Of a stretch of 64,000 bases of DNA, positions 1 to 64,000 are shown piece by piece. The notes below the pieces were generated by a model. That model was given only the letters and a program-made list of their open reading frames with translations. It was not told where the DNA came from and did not search any database. Source of the DNA: Anaerolineales bacterium. Its GTDB lineage: Bacteria > Chloroflexota > Anaerolineae > Anaerolineales > Villigracilaceae. The stretch lies in contig JAUXUL010000012.1 of NCBI GenBank assembly GCA_030680795.1, forward strand, positions 1 through 64,000, in the 5' to 3' direction. Positions within the stretch are counted from its first letter, which is position 1. Each line of letters starts with the position of its first letter. The position numbers and the translations under genes are program-made.

Positions 1-1
1 G

Positions 2-355
2 TGTTTGGCTCCAAATAACAAAATTACTGGAGGCAAAGTGAAAAGTAGTCACACGCCGCATACACAGAATCGAGCTTCGAATGCCTTTCGAATTGGCGCA
101 CAAAGTTTGATGAAGAGCAAGACTGCGCTTGGCGCATATTGACGTCGCATGGCTGCACTCCATGATGCTCCAACTGCCATTACGGCAACGGCCCATAAGC
201 TGGCGACCATCTTTTACTTTATGCTCAAACGCCGTGAAGCCTATCGTCCTTTGGCTACCGATTATTATGAAAAAGAGAATCGCGACAAAGTAGTTCGTTC
301 TTTACAACGCAGGGCCGCTACTTTAGGCTTCCGCTTAGAGCCCACAGTTAGTTAG
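2..355 (+). pseudogene. IS110-family transposase, decayed C-terminal part
   Basis: One frame, open except for a single stop, encodes the C-terminal transposase half typical of IS110/IS116/IS902: a CLAPNNKITGGK stretch, then QNRASNAFRIGAQSL, then ATAHKLATIFYFMLKRRE and a basic tail. An in-frame TGA at 140-142 falls where family members usually have an aromatic residue, just before an Arg-Arg pair. The 5' part lies outside the window. No IS end is recognisable downstream. A dead insertion-sequence remnant is the best reading; the TGA is not plausibly selenocysteine because this position is not catalytic. Confidence 0.75.
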
Positions 356-389
356 TTTCTTAGTAGGGCAAATGTCCGAAGCAATCACA

Positions 390-1784
390 TCATAACTCAA
401 CGCTTTCATGCAATTCGGGATAGTGAATACGGTCTAATTTTTGATCTTTCAACAAGCCTTTCAAGGTCATGGCTTGTTTTTCTTCGCCGTGAACCAGGAA
501 AATCTGTTTGACTGTATCTTTTACGCCCATGGCATATTTCACGAGCAAGTCCTGCCCCGCGTGGCTGGAGAGTCCGCCGATGGTTGCCACGTCACATTTG
601 CGTTTGTAAACTTCACCGAAAATATTCACTTGTGGTTCGCGGTCTGCCAACCTGCGCCCCATCGTGTTGGGCGCCTGCCATGAAACGATGCAGATCGTAT
701 TCTTTGGATTTTCGATATTATTGCGGATGTGATGCACGATGCGTCCCGTTTCAGCCATGCCAGAAGCGGAGATAATGATCATCGGTTCTTTTCGTTCATT
801 CAAGGCTTTAGATTCATCCACCGATCTCACATAAGTTAACATCTTGAAATCAAGCGCAGGGTGCCTGGATTCCATGACAAACTTGCGCGTCTCATCATCA
901 AAACATTCAAGGTGTCGCTTGAATATATCGGTGGCATGCACAGCCAGCGGACTATCCACAAATACTGGCACGCTCGGCACATCACCACTGTACATCATTT
1001 GATTCAAGTCATATACCAATTCCTGAGTGCGCCCCACCGCGAAAGCTGGCACGATCACTTTCCCACCGCGTTCCACGGTGAGTTTCACCACATTACGAAA
1101 TTCACCATACGCTTTCTCAGGATCGTTGTGCAGTTTATCGCCATAGGTTGATTCCATAATCATGTAATCCGCCACGTCAGGTAAGACAGGATCACGCAAA
1201 AGCGGCACATTATTCCTGCCTATATCGCCAGAGAAGATCAGGCGAATCTTCCTGCTCTTCTCTTCAATCTCAAGCGAAACACCTGCCGCGCCAAGGATAT
1301 GACCCGCTTCAAAAAATCGAGCGATCACGCCGGGGACTGGCTCGTACGCCACGCCATGATTCTCACCTTTAAACATGCCCGCAACTGCTTCCGCATCCTG
1401 TTGCGTGTACAAAGGTTCGATCGGGGGCTCGCCGCGCCTGGCGCGCTTCTTATTAACAAACTCTGCATCAGATTCTTGGATGTGTCCCGAGTCTCGGATC
1501 ATCAAACTTGCCAGATCTGCCGTTGCGCGCGTGGCGTAGATGAGTCCTTCAAATCCCTGTTTGGCAAGGTTTGGTAAATTGCCAGCATGGTCAATATGCG
1601 CATGTGAAAGAATGACAGCATCCACAGTCTTTGGGTCATAACGAAAATTTAAATTACGCTCATACGTATCCGCCCGCCTGCCCTGAAACAACCCGCAATC
1701 CAAAAGCAACTTCGAGCCGTTGATCTCCAACAAATGCTGACTTCCCGTTACAGTTTGCGCAGCGCCATGAAAATTAATTCGCAT
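390..1784 (-). CDS. MBL-fold beta-CASP ribonuclease-like hydrolase
   Basis: This is a predicted cytoplasmic metallo-beta-lactamase/beta-CASP nuclease, a family that cleaves RNA with two zinc ions. Visible motifs are SHAHIDHAGNLP (motif II, about residue 60), AGHILGAAG (motif III), FSGDIGR (motif IV), PAFAVGRTQEL and IIISASGMAETGR (beta-CASP), and a C-terminal SSHAGQ followed by VHGEE of the RMMBL region. Length of 464 residues fits the bacterial YsmA/archaeal CPSF-like class without KH domains. Its start overlaps the RNase D gene by 11 bp, so the two are co-transcribed and both suggest RNA processing. The precise substrate cannot be told from sequence. Confidence 0.9.
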   Translation of the reverse strand: MRINFHGAAQTVTGSQHLLEINGSKLLLDCGLFQGRRADTYERNLNFRYDPKTVDAVILSHAHIDHAGNLPNLAKQGFEGLIYATRATADLASLMIRDSGHIQESDAEFVNKKRARRGEPPIEPLYTQQDAEAVAGMFKGENHGVAYEPVPGVIARFFEAGHILGAAGVSLEIEEKSRKIRLIFSGDIGRNNVPLLRDPVLPDVADYMIMESTYGDKLHNDPEKAYGEFRNVVKLTVERGGKVIVPAFAVGRTQELVYDLNQMMYSGDVPSVPVFVDSPLAVHATDIFKRHLECFDDETRKFVMESRHPALDFKMLTYVRSVDESKALNERKEPMIIISASGMAETGRIVHHIRNNIENPKNTICIVSWQAPNTMGRRLADREPQVNIFGEVYKRKCDVATIGGLSSHAGQDLLVKYAMGVKDTVKQIFLVHGEEKQAMTLKGLLKDQKLDRIHYPELHESVEL

Positions 1785-2910
1785 GCATCACTCCCAATAC
1801 TTTTAAGATTTCCACACCAAACCTATCCACACGCGAGGGAGTATCCTTCATTAAATCGCGCAATTCATCCAGGGTCTTTGGCGGGTTCTCGGATAACAAA
1901 CCCAAATATGGTTTGGGCAATATAATATCAGACTCAACCTTCATTTCCAGCCCGATGGATTTTCGCCAAGCCTTTAATTTTTCAAGGCGGCGAAGAACCG
2001 CATCATGCTTGCGTTCAACCTGCTTCCGTTCAACCAGCGGAGCTTTCACCCCATGCCTGATCGCAACTAAAACCTGGTCGCCCCATAGTTTTATCTGCTT
2101 CTCGCTCAAGCCAGCCGCGGAAAGATCCACTTTCTGCTCCGGTCGATTCTTTGCCAAAGCAACAAAGACATCATCCATCACGACCTTGTAAGGTGGACGA
2201 TTCAATTTCTCCGCTTCCTGATCGCGCCATTTGCACAATTGAGAAATGACCGTCAATTCGCGCAATGAAATATCCTTACGTCCCGAAAAACGCTCCCACG
2301 ATTCACCGTTCAACCTTGGTTTTTGCTCTTCCATTACACAAGCGCGTTTGAAATCCTCCAATGCATAATCGAGGCGCTGCTTTTCACGCAATTCCTGCTC
2401 AAGGGCATCACGCAGGTCAAAGAGGTAATGCGTATCAAGGCGTGCATAATGGATCTGCTCTTTTGTCAGCGGGCGTGCCGCCCAATTCGCTTTTTGATGG
2501 CGCTTGTCTATTTTGATTTTGAATTTATCACCAAGCATCCTGTCCAGACCCACAGCGGGATATCCCAGTACGCGCGCGGCCTGCATCGTATCAAACAGGT
2601 TTACAAAAGAAAATCCAAAATCACGCCTCAGGCAGATCAAGTCGTATTCTGCGGCATGGAAAACCTTCTCAATCCTTGGGTTTGAAAAAATGGGCGCAAG
2701 TACGCTCAAATCCTTCAACGCAAGCGGGTCAAGCAGATAATCTGTTTTTGCAGATGAAAATTGCAACAAACAAACTTGTTCACGGAAAGCATGCAAACTA
2801 TTGGATTCAGTGTCCACGGCCACACGGTTCTGCGAGGCAAGGTCATACACCATTTGTTTTAATAATTGTGTTGTGTTTACCCAAACAGGGGGCGATAGAG
2901 TTTCAGACAT
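1774..2910 (-). CDS. rnd: Ribonuclease D
   Basis: This is a 3'-5' exoribonuclease of the DEDD superfamily, known to trim tRNA 3' ends. The N-terminal exonuclease domain (about residues 15-200) shows VAVDTESN with the first metal-binding Asp and Glu, a Leu-rich core, and YARLDTHYLFDL with the last acidic residue. An HRDC domain follows near 210-290, around LCKWRDQEAEKLNRPPYKV. The 378-residue length is normal for RNase D. The ATG has no Shine-Dalgarno but lies 8 nt after a TATAAT box, suggesting a leaderless message. It leads a two-gene operon with the beta-CASP nuclease. Confidence 0.92.
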   Translation of the reverse strand: MSETLSPPVWVNTTQLLKQMVYDLASQNRVAVDTESNSLHAFREQVCLLQFSSAKTDYLLDPLALKDLSVLAPIFSNPRIEKVFHAAEYDLICLRRDFGFSFVNLFDTMQAARVLGYPAVGLDRMLGDKFKIKIDKRHQKANWAARPLTKEQIHYARLDTHYLFDLRDALEQELREKQRLDYALEDFKRACVMEEQKPRLNGESWERFSGRKDISLRELTVISQLCKWRDQEAEKLNRPPYKVVMDDVFVALAKNRPEQKVDLSAAGLSEKQIKLWGDQVLVAIRHGVKAPLVERKQVERKHDAVLRRLEKLKAWRKSIGLEMKVESDIILPKPYLGLLSENPPKTLDELRDLMKDTPSRVDRFGVEILKVLGVMHAN

Positions 2911-2924
2911 CTTAGCTGATTATA
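2911..2924 (-). promoter_or_regulatory. TATAAT box with leaderless start for RNase D gene
   Basis: On the minus strand a perfect TATAAT is followed by 8 nt and then the ATG. A transcript starting about 7 nt after the box would begin at or next to the start codon. No purine-rich ribosome binding site lies between. The same spacing recurs at other genes in the window. Confidence 0.5.
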
Positions 2925-3030
2925 AACCTTATACAAGAGGATAAGAAAATACATATTTATACATAATTAATCATTTCGGCGAAACCCAGCGGGCAAACGG
3001 TCATATCCATACCGGAGGTTGGTTCTGCAT

Positions 3031-3462
3031 TCACAATTCCTTCTCCATTACCATGCCATCTTCGCCGTTATGGTAATAGGCTTTCCAAATATCAGTTGTT
3101 GCATAGCCTGCTTTTCCATACATGGCAATGGCAGCATGATTCGAGATTCGCACCGTCAAACGCACTCTTGGCACTCCAAGTATTTTTTCGCAGGCCTGTA
3201 ACAATGCGCGCCCTATGCCTTTTTGCCGATAGCGTGGATCAACTGCAATAGTGGCAATCCAGCCCCACCCGTCGCTCGGACGCGGGTCTCCTGCCACGAA
3301 ACCTATCATTTGGCTGTCTTCCACTGCTTTCAGGCGGATCACCTCAGGGAAAGTCAAAACTGCGATCAGATCAAACAAGGACCACGCATCTTTTCCAAAA
3401 CTTTCCTGTTCCAGCTTGCGAAGCGCGTTGAGATCGAGGATGGATGTCTTAATAATTTCCAT
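3031..3462 (-). CDS. GNAT-family N-acetyltransferase (RimI-like)
   Basis: This 143-residue protein matches a single GNAT domain, which transfers acetyl from acetyl-CoA to an amine. The acetyl-CoA-binding motif A is seen in IAVDPRYRQKGIGRALL (about residues 72-88), and a later NHAAIAMYGKAGYATT matches motif B of RimI-type enzymes. RimI acetylates a ribosomal protein or, in many bacteria, other N-termini; the true substrate here is unknown. It stands alone between RNase D and the slipin gene, on the same strand. Confidence 0.82.
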   Translation of the reverse strand: MEIIKTSILDLNALRKLEQESFGKDAWSLFDLIAVLTFPEVIRLKAVEDSQMIGFVAGDPRPSDGWGWIATIAVDPRYRQKGIGRALLQACEKILGVPRVRLTVRISNHAAIAMYGKAGYATTDIWKAYYHNGEDGMVMEKEL

Positions 3463-3485
3463 GGTTTGGAAGATTGTATCAATAA

Positions 3486-3523
3486 AAAAGTAGAAAGTGG
3501 AATTTCAACACTCCACTTTCTAC
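3486..3523 (-). terminator. Rho-independent terminator after slipin gene
   Basis: Read on the minus strand, TAGAAAGTGGA pairs with TCCACTTTCTA around a 10-nt loop and is followed by a T-run (TTTTTTATT). It lies downstream of the slipin stop codon. The stem also contains copies of the GTAGAAA unit seen in a dispersed repeat family. Confidence 0.65.
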
Positions 3524-3560
3524 CTGTTTACGTGTGTACCTGTTTACGTTTCTACTTTTT
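3522..3560 (-). repeat. Short-unit dispersed repeat (GTAAACAGGTAcac family), copy 1
   Basis: Read on the minus strand, units such as GTAGAAAC, GTAAACAG and GTACACAC follow each other directly after a run of A. Similar strings occur after two other genes, near 22980 and 38635. Each time the AAGTAG at the start of the element supplies the TAG stop of the preceding gene, here that of the slipin. Confidence 0.6.
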
Positions 3561-4451
3561 CACATCTTTGCCAAGGAAGTTATCCAGCAGGCTGGTGAAT
3601 TCCATCGGGAAGATGAACTTGGTGGACGCATTCGAACCAATGGATTTGAGCGTTTCAAAATACTGCAAGGTCATGGTCTTTTGGTCAACGATCTTGGCGG
3701 CATTAAAAATACTTTCCAAAGCGACCGCAAAGCCTTCGGCGCGTAAAGCCTGCGCCTGCTTCTCGCCTTCTGCGCGCAAGATATTGGACTGCCGTTCGCC
3801 CTGAGCTGACAGGATTGCAGCTTGCTTGGTACCTTCTGCACGATTGATTGCAGCTGCCTGATCACCCATGGACTCGGTCACGAGCGCGCGGCGCACGCGC
3901 TCTGCCGTCATCTGGCGGTTCATCGCATCCTGCACATCGCGCGGCGGGAGGATCTCACGGATTTCGACGTTTGTAACTTTTACGCCCCAACGCCCTGTCA
4001 CTTCATCCAAGCGGGTGCGCAGCATGGTATTGATGTGCTCACGTTGAGACAGCACATCGTCCAACGCGATACCGCCGATCACAGCGCGTAAGGTGGTTGC
4101 CGCAATACCCGCGGCGGCGGCTTCAAAATTGCCTACCTGCAAAATCGATTCGGCGGGGTCCAACACTTTGAAGTACCACAGGAAGTCAATCGAAATTGGC
4201 GCATTGTCCATGGTGATCGAGGTTTGCTGTGGAATTTCGCGCACCTGTTCGCGCAGATCTGCTTTGACACCGCGGTCAACAATGGGGATGAGCAAAACGA
4301 TGCCGGGTCCGCGCGCGCCTACACAACGACCAAGACGGAATACGACCAGGCGCTGATATTCAGGCACGATGCGGATGGCATTGGCAAGGAATATAAAGCC
4401 GATGACAACGATAGCGCCTACCAAACAAGTAACTAAACTAAATGTTTCCAT
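3552..4451 (-). CDS. Slipin (SPFH/Band 7 stomatin-like membrane protein)
   Basis: This is a membrane-anchored stomatin-family scaffold protein. One N-terminal transmembrane segment (about residues 6-28) precedes the SPFH/Band 7 domain, with the family-typical VPEYQRLVVFRLGRC, ITMDNAPISIDFLWYFKV and GVKVTNVEIREILPP. An Ala/Glu/Gln-rich coiled coil (about 195-245) should drive oligomerisation. Length of 299 residues is normal. The NfeD gene sits 16 bp upstream in the same operon, the standard pairing in which the partners build membrane microdomains. The last residues and stop codon run into a dispersed repeat. Confidence 0.93.
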   Translation of the reverse strand: METFSLVTCLVGAIVVIGFIFLANAIRIVPEYQRLVVFRLGRCVGARGPGIVLLIPIVDRGVKADLREQVREIPQQTSITMDNAPISIDFLWYFKVLDPAESILQVGNFEAAAAGIAATTLRAVIGGIALDDVLSQREHINTMLRTRLDEVTGRWGVKVTNVEIREILPPRDVQDAMNRQMTAERVRRALVTESMGDQAAAINRAEGTKQAAILSAQGERQSNILRAEGEKQAQALRAEGFAVALESIFNAAKIVDQKTMTLQYFETLKSIGSNASTKFIFPMEFTSLLDNFLGKDVKK

Positions 4452-4467
4452 GAAATTTCTCCTTCTC

Positions 4468-5070
4468 TTATGAATTAATTTTTTCTACAACGAGGACAAA
4501 TCCCTCGCGTCGCACCACTCGAATTGGACTGCCAGCAGAGATAGGCTTGTTATCGCTGCTTTTTGCCGACCACATCTCGCCAGCCACGTACACGCTGCCT
4601 TCATCCCGGATTTTCGTGCGCGCCTCGCCGGTTAATCCGACCAGGGCTTGGAGATCATGAGATGGCGGCGCGTTCACAGCCTGCACAGCCTTGCGAACAG
4701 CGATCCACAAAAATGCCGCCATCGAACCGGAAGCAACCAGCGCAAACAATGGATTAACCGCGGGCCGCCAGCCATCCACTGAGAACAGAAACACAGAGCC
4801 TGTAACCAGCAGGAGAATCGACAAGCCCAGGAATAATTCGCGTTTCGGTTTTCGAATGGCGTAAATGAAGGGCACGATACTCAAGACGAGGATGATGAGA
4901 GCCCACCAGTTGAAGGACAGGTTGTAAACTGCATAACCCGCCAGCGCAAGGCAAAAGAATGCGCCCACTTCAAAGAAGCCGGTGCCCGGGTTCACAAGCG
5001 CTATCAAGCCAAGTAAAATGCCGCCCAGCAAGAATAGGTATGCAATGTTAGGATCGAGTAGAAAGTCCAT
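4468..5070 (-). CDS. NfeD-family membrane protein
   Basis: NfeD-type partner of the adjacent slipin. Four or five hydrophobic segments fill the first 130 residues, and a C-terminal OB-fold (about 145-200) includes LVGLTGEARTKI and PIRVVRREGFVLVV, as in NfeD1b/short NfeD proteins without the serine protease domain. I chose the ATG preceded by GGAGG at a 4-nt spacing; an in-frame ATG 27 nt further upstream lacks a binding site. A TATAAT lies on the minus strand at 5086-5091, giving a very short leader. It heads the NfeD-slipin operon. Confidence 0.9.
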   Translation of the reverse strand: MDFLLDPNIAYLFLLGGILLGLIALVNPGTGFFEVGAFFCLALAGYAVYNLSFNWWALIILVLSIVPFIYAIRKPKRELFLGLSILLLVTGSVFLFSVDGWRPAVNPLFALVASGSMAAFLWIAVRKAVQAVNAPPSHDLQALVGLTGEARTKIRDEGSVYVAGEMWSAKSSDNKPISAGSPIRVVRREGFVLVVEKINS

Positions 5071-5468
5071 TGTGCCTCCAATCTGATTATACAACAAGAT
5101 GTGTGATTTCGATTCAATTTACGAGATTAAGGCAATTGCATCTGATCTGCTTTTCTCTAACCGCGCGCAAAGGAATTCGGAATGAATTCCGCGCTCCGAT
5201 AAAAAAATCAGAAAAATAGGTCAAAACCGAATTTTGATTCGATTGCCCTAAGAGACTGTTTCTTATGTGCTTTTTTGCCACAGGGATCACAAAGATCACG
5301 GAGAAAACCTATTAAAAACTCTGTGGACTCCGTGTTCTCTGTAGTTAATGCTCTATTCTCGCACAATATTCGGACTTAAGATACACTCTCTTAGCCAAAA
5401 AGTCGCTTTATGAATACAAGCGGGCAGGTTGTATAATAATCTGCAATATTAATCCTACTGGAGTTGCC
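5071..5468. other. Intergenic region between divergent nfeD and wecC
   Basis: About 400 bp with no credible gene. It contains the nfeD promoter at its left end, a short hairpin GGAATTC/GAATTCC near 5171-5189, a CACAGGGATCACAAAG / GTGTTCTCTGTAG inverted pair near 5280-5343 that looks like a dispersed repeat, and the wecC promoter candidate at the right end. Confidence 0.5.
5408..5437 (+). promoter_or_regulatory. Candidate promoter for wecC-wecB
   Basis: A perfect TATAAT lies 31 nt before the wecC start, with a weak -35 (TTATGA) 18 bp upstream. An ACTGGAG binding site follows before the TTG start. Only the -10 box is convincing. Confidence 0.4.
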
Positions 5469-6797
5469 TTGAAATTTCAAAAAATTTGTGTCATCGGACT
5501 TGGTTACATTGGCCTGCCTACAGCATCCACTTTTGCCGCACACGGAGTTGATGTCCTCGGCGTGGATATCAACTCAGACATTATTGAAGCCCTCAATAAA
5601 GGAGAGATCCATATTCATGAACCTGGCTTGCGCGAAGATGTAAAAAAAGCCGTCAACTCAGGCAACTTCAAAGCCGCCGCCCAGCCCGAAGAAGCGGATG
5701 CTTTCATCATCGCCGTTCCGACACCTTTTCAGGAAAACAAATTCGGTCAATACAACGGTATAACCTATAAACTCGCGGATATGCGCGCCGTGGTCTCGGC
5801 GGCTGAATCGATCCTGCCATTTTTGAGGAAAGGGAATCTGGTTATACTAGAGTCGACTTCCCCTCCGCGCACGACTGTGGATTTGATTGCCCCGCTCCTC
5901 GCCCGCTCCGGACTTGAAGCCGGGCGCGACTTCCATTTGGCATATTCTCCCGAACGGGTTTTGCCCGGGCAAATCCTGCGTGAATTGATCGAGAACGCGC
6001 GCGTCATTGGCGGCGTCACCCCCGAATCTGCGGAAGCGGGAAAAGAACTATATTCAATTTTCGTTCAAGGACAAATTATCAAAACCGATGCAACCACAGC
6101 AGAGATGGTCAAATTGATGGAGAATACCTACCGCGATGTCAATATCGCTGTTGCCAACGAATTCTCACGTCTTGCAGATAAATTCGGCGTGGATGTGTGG
6201 GAGGCGATTTCAATTGCAAACCTGCATCCGCGCGTAAAGATCCTCGACCCGGGTCCCGGCGTCGGAGGACACTGCATCAGCGTGGATCCGTGGTTTTTCG
6301 TGGAAGCCGCGCCGGAGTTGACTCCGCTAATCTATCACTCACGCCAGGTGAACGATTCCCAGCCTCACTTTGTTGTGGAAACTGTCAAACGCGCACTCGG
6401 TTCACTCGATGGAAAGAAGATCGCCGCGCTCGGTCTCGCATACAAACCAGATGTGGATGACCTGCGTGAAAGCCCCGCAAATGAAGTAGTACGTATCCTT
6501 CAAGAGCAGGGCGCGCAAGTGATGGCCTGGGAGCCTTTCAAACCTGACGCAGACATGCCGGGCATTGACATGGCTTCATCGCTTGAAGATGCAATAAAAG
6601 ATGCAGATGCAATCATGCTAATGGTTAAACACACAGTGTTTAGCCAATTAAATCCAGCAGAAATTGTGAAGAAAACAAAAGCGCGTATCGCAATAGACAC
6701 CGTCAATGGATGGAACAGCGAAGCATGGAAAGAATCTGGCTTTCAACTATTCCACCTCGGCGACAATAAATCGCCAGCTGCCAATCGAAAAGCATAA
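5469..6797 (+). CDS. wecC: UDP-N-acetyl-D-mannosaminuronate dehydrogenase-type nucleotide sugar dehydrogenase
   Basis: It oxidises UDP-ManNAc to UDP-ManNAcA with two NAD+, making an activated uronic acid for surface polysaccharide. The N-terminal Rossmann motif is GLGYIGLPTASTFAAHG. The catalytic Cys lies in GPGVGGHCISVDPWF (about residue 265), and the C-terminal UDP-binding domain starts near 315 with LGLAYKPDVDDLRESPA. At 442 residues it is full length. Translation starts at TTG after a GGAG site. wecB follows 15 bp downstream, so substrate supply and oxidation are co-expressed. Other UDP-sugar dehydrogenase specificities are possible, but the wecB neighbour favours this one. Confidence 0.9.
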   Translation: MKFQKICVIGLGYIGLPTASTFAAHGVDVLGVDINSDIIEALNKGEIHIHEPGLREDVKKAVNSGNFKAAAQPEEADAFIIAVPTPFQENKFGQYNGITYKLADMRAVVSAAESILPFLRKGNLVILESTSPPRTTVDLIAPLLARSGLEAGRDFHLAYSPERVLPGQILRELIENARVIGGVTPESAEAGKELYSIFVQGQIIKTDATTAEMVKLMENTYRDVNIAVANEFSRLADKFGVDVWEAISIANLHPRVKILDPGPGVGGHCISVDPWFFVEAAPELTPLIYHSRQVNDSQPHFVVETVKRALGSLDGKKIAALGLAYKPDVDDLRESPANEVVRILQEQGAQVMAWEPFKPDADMPGIDMASSLEDAIKDADAIMLMVKHTVFSQLNPAEIVKKTKARIAIDTVNGWNSEAWKESGFQLFHLGDNKSPAANRKA

Positions 6798-6812
6798 ATC
6801 GGAAATCGTAAA

Positions 6813-7940
6813 TTGAAAATCCTCTCCGTATTCGGTACAAGACCGGAAGCCGTAAAAATGGCTCCCATTGTGAGACTCCTCGCTCAAACAGCAAGCGTAG
6901 AATCGCGTGTCTGCGTCACAGCGCAACATCGTCAAATGCTGGATCAGGTGTTGAAGTTGTTCGATATCCAGCCCCAGTATGATCTGAACCTGATGCGCGA
7001 CGACCAATCCCTCGCGCAATTAAGCGCGGCGATCTTCACCCATCTTGACCCTGTCTTTTCAGATTTCAAGCCCGACTGGGTCCTGGCACAAGGTGATACA
7101 ACCACGGTAGCCATTACCTCCCTGCTCTCATATTTCAATCGCATCAAATTCGGACATGTGGAGGCCGGCTTGCGGACTCACGACAAATGGCAGCCCTTCC
7201 CCGAAGAGATCAATCGCCGCGTGGCCGGCGTGACCGCCGACCTGCATTTCGCGCCGACTGAATGGTCGAAACAAAATCTTCTGCGCGAAGGGATTGCTGA
7301 AAACATTATCAAAGTAACGGGCAACCCTGTCATTGACGCACTGCACTTCGTAAGCAAACAAGCAGAGCCGCAGGAGATTACCCAACTAACTACAAGATTG
7401 CTTCGTCGGGAAGATCACCCTTCTCGCAATGATATAAATAAACTAATCCTAGTCACAGCCCATCGGCGTGAAAATTTTGGAAAACCCCTAGAAGACATAT
7501 GTCATGCGCTGATCGCACTTGCAAAGCGTGGGGATGTAGAGATCGTTTATCCCGTGCATTTAAACCCAAATGTGCAGGAACCTGTAAACAGGTTGCTCAA
7601 AGGTGTGGATCACATCACGTTACTGCCGCCACTGGACTATCTGCCGCTTGTCCATTTGATGAAACACGCCGCACTCATTCTGACTGACTCGGGTGGGATT
7701 CAGGAAGAAGCACCCGCCTTCGGCATACCGACCCTCGTTCTGCGCGATGTGACCGAACGCCCGGAGGGTGTGTCTGCGGGGACACTCAAGCTGGTTGGAA
7801 CAGAAACCAGTTTCATCGTCCAGGAGGCGAAGCGGCTTTTGGAAGATGAATCCGCTTATGCAGAAATGGCCAGGGCAGCTAATCCTTATGGGGATGGCCA
7901 GGCGGCGGAGAAAATCGTCCAAGCCTTGTTGGGAACGTAA
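6813..7940 (+). CDS. wecB: UDP-N-acetylglucosamine 2-epimerase, with repeat-derived insertion
   Basis: It is a non-hydrolysing epimerase that converts UDP-GlcNAc to UDP-ManNAc for the adjacent WecC. GTRPEAVKMAPIV opens the protein, HVEAGLRTHDKWQPFPEE is the conserved active-site stretch, VTAHRRENFGKP follows, and LTDSGGIQEEAPAFGIPTLVLR binds the UDP moiety near 285. Translation starts at TTG with a weak binding site. Residues about 194-206 (LLRREDHPSRNDI) look foreign: the DNA there matches one arm of the dispersed GTCATTGCGAGG palindrome found elsewhere in the window. The insertion precedes the VTAHRREN motif and keeps frame, so the enzyme may still be active. Confidence 0.9.
   Translation: MKILSVFGTRPEAVKMAPIVRLLAQTASVESRVCVTAQHRQMLDQVLKLFDIQPQYDLNLMRDDQSLAQLSAAIFTHLDPVFSDFKPDWVLAQGDTTTVAITSLLSYFNRIKFGHVEAGLRTHDKWQPFPEEINRRVAGVTADLHFAPTEWSKQNLLREGIAENIIKVTGNPVIDALHFVSKQAEPQEITQLTTRLLRREDHPSRNDINKLILVTAHRRENFGKPLEDICHALIALAKRGDVEIVYPVHLNPNVQEPVNRLLKGVDHITLLPPLDYLPLVHLMKHAALILTDSGGIQEEAPAFGIPTLVLRDVTERPEGVSAGTLKLVGTETSFIVQEAKRLLEDESAYAEMARAANPYGDGQAAEKIVQALLGT
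7394..7431 (+). repeat. Half copy of GTCATTGCGAGG palindrome inside wecB
   Basis: The string AGATTGCTTCGTCGGGAAG followed by CTTCTCGCAATGA matches the right arm of the element seen complete at 56357 and 62222. It is read in frame within wecB and encodes about 13 residues. Confidence 0.65.
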
Positions 7941-7967
7941 GTCCGACTTTATCCAAATAGAAGTTTC

Positions 7968-8701
7968 TTATCGCAAGTCCTTCATTTCAAACACTGGCCC
8001 ATCTCTACAGATCATTTTCCATTTATGGCGAAGCGTCAACGCGCAGACACCGCATTCAGCAAGCGCCCCGCAGGGCATTGGCGCGCGGACTAAAACCTGC
8101 CCCTTCGACAGGCTCAGGGCGGCGGCTTCGGAGCGCGCCCGGACATGCTCCTGTTTCCCAAGCCTTTCCATCAACTGATCCATGTTCTCGCGCTGGACTC
8201 CATCGCAGCATAATCCGCCCATTGGATGATCTCGAGCATGGCTTGCAAAGGTTGGATTTCAACAACTTCGGGTAAATCCTTCACCTCTGAATTACAAATC
8301 ATGACCACTTCTGCGTTTTGCTTGAGCGCAACCGGGATTAATCCGTGCAGGCGTACGGGCGCATCGTCAAAGGCGATCAACGCCACTTTGCGGGCCGATG
8401 GCGGAATTACAAATCCATGCCCGATCGGGCCGCGCAGATTGAGCGATGTGCCGGGTCTCCACGAAAAAGGGGATTGGAGTGCGGTAATAAATCCATTCGG
8501 CGCTGAGTCGCTAAAGAAAAGAGAAACAGGCAGAGGCGATTCCCATGCGGGGAAAAGATCCGAAGCCGACTGATGGACGAGCAAATATTGTCCCGGGGCA
8601 GGGATCAACCCGGGCGGGCAGGTAATCAACACACGCGAGTCCAATAAAATTTCCTTCACTTGACCTTTACCATTTTTCATAGGAGAAATATTAACACGCA
8701 T
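7968..8701 (-). pseudogene. PyrK-like FAD/[2Fe-2S] electron-transfer reductase, frameshifted
   Basis: Two adjacent frames together give one protein of the dihydroorotate dehydrogenase electron-transfer (PyrK) type. The first part has the beta-barrel flavin domain (PAPGQYLLVH, LNLRGPIGHGF) and an NAD-binding-like half ending at IIQWADYAAMESSAR. The second frame continues ENMDQLMERLGKQ and carries the C-terminal [2Fe-2S] cysteines in MPCGALAECGVC and a later Cys near ICRDGPVFEM. Frames switch near 8175-8195, and one missing base would restore continuity. The start at 8701 has GAGG upstream. An LSLSKG peptide from a dispersed repeat lies before the cysteine motif. Mutation and sequencing error cannot be separated here. 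Confidence 0.7.
8102..8119 (-). repeat. CTTCGACAGGCTCAGG-type repeat inside PyrK-like gene
   Basis: This short string, read as ALSLSKG in the gene's frame, is a copy of a palindrome-like element common in many bacterial genomes. A related copy (TTGAGCTTGTCGAAAC) is at 39118-39133. Here it lies between the NAD-binding half and the [2Fe-2S] motif. Confidence 0.5.
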
Positions 8702-8728
8702 TAAGGGCCTCAGCAAGCGGGTTATAAT
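8701..8728 (+). promoter_or_regulatory. Promoter for prohibitin-like gene
   Basis: TTAAGG and TATAAT are separated by 16 bp. A strong GGAGG lies at 8747-8751, 5 nt before the ATG of the Band 7 gene. The -35 box overlaps the start of the divergent PyrK-like gene. Confidence 0.55.
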
Positions 8729-8756
8729 CAGGAAAATTTATGTTTCGGAGGAAACT

Positions 8757-9767
8757 ATGAATATCGCAAGCTTACTACAGGGAATTGCATCCTTTGCATG
8801 GATGGCAGTGATCGGTGTTTTTGCCGCTATTTTTATGCGTACAAGCCGCAACCAACCGGTCAAAGGATTAAGCACTGCCGTGGTCGTACTGCTCGTTGCA
8901 GCAGTTTTACTGACGTCAGCAAGCGCCTCAATTGTGTTCATTGAGCCTGACGAACTGGCAGTTGTGGTTACCGTGATCGGTGGAAAAGGCATTCGGTCTG
9001 AAACTTTGACAGCGGGTCTCCATTGGATCGTTCCATTTGCAGAACGAGTGGAACGATATTCCATCTTAAATCAAACCTATACAATGTCGTCTGTCCAAGA
9101 CGAGGGGCAGTTAGCAAGCGAAGATTCAATTCAAGTACGAACCAAAGACGGACAACAGGTTTATATTGATGCATCGGTCATCTATGCGGTTGACCCGCTT
9201 AAAGCCATTGATCTATACCGCACTTGGCGCTTTGTTTACGAAGATGGGCTTGTACGTCCTCAAGCGCGCGGGGTAATCCGCGATGTAGCATCTCAATACG
9301 GTGTGGAAGAAATTGTCAGTTCCAAGCGCACCGAAATGCAACTGGCAATTACAGAAGAACTCACCCGCATTTTATTGGCTAACAACCTTGTTTTAAGGGA
9401 TTTTGTGCTCCGCAATATTCGTTTTAGTGATGAATATGCGTTAGCCGTGGAGCAAAAGCAGATTGCTGAGCAACAGGCGCAACAAGCCAAGTTTGTTGTA
9501 GAGTCAAAGAAACAGGAAGCAGAGCAAGCACGCCAGGTGGCGCAAGGTCAGGCAGATGCAGCAGTGATCGCAGCGACAGGCGCAGCGGACGCGCGTTTGA
9601 TCGAATCACAGGCTGAAGCGCGGGCGAATCAACTACTGTCGCAATCGCTCACGCCCACGTTGTTGCAATATCAATATATCTTGAAACTTGCCCCCGGTGT
9701 ACAAACCATCTTCATCCCAAGCGGCAACCAATTCATATTACCGCTGCCTGATACGACAGCGCCTTAA
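8757..9767 (+). CDS. Prohibitin-like SPFH/Band 7 membrane protein
   Basis: A second SPFH protein in the window, distinct from the slipin. Two hydrophobic segments (about residues 8-28 and 40-62) precede the Band 7 domain, which begins at IVFIEPDELAVVVTV and includes GLHWIVPF and RTKDGQQVYIDASVIYAV. A long Gln/Ala/Glu coiled coil (about 225-285) matches prohibitin/HflK organisation. The C-terminus carries VQTIFIPSGNQFILPL, typical of the family. Expected role is a ring-forming membrane scaffold, often regulating membrane proteases; the partner is unknown. No NfeD or FtsH is adjacent. Confidence 0.88.
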   Translation: MNIASLLQGIASFAWMAVIGVFAAIFMRTSRNQPVKGLSTAVVVLLVAAVLLTSASASIVFIEPDELAVVVTVIGGKGIRSETLTAGLHWIVPFAERVERYSILNQTYTMSSVQDEGQLASEDSIQVRTKDGQQVYIDASVIYAVDPLKAIDLYRTWRFVYEDGLVRPQARGVIRDVASQYGVEEIVSSKRTEMQLAITEELTRILLANNLVLRDFVLRNIRFSDEYALAVEQKQIAEQQAQQAKFVVESKKQEAEQARQVAQGQADAAVIAATGAADARLIESQAEARANQLLSQSLTPTLLQYQYILKLAPGVQTIFIPSGNQFILPLPDTTAP

Positions 9768-9776
9768 CTCATGTAT

Positions 9777-9809
9777 AAGTGACAGTCACCTATAAGGTGA
9801 CTGTCACTT
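9777..9809. repeat. Nested palindrome GTGACAGTCAC, copy 1
   Basis: AAGTGACAGTCACC and GGTGACTGTCACTT flank TATAA. Each arm is itself an odd palindrome (GTGAC-A-GTCAC). A second copy is at 23429-23461. It may terminate the Band 7 transcript, but there is no T-run, so a dispersed element is the safer call. Confidence 0.7.
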
Positions 9810-9824
9810 GGATTATCTAATTTT

Positions 9825-10886
9825 ATGCCGATCCCACAAACTGGACGCGAAATCCGCCTAACGACTCTTTCAGCCTGCGCAGGCTGAGCGTCCAAACTAA
9901 GCGCTGAAGCGCTGGCGCAGGTTCTGCGTCCCATCAAAGACATCTTTGACCCCGCCGCTTACCCGGACCTGTTAGTTGGTCTTGCAACACCGGATGATGC
10001 GGCCGTTTGGCGTTTAAGCGAAGACAAAGCCATTGTGATCACCACAGATTTCTTTACGCCTGTTGTGGACACACCTTATGAATACGGCGCAATTGCCGCG
10101 GCAAACAGTCTCTCGGATGTTTACGCAATGGGCGGACAACCTTTCCTTGCGTTAAACATTGCAGCGCTGCCAGATAACCTGCCCACGGAAATTTCCAGTG
10201 AGATATTACGCGGCGGCGCGGAGAAGGCCCGTGAGGCGGGCGTGGTGATCGCAGGCGGACACACTGTCAAAGATAAAGAACCAAAATACGGCTTGGTCGT
10301 GATCGGCTTTGTCCATCCGCAAAAAATAATCACCAAAAGCGGACTCAAAGTTGGCGATGCGCTTGTGCTTACAAAACCTCTCGGCGGCGGTGTGACTACA
10401 ACCGCGCTCAAACAAGAGAAAGCCTCTGATAACGATGTAAAAGAAGCCATCCAGTGGATGTCCCGTTTGAATCATACAGCCAGTGAACTGGCTGTGGAAT
10501 TTGGCCTGCGCGGTGGAACAGACGTTACCGGTTTTGGCTTGCTCGGTCATGGCATGGAAATGGCGGATGCTTCAAGTATTTCATTGCATATTGAATATTC
10601 AAAACTCCCTTTTCTAAGCGGCGCGCGCGGATATGCTGAAAAAGGAATCTTCCCCGGCGGCGCATTTGATAATAAAAAACATTTTGGCAAATCAGTCCGA
10701 TTCAGCGAAAAAATAGATCAGCCCGCTCAAATGCTATTATTCGACCCGCAAACCAGCGGCGGTTTGCTGCTCGGTGTGTCATCTGAAAAATTAGCAGATT
10801 TTGAAAAACGCGCAAAAGAACTGGGTCAGCCTGTGTGGATAATCGGGGAAGTACGAGCAGGCCGCGGCGTGGAGGTTAAAGCGTAA
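9825..10886 (+). CDS. selD: Selenide, water dikinase (selenophosphate synthetase), predicted selenoprotein
   Basis: It makes selenophosphate from selenide and ATP, the selenium donor for Sec-tRNA and selenouridine. The frame starts at ATG 9825 (MPIPQTGREIRLT) and reads through an in-frame TGA (9885-9887, codon 21) in the context CAG-U-ASK. This aligns with the catalytic Cys17 of E. coli SelD, and Lys24 aligns with its essential Lys20. Downstream are LLVGLATPDDAAVWRL, TTDFFTPVVDTP, ANSLSDVYAMGGQP, VIAGGHTVKD, TDVTGFGLLGHGMEM and FDPQTSGGLLLG, all standard SelD motifs. Full length is 353 residues counting Sec. A SECIS-like hairpin follows the TGA. A start after the TGA would remove the active site, so Sec decoding is strongly preferred. 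Confidence 0.9.
9885..9918 (+). promoter_or_regulatory. UGA codon plus candidate bacterial SECIS hairpin in selD
   Basis: Directly after the TGA, GCGTC pairs with GGCGC, with one G-U pair. Above a 7-nt bulge, AGCGC pairs with GCGCT around a UGAA loop. The apical loop lies about 18-21 nt after the UGA, within the range used by bacterial SelB. Pairing was done by eye; no energy was calculated. Confidence 0.6.
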
Positions 10887-11033
10887 ATGTTCCGTATTGG
10901 CATACTGGAACTTGGCATTACCTGCGTGTTGGTTACGCTGGTGCTCCTCATCCCATTGATCGTTGCTCGCGGCTATGGTCGCTTAAATAAACGCCTAAAA
11001 AATATTGAGAACAAAATTGAAAAAAAGAAGTAA
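10887..11033 (+). CDS. Small single-span membrane protein, unknown
   Basis: A 48-residue protein starts immediately after the selD stop codon. Residues about 5-27 are strongly hydrophobic (LELGITCVLVTLVLLIPLIV), followed by a short basic, Lys-rich tail ending in EKKK. Its placement one base after selD suggests translational coupling. I do not recognise a family. It could be a membrane anchor or an unrelated small protein; no link to selenium metabolism is shown beyond adjacency. Confidence 0.5.
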   Translation: MFRIGILELGITCVLVTLVLLIPLIVARGYGRLNKRLKNIENKIEKKK

Positions 11034-11077
11034 CTTTCAGGTACAATAGGATTGAAAATAAACCTGCATTAAACATT

Positions 11078-11203
11078 ATGTCTGAAATCCCCATAGAACC
11101 AGAACCTAGCCCACCCCCCGATCGCCCTCCCAGTAATTCGTTCATCAAAACCAACGAAAATTTGTCGCGCCGCGGATCAATTTGCGCGGCTTTATGGTTT
11201 TAA
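11078..11203 (+). CDS. Possible short Pro-rich ORF, doubtful
   Basis: The frame reads MSEIPIEPEPSPPPDRPP and ends after 41 residues. A TACAAT box is about 35 nt upstream. The Pro/Glu-rich start resembles disordered N-termini of larger membrane proteins, so this may be a truncated remnant rather than a gene. Nothing else supports coding. It occupies the gap before the HlyC/CorC-type gene. Confidence 0.2.
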   Translation: MSEIPIEPEPSPPPDRPPSNSFIKTNENLSRRGSICAALWF

Positions 11204-11234
11204 GACGTTCTAAAGAGTATCACCAAAGGAAAAC

Positions 11235-12530
11235 ATGAACATTGGTAACGAAATATTGATCATCCTTGTGCTGATTCTGGTCAATGCCGTTCTGGCAATG
11301 TCAGAAGCCGCTCTGATTGCATCACGAAAGGCGCGCCTGCAGCAACAAGCGGGTGAAGGCAATAAATCCTCCGGTTTGGCTTTGAAACTTATCGAAGATC
11401 CAAATATTTTTTTATCCACAATCCAGATCGGAATTACATTGATCGGGGTTCTGGCTGGAGCGATCGGGGGCGCGACAATTTCAAAATCACTGGCAGGAGC
11501 ATTGCAGAATATCCCCTACATCGGCATTTACAGCGCTTCGATTGCGCTGGGTGTCGTGGTGATATCCATTACGATCCTAACCATCTGGCTGGGTGAACTG
11601 GTACCAAAAAGATTGGGGCTTAACAGCCCGGAGAAAATTGCGCAGGCGGTGGCGGGACCAATGCTCTTTCTTTCAAGAGTATTTTCTCCCTTCATCAAAC
11701 TCATGAGCGGAGCGACAAATTTTGTTCTGCGCCTGATCGGGGTTAATCCTTCCCTTGAACCACCTATTACAGAAGAGGAACTTCAAATGCTCATCAGTCA
11801 AGGCACACAGGCGGGCGTCTTTGAAGAAGCAGAACAGGATATGGTCGAAGGGATTTTCAGCCTCGGCGACTCGCGCGTATATTCATTGATGACACCGCGC
11901 ACCGAGCTTGTCTGGCTCGATATTACAGACTCAATCGAGGAGATACGCCAAAAAATTGCCGATTGTCCATATTCACGCTTTCCTGTCAGGCAGGACTCCC
12001 TTGAAACAATTCTGGGCATTGTCAAATCGCGCGATCTTTTGGTTGACAGTTTGTCAGGCAAAGAGATTGACTTGAAAGCCTTGCTCAAGCCGGCGTTTTT
12101 TATTCCTGAATCCATGTTCGCTTCCCGCGCATTGGAACTCTTTAAAGAAAAGAACACGGAACTGCTCCTGGTTGTTGACGAATTCGGAGGCTTGCAAGGC
12201 CTACTTACGATCAATGATATTCTGGAGGAAATCGTCGGGGCGATGGAATTTGAGGAACCGCAAGCCACCCTAAGACAGGATGGCTCCTGGCTGTTGGATG
12301 GCATGTTGGAAGTGGATGAGTTTAAAGAGATCTTCAACTTCAACACACTTCCGCACGAAAACGAATATGAAACCTTAAGTGGTTTCGTGATGACCTCCCT
12401 CGGACGTGTGCCGCAAGCATCTGACAATTTCGAGTGGAACGGTTATCGCTTTGAAGTCATGGATATGGACAGCCGCCGCGTGGACAAGGTATTGGTCACC
12501 ACATTACCGAAACCACATACGAAAGAATAA
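11235..12530 (+). CDS. Hemolysin-C/CorC family (CNNM) membrane protein with CBS pair
   Basis: A full-length 431-residue member of the DUF21-CBS-CorC_HlyC family, implicated in Mg2+/Co2+ transport or resistance. The DUF21 membrane domain (about residues 1-185) has three to four hydrophobic segments and the typical NAVLAMSEAALIASRKARLQ and LGELVPKRLG. Two CBS domains follow (about 205-325), starting at MTPRTELVWLD. The C-terminal transporter-associated domain (345-425) contains LDGMLEVDEF and YETLSGFVM. Older annotations call it hemolysin, but ion transport is the better-supported role. AAAGGAAAAC precedes the ATG. Confidence 0.9.
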   Translation: MNIGNEILIILVLILVNAVLAMSEAALIASRKARLQQQAGEGNKSSGLALKLIEDPNIFLSTIQIGITLIGVLAGAIGGATISKSLAGALQNIPYIGIYSASIALGVVVISITILTIWLGELVPKRLGLNSPEKIAQAVAGPMLFLSRVFSPFIKLMSGATNFVLRLIGVNPSLEPPITEEELQMLISQGTQAGVFEEAEQDMVEGIFSLGDSRVYSLMTPRTELVWLDITDSIEEIRQKIADCPYSRFPVRQDSLETILGIVKSRDLLVDSLSGKEIDLKALLKPAFFIPESMFASRALELFKEKNTELLLVVDEFGGLQGLLTINDILEEIVGAMEFEEPQATLRQDGSWLLDGMLEVDEFKEIFNFNTLPHENEYETLSGFVMTSLGRVPQASDNFEWNGYRFEVMDMDSRRVDKVLVTTLPKPHTKE

Positions 12531-12604
12531 TGACAGCCTGCGCAACGTAGATATTGAAGTAACCGAACTTACCCGAATACGCCCGCACGAACATGGTGGT
12601 CGTT

Positions 12605-12634
12605 CGTAATGCATCAAGATAAAATGTTACTTTG
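12605..12634. repeat. 30-bp direct repeat, copy 1
   Basis: CGTAATGCATCAAGATAAAA followed by TGTTACTTTG is identical base for base to 49945-49974, in the same orientation. Its ends GTAA and TTAC are inverted to each other. No gene or transposase is attached. It may be the end of a lost mobile element or a protein-binding site. Confidence 0.7.
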
Positions 12635-12659
12635 TTGAAACCCTATAATTGTTCAATGG

Positions 12660-12675
12660 TATAATTTTCGCCCGT
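12660..12675 (+). promoter_or_regulatory. TATAAT box with near-leaderless start of LysM gene
   Basis: TATAAT is followed by 10 nt and the ATG. A TTGAAA at 12635-12640 is a possible -35 at 19-bp spacing. There is no Shine-Dalgarno between box and ATG. Confidence 0.45.
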
Positions 12676-13833
12676 ATGACTCTAGAACCTTCTTCCAACA
12701 AAACAAAAGTCTGCCCCACCTGTGGAACGCGCCTGAGCGAGAATGCCGCGCGCTGTCTCGTTTGTGGAGCAGACTTCAGCACGCCCCCCGCACCGAAAGT
12801 TGTCAAGAAAGCGGAAAAATCGGTGCAGGCCAACCGCATGCCAGAGATTCGCTTGAGTCTTCCTGCGGCTGTCGGCCTGCTGGCAATCGTGATCCTCATC
12901 GCAGCAGCCATCACATTTTTTGCTGTGCCAAAAGATGAAGCTGCATTTTCAAATGTAGACACCCCCACCCCTACAGAAACTCCAACGGCAACCATCCCGC
13001 CAACTGCGACTCAACTTCCAACCGATATTCCCACAGCCACGCTCCAGCCTCCGTTTGATTACACTGTTGGTCCTGGCGAAACCTGCTCCCTGATCGCGTT
13101 CAACTTCAACGTCTCGATCCCGAGCATCATCATCGCCAACAACCTCCCTTCCACCTGCCCGCTCTACCTGGGGCAGCCGCTCAAGATCCCATATCCCACA
13201 CCGACCGTCCCGCCTCCCGCCACCAATACACCCCTTCCAGTGGATGCAACCAAACAGGCCTGCGAAACCGTCCCGATCACTGTGCAAGAGGGTGACACTC
13301 TCTCAACCATTGCATTGAATTACGCCGTGTCATCGGATGCAATAAAAGCATTCAACGGATTAACCACCGACAATGTTTTCATCGGATCGCCTTTGCTCAT
13401 ACCCTTGTGCTTCCGCGCCGCAACGCCTGGACCAACCCCCACGGCGACGATTCCGCCTCCCTACCCGGCCCCGAACCTGCTCCTGCCTGCGGACGGAGCC
13501 GCCTTCACCCTCGCAAATGACGTAGTCACTTTGCAATGGGCCTCGGTTGGCGCACTACGCGACGGCGAAGCCTATCAGATCACAGTGGAAGATGTGACTG
13601 CCAGCCAAACCCGCCGCATCACAGACTATGTGACTGACACGAAATACATCGTGGCAACCTCCTTCCGCCCGAAAGACAACGTGGCACATGTTCTGCGTTG
13701 GTGGGTCACCCCCGTCCGTCAGGCCGGCGTGGATGATCAAGGGCAGCCCATTTGGTTTGCATCAGGTGCAGTCAGTGATAAGCGCGTTTTCACCTGGGTG
13801 GGAGTTGCCGTTCAAGGCACGCCCAACCCCTAG
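12676..13833 (+). CDS. LysM-domain cell-surface protein with N-terminal zinc ribbon
   Basis: A membrane-anchored cell-wall-binding protein. After the start come zinc-ribbon cysteines (CPTCGTRL and CLVCGADF), which should be cytoplasmic. One transmembrane helix follows at about residues 65-90 (AAVGLLAIVILIAAAITFF), then a Thr/Pro linker. Two LysM domains, about 120-180 (YTVGPGETCSLIAFNFNVS) and 200-250 (ITVQEGDTLSTIALNYAVS), bind peptidoglycan-type glycans. The last 120 residues form an extracellular beta-rich domain I do not recognise. An upstream TTG start is less likely because the TATAAT box lies inside that extension. Confidence 0.8.
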   Translation: MTLEPSSNKTKVCPTCGTRLSENAARCLVCGADFSTPPAPKVVKKAEKSVQANRMPEIRLSLPAAVGLLAIVILIAAAITFFAVPKDEAAFSNVDTPTPTETPTATIPPTATQLPTDIPTATLQPPFDYTVGPGETCSLIAFNFNVSIPSIIIANNLPSTCPLYLGQPLKIPYPTPTVPPPATNTPLPVDATKQACETVPITVQEGDTLSTIALNYAVSSDAIKAFNGLTTDNVFIGSPLLIPLCFRAATPGPTPTATIPPPYPAPNLLLPADGAAFTLANDVVTLQWASVGALRDGEAYQITVEDVTASQTRRITDYVTDTKYIVATSFRPKDNVAHVLRWWVTPVRQAGVDDQGQPIWFASGAVSDKRVFTWVGVAVQGTPNP

Positions 13834-13858
13834 ATCAGGAACCGAAGCGTTTTCATCC

Positions 13859-13892
13859 AACTCTCTGTCAAAAAACTGGCGGAGAGTTTTTT
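13859..13892 (+). terminator. Rho-independent terminator after LysM gene
   Basis: AACTCTC pairs with GAGAGTT across a 16-nt loop that can pair further, and TTTTTT follows. It lies 25 bp after the LysM stop codon. Confidence 0.5.
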
Positions 13893-13963
13893 GAAGGCAG
13901 ATATATTTATGTTTTGTGTAAAATCCAAAAATGAAATATAAATCGAACACGGAGAAAGATCTC

Positions 13964-14149
13964 ATGATCAAGACACTCTTGAAAATCCTCGCAATATTGC
14001 TCTTCATCGCTGGTGGAATTTGGACCCTGCAAGGTCTCAGCCTTCTGCCCGGCACATTTATGCGCGGCAACCCACAATGGGTTATCAACGGTACAATCAC
14101 CATCCTGGTTGGAGCAGGATTATTCTGGTTTGTGAACCGTAAAAAATAA
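13964..14149 (+). CDS. Small two-span membrane protein, unknown
   Basis: A 61-residue protein beginning MIKTLLKIL, preceded by GGAG at 9 nt; a longer in-frame start 33 nt upstream lacks a binding site. Two hydrophobic segments (about residues 5-25 and 37-55) are joined by a short loop with PGTFMRGNPQWVING, a pattern common in uncharacterised Chloroflexota membrane proteins. The stop overlaps the next start (TAATG), so it is translationally coupled to the following small gene and the methyltransferase. Confidence 0.6.
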   Translation: MIKTLLKILAILLFIAGGIWTLQGLSLLPGTFMRGNPQWVINGTITILVGAGLFWFVNRKK

Positions 14150-14361
14150 TGACTGAATCCATCCACATCGGCGACCAGGTCAAAATTTATCTTGACTCGA
14201 AGTTTGGGGAAAATGAAGGCTGGTACGAAGGTACGGTCTTCAAAATAGACCCGTACTCCGAGCATCGCAGTTTCTATTGGGTCGAGTTAAACGCCGAGGC
14301 GCAAGCTATTTTGGGTACAAAACAAATCTCAGTATTCAACCCAAAGAATATTCAAAAATAA
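14149..14361 (+). CDS. Small hypothetical soluble protein
   Basis: A 70-residue protein without cysteines or membrane segments. It opens ESIHIGDQVKIYLD and has GWYEGTVFKIDPYS, resembling a small SH3-like beta barrel in which a motif of the form GDxV...GxV lines one strand. No family is recognised. It overlaps the upstream gene by one base and ends one base before the methyltransferase start, so it belongs to that operon. Confidence 0.55.
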   Translation: MTESIHIGDQVKIYLDSKFGENEGWYEGTVFKIDPYSEHRSFYWVELNAEAQAILGTKQISVFNPKNIQK

Positions 14362-14362
14362 G

Positions 14363-15355
14363 ATGACAACACCTTCCGTGATTCAGTTGCTCGAAAAAGC
14401 CGTCGCCTCGCGCCTGTCCTTGATGGACTCACACCACGAATCAGCCTTCCGCCTCTTCAACGGATTCACCGAGGGGTATCCCGATCTCGCATTGGATATT
14501 TACGGGCGCACGCTCGTCATTCACAACTACGCCGACGATCCAGTACAAAATCAAACACTAATTCAAGAAGTAACAGTCTATTTGCAAAACGCGTTAAATT
14601 GGCTGCATGCTGGAATTTTAAAAGTACGCAATGGCCAAACACAGTCAGAGAAAAAAGGAAGCCTGATCTTCGGTGACAAACCAGACCGCAAAATCAAAGA
14701 GCACGGAGTCTGGTACGCCGTTGACCTGACCATCAATCGCGATTCGAGTTTATATCTCGATACACGCAACCTACGCAAGTGGATCATCGAAAATCTAAAA
14801 GATAAATCTCTCCTTAACACCTTCGCGTACACGGGCAGCTTTGGAGTTGCCGCGCTCAAAAGCGGAGCCAGCCGCGTGCTGCAAATAGACTTAAACCGGG
14901 AGTTCCTCAAGATCGCTAAAGATTCTTATACACTAAACGGAATCCTTATCCAAAAGGGAGATTTCATCTCCAGGGATTTCTTCGAGCAAGTCGGTAATAT
15001 GAAACGGGAAAACAAACGCTTCGATTGTGTCATCATTGACCCGCCGTTTTATTCAACTACTTCCAAAGGTAAAGTGGATCAGATGCATGACAGCGCGCGG
15101 CTGATCAACAAAGTGCGCCCGCTCATTAATGACGGCGGCATTCTGATTGCGATCAATAACGCGCTTTACGTCAGCGGGCGGGAATACATCCACACGCTCG
15201 AAGAACTTTGCAAAGATGGATATTTAATAATCAAGGAATTAATCCCCGTGCCGGAAGATTTCACGGGCTACAACAAAGGCAGCAAACCCATCACCGACCC
15301 CAACCCGTTTAATCACTCCACCAAGATCGCAATTTTGGATGTGAGAAAAAAGTAG
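14363..15355 (+). CDS. Class I SAM-dependent methyltransferase, RlmI/RlmK-like
   Basis: It is predicted to methylate cytosine or another base of rRNA using S-adenosylmethionine. SAM-binding motif I is LLNTFAYTGSFGVAALKSGA (about residues 150-170), the acidic motif II is LQIDLNREFLKIAKDS, and the catalytic motif IV is DCVIIDPPFYST. The N-terminal 70 residues (RLFNGFTEGYPDLALDIYG) match the region that follows the PUA domain in RlmI-like enzymes. At 330 residues it is shorter than E. coli RlmI and lacks a clear PUA domain. It ends at a strong hairpin terminator. The substrate is not settled. Confidence 0.82.
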   Translation: MTTPSVIQLLEKAVASRLSLMDSHHESAFRLFNGFTEGYPDLALDIYGRTLVIHNYADDPVQNQTLIQEVTVYLQNALNWLHAGILKVRNGQTQSEKKGSLIFGDKPDRKIKEHGVWYAVDLTINRDSSLYLDTRNLRKWIIENLKDKSLLNTFAYTGSFGVAALKSGASRVLQIDLNREFLKIAKDSYTLNGILIQKGDFISRDFFEQVGNMKRENKRFDCVIIDPPFYSTTSKGKVDQMHDSARLINKVRPLINDGGILIAINNALYVSGREYIHTLEELCKDGYLIIKELIPVPEDFTGYNKGSKPITDPNPFNHSTKIAILDVRKK

Positions 15356-15378
15356 GTCACGCTTAAAGCGTGACCTAC
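15352..15378. terminator. Bidirectional hairpin between convergent genes
   Basis: GTAGGTCACGC and GCGTGACCTAC form an 11-bp perfect stem with loop TTAAA. It includes the stop codon of the methyltransferase and lies 6 bp before the stop of the convergent lipoprotein gene. An A-run precedes it, which gives U-rich RNA in the minus direction. Confidence 0.65.
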
Positions 15379-15384
15379 ACATAC

Positions 15385-17241
15385 TTACGGCCTCCACGAA
15401 GGCGCATACCAATCATAATCAGTGGACAGCCCCGGCGCCTGCAAAATCTTCTGGTTCAGCGTCACAAGATTGACCAGGAATAAATGACCGCCGGAGATCG
15501 AAGTGGTTTCTTCAACCAATAAATATCTTCCGCTTGGCGAAAAGATCAGGCGCCCAACCGTTGTGCCTTTGTAAACCAGTGACAGATTTTTTCCTGTGCG
15601 GCTGACCACATACACCTGCGCGCCCGTTTCCGCGCTCGTAAAACTGCTGTAATAGTTGAAGGCGATCAAACTGCTGTCTGGCGACCAAATGAGCGGGTAA
15701 ATGGAGCCGCCAGCGAAATTGGCAATTGGCAATGCGTTTGCACCGTCTGGTTCCATCACTTTCAAAACATGGGTTTGCGTGTTGTAGTCATAATCATCAT
15801 ACGCAAGAAAACCCGCATCGGGTGATGCCGCAAATTGCGCCTTTGTCAAAACCGTTTCAAACATCGGTCGCGCCTGTCCATTTGCGGCGCGGACAAGATA
15901 AATACTGCCCGCATTACCAGGCAAAGCAGAACGCATGATGATATTTTCCGTGTACCAGCCATCCATGATATAAGGCCGGCCTTCAACAGGCAGGTCGCCG
16001 GAAACACCCTTCAACTCCGAACCATCGGGATGCGCCACAAATACATCCTCGCCGCCGAGGCCATCCTGCGTGCGAAACGCGATCCATGAACCATCCGGTG
16101 ACCAAAACGGCGGATCAATATAGGGGAACTGCGCCAGCGAAGTCCATGTTTTTGCATCAGCATTGAACAGCCATAGTTTCGTCGGTGTGCCCTTCGGGTT
16201 ATCCGAATATGAGAAGGCGGCATACTTTCCATCCGGTGACCAACTCAGCGCATTGATGGTGAAATCAAAGGAAAACGGGACATCGATCCTTTCCACCGCC
16301 GGACATTCCCCGCTGTCGGAAATGCACAAGGCTGAGACTTTTACCAACTGAATGGATTGACCGGCCTGCCGCGGCTGCATGAAGAAATACAACTCCCCCG
16401 CTTCCCCCCTGGACGCTATGCCTGATTCAGTCACAACCGGCATCGACCCAATCTGAGGCTGACCATCCGCCACTTGCGCCAGGTCAGAGGGCATCGCAAA
16501 AATGGACGGGTCAATGATTTGATGGAAGCTGATATTTACAACAACGCGTTCCCCCTCCAATTTACCGCTTCCATCTTTTCCATACTCCTCAAGCTTCAAC
16601 ATGACGGCAGTTTGCGTATCCAGCCACATCTTCCAGGAGGGAGCGCTGTTTTCCCTGAACTGCCATTCAACGATCAGGGTTTCGCGCCCGGCGACCATAT
16701 CCATGCCAAGCGGTTTGAAAATCCCTTTATTTTGAGCATAGTCTGAAGAAAAAGCAAGTTGAGAAAGCGGCGAACCGATCTGTCCCCAAATTGGGTTGGG
16801 ATAGGATTCACCTTCAATAATGGGAGGAATATACTGCCCAACACGTGCAAAATCTGGATAGGTATAGCTTTCAACCTGCCCGGAATTCAAGTTGATATTG
16901 AAAATATTTGAACCGTCACTGAGTTTCAAAAACTTGTCTGTACTGTTGGTGATGCCGTTCAATTCAACTTTGTAACGGTTATTAAGTGGATCAAGCCAGA
17001 CCCTTTCCTGATATGCCTGTGTCGTTCCATCCGGCAGATACCATGTGACGATGCCTTCCATTTGAAGGGTTGTCCACTTTGCCGCACTTTCCCACATGGC
17101 GCGCTGGATCTGCTCGGGCGTAGAATCAAGGCTCAGGTTGGCAGGAGCAGGCGTCAGATTAAAGTAGGAGGCGGGCGTTTGAGAAAAGTTGGATGTACAG
17201 GCTGTGATTAAGATCAAAATTAGAATCGAAAGATTTTTCAT
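15385..17241 (-). CDS. Secreted lipoprotein with PD40/TolB-like beta-propeller
   Basis: The N-terminus is a lipoprotein signal (NLSILILILITACTS, Cys near residue 15). The first half (about 45-260) looks like an outer-surface lipoprotein-carrier or MucB-type fold: IQRAMWESAAKWTTLQMEG, then METLIVEWQFRE-like segments. The second half carries PD40 repeats typical of TolB propellers: LSWSPDGKYAAFSYSD, PPFWSPDGSWIAFR, PLIWSPDSSLIAFNY, RLIFSPSGRYLLVEE. Total length is 618 residues. It lies upstream of, and on the same strand as, nothing obvious except the NBR1-Ig gene, from which a terminator separates it. A role in envelope sensing or scaffolding is a guess. Confidence 0.75.
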   Translation of the reverse strand: MKNLSILILILITACTSNFSQTPASYFNLTPAPANLSLDSTPEQIQRAMWESAAKWTTLQMEGIVTWYLPDGTTQAYQERVWLDPLNNRYKVELNGITNSTDKFLKLSDGSNIFNINLNSGQVESYTYPDFARVGQYIPPIIEGESYPNPIWGQIGSPLSQLAFSSDYAQNKGIFKPLGMDMVAGRETLIVEWQFRENSAPSWKMWLDTQTAVMLKLEEYGKDGSGKLEGERVVVNISFHQIIDPSIFAMPSDLAQVADGQPQIGSMPVVTESGIASRGEAGELYFFMQPRQAGQSIQLVKVSALCISDSGECPAVERIDVPFSFDFTINALSWSPDGKYAAFSYSDNPKGTPTKLWLFNADAKTWTSLAQFPYIDPPFWSPDGSWIAFRTQDGLGGEDVFVAHPDGSELKGVSGDLPVEGRPYIMDGWYTENIIMRSALPGNAGSIYLVRAANGQARPMFETVLTKAQFAASPDAGFLAYDDYDYNTQTHVLKVMEPDGANALPIANFAGGSIYPLIWSPDSSLIAFNYYSSFTSAETGAQVYVVSRTGKNLSLVYKGTTVGRLIFSPSGRYLLVEETTSISGGHLFLVNLVTLNQKILQAPGLSTDYDWYAPSWRP

Positions 17242-17282
17242 AAAGTCTCCTATTCAAAAGGGGACACTTGCTTAATGTAAAA

Positions 17283-17310
17283 TTTCCCGTTGTCCGTAGA
17301 CAACGGGAAA
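17283..17310 (-). terminator. Rho-independent terminator after NBR1-Ig gene
   Basis: TTTCCCGTTGTC pairs perfectly with GACAACGGGAAA around a 4-nt loop. On the minus strand a short T-run (TTTTA) follows. It separates the NBR1-Ig gene from the lipoprotein gene. Confidence 0.75.
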
Positions 17311-17328
17311 TAAAAACTACTTATAAAT

Positions 17329-19845
17329 TTACGGCGTGGATGAAATCGTAAGACTATTTACGATCCAAGTGGGATCGCTTCCACCGCCGTCTGAAAACTC
17401 AATCGATAATGAGCCGCCACTCACAGTAACGTTAAATGTACTGACCGTAAATACTCCAGCAGCACTGTCTACATTGGTTAGTTGGGTAATTCCATTTGCT
17501 TTTACTATCATGTCGTCATGGAGATGGTCATTGTCTCCCATCGTGACGCTGATATACCACACGCCATTTGCCAGATCCACCCTAAATGTTCGTGCCGCGG
17601 AGGAATGTTGGACAAAGTCCCTATTTAATTTATGATCCGGCAAGCCTCTATCTCTCGATTCAAGACCGGATAGGTCGGTCCAGCCAAAACTGCCTATTGG
17701 ATAACCAGTAAATTCAGTTATTCTTGCATAACTCGGTTCTAGTTGGGACGAAGCGGTACCGAAATCATATCTGTAACCACTAGGAATAGTCCCTGTATGT
17801 GTCGGTACTGGTGTTGATGTGAATGTTGGTGTAGGTGTAAAGGTTGGCGACGGAGTAAAGGTTGGTGTAGGTGTAAGCGTTATTGTGGGTGTATATGTTA
17901 TGGGTGTTGCTGTTGGAGGCGGAACGGATCCTGCGTTGTAAATCATTGGCGCAACCCAAAGAGCGCGGTCGCCTGTTGGCGAACCAGCGGAAAGCACTGT
18001 GAGAACAAATTTTACATCCTGGCCCACGAGAGAGCCGAGATCAATATCGGCCGCGTATATCCCGCCTTCGTAATTTTCAACAAAGGCCCAGAAAGTTTGG
18101 ATGGATGTACTGCCGCTCAATGAATAGTCCAACCTGAAGACAACGTAACAGGAGGTTGAATTATATTCACAGTTAACCGTGGCACGGAACCTATCGCCGG
18201 ACTTTACATTGTAGGAAGGGTATATGCCCTGAATATAGCCATTATAGACGTTCTGTGGGAAGGTGATCAAACCAGAACGGGTATCCGTTGTGCCATTTTC
18301 CAATTTGGATGGATTGGCGATCAGCACAAATCCTTTTGCATCGCCATCCGTGCCGGGGCACGGTAATGTGCCTGCTCCGCTGTACCAGGTTGCCGCGCAT
18401 ACATTTGCAACAAAGTCATAACTTGTACCAGCGATGGGCGTGGCCGGCGTAACGGGCGTGCCGGGTGTTGATGTAACTCCTGTACCAGCGACGTTGATCT
18501 CTACCCAGAAGGATTTAGTCCCGGCAGAACCAATACCAAACGGGATACCAGTATTATTTTTAAGTTTCCAGTAACCGCGTTTTAAACCTGTTGTGGAAGG
18601 TGCGGTCAATGAAATGGTGATATCCACGGTTTGGCCGGGCGCAACAGAAGTTGTGATGAGTGCTGAATCCGGCCCGCTCATCTTCTCGCCAGAGTCGAAG
18701 ATCAAGCTGTAATTCGTCCAGGTGCATGTGCCAATGTTCTTCAAACGCCAGGTCTTGTTGAAGGTTACACCTGGAGCATAAGTGGTACCGTCCGGCACGG
18801 TGACATCTGCAATGAACTGTGCGCGGTCACAGGCGGCTGGTATCGGTGTAGCGGGAGACGGCGTGCCGGGTGTTGGGGGTGTACTACCGCCAAAGCGGGA
18901 GATGATGGGATTGACCCATAAGGCGCGATCACCGGCAGGAGAACCATAGGCAGAAATAACGAGAATGAATTTCACATTCTGTCCTGCCAGTGAACTCAAA
19001 TCAAGATTGGCGTTATAGCTCAAGCCTTCATATTTTTCACGAAAGGTCCAGAAGGTCTTGACTGCGCCAGAGCCGATCTGATAATCGAGGCGATAGGCGA
19101 CATAACAAGAGGTTGCGCCATATTCACAACCGATGGTCGCCTGGAAGCGATCACCGCTCTGCACGTAGAAGGCCGGGTAGATTCCCTGGATATAACCATT
19201 GGTTACACTATTGGGAGCAAAGAGCAAGCCCGCCTGAGCAGAATTAATTCCATTTTCGAGCTTGGGGTTATCCTTCTTCAGCGAGAATCCATTTGCACTT
19301 CCATCCGAGCCGGGAAAGGTTAATGCGCCCGCACCGCTGGACCAAGACGCCGAGGGTGCGTTCACGGTAAAGTCATATCCAGTACCGGATGATGATGAAG
19401 TGACATTGATCTCGACCCAAAAAGAACTATTTGCCGTGGAACCTATGCCAAAATTACCACCCGAGGCGCTATTGAATTTGTAATAGCCGAAATAATGTCC
19501 GGCTGTGCTTGGTGCGGTCATATTAACAGAGATGTCCACAGTTTGGCCGGGACTTACAGTTGTCGGCAGGGCGACAGATGTGGGTGCGCCCATTCTTTCT
19601 CCGCTTACGAAAATGAGGGAAACGTCACTGCTATTCCATGCGCATGAGCCGATATTCTTTAGGCGCCATGTCTTTGTAAAAGCAGTGCCAGGCGCGAAGT
19701 TCGTGCCGTCTGGAATGGTTACATCCGCGATGAACTGCGCCCAATAACAGGTAGCCGCATTCGCGCTGGATGTTGCTCCAGGCAAGAGTGTGATCATCAA
19801 TGCCAGCAGGAGCAGTACTGATATGGTTCGTGTTATAACTTTCAT
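17329..19845 (-). CDS. Secreted protein with duplicated NBR1-Ig/beta-domain unit and malectin-like tail
   Basis: An exported 838-residue protein. A signal peptide ending SSANA (about residue 30) is followed by an NBR1-like Ig domain (33-150; FAPGTAFTKTWRLKNIGSCAW) and a beta-sandwich domain (155-318; NGYIQGIYPAFYVQSGDRF). Both then repeat at about 338-452 (YAPGVTFNKTWRLKNIGTCTW) and 470-643 (NGYIQGIYPSYNVKSGDRF). A Thr/Pro linker of PTFTPSPTFTPTP type leads to a C-terminal galactose-binding-like domain (693-838) containing RYDFGTASS, DRGLPDHKLNRDF and ANGVWYISVTMGD, similar to modules on carbohydrate-active enzymes. No catalytic domain is visible, so adhesion or glycan binding is the likely role. 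Confidence 0.8.
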   Translation of the reverse strand: MKVITRTISVLLLLALMITLLPGATSSANAATCYWAQFIADVTIPDGTNFAPGTAFTKTWRLKNIGSCAWNSSDVSLIFVSGERMGAPTSVALPTTVSPGQTVDISVNMTAPSTAGHYFGYYKFNSASGGNFGIGSTANSSFWVEINVTSSSSGTGYDFTVNAPSASWSSGAGALTFPGSDGSANGFSLKKDNPKLENGINSAQAGLLFAPNSVTNGYIQGIYPAFYVQSGDRFQATIGCEYGATSCYVAYRLDYQIGSGAVKTFWTFREKYEGLSYNANLDLSSLAGQNVKFILVISAYGSPAGDRALWVNPIISRFGGSTPPTPGTPSPATPIPAACDRAQFIADVTVPDGTTYAPGVTFNKTWRLKNIGTCTWTNYSLIFDSGEKMSGPDSALITTSVAPGQTVDITISLTAPSTTGLKRGYWKLKNNTGIPFGIGSAGTKSFWVEINVAGTGVTSTPGTPVTPATPIAGTSYDFVANVCAATWYSGAGTLPCPGTDGDAKGFVLIANPSKLENGTTDTRSGLITFPQNVYNGYIQGIYPSYNVKSGDRFRATVNCEYNSTSCYVVFRLDYSLSGSTSIQTFWAFVENYEGGIYAADIDLGSLVGQDVKFVLTVLSAGSPTGDRALWVAPMIYNAGSVPPPTATPITYTPTITLTPTPTFTPSPTFTPTPTFTSTPVPTHTGTIPSGYRYDFGTASSQLEPSYARITEFTGYPIGSFGWTDLSGLESRDRGLPDHKLNRDFVQHSSAARTFRVDLANGVWYISVTMGDNDHLHDDMIVKANGITQLTNVDSAAGVFTVSTFNVTVSGGSLSIEFSDGGGSDPTWIVNSLTISSTP

Positions 19846-20074
19846 TGGAATCCTCCATCCAATTCAATGCTAAACAATGACGAGAAAATATCCTAAAAAG
19901 TTCCTCTTGACTATCATAGTCCTCCTAGTATATCTTTTCTTAATGAAATATTCAATATCTACATACTGGTCAATTTTATGGCTTTTTTCCTGTATCAAGC
20001 CAGGCTTCGGGGGGCATTTTCCAGAATTTTGGTTATTAACGAATTAAATCAAGCCTCCTCAAGTCTCTGTAAAC

Positions 20075-20087
20075 TATAATTATCAGT
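20075..20087 (+). promoter_or_regulatory. TATAAT box with leaderless start of dinB
   Basis: TATAAT followed by 7 nt and ATG. No Shine-Dalgarno is present between them. No LexA/SOS box was recognised by eye. Confidence 0.5.
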
Positions 20088-21257
20088 ATGTCTCGCACCA
20101 TCCTGCACCTTGATCTGGATGCCTTCTACTGCTCTGTGGAAGAAATACAAAACCCTGATTTACGCGGCAAGCCTTTTGCAGTGGGAGGCCAGCCAAACGA
20201 ACGCGGTGTGGTTGCATCCTGTTCGTATGCCGCACGCGACATGGGTGTGAGAAGCGCCATGCCCATGTCGCGTGCAATTCACCTATGCAGAAATTTAATC
20301 ATCGTGCCCGGGCGGCATAGGCTCTACAGCGAATACTCCGAAAAAGTGATGAACAAATTGCGGGATTTGACTCCTTTCGTGGAACAGATCTCCATAGACG
20401 AAGCGTTTCTCGACATCTCAGACATTCGCAAAACCCCCGCCCGCGTCGCTCTGGACCTGCAAACTGCCATAAAAAACGAATTGCATTTACCCAGCTCAAT
20501 CGGAATCGCCTCCAACAAACTTGTGGCAAAAATAGCAACCGAGATCGGCAAGAAATCAAACAAGAAAAACAACGAGCCTCCATTTGGATTAACCATCGTC
20601 CCTGCCGGTGACGAAGCCAAATTCCTCGCCCCCCTGCCCGCGGATATGCTCTGGGGCGTAGGACCAAAAACATCCGCAAGATTATCCGAAGTCGGCGTCC
20701 ACACCATCGGTGACATTTCACGCTGGCCTGAAAGAGAACTCCTTAACCTCTTCGGTGAAAACGGGCGCGACCTCTGGCAGCACGCGCAAGGCATAGATAA
20801 CCGTCCCATCGTAACAGAATATGAAACCAAATCTGTCAGCCAGGAGAAAACCTTCAATGTGGATGTACGCGATGAAAAAACCCTTGAAAAGACCCTGCGC
20901 GAACTGTCCATGCAGGTGGGACGCCAGCTAAGAAAAAATGACCTTGCTGGAAAAACCGTCAAACTGAAAATTCGATGGAGCGACTTCACGACCATCACAA
21001 GACAAGTCACTCTTCCCACATCCACAAACAACGATGACGAAATTTCACGCACAGCCATCAAGTTAATGAAAACTGTCCGCAAGCCGAATCAAGCTGTTCG
21101 GTTGATCGGTGTCGGCGTCAGCGGGCTGGGTGCTCCAGTACGCCAACTCAGCCTGTGGGACGCAGGAAACGAAAAGTCCCGCAAGCTGCAGGAAGTCGTT
21201 GACCAGCTGCAGGAAAAATATGGAAGAAATGTTATCCATAAAGGCGACTTAAACTAA
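20088..21257 (+). CDS. dinB: DNA polymerase IV
   Basis: A Y-family translesion polymerase. The catalytic acidic residues are in LHLDLDAFYCSVEE (residues about 5-18) and ISIDEAFLDIS (about 100-110), and the steric/fingers stretch SYAARDMGVRSAMP is present. The helix-hairpin-helix thumb is at LWGVGPKTSARLSEVGVHTIGD. The little-finger domain runs from about 240 to 350 (SVSQEKTFNVDV). At 389 residues it is full length, with a C-terminal extension that ends in LQEKYGRNVIHKG. No beta-clamp motif was assigned. The start has a leaderless-type promoter. It is monocistronic. Confidence 0.95.
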   Translation: MSRTILHLDLDAFYCSVEEIQNPDLRGKPFAVGGQPNERGVVASCSYAARDMGVRSAMPMSRAIHLCRNLIIVPGRHRLYSEYSEKVMNKLRDLTPFVEQISIDEAFLDISDIRKTPARVALDLQTAIKNELHLPSSIGIASNKLVAKIATEIGKKSNKKNNEPPFGLTIVPAGDEAKFLAPLPADMLWGVGPKTSARLSEVGVHTIGDISRWPERELLNLFGENGRDLWQHAQGIDNRPIVTEYETKSVSQEKTFNVDVRDEKTLEKTLRELSMQVGRQLRKNDLAGKTVKLKIRWSDFTTITRQVTLPTSTNNDDEISRTAIKLMKTVRKPNQAVRLIGVGVSGLGAPVRQLSLWDAGNEKSRKLQEVVDQLQEKYGRNVIHKGDLN

Positions 21258-21307
21258 AATGTGCCATTTTTCCGAAGTTTGGAAACAAGCCTCAAACATG
21301 TCATAAT

Positions 21308-21336
21308 TTGACATATCTGCGGTTTATTAATATAAA
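21308..21336 (+). promoter_or_regulatory. Consensus sigma-70-type promoter
   Basis: TTGACA and TATAAA are separated by exactly 17 bp. AAAAGGA overlaps and follows the -10 box, about 9 nt before the ATG. This is the best two-box promoter in the window and drives the small three-gene run up to 23.4 kb. Confidence 0.7.
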
Positions 21337-21348
21337 AGGAAAACATTC

Positions 21349-22323
21349 ATGAACGACAAGAACATTGCATGGCTGCTGCAAGGCGACTCCTGGATCGAAT
21401 ATCGAACACGCCTGGATCTGCTCAACCAAACAGAAAAAGATCCGCAGGTCATCACTGTGCGCAAAGCCATGCTGGCTGACGCAAAGATCCAGTCCCTGCT
21501 CACCGGGTTGATGGACTGGCCCGGAACAGTTCTCAACAGTCACAAATCTGCCAGCCAGCCCTTCCACAAACTAGCTTTCATCGCGGATTTGGGTTTACGC
21601 GTTAGTGACCCACCGATAAAGAAAATCGTGAACAAAATTATGGAGCACCAATCCAAACAAGGTCCATTCCAACTCACCATGAATATCCCATCCCATTTCG
21701 GCGGCAGCGGAAATGATGAATGGGCATGGGCGTTATGTGATGCGCCTATTGTGGTGGCCGCACTGATCCAAATGGGATTAAGCGATGATAAGCGCGTACA
21801 AACCGCGATCCAGCATTTGGATGGACTTGTCCGCGATAACGGCTGGCCTTGTGCTGTCTCGCCAGAATTGGGGAAGTTTCGCGGACCCGGGCGTAAGGAA
21901 GATCCCTGTCCATACGCAACACTTGTGATGTTAAAGGTCATGGCCGAGATTCCCGAATTGCAGGAAGGTAAGTCCGCGAAAATTGGCGTGGAAACCCTGC
22001 TCTCACTTTGGGATGAAAGCATGGAACGCCATCCGTACATGTTCTTCATGGGCACGGATTTCCGCAAGCTCAAAGCGCCGCTATTCTGGTACGACATCCT
22101 GCATGTGCTTGATGTGTTGAGCCACTTCAAATGGGCGAGGAAAGATAAGCGCTTCAAGGAAATGTTGAAGCTCGTAGAATCCAAAGCGGACGGAGATGGG
22201 CGGTACATTCCCGAATCCATCTGGACAGCATGGAAAGATTGGGACTTCGGTCAAAAGAAAATCCCTTCAAAGGGATTGACATTGTTCGTTCAACGAATAT
22301 TGAAAAGAACAAATGCAACATAA
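21349..22323 (+). CDS. Hypothetical protein, possible alpha/alpha-toroid (prenyltransferase-like) fold
   Basis: A 324-residue soluble protein of unknown function. Short repeated blocks such as DEWAWALCDAPIVVAALIQMG, FHKLAFIADLGLRV and YATLVMLKVMAEIPEL resemble the helix pairs of terpenoid-cyclase/prenyltransferase toroids, and a Cys is at GWPCAVSPELGKFRGPGR, but no catalytic motif is evident. The next gene, a GyrI-like protein, starts 17 bp after it and has its own binding site. Chloroflexota genomes often pair these two families, so they may act together. Confidence 0.55.
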   Translation: MNDKNIAWLLQGDSWIEYRTRLDLLNQTEKDPQVITVRKAMLADAKIQSLLTGLMDWPGTVLNSHKSASQPFHKLAFIADLGLRVSDPPIKKIVNKIMEHQSKQGPFQLTMNIPSHFGGSGNDEWAWALCDAPIVVAALIQMGLSDDKRVQTAIQHLDGLVRDNGWPCAVSPELGKFRGPGRKEDPCPYATLVMLKVMAEIPELQEGKSAKIGVETLLSLWDESMERHPYMFFMGTDFRKLKAPLFWYDILHVLDVLSHFKWARKDKRFKEMLKLVESKADGDGRYIPESIWTAWKDWDFGQKKIPSKGLTLFVQRILKRTNAT

Positions 22324-22339
22324 AACAAAGGAGATTGAA

Positions 22340-22984
22340 ATGAAAATTCTGGATCTTCGCAAACAATATAAACATCTTTATCAACCCTCTGCCAAAAAGA
22401 TTGAGACCGTACAAGTGCCCAATCTGCAATTCGCCATGATTGACGGCGCGATTGAAAAGGGACAGGCTCCTGGCACATCACCCTTATTTGCAGAAGCAAC
22501 GCAGGCTTTGTATGGGCTTTCATACACGCTCAAGTTCATGCTCAAAAAACGCAAGACGAATGCAATTGACTATCCCGTCATGGCCCTGGAGGGATTGTGG
22601 TGGGTGGAAGATGGCGCGTTCGACATCACCATCAAAGACAATTGGTTCTACACGCTGATGATGATGCAGCCTGACGTTATTACCAAAGAACTGTTCGAAG
22701 AAGCACGTGAGCAGGTCCGCAAGAAAAAAGGGGACAGCGAAGTACTTTCCAAAGCGAGGCTGGCTCATTTTGAAGAAGGCTTGTGCGTGCAAGTGATGCA
22801 CATCGGACCATACGCCACTGAACCCGCCACGATTGAACGCATGAAAGAATTCATGAGTGAGAACGGACTTCGTGATAATGTTGGACCCAATGGCAAGCAC
22901 CATGAGATCTATCTCAGCGATCCGCGCAAGGCAAAGCCTGATAAGATGAAGACGGTTTTGAGGTATCCAGTTGTAAAAAAGTAG
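22340..22984 (+). CDS. GyrI-like small-molecule-binding domain protein
   Basis: A single-domain protein of the GyrI-like/SOUL-type fold (about 214 residues from this start). Family signatures are MKILDLRKQYKHLYQPSAKK at the N-terminus, a PNLQFAMIDG strand, QALYGLSYTLKFMLKK and the final MKTVLRYPV. Members bind small hydrophobic ligands, and some hydrolyse them; the ligand is unknown. I chose the ATG after AAAGGAG (7-nt spacing) over an upstream ATG overlapping the previous gene. Its TAG stop lies at the start of a dispersed short-unit repeat. Confidence 0.82.
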   Translation: MKILDLRKQYKHLYQPSAKKIETVQVPNLQFAMIDGAIEKGQAPGTSPLFAEATQALYGLSYTLKFMLKKRKTNAIDYPVMALEGLWWVEDGAFDITIKDNWFYTLMMMQPDVITKELFEEAREQVRKKKGDSEVLSKARLAHFEEGLCVQVMHIGPYATEPATIERMKEFMSENGLRDNVGPNGKHHEIYLSDPRKAKPDKMKTVLRYPVVKK

Positions 22985-23016
22985 ATAGGTACACAGGTAA
23001 ACAAGTAGAAAGGTTA
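22978..23016 (+). repeat. Short-unit dispersed repeat, copy 2
   Basis: AAAGTAGATAGGTACACAGG then TAAACAAGTAGAAAGGTT is the same unit pattern as at 3522-3560 (opposite strand) and 38632-38668. The TAG within AAGTAG is the stop codon of the GyrI-like gene. Confidence 0.6.
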
Positions 23017-23035
23017 CAACGAGGTAGGATGTAAA

Positions 23036-23395
23036 ATGAATTGCTTCTATCACTCCGATAAACCCGCCATTGGACTATGCAAACACTGTCAGCGCGGACT
23101 ATGCACCGATTGCGCCGCCGTCATAGACGATGTGCTCGCCTGCAAACACCGCCACGAAGATGATGTCCACAAACAAGAGCAACTCACCGCGCGCAATTTG
23201 TTCCAATCCAAGCGCGTTGCATCAGGTTATATGCGCAATGCAATTTTCTATGGTTTGGTAGGCATTGTATTTGCAGGCTTTGGTTTGTGGCAATTGAAAT
23301 GGCTCGGCTTGCAAGCTGTGGTGTTTGTCATGCTGGGAGGCTTCCTGCTTTACGCGGCAGCTGCGAATTATTTTGAGGGCAGAAAACATAAATAA
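23036..23395 (+). CDS. B-box-like zinc-binding membrane protein
   Basis: The first 45 residues hold the zinc-ligand pattern CFYHSDKPAIGLCKHCQRG, then CTDC, like B-box fingers seen at the N-termini of many bacterial membrane proteins. Two hydrophobic segments follow (about 66-88 and 90-110). The protein has 119 residues and probably sits in the inner membrane with a cytoplasmic zinc knuckle. Function is unknown. GAGG lies upstream of the ATG. The PspC gene follows after a palindromic repeat. Confidence 0.65.
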   Translation: MNCFYHSDKPAIGLCKHCQRGLCTDCAAVIDDVLACKHRHEDDVHKQEQLTARNLFQSKRVASGYMRNAIFYGLVGIVFAGFGLWQLKWLGLQAVVFVMLGGFLLYAAAANYFEGRKHK

Positions 23396-23428
23396 CCTGC
23401 AACTCTTTTCGTTTACCTGCGTAATAAA

Positions 23429-23461
23429 AGGTGACAGTCACTTTGAAAGTGACTGTCACCT
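23429..23461. repeat. Nested palindrome GTGACAGTCAC, copy 2
   Basis: AGGTGACAGTCACTTT and AAAGTGACTGTCACCT pair around a short loop. It is the same element as 9777-9809 with the outer bases exchanged, which argues against pure terminator function. Confidence 0.7.
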
Positions 23462-23479
23462 AAAAGGAAAGGAGTAAAA

Positions 23480-23671
23480 ATGAGCGACTTAAAAACCCTC
23501 ACCCGCAGCAAATCCAACCGCATGATCGCGGGCGTGTGCTCAGGCCTCGCAGATTATCTCAACCTTGACCCCACTGTTGTACGCCTGTTATTCGTGCTGG
23601 GTTTCTTCCTTGCCGGTCCTGGCATTCTGATTGCCTATCTCATCATGGCAATCGTCACCCCCGAAGAATAA
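23480..23671 (+). CDS. PspC-domain membrane protein
   Basis: A 63-residue protein consisting of one PspC domain: LTRSKSNRMIAGVCSGLADY, then LDPTVVRLLFVLGFF, then a hydrophobic end with IAYLIMAIVTPEE. PspC proteins respond to envelope stress together with PspA/B in some bacteria; no other psp gene is nearby. GGAAAGGAG precedes the ATG. It is monocistronic or follows the B-box gene. Confidence 0.9.
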   Translation: MSDLKTLTRSKSNRMIAGVCSGLADYLNLDPTVVRLLFVLGFFLAGPGILIAYLIMAIVTPEE

Positions 23672-23677
23672 ACACCC

Positions 23678-23712
23678 CGTCATCGCGAAGGCGTCAGCCC
23701 GAGGCAATGACA
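23678..23712. repeat. Short degenerate copy of GTCATTGCGAGG palindrome
   Basis: CGTCATCGCGAAG at one end and GGCAATGACAT at the other are the outer arms of the larger element seen at 37207 and elsewhere, with the centre missing. It lies between convergent genes and may serve as a hairpin at their ends. Confidence 0.45.
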
Positions 23713-23719
23713 TATTTTT

Positions 23720-24628
23720 TCAGCGAGCCAACGATAAGAAGACATCCTCCAGCGTCGGCTCACCGCCAACGATACCTTTCACAATCACGTTTTTTACTTT
23801 CAACGCCTTCAGCAAAATTTCTTTCTTCATCCCTTTTTTCGTAATCGTCCTCAAATGATCACCCGCCAATCCAACCCGTAAGACCCCTTCAATTTCAGGT
23901 AAAACAGCCAAGCCATCCTGCAACGGTTCGGCGTAGACTTCCCACACGTCGCCAGGGATGATGTCCCTTTTCAGGTTCGAGGGAGTATCCATTGCTAGCA
24001 GTTTTCCATCGCGCATGATGCCGACGCGTTCGCAGTATTCGGCTTCGTCCATGTAATGCGTGGTGACGAGAATGGTTACGCCGTTTTCGGCGAGTTCATA
24101 GATCAAGTCCCAGAAGGCGCGGCGCGCGGTCGGGTCCACGCCTGAGGTGGGTTCGTCGAGAAACAACAGTTTCGGCTCATGCACCAGCGCGATGCCCAAC
24201 GCTAGTCTCTGACGCCAGCCTGCGGAAAGGGAGCGCGTCAGCGTGGATTCATGTCCATGGAGGCCGACCAGTTCAAGGGTCCGCGCGATGCGGGCTTTGT
24301 CCGTGATCCCATACACGCCGCCGTAAAATGTCAGATTTTCCAGCGCAGTCAGGTCATCATAGATCGCAAACTTCTGCGACATATATCCCGCACGCGCCCG
24401 CACTTCTTCACTTTGCCTGAATGCGTCGAATCCCAGCACGGTCGCTTCGCCTTCGCTCGGTTTGAGCAAACCCAGCAACATGCGGATGGTGGTGGTTTTG
24501 CCCGAACCGTTCGGACCGAGATAACCGACCACCTCCCCTTCGTTCACTTCAAAGTTGATGTGATCAACCGCGACAAAATCACCGAAACGGCGCGTGAGAT
24601 TTTGAACGGAGATGACGGAGTCAGTCAT
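23720..24628 (-). CDS. ABC-2-type exporter ATP-binding protein (second ATPase)
   Basis: ATPase subunit of the exporter encoded upstream. Walker A is GPNGSGKTTT (about residue 40), the Q-loop is MSQKFA, the signature is LSAGWRQRLALG (variant of LSGGQ), Walker B is LLFLDEPTSGVDP and the H-loop is TTHYMDEAEYC. The C-terminal 80 residues match the extension of drug-exporting members, ending EPTLEDVFLSLAR. Its ATG overlaps the stop of the nucleotidyltransferase gene. It pairs with the other ATPase in the operon like the two halves of E. coli YbhF. Confidence 0.9.
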   Translation of the reverse strand: MTDSVISVQNLTRRFGDFVAVDHINFEVNEGEVVGYLGPNGSGKTTTIRMLLGLLKPSEGEATVLGFDAFRQSEEVRARAGYMSQKFAIYDDLTALENLTFYGGVYGITDKARIARTLELVGLHGHESTLTRSLSAGWRQRLALGIALVHEPKLLFLDEPTSGVDPTARRAFWDLIYELAENGVTILVTTHYMDEAEYCERVGIMRDGKLLAMDTPSNLKRDIIPGDVWEVYAEPLQDGLAVLPEIEGVLRVGLAGDHLRTITKKGMKKEILLKALKVKNVIVKGIVGGEPTLEDVFLSLAR

Positions 24629-25116
24629 AAAGTTTCCTTCTTGATCGCGGAACGAATGAGTTCAGCCTTTTGCATGCGTCCCATTTTTTCATAGGCAAGG
24701 GCTTCATGTTTAAGGGAAATAACAGGAACTTGCAATTCACGCCAATTCACCCATACACAAACAGACGCAATTTCGACTGCGGGTTCCCATATGCCAGCGA
24801 GAGAACGATGGCGCATATCACCCAGTAACTCAACCTGCAATCCGTTTATCTCCGCCTGTCCATGATGTGAGAGAGTATGTTCTGATTCCCAAACATGCAC
24901 GGGAACTTTCATAAATTCAGCCAGTTTCTGTTCAAGGACATAAATGGTCTGTGCGTCGGTTTGCAAATCCAAGTCGTTCACGGAAATATCAACGCCCTGC
25001 AAACGCAATCCCGCGCTCCCCGTTAATGCCCATGGTAATTCGGCGGGATGGATCTTCTCAATAAGCAAAACCAGAACCTGTGCGCGTTGTTCGGGAAGAT
25101 CAAGGGTGGCTTTCAT
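24625..25116 (-). CDS. Nucleotidyltransferase-fold protein inside exporter operon
   Basis: A 163-residue protein with the minimal NTase-fold motif WALTGSAGLRLQGV followed by NDLDLQTD (the GS and DxD metal site), and a C-terminal SLKHEALAYEKMGR. This type includes aminoglycoside-nucleotidyltransferase-like and MNT-type proteins. I chose the ATG with GGAG 7 nt upstream; it overlaps the first ATPase gene by 17 bp. The product overlaps the second ATPase by 4 bp, so it is translated with the exporter. A resistance role would fit the operon but is inference. Confidence 0.7.
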   Translation of the reverse strand: MKATLDLPEQRAQVLVLLIEKIHPAELPWALTGSAGLRLQGVDISVNDLDLQTDAQTIYVLEQKLAEFMKVPVHVWESEHTLSHHGQAEINGLQVELLGDMRHRSLAGIWEPAVEIASVCVWVNWRELQVPVISLKHEALAYEKMGRMQKAELIRSAIKKETL

Positions 25117-26089
25117 TCGATTGCTCCGATAATGCGATAAAGACATCCTCCAGCGTGGATGGGATGGCACGCAACTCTGTAAGAACGCCGCCAGCAGATT
25201 TGATCTCATCGGGCAAACGCTTCATGATGAGATCGGACTTACCTGCACGAACACGCACATGCAACTTATCGCCAAACGCAGCGACATCTTCCACATCTTC
25301 AATTTTCTGCGCCACGTGGCGCAGAAGATTGATCGGCGAACCGCGCAACTCAAGTACCCGTCCATTGAGCCGAGCCCGCAAATTCGACGGCGTATCCTCC
25401 GCAATGATTTTTCCGTTCTTCATAAATCCCACGCGATGACAGCGTGAGGCCTCGTCCATGTAGGGTGTGGATATAATGACAGAGACATCGCCCTCACCCC
25501 TATCCCCTCTCCCGCTGGGAGAGGGGGATGCAAGCCGAATCACCAATTGCCAAAAATCCTGCCGTGTGACAGGGTCAACGCCTGTCGTCGGCTCATCGAG
25601 AAGTAAGACACGCGGACGAGTGACAAGCGCGGAAGCCAAACCAAGTTTTTGTTTCATACCTCCAGAGAGTTGACCTGCAAGACGATCCGTGAATCTATCA
25701 AGCCCTACAAATTCAAGGATCTCCATTGAACGCGCCAACCATTCATCGGATTTGAGCCCACGTACCTCGGCAAAGAAGCGGATATTTTCGAGCACGGTCA
25801 AATCTTCGTACATGGAAAATCTCTGCGAGAGATAACCGAATTGTGAGCGGGCATCTTCCGTTTGCTTGTTGATGTCATATCCGCAGATGTCCACTTCGCC
25901 CGCGTCCGCTTTGAGCGCGCCAACAAGCAGGCGCATGGTCGTCGTCTTCCCTGCGCCATCAGAACCTACAAGTCCATATATCTCACCTGCCTTAATCCGC
26001 AGGGAAACGCCATCTACAGCGCGGGTATCATTAAAATGTTTATAAATTTCACTTGCTTGAATTAAGTATTCGGTCACGTCAATTCTCAC
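25100..26089 (-). CDS. ABC exporter ATP-binding protein with repeat-derived insertion
   Basis: First ATPase of the exporter. Walker A is VGSDGAGKTTTMRL, the Q-loop is YLSQRFS, the signature is LSGGMKQKLGLAS, Walker B is VLLLDEPTTGVDP and the H-loop is STPYMDEASRC. Between Walker B and the H-loop, about residues 187-200 (SPSGRGDRGEGDV) are not family sequence; the DNA is a CCCTCACCCC...GGGAGAGGGG palindromic element, inserted in frame. It lies at a surface loop and may be tolerated. Start is GTG, with a second GTG 12 nt downstream, and overlaps the upstream oxidoreductase gene. Confidence 0.88.
   Translation of the reverse strand: MRIDVTEYLIQASEIYKHFNDTRAVDGVSLRIKAGEIYGLVGSDGAGKTTTMRLLVGALKADAGEVDICGYDINKQTEDARSQFGYLSQRFSMYEDLTVLENIRFFAEVRGLKSDEWLARSMEILEFVGLDRFTDRLAGQLSGGMKQKLGLASALVTRPRVLLLDEPTTGVDPVTRQDFWQLVIRLASPSPSGRGDRGEGDVSVIISTPYMDEASRCHRVGFMKNGKIIAEDTPSNLRARLNGRVLELRGSPINLLRHVAQKIEDVEDVAAFGDKLHVRVRAGKSDLIMKRLPDEIKSAGGVLTELRAIPSTLEDVFIALSEQSNESHP
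25491..25530. repeat. CCCTCACCC...GGGAGAGGG element inside ABC ATPase gene
   Basis: CCCCTCTCCC and GGGAGAGGGG form the hairpin arms, with a CCCTCACCCC shoulder. A second copy of the same element, in the other orientation, lies at 27952-27985 in the same operon. Confidence 0.65.
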
Positions 26090-26528
26090 TAAACTTATGT
26101 GGGTAGATGATTACCAATGCTTCCTTATCAGCCAATTTCTCCAATTGTCCGCGGCTGGGGCGTCTCGGCAATCCATGCGCTTTCTCCATCATCAAGCCGA
26201 CCATAAAAGGATGCCGATCAAGGCGTACTTCCAAGAAGTCCGCAAACTTTGATGGGTCAATGATAACTTCCGCTATGCCATGAAAATGTTTCGCACTAAC
26301 GCGCACCTCAACCTGCGGATTGATTTGGATGTTGCGAACCCAGTCTGCTTTGACACCGCGCGCCGAACCAAGATAGTAATCACTGCCAATCAGTTCATAT
26401 TGAAGAGGAGTAACCCGCTTCTTTCCTGATCTTCGGCCTGTTGTGGTCAAAAGGAGGATGATCCTGCCGACAAGACGACCCAAACCAATCGCATAGAGCA
26501 GACGATGGATTTTTTGAATATTTTTCAT
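26079..26528 (-). CDS. Deazaflavin-dependent (DDN-type) oxidoreductase family protein
   Basis: A 149-residue protein of the split-barrel nitroreductase/F420-binding family. Signatures are LLTTTGRRSGKKRVTPLQY (about residues 27-45), YYLGSARGVKADWVRNIQINP and a C-terminal LIIYPHKFSE. Members bind F420 or FMN and reduce quinones or nitro compounds, though assignment to one cofactor needs experiment. The gene ends 11 bp inside the start of the ABC ATPase gene and is co-transcribed with the exporter. Confidence 0.8.
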   Translation of the reverse strand: MKNIQKIHRLLYAIGLGRLVGRIILLLTTTGRRSGKKRVTPLQYELIGSDYYLGSARGVKADWVRNIQINPQVEVRVSAKHFHGIAEVIIDPSKFADFLEVRLDRHPFMVGLMMEKAHGLPRRPSRGQLEKLADKEALVIIYPHKFSEN

Positions 26529-26589
26529 CCTTGCCCAGTCAAAAGCGACAGGTTTTACGGCATCCTCTTTTCACAAAATCCTGAACTGG

Positions 26590-27933
26590 TTATTTGAACA
26601 CCACATCCGCGGGCATGCCGATCTTCAATTTGCCTTCGCTATTAATCACCTTCAACTTGATGGCATAGACTGTCGAGCTGCGTCCTTCCACGGTTTGAAC
26701 GTTACGCGGAGTGAACTCAGCCTGATCCGCGATGTGGACGACTACGGCACCAAAGGTTTCATTGGGGAAGGAGTCCACCGTGACAGTGGCTTCCTGTCCG
26801 AGTAAAGTGTTGCCGTATTGGTCTTCGGGAACGTAGACAGTAATGGTCAATCCATCGAGATCAGCAACGGAGAATGTCGTCGCGCCAGGCTGGACGAACT
26901 CACCCACTTCGACATTGCGTGCAAGGACAACTCCATTCATGGGGGCATAAACAGTGGTTTTCTTGAGTTGCACCTCAATCGTGTCCAGCCGTGCTTGTAC
27001 TAATTTGACATTGGACTGCGCCTGTGCCAGCATGGCACCTGCCTGTTCGACAACTTTACCAGCCGCCTTTACCTGTGGTGACTCCGCGCCTGTTTCCAAT
27101 GCACGCCAATTGTCCACTGCGCTGTCATAAACCTCCTGCGCAATAATTGCATCTGCGCGGGCTTGGAGAACGTCCGCTGCACCTTCGGTTGTGAGTGCGT
27201 CGTCATAGTCTTTTTGTGCGTCTTCCAGATCTATTTTGGCTTCGTCGAGTACGATCTGCGCGGCATCACGTAAACCCTGACCCTCCGAGGCACCGCTGGT
27301 GCTGTCAAGCACATCTTGAGCGTTCTGATAGGAAAATCGCATTTGTACGAGATTTGCTTCGATCTCAAGGAAATCTGAACTGCCTGCCCTTTTTTCCATA
27401 TCGGCAAGTTTCTTCATGGCGTCAGCAATGGCAACTTTCTTTGTATCCACTTCGGCTTGCGCAGCTTGGATCCGTTCCTCTTTCGAGAAGTACCAGATAG
27501 GTTGATCGAATTGACTTGGCTTTGATTCCTTCCAAATCGTAATACGCGTGGACTTCTCCTGCGCGAGGGCATTGGAGAGCGTCAGGTCATATTGCAGTTG
27601 GGCGGATTCGAATGCAACCTGCGCAGTCTGGACGGCGGCGTTGGCAGAATGCAGCGCGGCTTGGGCAGTCTGCTTTTCGGAACGAAGCAGGCTATCGTCC
27701 AGACGAAGAAGCGGATCGCCTGTTTTGACGGACTGTCCCTCATCAGCAAGGACTTCCACAACTTTGCCAGCCATTTCTGGTGAAACGTTCACAGTGACAG
27801 CTTCGATACTTCCAGAGGCGGTCAGGGCTCCGTTCGCAGTGGGCGAAGTTTGTGTGACGATAAAATATACACTTACTGAAATAAGCAGCAGGATGATAAT
27901 GATCGCGGGAAGAGGGGGACGTTTGTGATTCAT
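26590..27933 (-). CDS. HlyD-family efflux adaptor
   Basis: Periplasmic-side adaptor (membrane fusion protein) of the exporter. It has one N-terminal transmembrane anchor (about residues 8-26), a biotinyl-lipoyl half-motif (TVNVSPEMAGKVVEVLADEGQSV cut short here as GKVVEVLADEGQSV), and a very long alpha-helical hairpin of about 220 residues rich in Ala/Gln/Glu. The second lipoyl half is TTVYAPMNGVVLARNVEVGE, followed by the beta-barrel. A total of 447 residues is larger than YbhG because of the long hairpin. It sits between the permease and the ATPases. Confidence 0.88.
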   Translation of the reverse strand: MNHKRPPLPAIIIILLLISVSVYFIVTQTSPTANGALTASGSIEAVTVNVSPEMAGKVVEVLADEGQSVKTGDPLLRLDDSLLRSEKQTAQAALHSANAAVQTAQVAFESAQLQYDLTLSNALAQEKSTRITIWKESKPSQFDQPIWYFSKEERIQAAQAEVDTKKVAIADAMKKLADMEKRAGSSDFLEIEANLVQMRFSYQNAQDVLDSTSGASEGQGLRDAAQIVLDEAKIDLEDAQKDYDDALTTEGAADVLQARADAIIAQEVYDSAVDNWRALETGAESPQVKAAGKVVEQAGAMLAQAQSNVKLVQARLDTIEVQLKKTTVYAPMNGVVLARNVEVGEFVQPGATTFSVADLDGLTITVYVPEDQYGNTLLGQEATVTVDSFPNETFGAVVVHIADQAEFTPRNVQTVEGRSSTVYAIKLKVINSEGKLKIGMPADVVFK

Positions 27934-27951
27934 GGAAATCTCCTTAATACT

Positions 27952-27985
27952 CCCTCTCCCATTTGGGGAGAGGGTTGGGTGAGGG
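27952..27985. repeat. CTCTCCC...GGGAGAGGG element, intergenic copy
   Basis: CCCTCTCCC pairs with GGGAGAGGG, then TTGGGTGAGGG follows. It fills the gap between the permease stop codon and the HlyD start. Confidence 0.65.
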
Positions 27986-29113
27986 TTAATCGAGGCGCTT
28001 GCGGAAACGCAATGCTGCGGCGGTCATGATGCCAACCGCGAAAAGGGTCATGGCGATAACATCGCTCTGGATCATCTCAAGACCGACACCTTTGAGCAGC
28101 AATGAACGAATGATGACAAGGTAATAACGCAAGGGCATCAGGTACGAAAGCCATTGCAAGATACGCGGCATGGCTTCGAGGGGGAAGAAAAAGCCCGAGA
28201 GGAAAATACTCGGCAGGAGGGTCATCCAAACCGTAAGCATAGCTTCCTGCTGGGTATTTGCAATGGTGGATGCAAACAGACCGATTCCCAAACCTGTGGT
28301 AAGGAAAACGACGGAGAGGATGAGTATCAAACCGAGGTCGCCGCGAATCGGCATGCCAAACCACCAATGGCCAACCGCCAGTACTTCAATGGTGTTGAAG
28401 AAGCCAAGGATGACGTAAGGCATGAGTTTACCGACGATCAATTCCCATGGGCGAATGGGCGTGACGATGAGTTGTTCGATGGTGCCGCGCTCGCGTTCGC
28501 GCACAACAGAGGATGCCGTCAGGATCGCGGCGATGGCATACAGGATCATACCGATCACACCCGGGATCATGAAGTGGGCGCTGATCATATCGGGGTTGTA
28601 CCAAACCCTTGTGCGGACTTGAACGGGCGGCTGTACGCGCAGGTTCATGCCGCTGCGCTCGAATTTTTCCATCAGGATGCCTGTGGAGTGAGATTGTCCG
28701 ATCAACAGCGAAGCGGATAAGGCTGTGGATGCGCTGGTCGGGTCGGAGCCGTCCAGGATGAAGGCAACCTGTGCGTTCCCCTCATAAAGACGCTGGGCGT
28801 AATCGGGCGGGATGATGATCGCCGCGCGCGCATCTCCACTGGAGATGAGAGTCTCGATCTCCGCTTCAGACTGGACCGTGTACGCGATCCTGAAATAATC
28901 AGCTGAGCGATACGCATCGAGCAGTGCGCGGGACTCGACGCTTCGGCTTTGATCCAATACAGCCAGCGGGATGTTGCGCACATCGTTGGTCGCTGAGTAG
29001 CCGAGCAGGAACAACTGCATGATCGGGATGACCAGGATCATGGCAAGTGTGCGCACATCGCGGAAAATCTGGATGAATTCCTTGCGGATGATGGACATTA
29101 AACGCGAGTTCAT
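27986..29113 (-). CDS. ABC-2-type exporter permease
   Basis: Membrane subunit of the exporter, matching the YbhS/YhiH family. One N-terminal transmembrane helix (about 20-40) precedes a large extracytoplasmic domain (40-175, ADVRNIPLAVLDQS to NPDMISAHFM), and five helices follow from about 178 to 372. The conserved RERERGTIEQLIVTP lies at about residue 210. Only one permease gene is present, so it may homodimerise. It overlaps the tetR gene by 4 bp (ATGA). Confidence 0.9.
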   Translation of the reverse strand: MNSRLMSIIRKEFIQIFRDVRTLAMILVIPIMQLFLLGYSATNDVRNIPLAVLDQSRSVESRALLDAYRSADYFRIAYTVQSEAEIETLISSGDARAAIIIPPDYAQRLYEGNAQVAFILDGSDPTSASTALSASLLIGQSHSTGILMEKFERSGMNLRVQPPVQVRTRVWYNPDMISAHFMIPGVIGMILYAIAAILTASSVVRERERGTIEQLIVTPIRPWELIVGKLMPYVILGFFNTIEVLAVGHWWFGMPIRGDLGLILILSVVFLTTGLGIGLFASTIANTQQEAMLTVWMTLLPSIFLSGFFFPLEAMPRILQWLSYLMPLRYYLVIIRSLLLKGVGLEMIQSDVIAMTLFAVGIMTAAALRFRKRLD

Positions 29114-29727
29114 TTGGGCTCCTTTAAAACACCATGCAGGTAAATATCCACATAGGCATCCATGGGATTTTTGGGCATCAGCGCGTTCAGGTGGGAATGC
29201 CCGATAATCATTTCGGTAAGCATAAAAGAGATAATCAATCCAAAGAAAGAGCGAACCAGCATGGCGGGGTTGGTGATTCGCAATTCCTTCCTCGACTTGA
29301 CCAGTTTTTCAAAGATGGGCAATACTTTGGGAGCAATCTCGCGCAAAAGCAACGCGCCGTGTTTGCCGTTGAATTCCACGAACTCGATAAACATCAAATT
29401 CAGGTAATAAGGCTGTTTCTTCAATTCAACCATGCTGATTTGCGCCGCGTTTTTCATAAAGTCCTCCACCGTCTCCCCTTGCGCTTCGAGGATGGAAGGT
29501 AAAATCCGTTTATAGGGGTGTTTATCCACGATAATGGCTTCAAAGATTTCCTCCTTACTTCTAAAGTGGTTGTAAATTCCGCCCAGCGCGAGACCCGCAT
29601 GTTCTGCGATTTGCCGCATGGACGTGGCGTGGTAACCGTTCTCCATGAACAATTCCACTGAGGCATCTTCGATGGCAAGACGGGTGGTCTCGCCTTTCTT
29701 CGGCACATCTTTCCATTTAGCAGGCAT
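29110..29727 (-). CDS. TetR/AcrR-family repressor of the exporter operon
   Basis: A 205-residue regulator. The helix-turn-helix (about residues 12-58) contains ATSMRQIAEHAGLALGGIYNHF, the standard TetR recognition helix. The C-terminal ligand domain is divergent, as usual. It is the first gene of the operon and overlaps the permease gene by 4 bp, so it is probably autoregulated through the palindrome 23 bp upstream of its start. The ligand is unknown. Confidence 0.9.
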   Translation of the reverse strand: MPAKWKDVPKKGETTRLAIEDASVELFMENGYHATSMRQIAEHAGLALGGIYNHFRSKEEIFEAIIVDKHPYKRILPSILEAQGETVEDFMKNAAQISMVELKKQPYYLNLMFIEFVEFNGKHGALLLREIAPKVLPIFEKLVKSRKELRITNPAMLVRSFFGLIISFMLTEMIIGHSHLNALMPKNPMDAYVDIYLHGVLKEPK

Positions 29728-29750
29728 GGTTTCCTTCTATTTCAAAAATG

Positions 29751-29764
29751 AACGAACGTTCGTT
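29751..29764. promoter_or_regulatory. Probable TetR operator
   Basis: AACGAACGTTCGTT is a perfect 14-bp palindrome lying 23 bp before the tetR start. A partial copy (AGAACGTTCGT) occurs at 29894-29904 in the MFS remnant on the other side. Position and symmetry fit TetR-family autoregulation. Confidence 0.6.
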
Positions 29765-29874
29765 TTTATTTTAGACGAAGACAGGGAAATTTGTCAAGAG
29801 AAAATAATCGTGAAAAGCAGTGACAGTTCACGGTCTACGGTCTACGGTCGAACAGATGAATTACAATCGTCCCC

Positions 29875-30171
29875 ATGATCACAACTTTAGAAAAGAACGT
29901 TCGTGAAAACCTGAAACACAACATCACTGTCAACCTTTGGGATGGCGGTCTTTTTGGCGCAGCTATTCACTGCGAGTTACGTCTCACGTTTACGAAAATA
30001 TAAACATCATGTCTTGCTGATGATCATACACGAACGCGTTCCATTTTTTGGCTTCGCCATCGTCGCGTTACTGCTCCCCTTCATCGGCTTGCAGGCGGGA
30101 CTCATCATCACCTTTATCCTGCTCACCTGGCAGGGACTCGGCGGCGGCTTCACTGCCAACTCGTGGAAATC
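29875..30171 (+). pseudogene. MFS transporter remnant with internal deletion
   Basis: A first frame from ATG 29875 encodes the N-terminus of an MFS protein (LKHNITVNLWDGGLFGA). The family sequence then resumes in the next frame at QLFTASYVSRLRKYK and continues through IHERVPFFGFAIVALLLPF and WQGLGGGFTANSWKS, where similarity ends. Compared with the usual arrangement, roughly 45 residues are missing at the frame change, and the last two thirds of the protein are gone. Divergent from tetR, it may once have been part of the same efflux regulon. Confidence 0.65.
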
Positions 30172-30748
30172 CTGTGACCCTGACACGAGCCGCCTCTGGT
30201 GGAGTGAAGTAAGCGTGACGCAAAATCTCACGCACGCCGTTCGCCAAGATCCAGGGAATAGTGTACACTGTTGGCTGCAAAAAGCAACACATGTCCGCAA
30301 AGCGAATGCCGATGAGAAAGCAGGTGATGTTTTTATTGACACGAATAAGTCAATGGAAAAATATCGAGAGTGGTTAAAACTTGCCCTCCCCCGCCGACCA
30401 GTTCAGCCCCCGATGGCACTCGAAGACCATATTGGCACACGCGTCCTCTCAAACCAACAAAAGAGGCGTATAAATTACCTAAATGACTTTCGTCCTGAGC
30501 GGGGCCGCACGCTCTTGCTCGTCGTGCGGCGTAGTCGAAGGACAAAGAATCGTAAGTGAGTACATTCTCAGCAAGCAACGCTTCGATCCTTCGACATCGT
30601 GAGCGAAAGTCGAACCGTAAGGACGAAGCTTTGTTCGGACGAAGAGCGGATCTTCACTCCACTCAGCACGAAGAGTCGGTTTGAACCGACTTCCGCTGAG
30701 TCCGAAGCGATATCATATTCAAAAGAAGAAAAACAACCTGGTTAATAA
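30172..30748. other. Degenerate region after the MFS remnant
   Basis: An open frame continues to 30559, but its composition and sequence match no family I know. Fragments of palindromic repeats are present near 30520-30720 (GTAGTCGAAGGAC, CTTCGATCCTTCGAC, GACTTCCGCTGAGTCCGAAG). No gene is called here. Confidence 0.4.
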
Positions 30749-32548
30749 ATGTCACAAATTGGATTAACGTTTCTATTTCTTGGCATTGCCGCTCTTCTGT
30801 TGCTGGGCAACATCCTGCGAGCGGACATTGTCGCGTTGATGTTAATGCTTGCGTTGGGATTAAGCGGCATCCTATCGCCACAGGAAGCATTCTCTGGTTT
30901 CAGCCGTTCAGCGGTCATCATCATGCTTTCGGCATTCATCCTTGCGGAAGGGCTGCGCCGTTCAGGTATGACCGAGCGCATGGGTTTGTTCATCATCAAA
31001 TTATTCGGCAAAGGGGAACGGCAATTGATTTTTGGCGTGATGACAGCATCGGCAGTGCTTTCGCTTTTTATGAACAACATCGCCGCTGCATCGTTGCTTT
31101 TCCCATCATTATCTGGAGTGGCGCGTCGTTCAAAAGTCCCATCATCAAAATTGCTCATGCCCCTGGCGTTTGGGACAATCCTCGGCGGCATGGCAACTTT
31201 ATTGACAACGACAAACATTGTCGTCAGCGGCTTATTGCGCGACGCAAAACTTCCAGGTTTCACACTGACAGAATTCGCTCCCATCGGTCTCCCATTGACA
31301 TTGGCGGGAATTCTCTTCATGGTTTTTTGGGGAAGAAAATTATTACCCGACCAATCCCCTGCCCAACGTCATGAAGAGAGTGAAGAATCTGACGATCTGC
31401 TCAATACGTATCAACTCTCTGAAAGGTTGGTGCGCGCAAAGATTTGCAAAGACGGCAGTCTGGATGGTATCACGCTCGAAAAAAGCGGCTTGCGTGAAGA
31501 ACATCATCTCAATCTGATCGCCATCCAACGTGGAAGATCTACATTGCCCATCGAAGCCAAAACTATCTTGAAAGGCAAGGATATTCTTTTAATCATGGCT
31601 CGCCCTGAAGACAGCATGCCAGAGTCACTGAAAGACATGTTGGAAGTCCTCCCTTCTGGCGAATGGCAGCAGGATTATCTTTCCACGCCAGACATGAAGT
31701 TGATTGAAGCCGCTATTGCGCCTCGCTCTCATCTTGCCAGCCAGACATTACAGGAGATTCGTTTTGAGCAGAAATTTGGCGCAAAGGTTTTAGCCGTCTG
31801 GCGGCGTGGACATTCCATCCGCACCCGCCTCGAGGATTTGCCGCTTGAATTCGGCGATGGCTTGTTGTTACAAGGCACGGAAAAAAGCCTGAGTCTGTTG
31901 AGAACAGAACCCGGTTTGATCCTTCTTGCAGAATCCGCGCCATCAACGCGCATGACCTTGCGCGGTTGGTTGACCACCCTCATTATGGCTGCCTCGTTGA
32001 CGCTGGCAATCATCTTCCCGAATCTGATCGCGGAAATTATGTTGAGCGGCGCGGTCGCCATGGTCTTGATCCGCACGATGAACATGGACCAGGCTTACCG
32101 CGCGATTGACTGGCGCAGTTTATTTCTCGTCGCGGGAATGCTTCCCGTTGGTGTCGCATTGAATAAGACAGGCGCTTCAACCATGTTTGCAAATACCATT
32201 CTTTCATCCCTCGGTGGCGCGGGACATTTAGTTTTACTGGCAGGATTTGTTTTGTTGACCGTAGCGTTGACTCAAATTATCAATGGCGTTGCAGCTGTAA
32301 CGGTCATCGCTCCAATTGCGATTGTGACCGCTCAAAAAGTGGGAATGGAACCGCGTAGTGTCGCGATGGCGGTTGCAATTGCCTCATCCATGGCATTCAT
32401 GTCGCCGCTGGGGCATGCTGTTAACGTCATGGTGATGGGCGCAGGCGGTTACACCTTCCGTAATTATGCGCGTGTGGGTATCCCGTTAACTATTCTGCTG
32501 GTGGTCATCCTTCTAATTATCCTGCCACTCGTTATGCCGATTGGATAA
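30749..32548 (+). CDS. SLC13-family (ArsB/NhaD-like) permease with RCK_C domains
   Basis: An ion/carboxylate transporter of 599 residues. Hydrophobic helices fill residues about 1-200 and 400-599. Between them lie two TrkA-C (RCK_C) domains (about 220-310, DGSLDGITLEKSGLREEH, and 315-395, APRSHLASQTLQEI) that usually bind a regulator. Conserved helix-loop segments are LFMNNIAAASLLFP and ASSMAFMSPLGHAVNVMVMG. Substrates in this family include sulfate, dicarboxylates and phosphate; I cannot choose. The DUF2270 gene follows after 5 bp. Confidence 0.88.
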   Translation: MSQIGLTFLFLGIAALLLLGNILRADIVALMLMLALGLSGILSPQEAFSGFSRSAVIIMLSAFILAEGLRRSGMTERMGLFIIKLFGKGERQLIFGVMTASAVLSLFMNNIAAASLLFPSLSGVARRSKVPSSKLLMPLAFGTILGGMATLLTTTNIVVSGLLRDAKLPGFTLTEFAPIGLPLTLAGILFMVFWGRKLLPDQSPAQRHEESEESDDLLNTYQLSERLVRAKICKDGSLDGITLEKSGLREEHHLNLIAIQRGRSTLPIEAKTILKGKDILLIMARPEDSMPESLKDMLEVLPSGEWQQDYLSTPDMKLIEAAIAPRSHLASQTLQEIRFEQKFGAKVLAVWRRGHSIRTRLEDLPLEFGDGLLLQGTEKSLSLLRTEPGLILLAESAPSTRMTLRGWLTTLIMAASLTLAIIFPNLIAEIMLSGAVAMVLIRTMNMDQAYRAIDWRSLFLVAGMLPVGVALNKTGASTMFANTILSSLGGAGHLVLLAGFVLLTVALTQIINGVAAVTVIAPIAIVTAQKVGMEPRSVAMAVAIASSMAFMSPLGHAVNVMVMGAGGYTFRNYARVGIPLTILLVVILLIILPLVMPIG

Positions 32549-32553
32549 AAAAT

Positions 32554-33643
32554 ATGGCGTCAGAGAAAAAAACATCAGCTAAAAAAAGAGTGTCCTCAAA
32601 AAAACAGGTATTTGAAGAACCCGTCTGGACCTATCGCGGTTACAAACTCAAGACCAGCGAATTTGTCACTGCGATGGTACATCTTTTTCGCGCCGAGATC
32701 CAGCGCGCCAATGTCTGGCGTTCAACGTCTCGATACGACGACCAATTGGGCGGTGGTGTCTACCGGTGCAACATTATCCATCGCCTTTAGTCAGCCTGCT
32801 TCCCATCATGGAGTGATCATCCTGAATATATTGTTGGTGACATGGTTTCTCTTCATTGAGGCCCGCCGCTATCGCTATTATGAATTATGGAGCTATCGTG
32901 TCCGCCTGATGGAAACCGATTTTTTTGCCGCCATGCTGGTTCCGCCATTTCACCCATCACCGGAGTGGGCTGAAAGCCTGGCAGAGAATTTGCTATCTCC
33001 AAATTTTCCGATTTCTATGTTGGAAGCGTTCGGCCGCAGGTTACGACGTAACTACCTTTCGATCTACTTTATCCTTGGTGCCTCGTGGCTGGCAAAAGGC
33101 TGGCTTTTTCCTGCTCCTCCTGCCAATATGGCAGAATGGGTATTTAGAGGGGCAGTTGGGACTATCCCAGGCCAGGTCATGATCATGCTTGGTGCGATCT
33201 ACTATGGTGTCCTGCTCCTGACCGCAATTGCCACAGTTGGCCTGACCAAAGCGACGGGTGAAATCCTGCCGCGTTTTGGCGGCGACACTGGTCACGAAAC
33301 CCATGACGATCAAAGCAAATCAACTGGATTACGTTCGATTTTCTTCCCACGCCATCGGCGCCAGCAACTCTTGGCGCTCATCGTCACCGATAAGGCAGGC
33401 CCTGTTGCAGATCGCATTCTGACCGATCTCAAGCGCGGCGTAACAGCCATGTCTGGCAAAGGCATGTATACAGGCGAGGAACGCTCCATCTTGATGTGCG
33501 CGCTGACCGTTACCGAAGTGCACAATCTAAAATCTGCTGTTGCAAAGGATGATCCGCAGGCCTTTGTGATCGTCTCTCCCGCGCAGGAAGTTCTGGGGCG
33601 CGGTTTCGCTCCGCTTGAGGAGAAGTCAACGACCACACGCTAA
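32554..33643 (+). pseudogene. DUF2270-DUF2179 membrane protein, single-base frameshift
   Basis: The gene reads MASEKKTSAKKR to about residue 57 (KTSEFVTAMVHLFRAEIQRA, then NVWRS), then the family sequence jumps to the next frame at RLDTTTNWAVVSTGATL. One extra A in TTCAACG at about 32724 explains it. The second frame carries a DUF2270 membrane domain (helices near ILNILLVTWFLFI and IMLGAIYYGVLLLTAIA) and ends with a DUF2179-like domain (RQQLLALIVTDKAG to FAPLEE). Restored length is about 363 residues. It shares an operon with the SLC13 permease. Sequencing error and true mutation are both possible. Confidence 0.75.
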
Positions 33644-33661
33644 AGCGGGTGGCTTGTTTTT
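33633..33661 (+). terminator. Terminator after DUF2270 gene
   Basis: CCACACGC pairs with GCGGGTGG around TAAA, the stop codon TAA lying in the loop, and CTTGTTTTT follows. It lies at the end of dnaA on the opposite strand. Confidence 0.6.
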
Positions 33662-35024
33662 ACGCTGCCACAGTCTGGCCATATAGCTGGTGTCTGAGAA
33701 AATCAATATCTTTTTGCACACGGCCATCGCCATTTCTGATCTGTTCTTTTATCTTTTCAATAGCTGACATGACCGTCGAATGATCCCGACCGCCCAAGAC
33801 TTCACCGATTTGAGGAAAAGAGATTTTAGCATCTTCGCGCAGTAAATACATTGCGATTTGACGAGGATGAGCTACATCTCTTGTACGGTCGCGGCTTAAT
33901 AGTTTTTCAACAGTGAGGTTAAATTTGCGGGCAACAATATCCACTACGCGGGCAGGTTCAACATCACCGCGCAAAGGTAAAAGGTCAGACAAAGCCATTT
34001 CCACGAGGCTGGGTGTGAGGGCAGAGCCGCTTAGGTCTGCAAAGGCAATGATTCGATTCAAGGCGCCTTCAAGTTCACGGATATTGGATTGCACTTGTTT
34101 AGCAATACTTTCAAGGATCTCATCGGAAATATGCCGCCCAGTGCGTTCAGCCTTGGAGCGCAGGATGGCAAGGCGGGTTTCAAAATCGGGAGCTTGAATA
34201 TCAGCGCTTAAGCCCCACTCGAAGCGGGAGCGCAGACGTTCTTCCAGGGTGATGAGGGATTTGGGAGGACGATCAGACGAAACGATGATCTGCTTATCCT
34301 GTCCATGCAGGGTGTTGAAGGTGTGAAAAAACTCTTCCTGCGTGGATTCCTTGCCTGCGATGAATTGGATATCGTCTACGAGCAAGACATCTGCAGAGCG
34401 ATATTTCTCGCGGAAAGCCTGGGTGGTGTGGGTACGAATGGCGGTGATCATGTCATTCGTGAATTCTTCGGAGGAAACGTATAAAACATTCAGTCCGCTG
34501 GCGTGACAGGCATTTCCGATGGCGTGTAATAAATGCGTTTTGCCGAGTCCCACACCGCCGTAGAGGAAAAGTGGGTTGTAGGCGCGGGCTGGCTTCTCTG
34601 CGACGGCTTGGCAGGCCGCGTGAGCAAGGCGGTTGCCAGAACCAACCACATAGGTGTCAAATGTATAACGTGGATTGAGGCTCACATGGCGCGGTTTTGG
34701 CTCGGGGGGCGTTATTTCAATGGAAGAGGCATCACGCTCTGCGTCAGGGTCGGACGCGAAGCGTGATGCGCTTTCGTCAGATTGAGAGACAACGAACTTA
34801 ACCGAGACGTTTGAATTAAGGATTTCGATCAGTAAGCGGCTGACATTGGTCGCAAGGCGGTTTTCGAGCCAGTCACGCGCGTAGGCATTGCGGACGCCAA
34901 TGGTTATGATGCCATTCTCGTAAGCCAGGGGACGCGTATCGCGCACCCATGTGTCGAAGGATGCGCGGGGCATTTCCATTTGAAGTTGTGCGAGTACTGA
35001 TTGCCAAGCCTGCTCTGTGTTCAT
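33660..35024 (-). CDS. dnaA: Chromosomal replication initiator DnaA
   Basis: A full-length initiator ATPase that opens oriC. Domain I is at residues 3-80 (AWQSVLAQLQMEMPRASFDTW cut to FDTWVRDTRP). The AAA+ domain has Walker A GGVGLGKTHLLHAIGN, Walker B VLLVDDIQFIAGKE, sensor I IVSSDRPPKSL and the arginine-finger region RLRSRFEWG. Domain IV ends with the DNA-binding signature RDVAHPRQIAMYLLRE and GGRDHSTVMSA. I prefer the second of two close ATGs because it has GAGG 7 nt upstream. dnaN and recF are not adjacent. Confidence 0.97.
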   Translation of the reverse strand: MNTEQAWQSVLAQLQMEMPRASFDTWVRDTRPLAYENGIITIGVRNAYARDWLENRLATNVSRLLIEILNSNVSVKFVVSQSDESASRFASDPDAERDASSIEITPPEPKPRHVSLNPRYTFDTYVVGSGNRLAHAACQAVAEKPARAYNPLFLYGGVGLGKTHLLHAIGNACHASGLNVLYVSSEEFTNDMITAIRTHTTQAFREKYRSADVLLVDDIQFIAGKESTQEEFFHTFNTLHGQDKQIIVSSDRPPKSLITLEERLRSRFEWGLSADIQAPDFETRLAILRSKAERTGRHISDEILESIAKQVQSNIRELEGALNRIIAFADLSGSALTPSLVEMALSDLLPLRGDVEPARVVDIVARKFNLTVEKLLSRDRTRDVAHPRQIAMYLLREDAKISFPQIGEVLGGRDHSTVMSAIEKIKEQIRNGDGRVQKDIDFLRHQLYGQTVAA

Positions 35025-35499
35025 AAGCATTCCTCAACGTGATATATCGTGTATTTTAGAGTGTACTGAACTAGCCCGCCTAAATTGCGGCTTAGTAATA
35101 GAGTTGAACAGGTTTTCTTGTAAAGTTTCTTACAGGGATATCGGATGCATGGGGCAGGCATCCTTTATATCAGCGTGCATACATTCTAGCAGATACTTTG
35201 AAATGATAACAGGCGTTAGACCTACGTTTAGTTAAAAAGATGTGTTATTTTAAGGTTGGTTGATGTTAAAGAATCATCTCGCATTCAATCGTAATCACGT
35301 TTCCGATTAGAACAGGCGTTTCAGCCAGTAACACCCACATACACCCACTTGCCCCCCATATATGGGCATCAAGGACAATTTATTGGACTGGAGGGTATAT
35401 CTATCTTAAAAAACCGTGATGGTAAACTTATTTGTTTCACTGTTAATGAGACACGGGTTCCTGTGATTCATTTTGCAATAAAACACTGATTCGATTGAT
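35025..35499. other. Region upstream of dnaA, no origin seen
   Basis: About 475 bp, moderately AT-rich, with no gene. A search by eye for TTATCCACA-type DnaA boxes on either strand found none, so I do not call oriC here. It holds the dnaA promoter region and the 3' flank of the histidine kinase gene. Confidence 0.5.
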
Positions 35500-37173
35500 T
35501 TAGTGTTTTATGGTTCGAGGCACCCACACAAGTATGGTTGTTCCATCTTCAGATGTTGATGAAATATCAATATCACCACCGACTGCATGTGCGCGTGTTT
35601 GCATGTTTGCGAGTCCATGGCCGATGGATGCCTGCATCTTATCAGGATCAAAGCCGTTCCCATTATCTTTGACCTCCAATAAAGCGCGTTCATCGGTCAT
35701 CCACACCGCCACCTGCACATTTTTTGCCTTGGCATGTTTGGCGACATTGGCTAATGCTTCCTGACAAATATGAAATAAGGCCAATGACTGTGCCTGTGGA
35801 AGGTCTTTTAGCTCATCTTGACCTGTAAAGTTCACATTAGAAAAAGTATTGGCGTGATATTCAGCGATCAGGCGTTTTATGCCGCTCAATAAGCCTTCGT
35901 TGCCAAGTTGACGCGGCTTGAGATCGAGGATATAGGCGCGGATATCACGAATCGCCTGATTTAATCCATCAATTGCCTGGTGAATTCGTTCTTTGGCGGC
36001 TTCAGCATCTTCATTCAACGTGAGTTTTGCTCCTTCAAGCGCCAACCCCACTCCATAAATGGACTGGATGATGCCATCATGCAAGTCCATTCCGATGCGA
36101 TCGCGTTCTTCCAGTACAGCCAATCGGCGCGCATTGGAATGTAAACGGGCGTTTTCAATCGCAAGCCCGGCCCAGGCGCCCACGGCAATGAGCATTTGGA
36201 TGTTTCTTTCATCCAACGGCTCGGGCGCGCGAGTGGCAACACTCAGTACACCCATAAGATTTTCGCCTGCCAGCAAGGGAATACATGCAATTTGCTGAAA
36301 CCCAGCTTCAACAACAGCATCACGCTTAAAGTTTGTATCATTTGCCAAATGCATGCTGACCATTGATTTGCGTGTCTGAGCTACAATTCCTGGATACCCC
36401 TCCCCTACGTGAAAAATATTACGCGTCCAAAATGCCTCGGCGGCTTGCCCACGATGCAAAACCATACGGAGCGTGGTCTTGTCTTCTTCCAATAGAAAGA
36501 TATCGCCCGCTTCCACCTTCATGTAGTTCATCACAAGCCCGAGGGTCTTGTTAAGAATCTCGTCGAGTTCCAGGCTGGAGGTCAGGGTGGATGCGATGCC
36601 GTTGAGCAGTCCCATATCCACGTTGCGGCGTGTCAACGCGAGGTCGCGTTCTTTCATCTGCTCATATAACCGCGCGTTCGTGATGGCAGTGGCGGCATAC
36701 GTGGCAAGCATTTGAATGATCATCTCGTCGTCCGCGTCAAACTCGGACGCGCCTTTTTTTTCAGTAAGATAGATCTGCCCCAACTGTTTATCCCCTGAGC
36801 GGATTGGAACACCCAGAAACGAAACCATCTTTGGATGATGTGCGGGGAAGCCCACTGAGCGCGGATGCTCCGAGATCACCGGAATACGCAATGGATATTT
36901 GGCATCCATTAATTCCCCGAGCAAACCAAGGCCCACAGGCGGGTGAGCAATTTTTTTGACCTGAGCGTCTGTCATGCCAACAGAAACAAATTGCTTGAGC
37001 TTTCCTTCATCATCCAACACCCCCAACGCGGCGTAACGCGCATCCGCCTGCTCGCAAGCTGTGGATGCAATTCGTTCGAGCAGCGTTTCAAGCGAAACAT
37101 CCTTCACCAATTCCAAACTGGCGCGATGAAGCGCAAATAATCGTTCCTGCAATTGTTCACGAGTAAGAAGCAT
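35500..37173 (-). CDS. GAF-domain sensor histidine kinase, NarL/DesK class
   Basis: A soluble two-component kinase of 557 residues with no transmembrane segment. GAF 1 covers about residues 15-165 (DARYAALGVLDDEG, FLGVPIRSGDKQLGQIYL) and GAF 2 about 190-340 (LLNGIASTLTSSLELDEIL, FQQIACIPLLAGENLMGVL). HisKA_3 follows with the phospho-acceptor in DRIGMDLHDGIIQSIYGVG. A HATPase_c domain carries ANVAKHAKAKNVQV (N-box), LEVKDNGNGFDP (G1) and GHGLANMQTRAHAVGG (G2). No response regulator gene is adjacent. TATAAT lies 6 nt before the ATG. Confidence 0.93.
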   Translation of the reverse strand: MLLTREQLQERLFALHRASLELVKDVSLETLLERIASTACEQADARYAALGVLDDEGKLKQFVSVGMTDAQVKKIAHPPVGLGLLGELMDAKYPLRIPVISEHPRSVGFPAHHPKMVSFLGVPIRSGDKQLGQIYLTEKKGASEFDADDEMIIQMLATYAATAITNARLYEQMKERDLALTRRNVDMGLLNGIASTLTSSLELDEILNKTLGLVMNYMKVEAGDIFLLEEDKTTLRMVLHRGQAAEAFWTRNIFHVGEGYPGIVAQTRKSMVSMHLANDTNFKRDAVVEAGFQQIACIPLLAGENLMGVLSVATRAPEPLDERNIQMLIAVGAWAGLAIENARLHSNARRLAVLEERDRIGMDLHDGIIQSIYGVGLALEGAKLTLNEDAEAAKERIHQAIDGLNQAIRDIRAYILDLKPRQLGNEGLLSGIKRLIAEYHANTFSNVNFTGQDELKDLPQAQSLALFHICQEALANVAKHAKAKNVQVAVWMTDERALLEVKDNGNGFDPDKMQASIGHGLANMQTRAHAVGGDIDISSTSEDGTTILVWVPRTIKH

Positions 37174-37185
37174 ACAGACATTATA
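37174..37185 (-). promoter_or_regulatory. TATAAT box with leaderless start of histidine kinase gene
   Basis: On the minus strand TATAAT is followed by GTCTGT and the ATG, a 6-nt gap. There is no room for a ribosome binding site. Confidence 0.45.
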
Positions 37186-37206
37186 ATCAATTCTCTACGA
37201 TGCATC

Positions 37207-37306
37207 CGTCATTGCGAGGGCATTCTTGTTCTTGCCCGAAGCAATCCCACAACGACACGGAGATTGCTTCGCCGCCAAAGTACAAGAACAGCGTCTCGCA
37301 ATGACG
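37207..37306. repeat. GTCATTGCGAGG palindromic element, copy A1
   Basis: About 100 bp with outer arms CGTCATTGCGAG and CTCGCAATGACG and inner arms GAAGCAATCCC and GGAGATTGCTTCG. It forms a long imperfect hairpin between the kinase gene and mvaA. Further copies are at 42572, 50998, 56357 and 62222. Confidence 0.85.
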
Positions 37307-37358
37307 AAACCTTGATAGCATTTGAAAGAAAGCCAAACCTATACTTGGGACAATAAAA

Positions 37359-38657
37359 ATGACAAATTCGCGCATCCCTGGGTTTTATAACCTGACTATC
37401 GAAGAACGCCGTGCCAAACTAACGGAAGTTTCGCAGCAGATTCCCGAAGACCTGCTCCCGTTTACAACAGGCGGACTCTCCTCTGAATCAGCCGACCACA
37501 TGATCGAGAACGTGATCGGTATGTATGCACTTCCCGTAGGCATCGGCTTGAACTTCATGGTCAATGGACGCGATGTACTCATTCCCTTTGTAATAGAAGA
37601 ACCATCGGTTGTAGCGGGCGCATCGTTCATGGCAAAACTCGCCCGCGCAGGCGGCGGATTCACAGCCACCACCACTGAGCCGTTGATGATCGGACAAATG
37701 CAGCTCATCAACGTGGTCAACATGAATGAAGCGCGGCTAAAGATCTATGAACATAAAGCCGAGTTACTCGCCATCGCAGATGCAATTGACCCCATCCTGA
37801 AAAAATTCGGCGGCGGCGCACGTGACCTCGAAGTCCGCATGATCGAAGACTCCCCCATTGGCCCGTTCATCGTCATTCATCTTATTTATGATGTGCGCGA
37901 TGCCATGGGCGCGAACGCGGTCAACACGGCCTGTGAAAAACTCGCCCCGCAAATTGAAGCCATCACGGGCGGAAAAGTTCATCTTCGTATTTTGTCCAAC
38001 CTGGCGGATCGCAGAATTGCCCGAGCGCGCTGTACAATTTCAGTAAGTGAATTGACCATCGGATTTGAATCCTTCAAAGGTGAGACCGTGCGCGACGGCA
38101 TTATCGCCGCCTGGGCTTTCGCCGCGACAGATCCATATCGCGCCGCGACCCATAACAAAGGCATCATGAACGGCGTGGATGCGGTTGTCATCGCCACTGG
38201 CAACGACTGGCGCGCCATCGAAGCGGGCGCTCATGCGTATGCGGCTCGTTCTGGCAAATACACTTCACTATCCACCTGGGGCAAGGACAAGGACGGCAAC
38301 CTCGTCGGCACGCTCGAAATGCCGATGGCAGTGGGAATCGTTGGCGGGGCAACCAGAGTCCACCCAGCTGCACAAGCCGCAGTTAAGTTAATGGGCGTGA
38401 AGACTGCATCCGAATTAGCAGAAATCATCGTTTCCGTTGGACTCGCCCAAAACATGGCCGCCCTGCGCGCCCTCGCCACCGAAGGTATCCAACGCGGGCA
38501 CATGTCCCTGCACGCCCGGCAGGTCGCCATCGCCGCGGGGGCGAGTGGCGAGATGATCGAGAAAGTCGCCGCGCAAATGGTGGCGGAGAAGATCGTGAGA
38601 AGTGATCGTGCGGAAGAGTTGGTAAAAGAGTACACGGGTAGACAGATAAACAAGTAG
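37359..38657 (+). CDS. mvaA: HMG-CoA reductase, degradative-type (class II)
   Basis: It interconverts HMG-CoA and mevalonate; in bacteria of this group the class II enzyme serves mevalonate biosynthesis. Class II signatures are ENVIGMYALPVGIGLNF (substrate contact, catalytic Glu), ATTTEPLMIG, DPYRAATHNKGIMNGVDAV (catalytic Lys region), and LEMPMAVGIVGGATRVHP. Length is 432 residues. The last nine residues (EYTGRQINK) and the stop codon lie inside a dispersed short-unit repeat and are probably not original. HMG-CoA synthase and a thiolase homologue follow after a 2.8-kb interruption. Confidence 0.93.
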   Translation: MTNSRIPGFYNLTIEERRAKLTEVSQQIPEDLLPFTTGGLSSESADHMIENVIGMYALPVGIGLNFMVNGRDVLIPFVIEEPSVVAGASFMAKLARAGGGFTATTTEPLMIGQMQLINVVNMNEARLKIYEHKAELLAIADAIDPILKKFGGGARDLEVRMIEDSPIGPFIVIHLIYDVRDAMGANAVNTACEKLAPQIEAITGGKVHLRILSNLADRRIARARCTISVSELTIGFESFKGETVRDGIIAAWAFAATDPYRAATHNKGIMNGVDAVVIATGNDWRAIEAGAHAYAARSGKYTSLSTWGKDKDGNLVGTLEMPMAVGIVGGATRVHPAAQAAVKLMGVKTASELAEIIVSVGLAQNMAALRALATEGIQRGHMSLHARQVAIAAGASGEMIEKVAAQMVAEKIVRSDRAEELVKEYTGRQINK

Positions 38658-38668
38658 AAAGGTAGACA
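38632..38668 (+). repeat. Short-unit dispersed repeat, copy 3
   Basis: GTACACGGGTAGACAGATAA then ACAAGTAGAAAGGTAGAC has the same unit pattern as at 22978-23016. It encodes the C-terminus of mvaA and supplies its TAG stop. Confidence 0.6.
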
Positions 38669-38707
38669 AATTCCTGTGGCTTATAATATCAACGTAAAGG
38701 ATGTGCA

Positions 38708-38938
38708 ATGCAAACTGCAAAACTCTTTCAAAATGGTAAAAGCCAAGCGGTACGCCTTCCAAAAGAATTTCGCTTTGGAAGTGATTGCGTCTATATCAAG
38801 CGGGTAGGCCTTGCAGTTGTGCTCCTTCCTTATCAAATGCCTTGGGAAACCTTGCTGGATAGTCTCTCGCTTTTTTCAACAGATTTTATGAATGAGCGCA
38901 TTCAACCACCCGCGCAAAATCGTAACACCCAGACCTGA
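38708..38938 (+). CDS. VapB-like AbrB-fold antitoxin, orphan
   Basis: The first 50 residues are a standard VapB/SpoVT-AbrB domain (AKLFQNGKSQAVRLPKEFRF, then YIKRVGLAVVLLP), which normally binds DNA and neutralises a PIN-domain VapC toxin. No toxin frame follows. The last codons and the TGA stop lie within a CCTGACA...TGTCAGG repeat, so the 3' part and the toxin gene were probably lost. TATAAT at 38682-38687 and AAAGG before the ATG suggest it is still expressed. Confidence 0.75.
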   Translation: MQTAKLFQNGKSQAVRLPKEFRFGSDCVYIKRVGLAVVLLPYQMPWETLLDSLSLFSTDFMNERIQPPAQNRNTQT

Positions 38939-39026
38939 CATGTCTCACCCGCGCCGTTGCCAACCTCAACCCTCGCGTGGACACAAGTCACGATTAACCA
39001 ACTCCTCGCAGAGACATGTCAGGTCT
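38931..39026. repeat. CCTGACATGTCTC inverted repeat, copy B1
   Basis: AGACCTGACATGTCTC and GAGACATGTCAGGTCT are 16-bp inverted arms separated by about 64 bp. A shorter relative lies at 51749-51792. The vapB stop codon is in the left arm. Confidence 0.7.
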
Positions 39027-39256
39027 TTCAGGCAGCAGGCACGGGCGGGATAAATCCCTCCCTCAGTTCATGTAAGTCGGCTAAAAGCCGACTCGCTCGT
39101 CAGCCCTAGGCGCCGTGTTGAGCTTGTCGAAACAGTTTCCACGTACTGAGGCAGGACTTTAGTCCGCACCGAGCAGGCAGGATTGACATCAGCGTTTTGG
39201 TAAGTGTAAAACAGAAAAATCTACCTTCAAAATATAAAAATACGGATAGGTAAAAC
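39027..39256. other. Repeat-rich gap before the AT-rich island
   Basis: It contains a hairpin AGTCGGCT-AAA-AGCCGACT near 39067-39086, a TTGAGCTTGTCGAAAC repeat and a sharp rise in A+T content from about 39190. No gene is seen. It marks the left boundary of the inserted three-gene island. Confidence 0.5.
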
Positions 39257-40054
39257 ATGGAAAACATCAATATATGGCCATTCATCCTTATTATTACCAT
39301 CGTATTATTTTTTGTGATGGCTATGGCATTGACTATTGGTTATTTCTGGGCATTGTCAAAAACAAAATCCGCTCTATTAAAACAAAATGAAGCTGTTTTC
39401 AAACAAGCACAAGAACAATTGCAAAGTTGGAAAGACCAAGATCTAATTTCGATAAAACAGCAAATTTATGACGCAGCAAAAGGTCAGACAATTCAAGAAA
39501 TGCAAGAACAAGTCCAGAAATGGCAACAAAATGAACTTCAACAAATTAAACAACAAATGTTTGAAGCATTACGCGGCCAGGCAATACGCGAAGCACAGGA
39601 ACAACTTGTAAAATGGAGAAGCGGAGAGTTGGAAAATTCAAAACGCCAAATTTGGGATGTACTTAGCAAAGAAGCGACTAATACGTTGGAACAATGGAAA
39701 GTGGAAACCGAAAAAGAAATTAGAAAAGACGCAATTGATAAAAGCCAGTCTGTAACCATGGGAAAAATGACCGAACACATGGTTCCTTATTTACCTGGAT
39801 TCGGGTTCAACCCCACGGATGCTCGTTTTATTGGAAGCCCAATTGATTTAGTGGTATTTGATGGCTTGGGCGATGGCGACATAAGGAAAATTGTATTTGT
39901 AGAAATAAAAACTGGCGTATCAACTTTATCAACTAGAGAGAGAATAGTTAGAGATGCCATTATTGCAGGAAAAATTGAATGGATGGAAGTTAAGGTCAAC
40001 TTGGAAAATCCAGATATTGTTCGTGAAGTTAAGTCTAGGAAAAGATTGGGGTAA
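39257..40054 (+). CDS. Membrane-anchored Holliday-junction-resolvase-like endonuclease
   Basis: A 265-residue protein with one N-terminal transmembrane helix (about residues 8-30), then three tandem 31-residue helical repeats (52-82, 83-113, 114-144, each starting QEQ), then a C-terminal nuclease domain (about 168-262). That domain fits the endonuclease family related to archaeal Hjc: GKMTEHMVPYLPGFGF, ARFIGSPIDLVVFDG, VFVEIKTG, with Glu173, Asp197, Glu216 and Lys218 as likely PD-(D/E)XK residues. It opens an AT-rich three-gene run. A nucleic-acid role at the membrane, possibly defence or uptake, is inference. Confidence 0.7.
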   Translation: MENINIWPFILIITIVLFFVMAMALTIGYFWALSKTKSALLKQNEAVFKQAQEQLQSWKDQDLISIKQQIYDAAKGQTIQEMQEQVQKWQQNELQQIKQQMFEALRGQAIREAQEQLVKWRSGELENSKRQIWDVLSKEATNTLEQWKVETEKEIRKDAIDKSQSVTMGKMTEHMVPYLPGFGFNPTDARFIGSPIDLVVFDGLGDGDIRKIVFVEIKTGVSTLSTRERIVRDAIIAGKIEWMEVKVNLENPDIVREVKSRKRLG

Positions 40055-40062
40055 GTATTATT

Positions 40063-40470
40063 ATGGGAAAGAAACATGGAAAGCCATTAAAAAGAGAAGA
40101 TGGCGAAAATATACTAAAATTATTCAAATCCAAACCTGAATGGGAGCCTACAGAAGTTCCTTGGGATTCAATAAGAGGACTTGCGCTTGCGCGTCGAGAA
40201 GACACACTCGCAATTTGGATAAGTGGTTCAACAAGTAACTCACAATTAGCACAAGGTGTAAATGCAATAGCGGGTATTGATGTCTTGACTATTGAAACGA
40301 ACCCAAATATCCAGAAGAATGAATCTCCTGGTAATGCGTACCACTATATTCTTAAAAAAATTAACAATAAGGATTTCCCATTTTTGCTACTCGGTCCATT
40401 TGATGAGGGCACAATAATTCCACATTGGTTCGACGACAAAGATTTAGATGTTTACAAAAACATGGAATAA
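40063..40470 (+). CDS. Hypothetical protein of AT-rich island
   Basis: A 135-residue soluble protein starting MGKKHGKPLKREDGENI, 8 bp after the nuclease gene. It is slightly basic at the start and acidic at the end (FDDKDLDVYKN). IRGLALARREDTLAIWISG and YHYILKKINNKDF look like ordinary alpha/beta segments; no motif is recognised. The composition is AT-rich, like its two neighbours. Possibly a partner of the nuclease because of tight spacing. Confidence 0.5.
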   Translation: MGKKHGKPLKREDGENILKLFKSKPEWEPTEVPWDSIRGLALARREDTLAIWISGSTSNSQLAQGVNAIAGIDVLTIETNPNIQKNESPGNAYHYILKKINNKDFPFLLLGPFDEGTIIPHWFDDKDLDVYKNME

Positions 40471-40503
40471 TGAAGAGAATATGAAAGTACAGGATACCTC
40501 TCA

Positions 40504-41466
40504 GTGGCTAAATTAATTGCTCTTCAATCCGCATATAATGAAACAATTTCTGATGCTTGGCACAACGATTTTTCTAATCTTAAGCAAAAATCATTGCTGT
40601 TTAATCAAGTTGGGATTTTCAGACTGAGCAATTTCTACAAACTATTAAAAGAGGCTTCTATCCCTTTTGAAAAAATAAATCCGAACATTCCAAGCAAAGT
40701 AGAAACCATAATTGCAGAACTAGAATGGCTAAAGCAATTGGGTGTTATTTTTGAGTTAACTCTCGAAGCTGAGTTTAACGATAAGCGAATCACCATTCCT
40801 GCTGAAAAACAAAAAGATGCAGAAAATCTACTCAGTAAAATAGCAGAAATTCAGGAAGCAATAACGACAAAAACAAATAATGATCCACACAAAATGCAGT
40901 TAATTAACGAGCAATATTCTGCAATTCTTCGATTAATGTCAATAATCATGGAAATAACAAAGGGTGTTACCGTGGTTACAACAACCCCTTACACAGATTA
41001 CGTTTGGGAATTTCCGAATGTACAAAAAAGTAGTGTTGCACAAATTGTCATCAGCAAATTACCTTTGCCAAACAATGGGACTCCTTGGGAACAAATAATT
41101 GATTATCGAAACGATTCAGAGAATCAAAAAAATCTTCTAAACTTAAGAAGATGGATTAGAAAAATTTCAACTGAAGACCTTGCGCTACCAGAAATAGAAG
41201 AAGAACTTGAATGGTTAATGAACGAATTTCAATCGCATATGAATCTTCATAAGATGAAAGCAAATACAGAGACATTGGAAGTAATGGTAAAAGCGCCACT
41301 TGAAGTAATTGAGAATTTAGTGAAACTAAAACTATCAAAAATTCCAGAACCATTATTTGCTTTAAAGAAACGACAAATAAATTTATTGGAAGCTGAGTTA
41401 AATGCTCCAGGCAGAGAAATGGCTTATATAATCAAAACTAGAGATGCTTTTCAATCTCAAGAATAA
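40504..41466 (+). CDS. Hypothetical alpha-helical protein of AT-rich island
   Basis: A 320-residue, mostly helical, charged protein beginning at GTG. Segments such as LNLRRWIRKISTEDLALPEI, EIEEELEWLMNEFQSHMNLH and ALKKRQINLLEAELNAPGRE indicate long helices; the last one resembles a conserved end segment seen in uncharacterised bacterial families. No membrane segment, catalytic motif or cysteine pair is evident. It is the last gene of the AT-rich run, ending 18 bp before HMG-CoA synthase. Confidence 0.5.
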   Translation: MAKLIALQSAYNETISDAWHNDFSNLKQKSLLFNQVGIFRLSNFYKLLKEASIPFEKINPNIPSKVETIIAELEWLKQLGVIFELTLEAEFNDKRITIPAEKQKDAENLLSKIAEIQEAITTKTNNDPHKMQLINEQYSAILRLMSIIMEITKGVTVVTTTPYTDYVWEFPNVQKSSVAQIVISKLPLPNNGTPWEQIIDYRNDSENQKNLLNLRRWIRKISTEDLALPEIEEELEWLMNEFQSHMNLHKMKANTETLEVMVKAPLEVIENLVKLKLSKIPEPLFALKKRQINLLEAELNAPGREMAYIIKTRDAFQSQE

Positions 41467-41484
41467 CCTAAAAAAGGTTCATAA

Positions 41485-42564
41485 ATGACACTCCCACAAC
41501 CTCACTCCCCCACCCTCCTCAAACCCGTCAAACCCGTCGGCATCATCGGCTACGGCGCGTATGTGCCGCGCTATCGTCTGCCCGCGAAGGAAGTCGCGCG
41601 CATATGGACAGGCGGCAAAGGCGGACTTCCCATCAAAGAGAAAGCAGTGCCTGGGCTTGATGAAGACGTTATCACCATGTCCATTGAAGCGGCGCGCAAT
41701 GCCATGCTCCGCGCTCAAATTGACCCGACAGAACTGCGGGCGGTCTGGGTCGGCTCTGAGTCGCATCCGTATGCGGTAAAACCAACTTCCACCCTGGTCG
41801 CGGAAGCGATTGGCGCAATCCCCAACACGCAAGGCGCGGATTTTGAGTTCGCCTGTAAAGCGGGTACCGAAGCGATGGTCGCTGCGATGGGATTGGTCGG
41901 TTCAGGCATGGGACATTACGCCATGGCCATCGGCATGGACACCGCGCAAGGCAAGCCAGGCGACGCGCTTGAATACACCTCGGGCGCGGGCGGCGGCGCA
42001 TATATCGTCGGCCCCGCCGAAGAGTCGCTGGCGATCATCAACGCCTCGTATTCCTACGTCACCGACACGCCCGATTTCTGGCGGCGCGAATATCAAAAAT
42101 ACCCCGAACACGGCATGCGTTTCACGGGCGAACCTGCCTACTTCAAGCACATCACCGAAGCCGCAACACATTTGATGGAAGCCAGCGGCATAACCGCCAA
42201 AGATTACAAGTGGGCGGTCTTCCATCAACCGAATACAAAATTCCCCCAGCGTGTCGCGGGTCAACTCGGATTTTCCGCCGAGCAGATCGCGCCTGGGCTT
42301 TTAGTCCACACGATTGGAAATACATACGCGGGCGCGGCCATGATCGGACTCACTGCGACTCTCGACATCGCCCAACCCGGCGATCGGATTCTGTGCGTCT
42401 CTTTCGGAAGTGGAGCTGGTTCCGACGCCTTCGACATTCTCGTCACTGACAAGGTCACCGCGCGCCAGGGTCTGGCGCTGAAGACACAAGATTACATCGC
42501 CAGACGCAGTGAAATAGATTATGCAACGTATGTGAGATTCCGCGGAAAGTTGCAAATGAAATAA
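41485..42564 (+). CDS. Hydroxymethylglutaryl-CoA synthase, archaeal type
   Basis: It condenses acetoacetyl-CoA with acetyl-CoA to HMG-CoA, the first committed mevalonate step. The archaeal-type enzyme (359 residues) shows [32 protein letters not shown] (catalytic Glu region), [19 protein letters not shown] (nucleophile Cys about residue 114) and [16 protein letters not shown] (catalytic His). The thiolase homologue is 170 bp downstream, the reductase upstream and the DUF35 gene about 7 kb away. In archaea the thiolase, HMGS and DUF35 proteins form one complex. Confidence 0.93.
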
Positions 42565-42571
42565 AAAATAA

Positions 42572-42719
42572 ATGTCGTTGCGAGGAGGGTTGAGTAGGCG
42601 GTGTTCGTCCGCCGTATCGAAACCCGACGAAGCAATCCCCGGTTAAACGGAATGAATCCTTCGATGAGATTTATTCGCGAAAAAGGAGATTGCATCGCAA
42701 AGTGCGCTCACAACGACAT
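42572..42719. repeat. GTCGTTGCGAGG palindromic element, copy A2 (expanded)
   Basis: Outer arms ATGTCGTTGCGAGG and CAACGACAT enclose inner arms GACGAAGCAATCCC and GGAGATTGCATCG. It is longer than the other copies because about 40 bp are added in the centre. It separates HMG-CoA synthase from the thiolase homologue. Confidence 0.75.
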
Positions 42720-42734
42720 GAACATGGAGAACTC

Positions 42735-43901
42735 ATGACAGACGTAGTTATCGCAGGAATCGGACAAACCCCGGTCGGCGAGCATTGGGAGATTGGTCTG
42801 CGCGACCTGGCCTTTGACGCCATTCAAAACGCAATCAAAGACGCAAGCGGATTGAAACCGCAGGCTTTGTTTGTGGGCAATATGCTCGCGCCGAATCTTT
42901 CCAATCAGGCGCATCTCGGCGCGCTCATCGCGGATTATGCCGGTCTGACCGGCATCGAAGCCGTCACCGTTGAAGCCGCGGGCGCATCGGGCGGCGCGGC
43001 ATTGCGCCAGGGTTATCTCGCCATCGCAAGCGGCATGGTGGATGTGGCGCTCGTCCTCGGCGTGGAGAAGTTCACCGACAAGATCGGTCCGGAGGTGGAA
43101 GAGGCTGTTTCCACAACCAGCGATTCAGATTTTGAAGCCGTTCAAGGCATGACGGCCGCCGCGCAAGCCGCGCTGTTGATGAAGCGATACATGCACGAGA
43201 ACGATGTCCCTGCCAATGGGTTTGCAGGCTTTGCATTAACTGCCCATGCCAATGGCATTGCAAATAAAAATGCGATGTTCCGCAAAGCCATCAAAGCCGA
43301 GACTTATGCCAAAGCAGAAATGGTCAGCGACCCGCTCAATATGTTTGACGCAGCCCCCAATGCGGATGGCGCTGCCGCGCTCGTTCTAACCCGCCGAGAC
43401 CTGCTCCCGTCCGATTGGGACGCGCCGCGTCCACTCGTGAAGATCGCCGGCTCCGCCGCATCGTCTGACACGCTGGCGTTGCACGATAGAAAAGATATTT
43501 TATATTTTGACACAGCGCAAATCTCCGCAGGCAATGCCATGAAGCAAGCAGGAATTATTTTGAATCAAGTCAACTTCTTTGAATATCACGACGCGTTCAG
43601 CATCTATGCCGCATTGTCACTTGAAGCAGTTGGGTTTGCAATTAAAGGTCGCGGGTGGAAACTTGCCGCCGACAATAAAATTAGTTTAACGGGAAAGATT
43701 CCCTGCGCGACGATGGGCGGCATGAAAGCGCGCGGATTCCCCGGAGGCGCTTCAGGCGTGTATCAAGCCGTCGAAGCAGTGGCACAGTTACGAGGTCAGG
43801 CTGAGGTGAATCAAATTCCAAATGCAAAGTATGGGCTCATCCAATCGCTTGGCGGGCCGGCCTCCACAGCAGTCAGTCATATCCTACAAAGATTGGATTA
43901 A
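42735..43901 (+). CDS. Thiolase-family protein lacking canonical catalytic residues
   Basis: Homologue of the archaeal thiolase that feeds HMG-CoA synthase (388 residues from the ATG preceded by GGAG). The fold segments are all there: VVIAGIGQTPVG, VEAAGASGGAALRQG, NAMKQAGIILNQVNFFEYHD, and GGMKARGFPGGASGVYQ. The nucleophile position, normally Cys in EAACASG, is Gly (codon GGC), and the His of GHPxGAxG is replaced by Phe. The other active-site His of HDAF is kept. It may be a non-catalytic or altered subunit in the thiolase-HMGS-DUF35 assembly. Acetoacetyl-CoA could then come from another thiolase. Confidence 0.8.
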   Translation: MTDVVIAGIGQTPVGEHWEIGLRDLAFDAIQNAIKDASGLKPQALFVGNMLAPNLSNQAHLGALIADYAGLTGIEAVTVEAAGASGGAALRQGYLAIASGMVDVALVLGVEKFTDKIGPEVEEAVSTTSDSDFEAVQGMTAAAQAALLMKRYMHENDVPANGFAGFALTAHANGIANKNAMFRKAIKAETYAKAEMVSDPLNMFDAAPNADGAAALVLTRRDLLPSDWDAPRPLVKIAGSAASSDTLALHDRKDILYFDTAQISAGNAMKQAGIILNQVNFFEYHDAFSIYAALSLEAVGFAIKGRGWKLAADNKISLTGKIPCATMGGMKARGFPGGASGVYQAVEAVAQLRGQAEVNQIPNAKYGLIQSLGGPASTAVSHILQRLD

Positions 43902-46168
43902 GAGACTATGGACGATCGACGGTGGATGGTCGACGGTCTATCGTCTATGGTCTTGAGATTGATCTCCAAAGAATTAATCTGTAAAACATCCCTATTCAAA
44001 ACAACAACATCGTCTTCAAACCCAAAGAACGTCCAAAAGACAACTTGGGGTTGATCGGTCTCCAACATCACCGAGATAGCCGGCTCTTTGTGACCATAAA
44101 ATTGCGAACGCCAGCCGCGTGTGGAGTTGGGGTCAGCACGGACGATGGAGAAAGTGGAATTTCCTTCCACCATCCCGACTTGCATTTTAATTCTGGAGTC
44201 GGACAATTTGCTGTCCAATGGACTAAGTATTAATCCTTGTGCAGTAGCAAGCTCCTGCACTCCAGAGTCATTGAGCAACCAATGAAGAGAATAATGATGG
44301 GACTGTTTTGCATGGAGATGATCTACAATCAGCCAGCGGTCATCGTTTAGCATCATCACGGTTCGTTTGTGAGTGACAGGTTTATATCCATCGTGTTGAC
44401 CCTGCCAGAGATTCGGTTTGTTTTGAAGAACTTTTCCTTGTGCCCAATTCGTCCATGTGAAACGGCTGGCCATTTTCATTTGATCTTTGGAATCAACAAT
44501 GACAGTATTATGAGCGGCTGTATGAGCAAGTCCGTTTCGCCAATTGCCTTCGCCGCTGTATAAATACGTCCCTGCATCGCAGGCAATATTATTATCTTGA
44601 AACCATAAATCAACATGCAATTGATCTGCATGAGAGGGACGCGCTTGATAATCGGTGCATCGAATCACTGCCTTACTTTGTGCACCGCGTAAAACATACA
44701 CTCCCCCATTTGAAAAGTTTTGATTGATTTGTTTTGAAGAATCTACTTCACCCTGTAAAGATTGCGAACCACAAAGCCAGTATAAATCTTCATCCCATGC
44801 GCCAGAGTCAAACAAACGTTTTCCATTTGTAATCATAGCGCCCAATTGCAAAAGTGGACGGTAGTCGGTGAAGTCGCAGTTATTGAGGGGCAACACTAAT
44901 GCGCCATCGTTTGAGCCGCAAACAGGCATTTGACCGGTTTGCGGGTCGATCAATTGATATAGGTAATTAATAGATTTAGCAGCTACGCTATAAACGAGAC
45001 TAGAGATGGGGGATTGGTTTAATTCACCCAATCGCAGCGCGTACAAATAGATGTGCAGAACAAAGCGATGATAGTTGAGCGAATACATGGAATAACTGCC
45101 ATCAGGGAAAATCTGAGCGGAGGCTTCACGTTCGAGAAGATCCCGCCCGAGTTTGAGATATTTTTCCGAATCTTTCAGTTCAGGGAAAAGCAAACCTACC
45201 ATCCACACACCAAAGGCTTCGCTAATGGTGTGATTACTGCGCGTGGAGATGGCGTAGTCAATGTTATTGTAAATTCGCTCAGCTTGGGCAGCAACAAATT
45301 GGGTGAATTGAGCTAGGCGTTGAGGCGTGGAAGAGGGAGATCTGGAGAATTGATGGTAGCCGAATGTCCATGCCATGAGGCGAAGGGCGATCTCTTGTCC
45401 GTCCATCCAGTTGGCGCCGGTGTTGGGAGGGTTGTGTTCCGCCCAATCTAGAATGGATTTCCAGAAGGCTTCGGCATATTTTTCGTCTTGGGTGACGGCG
45501 TACGCGCGGACGAGGGTGTAGACAAAGCTAAAGCGATTTGGTTCCCAGATGAACTTGATGTCTGTGGCGGAGTCGTCGGAGATTTGTGACCAGTGTTTAT
45601 TTATGTCACTCTGAGAGAGCGGTTGTTGCGACCGAAGAGTCTCGATCTGTGAGGATAGAGACCTTTCGCTGCCTCTCAGGGTGACATGATTTGTAAAATA
45701 GTCTTTATGCCAGTTTGGAGGGAAGCCGATTTGATGAAACTCGTGCGCGAAGTATTTTATTTCTCCGTTGAGAATGCGCTCAGCTTCGTCAATGGCAAGA
45801 TGGGAGTTCCATGTAACATGGCCGTGATTCCCTCCCGAAAAAACATCGGGACGATGTGAGCGATAGCGAAGGGTCTCTACCCCAGTGGTACGAGATACTT
45901 CGCTGTCGCTCAGCATGACATGCGATAAGTCAAAAAAGAACTTGGGAGAATTTTGTTTGCGCCATTTTGCATAGGCTTCTGGTTGCGATGGAATATTCTT
46001 CTTCAACCAGGTTGCAAGCGGACGGTCCCCCCATTTGTATTGGGGCATTTGCAAACGGATGAGTCCCATGCGGAGGCGAAATGCATAAGCGAGGCGAAAG
46101 GCTGACCAGTGCAGACCAAGATCGCGGTAGAGCGAAGCGAGCGTGCGAATCTTATTGAGCATTCTCAA
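43898..46168 (-). CDS. Heparinase II/III-family polysaccharide lyase-like protein with two repeat insertions
   Basis: A 756-residue protein of the alginate/heparinase family. The N-terminal toroid (about 195-400) includes WMDGQEIALRLMAWTFGYH and YAISTRSNHTISEAFGVW. The C-terminal beta-sandwich (about 470-740) has HADQLHVDLWFQ and GEGNWRNGLAHTAAHNTV, the conserved Tyr/His region. Such proteins in polysaccharide loci often act on the locus product. Residues about 83-105 and 160-188 are translations of dispersed palindromic repeats and break the family sequence, though the frame is kept. It overlaps the WecA-like gene by 17 bp and ends within 4 bp of the thiolase homologue stop. Confidence 0.82.
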   Translation of the reverse strand: MRMLNKIRTLASLYRDLGLHWSAFRLAYAFRLRMGLIRLQMPQYKWGDRPLATWLKKNIPSQPEAYAKWRKQNSPKFFFDLSHVMLSDSEVSRTTGVETLRYRSHRPDVFSGGNHGHVTWNSHLAIDEAERILNGEIKYFAHEFHQIGFPPNWHKDYFTNHVTLRGSERSLSSQIETLRSQQPLSQSDINKHWSQISDDSATDIKFIWEPNRFSFVYTLVRAYAVTQDEKYAEAFWKSILDWAEHNPPNTGANWMDGQEIALRLMAWTFGYHQFSRSPSSTPQRLAQFTQFVAAQAERIYNNIDYAISTRSNHTISEAFGVWMVGLLFPELKDSEKYLKLGRDLLEREASAQIFPDGSYSMYSLNYHRFVLHIYLYALRLGELNQSPISSLVYSVAAKSINYLYQLIDPQTGQMPVCGSNDGALVLPLNNCDFTDYRPLLQLGAMITNGKRLFDSGAWDEDLYWLCGSQSLQGEVDSSKQINQNFSNGGVYVLRGAQSKAVIRCTDYQARPSHADQLHVDLWFQDNNIACDAGTYLYSGEGNWRNGLAHTAAHNTVIVDSKDQMKMASRFTWTNWAQGKVLQNKPNLWQGQHDGYKPVTHKRTVMMLNDDRWLIVDHLHAKQSHHYSLHWLLNDSGVQELATAQGLILSPLDSKLSDSRIKMQVGMVEGNSTFSIVRADPNSTRGWRSQFYGHKEPAISVMLETDQPQVVFWTFFGFEDDVVVLNRDVLQINSLEINLKTIDDRPSTIHRRSSIVS
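45603..45687. repeat. GTCACTCTGAGAG palindrome inside heparinase gene, copy G1
   Basis: Arms ATGTCACTCTGAGAG / CTCTCAGGGTGACAT and inner GAAGAGTCTC / GAGACCTTTC make an 85-bp imperfect hairpin. Read in frame it encodes about 28 residues. Confidence 0.7.
45853..45921. repeat. GAGCGATAGCGAAG palindrome inside heparinase gene, copy G2
   Basis: Arms GAGCGATAGCGAAGGGTCTC and GAGATACTTCGCTGTCGCTC are near-perfect inverted copies. It is related to G1 and encodes about 23 residues in frame. A CCCGAAAAAACATCGGG hairpin adjoins it. Confidence 0.7.
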
Positions 46169-47186
46169 GTCGTTTTGCGTGAACGGATAATAAAATCCAA
46201 ATCAAAGGCAATCCCAAAATGATAAGCAGCGGTGCGTAAGGCCTGCCCCATGACCATGCGTAGGAAAGCAACCCTGCAACAAGCGTGAGGAAAATATACA
46301 AGGTACTGATGGCGGCATGTTTATAACCGCCGATGACCAGGCGCTGATAAAGATGTGTGCGGTGCGCGGAAAAAATCTGCTCGCCTTTGACTGCACGGCG
46401 AATGAATGTGACGCCCGCATCCATGATAAATGTCCACATCAAAAGCGTGCCGAGCATCAACGCATCGCCGCCTTCATCGGCAGAAAGCAGGGGCAAGACG
46501 GCAAAGGTATAACCAAGAAACGTGCTGGCAACATCGCCCATGAAAATTTTTGCGGGCGCCCAGTTATGGAAAAGAAAACCCAGACTGCTGGCTGAAACGG
46601 CAAGCGCGACCCAAAACGCAAAAGTATTTTGCATGTTGCCAGAAAGCATCATCCAACCGATGCCGCCCGCAAAGGCAACGCCGCCGGCCATGCCATCAAT
46701 GCCGTCCATGAAATTATAGGCGTTGGTCAAACCGATGATCCACAAAAAGGTGATGATGAATCCCACCACACCAAGTTGCAATTCACCAAACAACGGAATA
46801 GTGACCGATTTGAAATACCCTAAACTTAAAATGGATATCAACGCAACGAGACTTTGCACACTAAAACGCAAACGCGGCGAAAGCGAGTGGAGGTCATCAC
46901 GCCAGCCCAGCCAGGCGATGATGATTCCACACACGATATAGATTAATCCGCGGCTAAAGCCTGATAGGTTGAGCGTGTCGAAACCCGCCTCGAACACGGA
47001 CCATAAACCTGCTCCTGTTACGAGCAGTACGATCATCAACCCTCCACCGCGCGGCGTGGGCGAGACGTGTGAACTGCGTTCGTTGGGGGCATCCAGCAGT
47101 TGACGCTTTTCCGCGTAACGGCGGATCAAATGCACACCGCCATAAGATAGAAGGGCAAGAAGAATATATATGTAAAATTGATTCAT
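46152..47186 (-). CDS. MraY/WecA-type polyprenyl-phosphate sugar-1-phosphate transferase
   Basis: An integral membrane enzyme that loads a sugar-1-phosphate, usually GlcNAc-1-P, on undecaprenyl phosphate to start a glycan. About ten hydrophobic segments are present. Diagnostic loops are SSHVSPTPRGGGLMI, WLGWRDDLHSLSPRLRF (DD motif), NAYNFMDGIDGMAGG and IFMGDVASTFLGYTFA, with HRTHLYQRLV near the end. Length of 344 residues fits WecA/TagO. It is in an operon with the epimerase and glycosyltransferase genes (4-bp overlaps) and should act with wecB/wecC products. Confidence 0.92.
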   Translation of the reverse strand: MNQFYIYILLALLSYGGVHLIRRYAEKRQLLDAPNERSSHVSPTPRGGGLMIVLLVTGAGLWSVFEAGFDTLNLSGFSRGLIYIVCGIIIAWLGWRDDLHSLSPRLRFSVQSLVALISILSLGYFKSVTIPLFGELQLGVVGFIITFLWIIGLTNAYNFMDGIDGMAGGVAFAGGIGWMMLSGNMQNTFAFWVALAVSASSLGFLFHNWAPAKIFMGDVASTFLGYTFAVLPLLSADEGGDALMLGTLLMWTFIMDAGVTFIRRAVKGEQIFSAHRTHLYQRLVIGGYKHAAISTLYIFLTLVAGLLSYAWSWGRPYAPLLIILGLPLIWILLSVHAKRLENAQ

Positions 47187-48058
47187 GCTGAAATCATTCT
47201 CATTTGTTGTAACTCAAATGCTATACCCTCAGCAAAAGAACGGGGTTGATAGTTGAAATCATTTTGCGCTTCGGTATAAGAAATATCCTTGTTCTCATTC
47301 AGTCTCAACACCTGCTCGGCTTTGACGGGAAATGGGATGCGAATTCGTTCGAAAAATTTCAACATCCCTACAATTAGCGCGGAGGGGAAATGGACTTTCC
47401 AGATGCGCTTGTTCATTGCTAAGGCAATCGTTTCGATGACTTGGTTATAGGTCAACTCGTGGGCGCCAGCGATGTTGTAACTTTTGCGGATGGTTTTCTC
47501 TGAAACCAGGCAACCAACGATGGCCTGCGCTACATCGTCCACATAAATGGGTTGTTGCAGATACTTCCCGTCGCCAAAGATAGGGATGATGGGAGAATAC
47601 CGCATGAAACGAATCAGTCTCCACATATTGCGGTCGCGTGGACTGCCGTAGATCATGGTCGGGCGCAGGATGGTGTAGTCAAGTCCACTGGATTGGATGG
47701 CTGCCTCTGCGGCAAGGCGGACTTTTTTACTACCCGCGTTCAACTGTGTGAAGATGGCTGTGCTGCTGATGAATACCGCGCGTTTGATACCCGCATTTTT
47801 CGCCGCGCTGATGATCGAATCCGCGTGGCCGAAACCGAGCGAGGCGATGTTGACAAGCACATCCGTTCCTTGCATGGAGGAGGATAATTCACCAGCGTTG
47901 GAAACATCTCCCAAGGTCCACTCAATTTCGGGAGGAGAAAGAAGCGAGCGGTCACTTCTCTCACGATAGAGGCAGCGCACTTCGTATCCGTTTTTCAATA
48001 ATAAAAGGACGACGCGCGAGCCAGTGAAGCCCGTCGCGCCTGTGATAAAAACCTTCAT
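47183..48058 (-). CDS. NAD(P)-dependent epimerase/dehydratase-like SDR
   Basis: An atypical extended SDR of 291 residues. The nucleotide-binding motif is VFITGATGFTGSRVV at the N-terminus; DYTILRPTMIYG and YVDDVAQAIVGCL follow. The canonical YxxxK is not evident, as in NmrA/NDUFA9-like members, so catalysis is uncertain. Its position between a WecA-type and a glycosyltransferase gene, with 4-bp overlaps on both sides, suggests sugar modification. A regulatory or redox role is also possible. Confidence 0.8.
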   Translation of the reverse strand: MKVFITGATGFTGSRVVLLLLKNGYEVRCLYRERSDRSLLSPPEIEWTLGDVSNAGELSSSMQGTDVLVNIASLGFGHADSIISAAKNAGIKRAVFISSTAIFTQLNAGSKKVRLAAEAAIQSSGLDYTILRPTMIYGSPRDRNMWRLIRFMRYSPIIPIFGDGKYLQQPIYVDDVAQAIVGCLVSEKTIRKSYNIAGAHELTYNQVIETIALAMNKRIWKVHFPSALIVGMLKFFERIRIPFPVKAEQVLRLNENKDISYTEAQNDFNYQPRSFAEGIAFELQQMRMISA

Positions 48059-49275
48059 CCTTTCACCAACTTCTTAAGTAACACAAGTGTTTCATTTAGT
48101 TTATCGCGGCGGTCAAGATGCTTCACCAAATAAGTTCGCGCGTTTGTGCCCATCTGTTTTACACGCGCGGGGTCTTTTGAAAGATCAAGGATTTTTTGCG
48201 CAAGCAATTCATCATCATTCGGTCTGACGTACACTCCTCCATTTGACGACTCGATCAACTCACGCGAAACGCCGTCAATCACAAGCACAGTCGCACGTCC
48301 CGCCGCCATGTAATCGAAAACCTTGTTGGGGTACGTGGTGCGGAACATGGGAATATCCTGCAAAATCGCAAGGCAGACATCAGAGGCTGCAATCACAAGC
48401 GGCATTTCTTTTTTGGCGCGCACACCTGCAAAAAGTACGTTCGTCAATTTCATGCCCTCTGCTACAGATTTGAGCCGCGCACGTTCCTTGCCATCACCGA
48501 ATAACACAAAACGGATGCGCACATCATCGTTCAATCGCTCCGCTGCACGCAGAACCGTATCAATGTCGTTGGCTTGTCCCAACGCGCCCGCATACAACAC
48601 AACGAAATTATCTTCCAAACCCAACTCCCTGCGAATTGACGAACCATCCACAGTGGGGTTGAACATATCCACATCCGTGCCGTAGGCGATGTAGGTCACT
48701 TTGTATTCAGGCACACCCTTTGCAAGCAGATATTCTTTATAGGCAGGCGAGTTCACCAAAATATGCGCAGCGCGCGCGTACAAGAATTTTTCAAGCCGCC
48801 TGGCCAGCGCGATCACGATCGGGTTTTTCAAGACCCCCATGCTCACGCCAAATTCTGGCCACAGGTCGCGCACTTCAAGCAAAAACGGCTTGCGCCGCAC
48901 CAAGGCCACAAACCAGGCTGAGACGGCTTGAAAGATCGGCGGGGTCGTGCCCATGATTAAATCCGCATCCTGCACCTGCAAGGCCGTCCATACCGAACTG
49001 AACATAAAACTGAAAAACGAAATGATGCGCCAGAAATAACTGCGATGCAAGGCGGGAATCATAAACGAACGCAGTACGCGCACTTCGTCAATCTTCTGCT
49101 CGGTAAACAGCCCGCGCCGCTTGACCGTACGTTGACCTGTTTGGTAATTTAAGTCACTGGCCACGATCACCAATTCGTGTCCGCGCGCCTGCAAAAATTT
49201 CGCCATCTCAAAATGGCGCGTATGTCCCGGCTCTTCGGGTGAAACGAAAACTTGATTGAGTAATAGGATTTTCAT
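48055..49275 (-). CDS. Glycosyltransferase family 4 (WbuB-like)
   Basis: A cytoplasmic GT-B glycosyltransferase of 406 residues that adds a sugar to the lipid-linked glycan. The N-terminal domain holds GHTRHFEMAKFLQARGHEL, DLIMGTTPPIFQAV and KPFLLEVRDLWPEFG. The C-terminal donor-binding domain has NFVVLYAGALGQANDI and YPNKVFDYMAAGRATVLV. WbuB-type enzymes transfer FucNAc; the donor here is unknown. It leads the four-gene polysaccharide operon. A TATAAT lies 8 nt before the ATG. Confidence 0.9.
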   Translation of the reverse strand: MKILLLNQVFVSPEEPGHTRHFEMAKFLQARGHELVIVASDLNYQTGQRTVKRRGLFTEQKIDEVRVLRSFMIPALHRSYFWRIISFFSFMFSSVWTALQVQDADLIMGTTPPIFQAVSAWFVALVRRKPFLLEVRDLWPEFGVSMGVLKNPIVIALARRLEKFLYARAAHILVNSPAYKEYLLAKGVPEYKVTYIAYGTDVDMFNPTVDGSSIRRELGLEDNFVVLYAGALGQANDIDTVLRAAERLNDDVRIRFVLFGDGKERARLKSVAEGMKLTNVLFAGVRAKKEMPLVIAASDVCLAILQDIPMFRTTYPNKVFDYMAAGRATVLVIDGVSRELIESSNGGVYVRPNDDELLAQKILDLSKDPARVKQMGTNARTYLVKHLDRRDKLNETLVLLKKLVKG

Positions 49276-49289
49276 CAGCCGTGATTATA
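49276..49289 (-). promoter_or_regulatory. TATAAT box with leaderless start of polysaccharide operon
   Basis: On the minus strand TATAAT, then CACGGCTG, then the ATG of the glycosyltransferase gene. No ribosome binding site is present. Confidence 0.5.
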
Positions 49290-49405
49290 TATGATTTATT
49301 GGATGACGAAGCGCCTGAGAGTACGATTCACGCAAAGGAGCAATCCTGAGAGTCTTTGAGAGTCGCGCGGGATAGAATTAGCATATCGAAGAAAGGAATA
49401 CAAGA

Positions 49406-49816
49406 ATGGAAATCCCAAGGCACTGGCGACTCAAGAAACAACGATACGGATTGGTCGGCGAAGCCTGCCCGCACTGTGATCACAAGATTTTCCCGCCCCG
49501 CGATGTCTGCCCCAATTGCGGCGACGAGGCAAAAGAACAATTTACATTCAGCGGCAAAGGCGAAGTTTATTCATATACAACGGTTTACGAAGCCCCCGCA
49601 GGTTTCGAGGCAAATGCTCCCTACACAGTGGCAATCGTGAAATTGGAGGAAGGTCCCATGCTTACCGCGCAGTTGACAGACATAGGCGAACAACCGATTG
49701 AGATCGGCATGCCCGTGGAAATGGTCACTCGCAAGATGCGTAATGATGGCGATGAACGTGGGTTGATTGTTTACGGGTATAAATTCAGGCCCGCCTGGAA
49801 TATGCTCACCAAATAG
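49406..49816 (+). CDS. DUF35 (Zn-ribbon OB-fold) acyl-CoA-associated protein
   Basis: A 136-residue DUF35 protein with four zinc cysteines in CPHCDHKIFPPRDVCPNC (about residues 20-37) and an OB-fold with GKGEVYSYTTVYEAP and YTVAIVKLEEGPMLTAQL. In archaea this family bridges thiolase and HMG-CoA synthase and channels acetoacetyl-CoA. Both partners are encoded 5.5-8 kb upstream. AAAGGA precedes the ATG, and a strong terminator follows. Confidence 0.88.
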   Translation: MEIPRHWRLKKQRYGLVGEACPHCDHKIFPPRDVCPNCGDEAKEQFTFSGKGEVYSYTTVYEAPAGFEANAPYTVAIVKLEEGPMLTAQLTDIGEQPIEIGMPVEMVTRKMRNDGDERGLIVYGYKFRPAWNMLTK

Positions 49817-49840
49817 AGAACAAAACAACAGAAACGAGCA

Positions 49841-49870
49841 AGCACCCCTATATCTAGGGGTGCTTTTGTT
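49841..49870 (+). terminator. Rho-independent terminator after DUF35 gene
   Basis: AGCACCCCTA pairs perfectly with TAGGGGTGCT around TATC, and TTTTGTTT follows. It lies 25 bp after the stop codon. Confidence 0.85.
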
Positions 49871-49944
49871 TAAACATGCTCATAAACGATTATGCCACGA
49901 TCCCCTGTATTTTTGAATTCACAGGGTTTTTTTGTTGCTTTCCA

Positions 49945-49974
49945 CGTAATGCATCAAGATAAAATGTTACTTTG
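49945..49974. repeat. 30-bp direct repeat, copy 2
   Basis: Identical over 30 bases to 12605-12634. Flanking bases differ immediately outside. It lies in the gap between the DUF35 and alpha/beta-hydrolase genes. Confidence 0.7.
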
Positions 49975-50013
49975 GCGGTACAAGTAAGTGTACAAGCGAG
50001 AAGAAAACCAGCC

Positions 50014-50874
50014 CTACTTGGCCACCAGATCAAATGAATATTTTTGAATAATTTCAAATACTTCCTGAGGCTGTTCCAGCGGTACAAGATGTGTGGCTCT
50101 CTCGATCGTTTTCACACAAATGGATGGGTTGAGACGAATGACTTTGCGCGCGGTTCCTTTCCAAAACGTGTCCGTTTCCGCACCGCGAATGATAAGCGTG
50201 GGAACTTTTAACTTCGGCAACGCGCGCCATAATTCCATGTCGCGCCAAATGCTGACATAGTATACGCGCGATTCCCATTCCGGGCTATATATCAGTTCGT
50301 AGCCGCCGTTTTCTTTTGGGCGCGTTATTCCTTCTATGTAGGCGCGCAACGCGACATCATCCATATATTTGAAGGTGGGAACCTTCCGGTATCTTTCGAA
50401 CAGAGGATCAAGGTCGTCAAATTCGCGTCGGCGATTTTTCGCGGATAAAATATGCGGATGAAGGTGAGGCGCAAATTTGAATGTGAGTGCGATATTCCAG
50501 AGCGCGATGAAGGAGGGGGGAAGCAAAACAGGGTCGAGAAGTATAAGGCGTTGGAATTTTTCCGGTTGGCGCAATGCGGCTCTCAAAGCGGCGATCCCGC
50601 CCATCGAATGGCCGATGACAGTTGTCGGCGCGCGCGATTCGTTTTCATCCAAAAAACGGAGCAGGTCGTCGCTAAAGGGGGTCCAATCGTGGATGTCTTC
50701 AGGATGGCTGTTTTCCCACAATGGACGCTGGAGCATGGCTGTAAGGCGGTTGCCCTTTGCGAGCAGCGCAAGTAAAGGGTGATAACACTCGGGCGGGTAG
50801 CCGTTGGCGTGTAAAAATAACAGGTTGGGGCCATCGCCTCCGAAATCCAGCGATTGAATATGTGATGTGGGCAT
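50014..50874 (-). CDS. Alpha/beta-hydrolase
   Basis: A 286-residue serine hydrolase of the alpha/beta fold. The oxyanion-side start is LLFLHANGYPPECYHPL, the nucleophile elbow is TVIGHSMGGIAALRA (Ser about residue 91), the acid is near LIIRGAETDTFW and the catalytic His is in IERATHLVPLEQP. The cap region lies at about 130-200. Substrate is unknown; esterases and lactonases are typical. It stands alone on the minus strand. Confidence 0.88.
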   Translation of the reverse strand: MPTSHIQSLDFGGDGPNLLFLHANGYPPECYHPLLALLAKGNRLTAMLQRPLWENSHPEDIHDWTPFSDDLLRFLDENESRAPTTVIGHSMGGIAALRAALRQPEKFQRLILLDPVLLPPSFIALWNIALTFKFAPHLHPHILSAKNRRREFDDLDPLFERYRKVPTFKYMDDVALRAYIEGITRPKENGGYELIYSPEWESRVYYVSIWRDMELWRALPKLKVPTLIIRGAETDTFWKGTARKVIRLNPSICVKTIERATHLVPLEQPQEVFEIIQKYSFDLVAK

Positions 50875-50997
50875 TATGCTCTGCTTGAACTACGTTGATA
50901 TGGTTTCTGTGTTGCTTATATAGGGGCATATTTTGCCAGAAGTTATGCGTGCAATCAAGGGAATTGACTTATCCATATTTTCCCCAAACCTTGCAAA

Positions 50998-51102
50998 TGT
51001 CGTTGCGAGGGCGCTCTTGCTCCTCGCCCGAAGCAATCCCCAACACGGCGAGGAGATTGCTTCGCCGCCTAAGTAAAAGAGCGGCGGCTCGCAACCACAT
51101 GA
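50998..51102. repeat. GTCGTTGCGAGG palindromic element, copy A3
   Basis: Arms ATGTCGTTGCGAGGGCG / CTCGCAACCACATGAC and inner GAAGCAATCCC / GGAGATTGCTTCG. It lies between the hydrolase and hemerythrin genes. Confidence 0.8.
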
Positions 51103-51109
51103 CCCTTTC

Positions 51110-51655
51110 TTAAGCCAAAACAACTTTCGCCAACTCATCCGCAATGCGAAGATATTTTTCGTGAATATCATCCTCATGCTCGATGTGATTAAAATCCGCC
51201 GTTAACTGTTGATGTTGTCCAACGGGAATAACATTATCAGCCATTGGGAAGAGAATATTATCTTCCTTCTGGATGTGCTCGCGTAACAGCGCCACATAAT
51301 CCAGCGCATTTTGGATAACCTGATGCAGGGCTGAAGTGTCACCTCGCTCAACCCGTTCTGCGGCTTCCCGCATGGCGCGCGTCAGGCGGCGGCCCTCCTC
51401 GTGCTCCTCCAACATAATGGACAGCGGTTCGTTTTCTTGTGACATCCCATTCGCATCCATGGCAACAAAGAGAATCCCTTCTTCTTTTTTGTGATGACAT
51501 CGATCAGCAAAATTCTTGATGAAATCAACCGCCTTGAGGAAGAAATCCATTGGAATTGCCTGACCTGCCGAAAGCCGATTTGCGGCTGTCTCCAGCGAGA
51601 CTAATACCCTCTCTATCACGCGATGCTCTTCCATCAAAATGTCTGTGGCTTTCAT
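51110..51655 (-). CDS. Hemerythrin-domain protein
   Basis: A 181-residue four-helix protein likely to bind a di-iron centre. Iron ligands are seen in LMEEHRVIERV (His about residue 11), CHHKKEEGILF (His and Glu), LEEHEEGR, and LREHIQKEDNILFPM. This class senses or buffers oxygen, NO or iron; no enzyme domain is fused. AAAGGAG precedes the ATG by 8 nt. The leuB gene is upstream in the same direction, beyond a palindromic repeat. Confidence 0.9.
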   Translation of the reverse strand: MKATDILMEEHRVIERVLVSLETAANRLSAGQAIPMDFFLKAVDFIKNFADRCHHKKEEGILFVAMDANGMSQENEPLSIMLEEHEEGRRLTRAMREAAERVERGDTSALHQVIQNALDYVALLREHIQKEDNILFPMADNVIPVGQHQQLTADFNHIEHEDDIHEKYLRIADELAKVVLA

Positions 51656-51748
51656 AGGATATTCTCCTTTAGGAACAAGATAAACTTAATCAGGCTGGGG
51701 CTCCCCATTGATTGCAAAGCATCCACGTAAGGGAAATGACTCTGGATA

Positions 51749-51792
51749 AACCTGACAGGTCTCTTCTTGGATTCGCGGAGACCTGTCAGGTT
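51749..51792. repeat. CCTGACAGGTCTC inverted repeat, copy B2
   Basis: AACCTGACAGGTCTC pairs with GAGACCTGTCAGGTT around a 14-nt loop. It is related to B1 at 38931 and lies just downstream of the leuB stop, so it could end the 12-kb cluster transcript. Confidence 0.65.
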
Positions 51793-51803
51793 AGTTGGGA
51801 TTA

Positions 51804-52883
51804 TTACCTCGTGGATCTTTGGATCTGCTGGACGACCATATCGCCCATTTGCGTTGTGCTGATGCCGCTGCGCGCGTCGGTGGACGGGATTTTTCCGCTG
51901 GAAAGCAAATAAGCCACACTGTCTTCAATGCGTTTTGCCGCGGCTTTTTCGCCGAGGTAGTCCATCATCATGCTCACCGCCATGACCGCCCCAAGCGGAC
52001 AGGCGACATTCTTCCCGGCGTACTTCGGCGCGGAGCCGTGGATCGGCTCAAACATGGAGGTCTTGCCCGGATGCAGGTTGCCCGAGGCGGCGATGCCCAT
52101 CCCGCCCTGCAGCATGGAACCGAGATCGGTGATGATGTCGCCGAACAGGTTGGTGGTCACGATCACGTCGTACCACTCCGGCTTTTTGATCATCCACATC
52201 GTACACGCATCCACGTAAGCGTGGTCTTGTTCGATATCCGGGTATTCCTGCCCGACTTCGGCAAAGGTGCGCGTCCAAATATCGTGCGGACGGATGGCAT
52301 TGGCTTTATCCACCATGGTCAAACGCCCCGGCCTTTTGCGTTCGGCGGCGCGGGCGCGCGCCAGTTCGAACCCATAGCGGATGGCGCGCTCCACACCTTT
52401 GCGCGTGAAGACGCTTGTGGAGGTCGAGACTTCATCCGGCGTGCCTTTCTTTAGGATGCCGCCAATTTGCGAATATTCGCCCTCAGTGTTTTCACGCACG
52501 ACATAGAAATCAATATCATCAGGACCTTTGCCTTTGAGCGGACAAAGCGCCTCAGCGTAGAGTTTGATCGGGCGCAGGTTAATGTACAGGTCCAGCCCGA
52601 AGCGCAAACCGAGAATGACCGAGCGCTCGACCAATCCCGTTTCCACATCGGGGTGGCCGATCGCGCCGAGGAAAACCGCGTCCAGGCTGCGCCATTCGTC
52701 AATCACTCGATCAGGGACAAGTTCCTTTGTCTTGAGATAATACGTGCCGGAATAAGGGTATTCGATGAAGTTGCAGTCGAAACCGCCGTCCTTCATTACG
52801 GTGCGCAAGGCTTTCAAACCCTCCGCTGCAACTTCAGGACCGATTCCATCCCCGCCAAGAACGCCGATGTTGTATGTTTTCAT
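51804..52883 (-). CDS. leuB: 3-Isopropylmalate dehydrogenase-family enzyme
   Basis: An NAD-dependent beta-hydroxyacid oxidative decarboxylase (359 residues). Motifs are IGVLGGDGIGPEV, LRFGLDLYINLRPIKLYA (substrate loop), FYVVRENTEGEYSQIGG, TMVDKANAIRP, YDVIVTTNLFGDIITD and MFEPIHGSAPKYAGKN. Substrate residues resemble the LeuB/tartrate-dehydrogenase/homoisocitrate branch, so isopropylmalate is one option, not proven. It is the last gene of the cluster and follows the LeuD fusion gene after a hairpin repeat. GGAG precedes the ATG. Confidence 0.88.
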   Translation of the reverse strand: MKTYNIGVLGGDGIGPEVAAEGLKALRTVMKDGGFDCNFIEYPYSGTYYLKTKELVPDRVIDEWRSLDAVFLGAIGHPDVETGLVERSVILGLRFGLDLYINLRPIKLYAEALCPLKGKGPDDIDFYVVRENTEGEYSQIGGILKKGTPDEVSTSTSVFTRKGVERAIRYGFELARARAAERKRPGRLTMVDKANAIRPHDIWTRTFAEVGQEYPDIEQDHAYVDACTMWMIKKPEWYDVIVTTNLFGDIITDLGSMLQGGMGIAASGNLHPGKTSMFEPIHGSAPKYAGKNVACPLGAVMAVSMMMDYLGEKAAAKRIEDSVAYLLSSGKIPSTDARSGISTTQMGDMVVQQIQRSTR

Positions 52884-52911
52884 ATATCTTCTCCATGGTT
52901 GATTTTAATGA

Positions 52912-52942
52912 GACCCTAAAGGTTTTACAAACCTTTAGGGTC
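52912..52942. repeat. ACCCTAAAGGTTT hairpin, copy C1
   Basis: GACCCTAAAGGTTT and AAACCTTTAGGGTC form a 14-bp perfect stem around a 3-nt loop. It lies between leuB and the LeuD fusion gene. The same hairpin lies at 55037-55067 on the other side of the fusion gene. Confidence 0.75.
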
Positions 52943-52947
52943 TGTAG

Positions 52948-55017
52948 TTAGTTTTGTTTTTCCGCGAGCCTTTCCTCCGCATAAGCAAGCAGCCCACCCA
53001 CGTCAATGATGCGCCGCAAAAAATCGGGGAAGGGCACAGCCTGGTATTGCGCGCCAGTCGTCAGGTTACGGATGACTCCCGCGGCTGGTTCCACTTCGAT
53101 CTCATCGCCTTCGTTGATCCCATCCACCGCCTGAGGACATTCCAGGATCGGCAAGCCAATGTTGATGGCGTTGCGGAAGAAGATGCGCGCAAAGGATTTG
53201 GCGATGACCGCCGAGACGCCCGCAGCTTTTATGGTAAGCGGCGCGACCTCACGCGACGATCCACAGCCGAAATTTGAATCAGCGACAATGAGATCGCCGC
53301 GCTTCATTTTTTGGACGAAGTTCGCGTCGGCGTCTTCCATGCAGTGCAGGGATAGTTCGCGCGGGTCGGCGGTGTTGCAATGGCGCGCGGGGATGATCGC
53401 GTCGGTATCCACGTTTCTGCCAAACTTCCATGCGTGACCGTGAATACGCACTCGCTCGCGCAGGTAATCCTTTTGCACGGGTCCGCCAGCATGGCGCGGC
53501 AGGGCATCAAAGAAAAGGATTCGATCCGGGCGGGCATAATCAGGCAGGCGCGCTTCGGTAAAGGCAAGCACTTCTTGCGCGGTGAGTTTTGCTTTTTCTT
53601 CAGGCACAATGCACGCATAGGTTAACTCACCGAAGATCAAATCTGGGATGCCAACTACTGCCGCGTCTTTGACTCCCGGAAGCGAACGCAAGACCATTTC
53701 AACATTGCCGGGGTAGATTTTGAATCCGCCGCGAATGATGACTTCATGTTTGCGCCCAACGATACGGACGGGTCCATCTGCGTCAATGACTGCGAGGTCG
53801 CTCGTGCACAGCCAGCCTTCCTTATCCAGGACTTGCGCTGTGTCTTCGGGGTTTTCCCAATATCCCGTCATGATGTTGTAGCCGCGCACGCACAGTTCGC
53901 CTTCTTCGCCATACGGCAGGGATGCGCCTTCGGCGTTAATGACCTTGAGTTCGATGTCGCCCAATGGGGTTCCGACTGTTTCCGTGGCGGTGATGGGACC
54001 GTCGTCGAGTTGGGTCATTGTGACGGCGGGCGAGGCTTCGGTCAAGCCGTAACCGATCAGCAATTTGAAACCCATTTCTTCGCGGGCGCGGCGCACGAGT
54101 TCGGGAGGGCAAGGCGCGCCTGCCATAACGCCCGTGCGAAGGGTCGCGCATGACGATGCGCGGAAGTCCGCGTGATTCAATTCGAGCGCGAACATGGTTG
54201 GGACACCGGAGAGGATGGTAACGCCGGTCTCTTTGATCAGCCTCAAGGCTTCCCTGGGGCGGTAATGCGGCATACAAACCAATTGCGCGCCTGAGACTAC
54301 GCAGGTAAGCGCGATGGCGGTAATACCGAAGGTGTTGGAAAATGGAATTGTACCGAGGAAAATATCTTCCGCCGTGCAATCCAAGCGTGAAGCGATATCT
54401 GCCGCGTTATGCACCAATCCGCCGTGAGTCAGGATTGCGCCGCGCGGTTCGCCTGAACTACCCAGCGAATGGATGATAGCCGCCGCATCATGAGGTTTTG
54501 CGACCGATGGTGCAAGGGGCGCGGTATCCCTCAGCAGGCTATCCCAGGAAATGACGCCGTCTTTTTTCTGCGCCTTGGATGCGGAAGTGGAGATCACAAA
54601 GCGCAATTCGGGCAGACTGCCGCGCATGTCCAACGCCATATCGAGATGATCCATGCCGTTGAATTGTTTTTGATCAGAAAAGGTGATCAGCGCTTTTGGT
54701 TTTGTTTTTGTAAGGCGCGCGAGCGCGCCGGCGCGGTCGCGGCGCACATTGACCGGCACAAGGATCAAACCCGCTTTGGCGGCGGCAAAGATCGTGATCA
54801 CGTATGCAGGTGTATTGGGCAGTGTCGCGCCAAGACGATCTCCGGGCTTGAGTCCTAACTCGATCAGTCCCGCGGCGAGCGAGCAAGCCTGTAGTTCCAC
54901 GTCTGCATAAGACCAGCGTTCCTTGTCTAGGCGTAAAAAGGTCTGGTTGGAAAAACGCAACGCCTGGACGCTTAACAATTCGCCAATGGTTGTATTGTGA
55001 AATGTTTCATAAGTCAT
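52948..55017 (-). CDS. Acyl-CoA ligase fused to 3-isopropylmalate dehydratase small subunit (LeuD)
   Basis: One 689-residue frame joins two enzymes. Residues 1-about 520 are an AMP-forming acyl-CoA ligase: LGSSGEPRGAILTHG (AMP-binding loop), LIGYGLTEASPAVTMTQL, GWLCTSDLAVIDADG, EVIIRGGFKIYPGNVEMVL, and the catalytic Lys in GPVQKDYLRE. Residues about 523-689 are a complete LeuD: WKFGRNVDTDAIIPARH, SNFGCGSSREVAPLTIKAAG, FARIFFRNAINIGLPILECP. The LeuD begins exactly where a normal start would be (a GTG at 53451), with no stop between. LeuC is the next gene upstream. The pairing suggests acid activation and 2-oxoacid isomerisation in one pathway. Confidence 0.88.
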   Translation of the reverse strand: MTYETFHNTTIGELLSVQALRFSNQTFLRLDKERWSYADVELQACSLAAGLIELGLKPGDRLGATLPNTPAYVITIFAAAKAGLILVPVNVRRDRAGALARLTKTKPKALITFSDQKQFNGMDHLDMALDMRGSLPELRFVISTSASKAQKKDGVISWDSLLRDTAPLAPSVAKPHDAAAIIHSLGSSGEPRGAILTHGGLVHNAADIASRLDCTAEDIFLGTIPFSNTFGITAIALTCVVSGAQLVCMPHYRPREALRLIKETGVTILSGVPTMFALELNHADFRASSCATLRTGVMAGAPCPPELVRRAREEMGFKLLIGYGLTEASPAVTMTQLDDGPITATETVGTPLGDIELKVINAEGASLPYGEEGELCVRGYNIMTGYWENPEDTAQVLDKEGWLCTSDLAVIDADGPVRIVGRKHEVIIRGGFKIYPGNVEMVLRSLPGVKDAAVVGIPDLIFGELTYACIVPEEKAKLTAQEVLAFTEARLPDYARPDRILFFDALPRHAGGPVQKDYLRERVRIHGHAWKFGRNVDTDAIIPARHCNTADPRELSLHCMEDADANFVQKMKRGDLIVADSNFGCGSSREVAPLTIKAAGVSAVIAKSFARIFFRNAINIGLPILECPQAVDGINEGDEIEVEPAAGVIRNLTTGAQYQAVPFPDFLRRIIDVGGLLAYAEERLAEKQN

Positions 55018-55036
55018 GGATAACTCTTTCTTTGCG

Positions 55037-55067
55037 GACCCTAAAGGTTTTGGAAACCTTTAGGGTC
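55037..55067. repeat. ACCCTAAAGGTTT hairpin, copy C2
   Basis: Same 14-bp arms as C1 with loop TGG. It lies between the ligase-LeuD fusion gene and leuC. Confidence 0.75.
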
Positions 55068-55075
55068 ATGATATT

Positions 55076-56332
55076 TTACAAATCGGCCGGTGAAATGATT
55101 CTTCCCGCAACAGCAGACGCCGCGGCGACATATGGATTCGCAAGATACACTTCGCTTGCAATGTGTCCCATGCGCCCGCGGAAGTTGCGGTTGCTGGTGG
55201 AAACGCAGCGTTCGCCGGCGGCAAGCACGCCCATGTGACCGCCAAGACAAGGTCCGCAAGTGGGAGTGCTGACCGAGCAATTGGCTTCGATGAAGATTTC
55301 GATCAAGCCTTCACGCAGCGCGTCCAAATAAACCTTTTGCGAGCCGGGGATGATCACTGCGCGCACGCGCGGATGTATCTTGCGTCCTTTGAGGATTTCC
55401 GCCGCGGCGCGCAGGTCTTCCAGGTTGCCGTTGGTACACATGCCGATCACTGCCTGATTGATTTCCATGTGATTTAATACTGAAACCGGTTTGACGTTTT
55501 CCGGGATAAAGGGGACTGCGACAAACGGTTCAAAATGGGATACATCAATTTCATGGATGTCAGCATACTCCGCATCCGCGTCGCTCCGCAGGTAGAGACC
55601 GTCGTCCCTGCCGCGCGCACGGACGTACTGTCTTGCCTTTTCATCCGCTTCAAACAGACCCGCTTTCGCTCCCGCTTCGATTGCCATGTTCGCCATTGAG
55701 AAGCGGTCGCTCATGCCCATATTTTCAATCGTTTCACCTGTAAATTCCATGGCTTGATAGCGCGCGCCTTCCACGCCAATGCGCGCGATGGTGTGCAGGA
55801 TCAAGTCCTTGCCACCGACCCATTTTGGCAGTTTGCCGTGATAGATAAACTTCACACTTTCAGGCACTTTCATCCACATCTCGCCGATCGCCATCGCTAC
55901 AGCCGCGTCGGTGGAACCGATCCCCGTACCAAACGCACCGACAAATCCATGCGTGCAGGTGTGCGAATCCGCGCCTGCGATCAGGTCTCCCGGCGCGATC
56001 AATCCCTGCTCGGGCAATAGAATATGCTGGATGCCGGCGCGCCCCACATCGTAAAAGCGGATGCCATGTTTCTGCGCGAACTCGCGGCATTTCTTGACGA
56101 TCTCCGCGCTCTTGATGTCTTTCGCAGGCGTGAAGTGATCCATTACGAAGACGATCTTCTTTGGGTCGAAAACACGCGCGTTCTTGATCTTTTCAAACTC
56201 TTCGATGGCGAGCACGCCCGACAGTTCCGATGCCAGCACCAGGTCCACACGGGCGTTGATGAACTGTCCAGGCGAGAGATCGGACTGGTCGCATTTAGCG
56301 GCGAGAATTTTTTCAGCGAGAGTATGTCCCAT
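55076..56332 (-). CDS. leuC: 3-Isopropylmalate/homoaconitate dehydratase large subunit
   Basis: An aconitase-superfamily [4Fe-4S] protein that, with a LeuD partner, isomerises a 2-alkylmalate to a 3-alkylmalate. Length is 418 residues, the prokaryotic LeuC2/HacA size. Signatures are GADSHTCTHGFVGAFGTGIG, EINQAVIGMCTNGNLEDL (first cluster Cys) and CSVSTPTCGPCLGGHMG (further cluster Cys), followed by STSNRNFRGRMGH. The partner small subunit is fused to the acyl-CoA ligase encoded next. Substrate could be isopropylmalate, citramalate/homocitrate-type or an aryl analogue. Confidence 0.92.
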   Translation of the reverse strand: MGHTLAEKILAAKCDQSDLSPGQFINARVDLVLASELSGVLAIEEFEKIKNARVFDPKKIVFVMDHFTPAKDIKSAEIVKKCREFAQKHGIRFYDVGRAGIQHILLPEQGLIAPGDLIAGADSHTCTHGFVGAFGTGIGSTDAAVAMAIGEMWMKVPESVKFIYHGKLPKWVGGKDLILHTIARIGVEGARYQAMEFTGETIENMGMSDRFSMANMAIEAGAKAGLFEADEKARQYVRARGRDDGLYLRSDADAEYADIHEIDVSHFEPFVAVPFIPENVKPVSVLNHMEINQAVIGMCTNGNLEDLRAAAEILKGRKIHPRVRAVIIPGSQKVYLDALREGLIEIFIEANCSVSTPTCGPCLGGHMGVLAAGERCVSTSNRNFRGRMGHIASEVYLANPYVAAASAVAGRIISPADL

Positions 56333-56356
56333 AAACGGTTTCCTTTATGCAATTTT

Positions 56357-56452
56357 ATGTCATTGCGAGGGCGGTGGTTTTCCGTCCGAAGCAATCTCCA
56401 ATTACGGGGAGATTGCTTCGTCGCTCACTACCGTTCGCTCCTCGCAATGACG
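56357..56452. repeat. GTCATTGCGAGG palindromic element, copy A4
   Basis: ATGTCATTGCGAGG and CCTCGCAATGACG are the outer arms, GAAGCAATCTCC and GGAGATTGCTTCG the inner arms. The 3' end of the AOR gene runs into it: the last residues VIARSER and the TAG stop are element sequence. Confidence 0.85.
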
Positions 56453-58299
56453 GCGCTTACTTTATCTATCTCCGCGATCCTTTCAGCGGGGACGCGGCCT
56501 TCGCGATCCCAGCCGCGTTCAATGTAATACTCGTCGAGCATGTTCTGGAATTGCTCGCGGTCAACATGATGACCCTTGGTCTGGCGCTCGGGCATGGGGT
56601 CGTCGAAGTAACGCTTGGGCAGGGTGTCATCGGCGCGCGTCAAGCCAAAGTCCGCGTTGATCAGGCGTTCGGTATCCAGCGTTCGGCGACCGACGGCGCG
56701 CAGAGTCTCAGGCGTATATTCGAAGCCGGTGGAAGCAGCGATCAAATCGCAAAATTCCTCATAGCCCAACAAATGCGGACTGTTGAATCCGCGCGTGACG
56801 AACCTGCACACACCCAGGCAATCCGATACTGCAAAAATATCGTCGCCCCAAGCGATGATGAGACCTTTATCCTTATAGCCCGTTGGGTTGGGATCGTTGG
56901 CGCGCCCGTAAATTTTTGCCCGCACTTCATCGGGCAGTTTGAAGACTTCAAGCGTGGGACGGTTGCGTAAATGATCCGCGCCGCGGCTAGCGACTGCAAT
57001 CCCCAATGCAAAGCCTTTGAAATATCTCACGTCATGCGGATCGGACTGCGGCAGATTTTTAACGGCGATCAAATAATCGCGCGCCTCGGGCGGGAAGAAA
57101 CGTGCCGCCTGTGTGCTCTCAGCCAGTTTGTCGCCAAAGCCGCGCCGGTATCCGATGTCTTCGATCAAAGCATGGACGGTTTCATAATCGCCCCAATTCA
57201 GCGGCACGCCGGTCATCGAATCATCGATCAAGCCGCGCTGGTACAACTCAATCGCCCAGCCAAGAATCGTTCCCGTTGAAGATGCGTCTAGTCCCAAATC
57301 GTTAACCAGATTGTTTAATATAATCACTTGCTCAGTGGGCGCAATGCCGAGGTTTGCGCCCAGCAAACCAATTGTGGAGTATTCCGGTCCCTCGCCGCCA
57401 AGTGTATTGCGATGGCGGCAATGCACAACACAGGATGTGCAGGCAAGCATCTTGTCTGAAAATTTTTCGATCTCCTCGCCATTGAGCGTGTCTTCGAAAA
57501 AATTATCCTGACTGTTGCGGGTACGGATCGCACCGAGTCGGTTGCTGACTTCATATAATAATGGAGTGCCAACCTTGCCAAGCACCTGCACGATCTTTGA
57601 ATTTTTTAAATCACTTTGTTGTTTGACACGCAGCGCGCGTAGCGCCTCTTTTTGCACGACTTCAATCGCTTCGCCGCCGCGCGCGACGATGGCTTTGAGA
57701 TTCTTACTGCCCATGACCGCGCCCATGCCGCCGCGTCCCGCCGTGTTCTTTTTGCCCGTCATAATTGAAGCCATGCGAACGAGATTTTCTCCCGACGGTC
57801 CGATCACTGCGGATACGGTCCCCGCGCCATGCTTCGCTTTGAGTTGGTCCTGCGTTTCGATTATTTTCATCCCCCACAGTTCATCCGCTGGCAGAATGCT
57901 GATTCTTCCATCTTCGAGCAACAGATAAGACGGTTTTTCTGCGCGGCCTAAAATGACCAGCCTCTCAAATCCCGCTTTACGCATTGCTGCCGCAAAAAAG
58001 CCGCCGCAATTTGAGTCTCCCAATATCCCGCTTTCTGGCGAACGCGCCGAGACGTTGAAGCGCGCCGCATTGGGCGCGATGGTACCGGTCAACAAGCCTG
58101 CGCCAATGATGAGCGGGTTGCGCGGATCGAACGCATCAATATCGCGCGGGTCTCCGTGTGCGAGCAGGTAATGACGCAGGTACGCCATATTCATTCCGCG
58201 CCCGCCCAGATAGGCACGCGTCAATTTGTCAGGAGTGAATGTGATTTTAATTTCGCCATCAGTGAGATTGATGATTGCGATGGTTGCCTGATAAATCAC
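56428..58299 (-). CDS. Aldehyde:ferredoxin oxidoreductase-family tungstoenzyme
   Basis: A 623-residue AOR-family protein that should interconvert a carboxylic acid and its aldehyde with ferredoxin. The N-terminal domain includes AYLGGRGMNMAYLR and FNVSARSPESGILGDSNCGG, binding the tungstopterin. The [4Fe-4S] ligands are in CTSCVVHCRHRNT (about residue 300) and DCLGVC near 510. The start is GTG after GGGAGG, 1 bp after the MoaD-like stop. Its C-terminus has been replaced by repeat sequence. The neighbouring MoaD-like gene fits cofactor supply. Confidence 0.9.
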   Translation of the reverse strand: MIYQATIAIINLTDGEIKITFTPDKLTRAYLGGRGMNMAYLRHYLLAHGDPRDIDAFDPRNPLIIGAGLLTGTIAPNAARFNVSARSPESGILGDSNCGGFFAAAMRKAGFERLVILGRAEKPSYLLLEDGRISILPADELWGMKIIETQDQLKAKHGAGTVSAVIGPSGENLVRMASIMTGKKNTAGRGGMGAVMGSKNLKAIVARGGEAIEVVQKEALRALRVKQQSDLKNSKIVQVLGKVGTPLLYEVSNRLGAIRTRNSQDNFFEDTLNGEEIEKFSDKMLACTSCVVHCRHRNTLGGEGPEYSTIGLLGANLGIAPTEQVIILNNLVNDLGLDASSTGTILGWAIELYQRGLIDDSMTGVPLNWGDYETVHALIEDIGYRRGFGDKLAESTQAARFFPPEARDYLIAVKNLPQSDPHDVRYFKGFALGIAVASRGADHLRNRPTLEVFKLPDEVRAKIYGRANDPNPTGYKDKGLIIAWGDDIFAVSDCLGVCRFVTRGFNSPHLLGYEEFCDLIAASTGFEYTPETLRAVGRRTLDTERLINADFGLTRADDTLPKRYFDDPMPERQTKGHHVDREQFQNMLDEYYIERGWDREGRVPAERIAEIDKVSAVIARSER

Positions 58300-58300
58300 A

Positions 58301-58552
58301 TCAACCTCCCGCAATCGGCCAGACGAGATGAACGCGCGCATCTTCATTCAACAAATAATCGCGAGACGCTTCCACATCCCCGATGAAAATGTGGGGCGAG
58401 GTTTGGTCGAACTCCACGCCGAGGCTTGGATACTGCTCACGCAGCGCAACCAGCAAATCGTCCACACGTGAGGCTGGGTTCATGGTCATCACTAATTCGC
58501 GGAGTCCGACCGCGCGCCAGAACGGTTCTGCAAGTCTGACGTAAACTTTCAC
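58301..58552 (-). CDS. MoaD/ThiS-like sulfur-carrier protein
   Basis: An 83-residue ubiquitin-like protein ending PIAGG, the di-glycine tail that is thiocarboxylated for sulfur transfer. AEPFWRAVGLRELVM and DDLLVALREQYPSLGVEF fit the MoaD fold. It starts at GTG overlapping the previous stop (TGATGTG) and ends 1 bp before the AOR start, so the two are translated together. Dedicated supply of molybdopterin dithiolene sulfur to the AOR is the likely role. Confidence 0.85.
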   Translation of the reverse strand: MKVYVRLAEPFWRAVGLRELVMTMNPASRVDDLLVALREQYPSLGVEFDQTSPHIFIGDVEASRDYLLNEDARVHLVWPIAGG

Positions 58553-58553
58553 A

Positions 58554-59867
58554 TCAAACTCTTTCTCTCTTGCGCGAGAGTTCGTAATCCAATTCTTCAT
58601 CGGTGACTTCCTGATTGGCTCTTATGCGGCGACTCATCACGGTAACAATTCTTCTGACGTCTTCATCCGAAAGCAGGCGATTGGAGCGTTTGGCGACTTC
58701 CAGAATTTTTGTTATATAGGTGGGATTTTCCTCGATCTTGTTTTTGCGCAGGAAGAAGCGTACGTTATGTTCGCCCGATAAGGGTCCGATTTCAATTTCA
58801 TGGACGCGCCCAACCATGCTGGAAGGCACGCCGCAGTACACATGCTCCGCAAGCCAATTGTCATTCTTGCTAATAGCTTTTGCAATTGCCGCGGCGTGAA
58901 CGCCCGTCGCAGTGCGGAATGAATCGGCGCCGACGACAGGATAATTGAATGGAATGACTGCGCCACATTTTTCGGAGATCACCTCGCAATATTCGGGGAG
59001 TTTGGTCAGATCGCGATCCGCCCAGCCTAGCAAGTTGAGATTGACCAGCAGGAGTTCCATCGGCGTGTTGCCGCTGCGTTCGCCAATGCCCAACCCGCAG
59101 GCGTGGACACGATCTGCCCCCGCTTCGATCGCCGTGAGCGAGTTGACGACATCGAGTCCGCGATCTTTGTGACCATGCCAGTCTATGCCAACGTTTGGAT
59201 CAATTTCATCCACCATTTTGCGCAGGAAAGTGATCAACGCGCGGACGCCGTGCGGGGTGATGTGACCGACCGTATCCGATGCGCAAATGCGATGCGCGCC
59301 CGCGCGGATGGCAGCGGTGTACACCTGGCGCAGGGTCTTGGGCTGGGCGCGGATCGTATCTTCGGTGACGAACATGACCGGGAGTCCGTTCTTCACAGCG
59401 AAACTCACTGATTCCTCGGTTTGTTTCAACAGGAAGTTAATGTCCCAGCCTTCCGCATATTGACGGATCGGGCTTGTGCCGACGAAGACAGCGGCTTCGA
59501 TGGGCACACCGACTTCTTCAGACACATCCACGATGGGTGCGATATCCGAAATGACGGAGCGCGCCGCGCTCTGGGGCTGGATGGGCATTTTCTGGTTGAC
59601 GATTTCCTTTGCCAGCACCGTGACGTGGTATTTGAATTTTTCCCCCGCTCCGCACAAGCCCAAATCTGCCGCGTCTACCCCCAGATCGTTCATCAGATAG
59701 AGCAGGTATACCTTGTCCTGAATCTCGGGCTGGATCACGGAAGGGGATTGCAATCCGTCGCGCAGGGTTTCATCCGTGACCATGATGCGCTGTTTTGGTT
59801 TTTCGGGCGCGTCCACCAGGTTCCAATCGTAGATCAATTCATGGGTTTGATTTGGGTTTGCAGACAT
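58554..59867 (-). CDS. Isopropylmalate/homocitrate synthase-like DRE-TIM metallolyase
   Basis: A pyruvate-carboxyltransferase-fold enzyme (437 residues). The DRE motif is TDETLRDGLQSP, the metal site is WHGHKDRGLDVVNSLTAIEA (HxH), and the Claisen-condensing signature CGLGIGERSGNTPMELL matches the LeuA/homocitrate/Re-citrate branch, not lyases. A post-barrel subdomain follows (VHEIEIGPLSGEHNVRFFL), but the LeuA regulatory domain is missing, so no leucine feedback is expected. The ATG follows AAAAAGGAGAG. It should add acetyl to a 2-oxoacid, feeding LeuCD and LeuB encoded in the same cluster. The substrate is open. Confidence 0.85.
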   Translation of the reverse strand: MSANPNQTHELIYDWNLVDAPEKPKQRIMVTDETLRDGLQSPSVIQPEIQDKVYLLYLMNDLGVDAADLGLCGAGEKFKYHVTVLAKEIVNQKMPIQPQSAARSVISDIAPIVDVSEEVGVPIEAAVFVGTSPIRQYAEGWDINFLLKQTEESVSFAVKNGLPVMFVTEDTIRAQPKTLRQVYTAAIRAGAHRICASDTVGHITPHGVRALITFLRKMVDEIDPNVGIDWHGHKDRGLDVVNSLTAIEAGADRVHACGLGIGERSGNTPMELLLVNLNLLGWADRDLTKLPEYCEVISEKCGAVIPFNYPVVGADSFRTATGVHAAAIAKAISKNDNWLAEHVYCGVPSSMVGRVHEIEIGPLSGEHNVRFFLRKNKIEENPTYITKILEVAKRSNRLLSDEDVRRIVTVMSRRIRANQEVTDEELDYELSRKRERV

Positions 59868-59881
59868 GGTTCTCTCCTTTT

Positions 59882-60463
59882 TCAACTCATCATTTCCTTG
59901 CCGGCTTTGTAGGCTTTCATATTGCCTTCCGCGTATTTTGCCGGAATGCGAAGTTTCAACGTTTTCTCCCACACTTCCAGTGGGATGGGCAGCATAGTTG
60001 ACAACGCGCCGAGTAGCACAACATTCGCCATGCGCCCATCGCCGAGGTCGCGCGCGATCTTCGATGCCGGCAGGACGATCACGCGCAGTCCCTTTGATTT
60101 CAAATACTCAACGGTCTCATGCGGGTAGATATTCTCCGCGTTGGTAACCGAGGCGGGAATCAATTCATAATCATTAATGAAAACAATCCCGTTTTTTGGG
60201 TCAACATAATGGGCAAAGCGCAACGCCTCCAGTTTTTCCAAGCCGATCACGGCGAGCGCTTCGCCGGGTGTGACGATTGGCGAATGTACTTTTTCGCCGA
60301 AGCGCACGTGCGTCTCCACGCTTCCGCCGCGTTGCGAGACGCCATGCACTTCGGTTTGTTTTGCGTCGAATCCCGCGCTGACCGCGGCAAGCGAGGTGAG
60401 TTCGGCGATCAATAACGATCCCTGCCCGCCGACCCCTGCAAACATCAGGCTGTATGGTTTCAT
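59882..60463 (-). CDS. iorB: Indolepyruvate ferredoxin oxidoreductase beta subunit
   Basis: The 193-residue gamma/beta-type subunit that, with IorA, converts an aryl or branched 2-oxoacid and CoA to acyl-CoA, CO2 and reduced ferredoxin. It opens YSLMFAGVGGQGSLLIAEL, has VHGVSQRGGSVETHVRFG and VLLGALSTMLPIPLEVW. The ATG lies in an ATGA overlap with iorA. It is soluble and cytoplasmic. Confidence 0.92.
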   Translation of the reverse strand: MKPYSLMFAGVGGQGSLLIAELTSLAAVSAGFDAKQTEVHGVSQRGGSVETHVRFGEKVHSPIVTPGEALAVIGLEKLEALRFAHYVDPKNGIVFINDYELIPASVTNAENIYPHETVEYLKSKGLRVIVLPASKIARDLGDGRMANVVLLGALSTMLPIPLEVWEKTLKLRIPAKYAEGNMKAYKAGKEMMS

Positions 60464-62205
60464 GCAAATGCCTCCGCTAATTTGATCGCGTCCGTCGGGC
60501 AGACCTGCGCGCAAACCGTACACGATGTGCATTCGTTCGCGGCGATGACGGGATAATTCTGGTCCGTTCGTGTAATGGCGGGACACCAAACCTTGAAGCA
60601 CGCGTCGCATTGTGTGCAAAGTTCCTCTTCCACTATAAAGGAGATGACATTCCGCTTTTTCATTTCTGGAAGTTGCTGGCACGCTCCCCGCGCGATCACC
60701 ACCGACGGTCCCTTGTACGCGATGGCGCGTCGAAGCGTGTTGACGATTTCCTTGCGGTGCCACGTATCCACCACTTCGACGGAACCCACGCCCATAGCGC
60801 GGCAAAAAGACTCAAGATCCAGTTTGGGCGCTTCCTGTCCAAAAACATTTTTTCCTGAAGCAGGATTTTGTTGGCTGCCTGTCATGCCTGTTGCGGAGTT
60901 ATCCAAAATTACAAGCGTGAGATGGCTCTTGTTGTAGACCGCGTCGATGAGCGGTGGGATACCCGCGTGAATGAAAGTCGAATCGCCGATGACTGCGACG
61001 GTATCTTCGTGTCCGGCTTGTTCCAAGCCAACCGCCACGCCGATGCTCGCGCCCATGCAGAACGTGGTGTGTTCGGCTTCGTAGGGAGGCAATGCGCCCA
61101 TCGTGTAGCAGCCGATGTCGCCCGATACAGTGACTTTTAATTGCTTCAACGCCGCGAAGACCGTGCGATGTCCGCAACCGACGCACATCATCGGCGGACG
61201 CGGGATGAGGTTAACACCTTCTGTGTATGGCTCGGGCGGATCGCCAAGCGCGAGTGCGTTTTGCAAACGCCCCGGCGAGTATTCGCCGATCACGCCGAAT
61301 ATTTCCTTACCCTTGATGTTTGTAATTCCCAAATTGCGCATATATTCTTCGATGAACGGCTCGCCCTCCTCAATCACGTAGACGGTTTGATATGCGGAAC
61401 AAAACTCGCGCAGCAACTTTGCAGGTAATGGGAAGGTCATTCCCAAACGCAAGACTCCCGCCTCTGGCATGACCTCCTTGACATATTGATAAGTGATTCC
61501 CGAAGTCACAACGCCAATTGATTTATTATCGCTGTGCTCGACGCGATTGAACGGACATGTTTCGGCGTAATCCATGAGCGCGTTAAGCGTTTTTTCCACT
61601 TCGGGTCGGCGCGCCAGTCGATAGATCGGCACGGAGAAGCGCTTTGCGTCGCGCACGAATTCCTTCTGTTCAACTTCCTTGCGTTCGCCGACTTCGACCA
61701 ATCCTTTATGATGCGCGATGCGCGTGGTGGTGCGTAACATAACCGGCGATTTGAATTGTTCGGATAATTCCAATCCTGCGATGATGAAGTCGTGACATTC
61801 CTGCGCGTCGCTCGGTTCCAGCACAGGGACTTTACCCACGCGCGCAAGGTAGCGATTATCCTGCTCGTTCTGAGAGGAGTGCATGCCCGGGTCATCAGCC
61901 GAGATGACCACAAATCCGCCGTTCGTGCCTGAGTATGGAAAGACCATGAAGGCGTCCGCCGCGACATTCAAGCCGACGTGCTTCATCGTGACGAGCACGC
62001 GCAAACCGCCGATGGCCGCGCCCATGCCTTCCTCAAACGCGACTTTTTCATTTGCCGACCAGCGCGGGTTGGTTTCAGGGAAGCGCGTTGCGAGAGTCTC
62101 GATGATCTCGGTGCTGGGCGTGCCGGGATAGCCGGAGACAAATTTCACTCCGGCCTCCCATGCCCCGCGGGCGATGGCTTCATTGCCTAACAAAAATTCG
62201 CGCAT
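60460..62205 (-). CDS. iorA: Indolepyruvate ferredoxin oxidoreductase alpha subunit
   Basis: The 581-residue catalytic subunit. The pyrimidine-binding half begins FLLGNEAIARGAWEAG; the TPP-binding half has VGCGHRTVFAALKQL and AVIGDSTFIHAGIPPL with the GDS...N motif. Two [4Fe-4S] clusters are encoded at the C-terminus (CTQCDACFKVWCPA and CTSCTVCAQVCPT). IOR is reversible, so it could also carboxylate an acyl-CoA. I chose the ATG after GGAGATGCC; an upstream in-frame extension lies inside a palindromic repeat. It overlaps iorB by 4 bp. Confidence 0.93.
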   Translation of the reverse strand: MREFLLGNEAIARGAWEAGVKFVSGYPGTPSTEIIETLATRFPETNPRWSANEKVAFEEGMGAAIGGLRVLVTMKHVGLNVAADAFMVFPYSGTNGGFVVISADDPGMHSSQNEQDNRYLARVGKVPVLEPSDAQECHDFIIAGLELSEQFKSPVMLRTTTRIAHHKGLVEVGERKEVEQKEFVRDAKRFSVPIYRLARRPEVEKTLNALMDYAETCPFNRVEHSDNKSIGVVTSGITYQYVKEVMPEAGVLRLGMTFPLPAKLLREFCSAYQTVYVIEEGEPFIEEYMRNLGITNIKGKEIFGVIGEYSPGRLQNALALGDPPEPYTEGVNLIPRPPMMCVGCGHRTVFAALKQLKVTVSGDIGCYTMGALPPYEAEHTTFCMGASIGVAVGLEQAGHEDTVAVIGDSTFIHAGIPPLIDAVYNKSHLTLVILDNSATGMTGSQQNPASGKNVFGQEAPKLDLESFCRAMGVGSVEVVDTWHRKEIVNTLRRAIAYKGPSVVIARGACQQLPEMKKRNVISFIVEEELCTQCDACFKVWCPAITRTDQNYPVIAANECTSCTVCAQVCPTDAIKLAEAFA

Positions 62206-62221
62206 GGCATCTCCGTGTTGC

Positions 62222-62319
62222 ATGTCATTGCGAGGAGGGTGTTCTTCCCTACGAAGCAATTTCCTGTTACGAGGGGGATTGCTTCGTCGCAAGGAACAAG
62301 AGCGCTCCTCGCAATGACG
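62222..62319. repeat. GTCATTGCGAGG palindromic element, copy A5
   Basis: ATGTCATTGCGAGG / CTCGCAATGACG outer arms and CGAAGCAATTTCC / GGGGATTGCTTCG inner arms. It lies between iorA and the amidohydrolase gene, 5 bp from the latter's stop codon, inside the cluster. Confidence 0.85.
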
Positions 62320-62323
62320 GTTC

Positions 62324-63184
62324 CTACAATTTTAAAATCCTTGCCGCATTATCATAAAGAATGGTTTGCTTTGCCTCTTCCGAAATGGGTAAAGCCCTGA
62401 TCGCATCGGGATTGCGCCGCAGATCTGGGTTGCCTGGCCAATCTGAGCCATAAACGACTTTATCTGCAAGTTCATCGAGCCGCGGAAAATATTCCAGTAA
62501 ATTCTTGGCGGGCAAGCCAGAGATTTCCATGTAAACGTTTGCATGCCGCCGCGCCATCCAAAAGGCTTGCTGATACCAGAACGGTCTTCCAGAGTGAGCC
62601 ATCAAAATATTCAGTTCGGGAAAATCTATTGCCACATCGTCCAACAGCAACGGGTCGCCGTATTTGATGCGCGCGCCTTTGAAGACCGACGATCCCGTAT
62701 GTACCATCATGGGCAGGCCAAGTTCCTGCGCCTTTGCATACAGCGGATACATGCGCGGGTCGTTGGCGTAATGCTGCTGGTAGGTCGGATACACTTTGAT
62801 GCCTCGGAAATCGTAAGTCTTCACTAACCTTTCGAGTTCGGCGGCCAGATCATTGACGATGAATGGATTGAGGCTGGCGAATGGCAACACGCGTCCGCAC
62901 GGACCTGAGGCTGGGTCGGCGATCCTGTTGGCTTCCGCGCAGAATTTGCCAACGTACTCGTTATCCGCGACTCCTGTTGTGATCGGTGAAACTTCTGCAA
63001 GCCCGATAGCCCAGTCAATATCGTTTGCCTGCAAATATTGACGAATGCCTTGAGGGGTGAGTATCCGTTCGATAAATTCATCCAGATCTCCTGAATAGTT
63101 GGAACGCATCCAATCCATTACCCAGAGATGTTCGTGTTCTGGGCGGCTGAGATGCACGTGGAAATCAATGATCATATTACTCAC
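62324..63184 (-). CDS. Amidohydrolase-family metal-dependent hydrolase or decarboxylase (ACMSD-like)
   Basis: A 286-residue TIM-barrel amidohydrolase. The N-terminal metal motif is [15 protein letters not shown], then [45 protein letters not shown] and [14 protein letters not shown] with the catalytic Asp. These fit the 2-pyrone-dicarboxylate/aminocarboxymuconate-semialdehyde decarboxylase branch. The GTG start overlaps the stop of the alcohol dehydrogenase gene (GTGA). The reaction in this cluster is unknown. Confidence 0.82.
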
Positions 63185-64000
63185 GGGACTATCACCGAGC
63201 GGATACCCTCGCCGCTTCGCAATGTATCAAACGCGGCATTGATTTCATTCAGAGGGAATTGCGCTGTGACAAGTTCCTTTACTTTGATCTTGCCTTGCCG
63301 CGCCAATTCCAATACGCGTGGATAATCCACCGCGCGGCAGCCAAGCGACCCGACGATTTCCATTTCCCGGTACATGACACGCCCTGTATCGAGGGTCATC
63401 GGTTTATCGGTATACCCGACCACTACAAAGCGTCCGCCTGTGCGAATGCAGCCGAAGGTTTGCGCTTGGGTTGTGGGATTGCCAATGGCTTCAAAGCCGA
63501 TGTCTGCCCCACCTCCCGTCAGTTTGCGGACTTCCTTATCCACGCGCTCGACAGTTTTGGCGTTGATCGTGGCTTGCGCGCCAAGTTTCTTTGCCCATTC
63601 CAATTTTGAATCGATCACATCCACGGCGATGACTATTGCGCCAACAGCCGCAGCGACTTGCACCAGATTTAATCCAATGCCCCCGCATCCGAAAACAATG
63701 ACCGAATCGCCAGGCTTCACTTGTCCGCGATTGACAACCGCGTGATAAGGCGTTGTGACCGCGTCCGCGATGATGGAACTTTCGATCAATGGAAGTTCAT
63801 CAGGCAAACCGATGATATCTTTGGCAGGCGCGAGCATGTACTCTGCATAACCGCCATCCACGTTGTTGCCGAACATGACCATCTTCTCGCAAATATTTTC
63901 GCGTCCGGTGCGGCACATCGTACATTGTCCACAGCCATAAACGGCAGGAAGTAACACGCGCACGCCTTCCTTCCATTGCGAGACTCCCACGCCCAATCCT
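63181..64000 (-). CDS. Zinc-dependent alcohol dehydrogenase, 5' end beyond window
   Basis: At least 273 residues of an MDR-type zinc dehydrogenase; the N-terminus is outside the window. Four structural zinc cysteines lie in [15 protein letters not shown], the coenzyme motif is [15 protein letters not shown] (GxGxxG) and the dinucleotide acid is [17 protein letters not shown]. The catalytic zinc ligand would be in the missing part. It resembles dehydrogenases acting on cyclic or branched acyl-CoA alcohols, as in benzoate-type degradation, but the substrate is not decided. It is the most upstream visible gene of the cluster. Confidence 0.85.

Follow-up and report, generated by a model that had tools for sequence, protein, structure and literature searches.

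The thiolase-like gene and its neighbours

The window, by which we mean the whole stretch of 64,000 nucleotides that was analysed, carries a thiolase homologue directly behind an HMG-CoA synthase gene. The features that concern us are as follows.

37359 to 38657, + strand: HMG-CoA reductase (HMGR), the next pathway step, over the TIGR00532 cut-off
41485 to 42564, + strand: archaeal-type HMG-CoA synthase (HMGS), over the NF003274 and TIGR00748 cut-offs, with Glu92, Cys124 and His247 intact
42735 to 43901, + strand: open frame of a thiolase homologue without the nucleophile (pseudo-thiolase), 388 amino acids, with Gly83, His285 and Phe335
42981 to 42983, + strand: GGC codon of Gly83, which in the alignment to solved thiolases matches the nucleophilic Cys
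43737 to 43739, + strand: TTC codon of Phe335, at the place of the His in GHPxGA in the same alignment
49406 to 49816, + strand: DUF35 protein (zinc ribbon and OB fold) with four zinc Cys, the presumed third subunit of the complex; closest solved chain 6esq_E

The original prediction held that Gly replaces the catalytic Cys of this thiolase homologue, that Phe replaces the His of GHPxGA, and that the partner HMGS keeps all of its catalytic residues. Both substitutions were confirmed from the translation and codons of 42735 to 43901, and the HMGS triad was indeed found complete. The nucleophile loop reads VEAAGASGG and includes Gly83, the GHP loop reads KARGFPGGASG and includes Phe335, and the second catalytic His is retained as His285 (HDAF). 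At the places of Gly83 and Phe335, the best-matching solved chains, 7yvy_A and 6esq_A, have Cys and His. His285 is the only one of the three catalytic residues of the archaeal-type thiolase (NF004720, PRK06064) left in the window protein. The window protein scores 386.2 bits against this model and a second Cys-less protein (L162) scores 341.7, both below the cut-off of 420 bits, while Cys-bearing proteins (L155, L160 and L130) score 447.8 to 500.5. Loss of thiolase chemistry in the window protein is, to judge from these residues, near certain.

Descent and fold are nevertheless those of an archaeal-type thiolase. The window protein branches among Cys-bearing members, and its AlphaFold model (pLDDT 94.0) is closest to 6esq_A, with a Z score of 61.5 and an rmsd of 1.5 over 385 residues at 36% identity; 7yvy_A follows with Z 59.5. 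The best solved match of both HMGS and DUF35 is likewise the Methanothermococcus thermolithotrophicus complex. The DUF35 gene lies about 5.5 kb downstream of the thiolase homologue and does not adjoin it. Compared with a thiolase/HMGS/DUF35 complex, HMGS and DUF35 are present nearby or in the same genome and the HMGS triad is in place, but the Cys of the active thiolase subunit is replaced by Gly83.

Further downstream in the window, a single open frame on the minus strand (52948 to 55017) encodes an AMP-binding acyl-CoA ligase fused to a LeuD-like domain of the aconitase C-terminal type. It is flanked by an isopropylmalate dehydrogenase-like gene (51804 to 52883) and a LeuC-like gene (55076 to 56332), both named by eye.

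Conservation of the substitution among close relatives

We scanned the contigs of named genomes for close relatives only, using patterns that contain none of the three catalytic positions, and kept 79 loci. Nearly all were from Chloroflexota, mostly Anaerolineales, together with one entry titled only 'bacterium' and one from a Phycisphaerales bin. Among 78 unique close relatives, site 83 was Gly in 75 and Asp in one, and was uncovered in two. The original prediction had named Cys and His in relatives as the mark of a recent mutation or read error; Cys was absent from all 76 close relatives covering the site. Because the same change occurs in relatives from independent assemblies, Gly83 is a group trait and not an error. 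A sequencing error, a recent mutation or a decaying pseudogene in this one genome has next to no chance of being the explanation, as the independent assemblies agree, the frame is open, omega is about 0.25 in the group and the model is well folded.

Taking all Cys-less proteins together, Gly83 was found in 122 of 136; in the remaining 14 the residue is Asp, Glu, Gln or Thr. Phe335 is found mainly in the window's own group (77 of 98 proteins in one set and none of the 38 in the second); outside its carriers, position 335 of the Cys-less proteins is Asn, Asp, Tyr or, in four cases, His. The order HMGR, HMGS, thiolase homologue recurs in many relatives, and DUF35 then follows in part of the loci.

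The Phycisphaerales-titled bin contributed a short contig (L079, L252-L254) with an Anaerolineae-like arrangement of HMGR, HMGS, Gly-bearing thiolase homologue and DUF35, in which HMGS and the thiolase homologue are each split into two matches. This contig is probably misplaced in the bin.

Distribution over Chloroflexota and beyond

To describe the distribution over the phylum, we drew 400 Chloroflexota genomes and counted a thiolase homologue at E <= 1e-60 and HMGS at the TIGR00748 cut-off. The homologue was found in 105 genomes and HMGS in 90. All 90 HMGS genomes have the homologue. In 89 of them it shares a contig with HMGS and lies no more than 2,392 bases away, within 300 bases in 72; in the last (G246), HMGS is broken off at a contig end. 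By residue, 75 of the 90 are Cys-less and 15 have Cys. One more genome, G295, is Cys-less, and its HMGS is truncated and falls under the cut-off. In the window's own family, two genomes without HMGS (G248 and G367) are also without the Cys-less protein, and G367 retains two other homologues, both with Cys.

Of the unique proteins, 150 had an HMGS encoded on their own strand within the stretch that was retrieved, and these comprise 15 with the Cys-His-His set, 134 without the Cys and one in which the site is uncovered; the Cys is thus lost in 134 of the 149 proteins covering the site and present in 15. The HMGS partners have Glu, Cys and His intact at 132 Cys-less and 15 Cys loci, and the remaining three HMGS matches are partial and show no substitution. 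DUF35 was present in 37 of 38 Cys-less genomes searched, the exception being G392 (96% complete). It was also present in all 38 Cys-less genomes of four families (f25, f35, f61 and f64), which belong to another class of the same phylum, probably Chloroflexia by our guess.

We also sampled 199 genomes of the phylum to which the Phycisphaerales bin belongs (Planctomycetota by the title of that bin), of which 14 had a homologue, and read ten loci. Nine of nine HMGS-linked Planctomycetota loci read have Cys-His-His, with HMGS and DUF35 adjacent; the tenth is the Gly-bearing contig of the Phycisphaerales bin. Archaea were represented by two solved outgroup chains. Across the sampled Chloroflexota, the loss of the Cys is old and common to most genomes with HMGS. 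In a literature search, mostly of open-access papers and without the primary paper on the archaeal complex, no description of an HMGS-linked thiolase lacking the Cys was found for Chloroflexota. The word 'thiolase' is absent from the main text of two papers on mevalonate pathways that include Chloroflexota (PMC11052028, PMC3857490).

Evolutionary history and selection

We constructed a phylogenetic tree from a 76-row set, in which 28 rows have Cys-His-His and the remainder are Cys-less; no row has the Cys with a missing His. In the best tree, the Cys-less HMGS-linked proteins (44 representatives) form one clade nested among Cys-bearing proteins (support 90/92), which agrees with the proposal of a subfamily trait over a read error. 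The clade persists with 62 pocket columns dropped (support 87/94). With 6esq as the outgroup, the Cys is ancestral. Independent losses in several lineages were considered and set aside, since the best tree has one loss with or without the pocket columns, but two groupings that would imply additional losses survived the AU tests (p 0.479 and 0.368). Mapped onto the HMGS tree, the labels live and dead require four changes, at least two of them forced by well-supported branches, so that somewhere a gene has likely been replaced or the Cys lost a second time. Our claim is limited to a single loss or a few, or to the replacement of some of the genes.

Sixty columns are invariant in 27 Cys-bearing rows. 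The Cys-less clade retains 43 of them and has lost 17, including 82, 83, 122, 128, 141, 285, 288, 330, 335, 336, 337 and 376. Several of the lost columns presumably line the pocket. At the threshold used, Thr140 is the only residue gained clade-wide. Both His positions change as well after the loss of the Cys: of the 44 representatives, 19 have His at residue 285 and two have it at residue 335. Across the clade, residue 285 is His, Ser, Thr, Tyr, Asp, Phe or Cys, with no common acid/base. A substitute nucleophile was also sought; the commonest other Cys column, residue 324, is Cys in 15 of the 44 representatives and is not general.

By the selection estimates, the Cys-less protein is under purifying selection. 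Among pairs with dS < 1.5, Cys-less proteins had a median dN/dS of about 0.25, HMGS-linked Cys proteins one of 0.21, HMGS one of 0.24 and the free Cys paralogue one of 0.40. The median distance ratio relative to HMGS was 1.84 for the Cys-less, 0.95 for the linked Cys and 1.43 for the free Cys proteins, with many pairs near saturation. Faster evolution was rejected as a mark of dead function: rate alone proves little, because the free Cys paralogue is likewise fast (1.43) and its omega exceeds that of the Cys-less proteins.

A second Cys-less paralogue group (L156, L157, L158 and L169) forms a clade of its own. Its members have Thr at the place of the Cys, keep both His residues and have no HMGS in the fetched stretch.

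Other thiolases and the source of acetoacetyl-CoA

If the HMGS-linked protein is dead, acetoacetyl-CoA would have to come from elsewhere, as the original prediction proposed. The genome contents fit this. A canonical thiolase over the TIGR01930 cut-off was found in 75 of 76 Cys-less genomes compared with 9 of 15 with Cys (one as two fragments), a difference with a Fisher p of 5e-5 that ignores kinship. As the best tree has one loss, this correlation amounts to roughly one evolutionary event. The source genome has three TIGR01930 matches, and in its canonical thiolase on contig C25 the CASG, NEAF, GHP and CVG set is intact by eye. The sole Cys-less genome without a canonical thiolase is G385 (92% complete).

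The dead subunit could instead form a working hetero-oligomer with a Cys-bearing paralogue encoded elsewhere. The source genome does contain such a paralogue of the window gene (G000 C8:130911-132047, where no match to HMGS lies within 7 kb), as do 31 others of the 76 Cys-less genomes. However, at E <= 1e-60 and among the best few candidates per genome, no paralogue was found in the other 44, and for that reason a mixed pair is unlikely as a general explanation; we rejected a hetero-dimer of this kind and give the mixed pair only a slim chance.

The same genome encodes a distant thiolase homologue (G000:C49:39254-40438, L161) in which Gly again occupies the Cys position (EGGGATGG) and GHP is kept. 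In another genome of the window's order (G232, locus L141), the gene next to HMGS and DUF35 encodes a protein of the Cys-bearing paralogue type, and a search at E <= 1e-60 turned up no free canonical thiolase. A live subunit may have replaced the dead one in this genome.

Comparison with known systems

The closest known system is the acetoacetyl-CoA thiolase subunit of M. thermolithotrophicus (6ESQ, 6ET9), which is the best structural match and has matching HMGS and DUF35 partners and conserved neighbours. The window protein differs from it in having Gly for Cys and Phe for the His of GHP, and its DUF35 gene is not adjacent. Among solved chains, the best sequence match is the Pyrococcus furiosus thiolase PFC_04095 (7YVY; 46-49% identity), which has the Cys and both His residues that the window protein lacks in part. 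The thiolase-like protein ST0096 of Sulfolobus tokodaii (4YZO) is Cys-less too, with Ser at the aligned place, but it keeps GHP and shares 26-28% identity with the window protein.

A precedent for a dead thiolase-fold subunit kept in a complex comes from the Friedel-Crafts acylase PhlACB (5M3K), which has the same three-part architecture. As described in PMC6392133, the Cys of its HMGS-like PhlA is replaced by Gly115 and the Glu by Cys83, only residues of PhlC act, and PhlC has an acylated Cys88. PhlACB is therefore a mirror image of the window's arrangement, with the HMGS-like subunit dead and the thiolase-like one active, and it is not a mevalonate enzyme. The case shows that a complex of this kind can retain a subunit without catalytic residues. 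The window protein itself is no PhlC-type acyltransferase by its residues, since Gly83 occupies the place equivalent to Cys88.

The steroid aldolases Ltp2-ChsH2(DUF35) and Sal-Shy(DUF35) share the thiolase fold and a DUF35 partner and work without the nucleophile, as PMC12329534 states for Sal. They raise the alternative that the window protein is a repurposed enzyme for another acyl-CoA reaction, for example a retro-aldol cleavage. Sal has Gly at the place of the thiolase nucleophile (PMC12329534), and two pocket residues are newly fixed in the four families treated below. In our own reading of the motif, however, the essential Tyr of Ltp2 and Sal (YDHF/YDCY) maps to residue 285, which is HDAF in the window and has no common acid/base, or any common residue, across the clade; an aldolase of the Ltp2/Sal type was rejected on these grounds. 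Beyond this, Thr140 is the only clade-wide gain at the threshold used, many relatives stand in a row with HMGR and HMGS, a different pathway from that of the aldolases, and the aldolases reach Z 48 to 49, below the 61.5 of 6esq_A, with a shared fold showing no function in any case. We regard a repurposed enzyme as improbable.

A rebuilt pocket in four families

Cys-less proteins of f25, f35, f61 and f64 have His288 in 38 of 38, Asp335 in 37 of 38 and Trp145 in 38 of 38, and the AlphaFold model of an f35 member is again of high confidence (pLDDT 91.6). The DUF35 protein beside them (loci among L162-L175 and L202-L226) has none of the four zinc Cys in 37 of 38 genomes and one of the four at L165. 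In the one partner checked with Pfam (L173), the OB-fold domain was recognised and the zinc-ribbon domain was not.

Free drift would not fix these pocket residues, so they are not drifting freely. The fixed pocket may reflect mere pocket filling or a new function. With a rebuilt pocket and a DUF35 that lacks its zinc Cys, the dead subunit could be more than a scaffold: the assembly may have acquired an additional chemistry or a site for a regulatory ligand, or HMGS may no longer depend on a thiolase in its own complex and make or accept acetoacetyl-CoA otherwise. We hold this to be unlikely. The 'different chemistry' that the original prediction offered as an option is most alive in these four families, with their newly fixed His288/Asp335 pair.

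A further alternative is a regulatory or acyl-CoA-holding subunit, in which the dead site would bind CoA or acetoacetyl-CoA and gate HMGS without being needed for folding. Many fold residues are kept, Lys331, Arg333 and the DGAA stretch among them, and a shared CoA site has been described for the archaeal complex (PMC6392133, PMC12329534). Against this, the pocket of the four families may be occupied by Trp145 and further bulky residues. Such a subunit seems unlikely.

A probable structural role in the HMGS/DUF35 assembly

In the archaeal complex, according to PMC6392133 and PMC12329534, thiolase and HMGS are held together by DUF35, and the CoA site lies at an interface built from residues of all three proteins. 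The arrangement has been explained by channelling, as the CoA site is common to thiolase and HMGS and the intermediate is not released (PMC12329534). In the sample, the homologue is retained wherever HMGS is retained, which suggests a structural partner rather than an enzyme. A scaffold role is likely in view of this strict co-occurrence with HMGS, the purifying selection and the kept fold of the model. We consider it quite probable that the pseudo-thiolase is a structural part of the HMGS/DUF35 assembly and that acetoacetyl-CoA is made elsewhere.

The dead subunit would still complete the HMGS/DUF35 assembly, and perhaps the CoA site of HMGS as well, which would explain why an HMGS of the archaeal type keeps it. 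Acetoacetyl-CoA would be produced by the free canonical thiolase and would reach HMGS from solution; with entry from solution, direct channelling would have been given up.

Several observations run against a scaffold. The genes have drifted apart in the window, with DUF35 5.5 kb away, and two genomes are counter-cases, G385 with no canonical thiolase found and G392 with no DUF35 found. The pocket is not drifting freely, and the fixed His288 and Asp335 in the four families could be a new function.

Over much of the phylum, a conserved pseudo-thiolase stands where the known complex has its active subunit. In 75 of the 90 sampled Chloroflexota with HMGS, an HMGS-linked gene labelled 'thiolase' or 'acetyl-CoA acetyltransferase' is probably misannotated. 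On a scaffold reading, Chloroflexota would keep the architecture of the complex and drop the thiolase chemistry, so that the two roles are separated. They would offer a natural test of what an archaeal-type HMGS requires its thiolase partner for: structure or the binding of CoA, as opposed to channelling.
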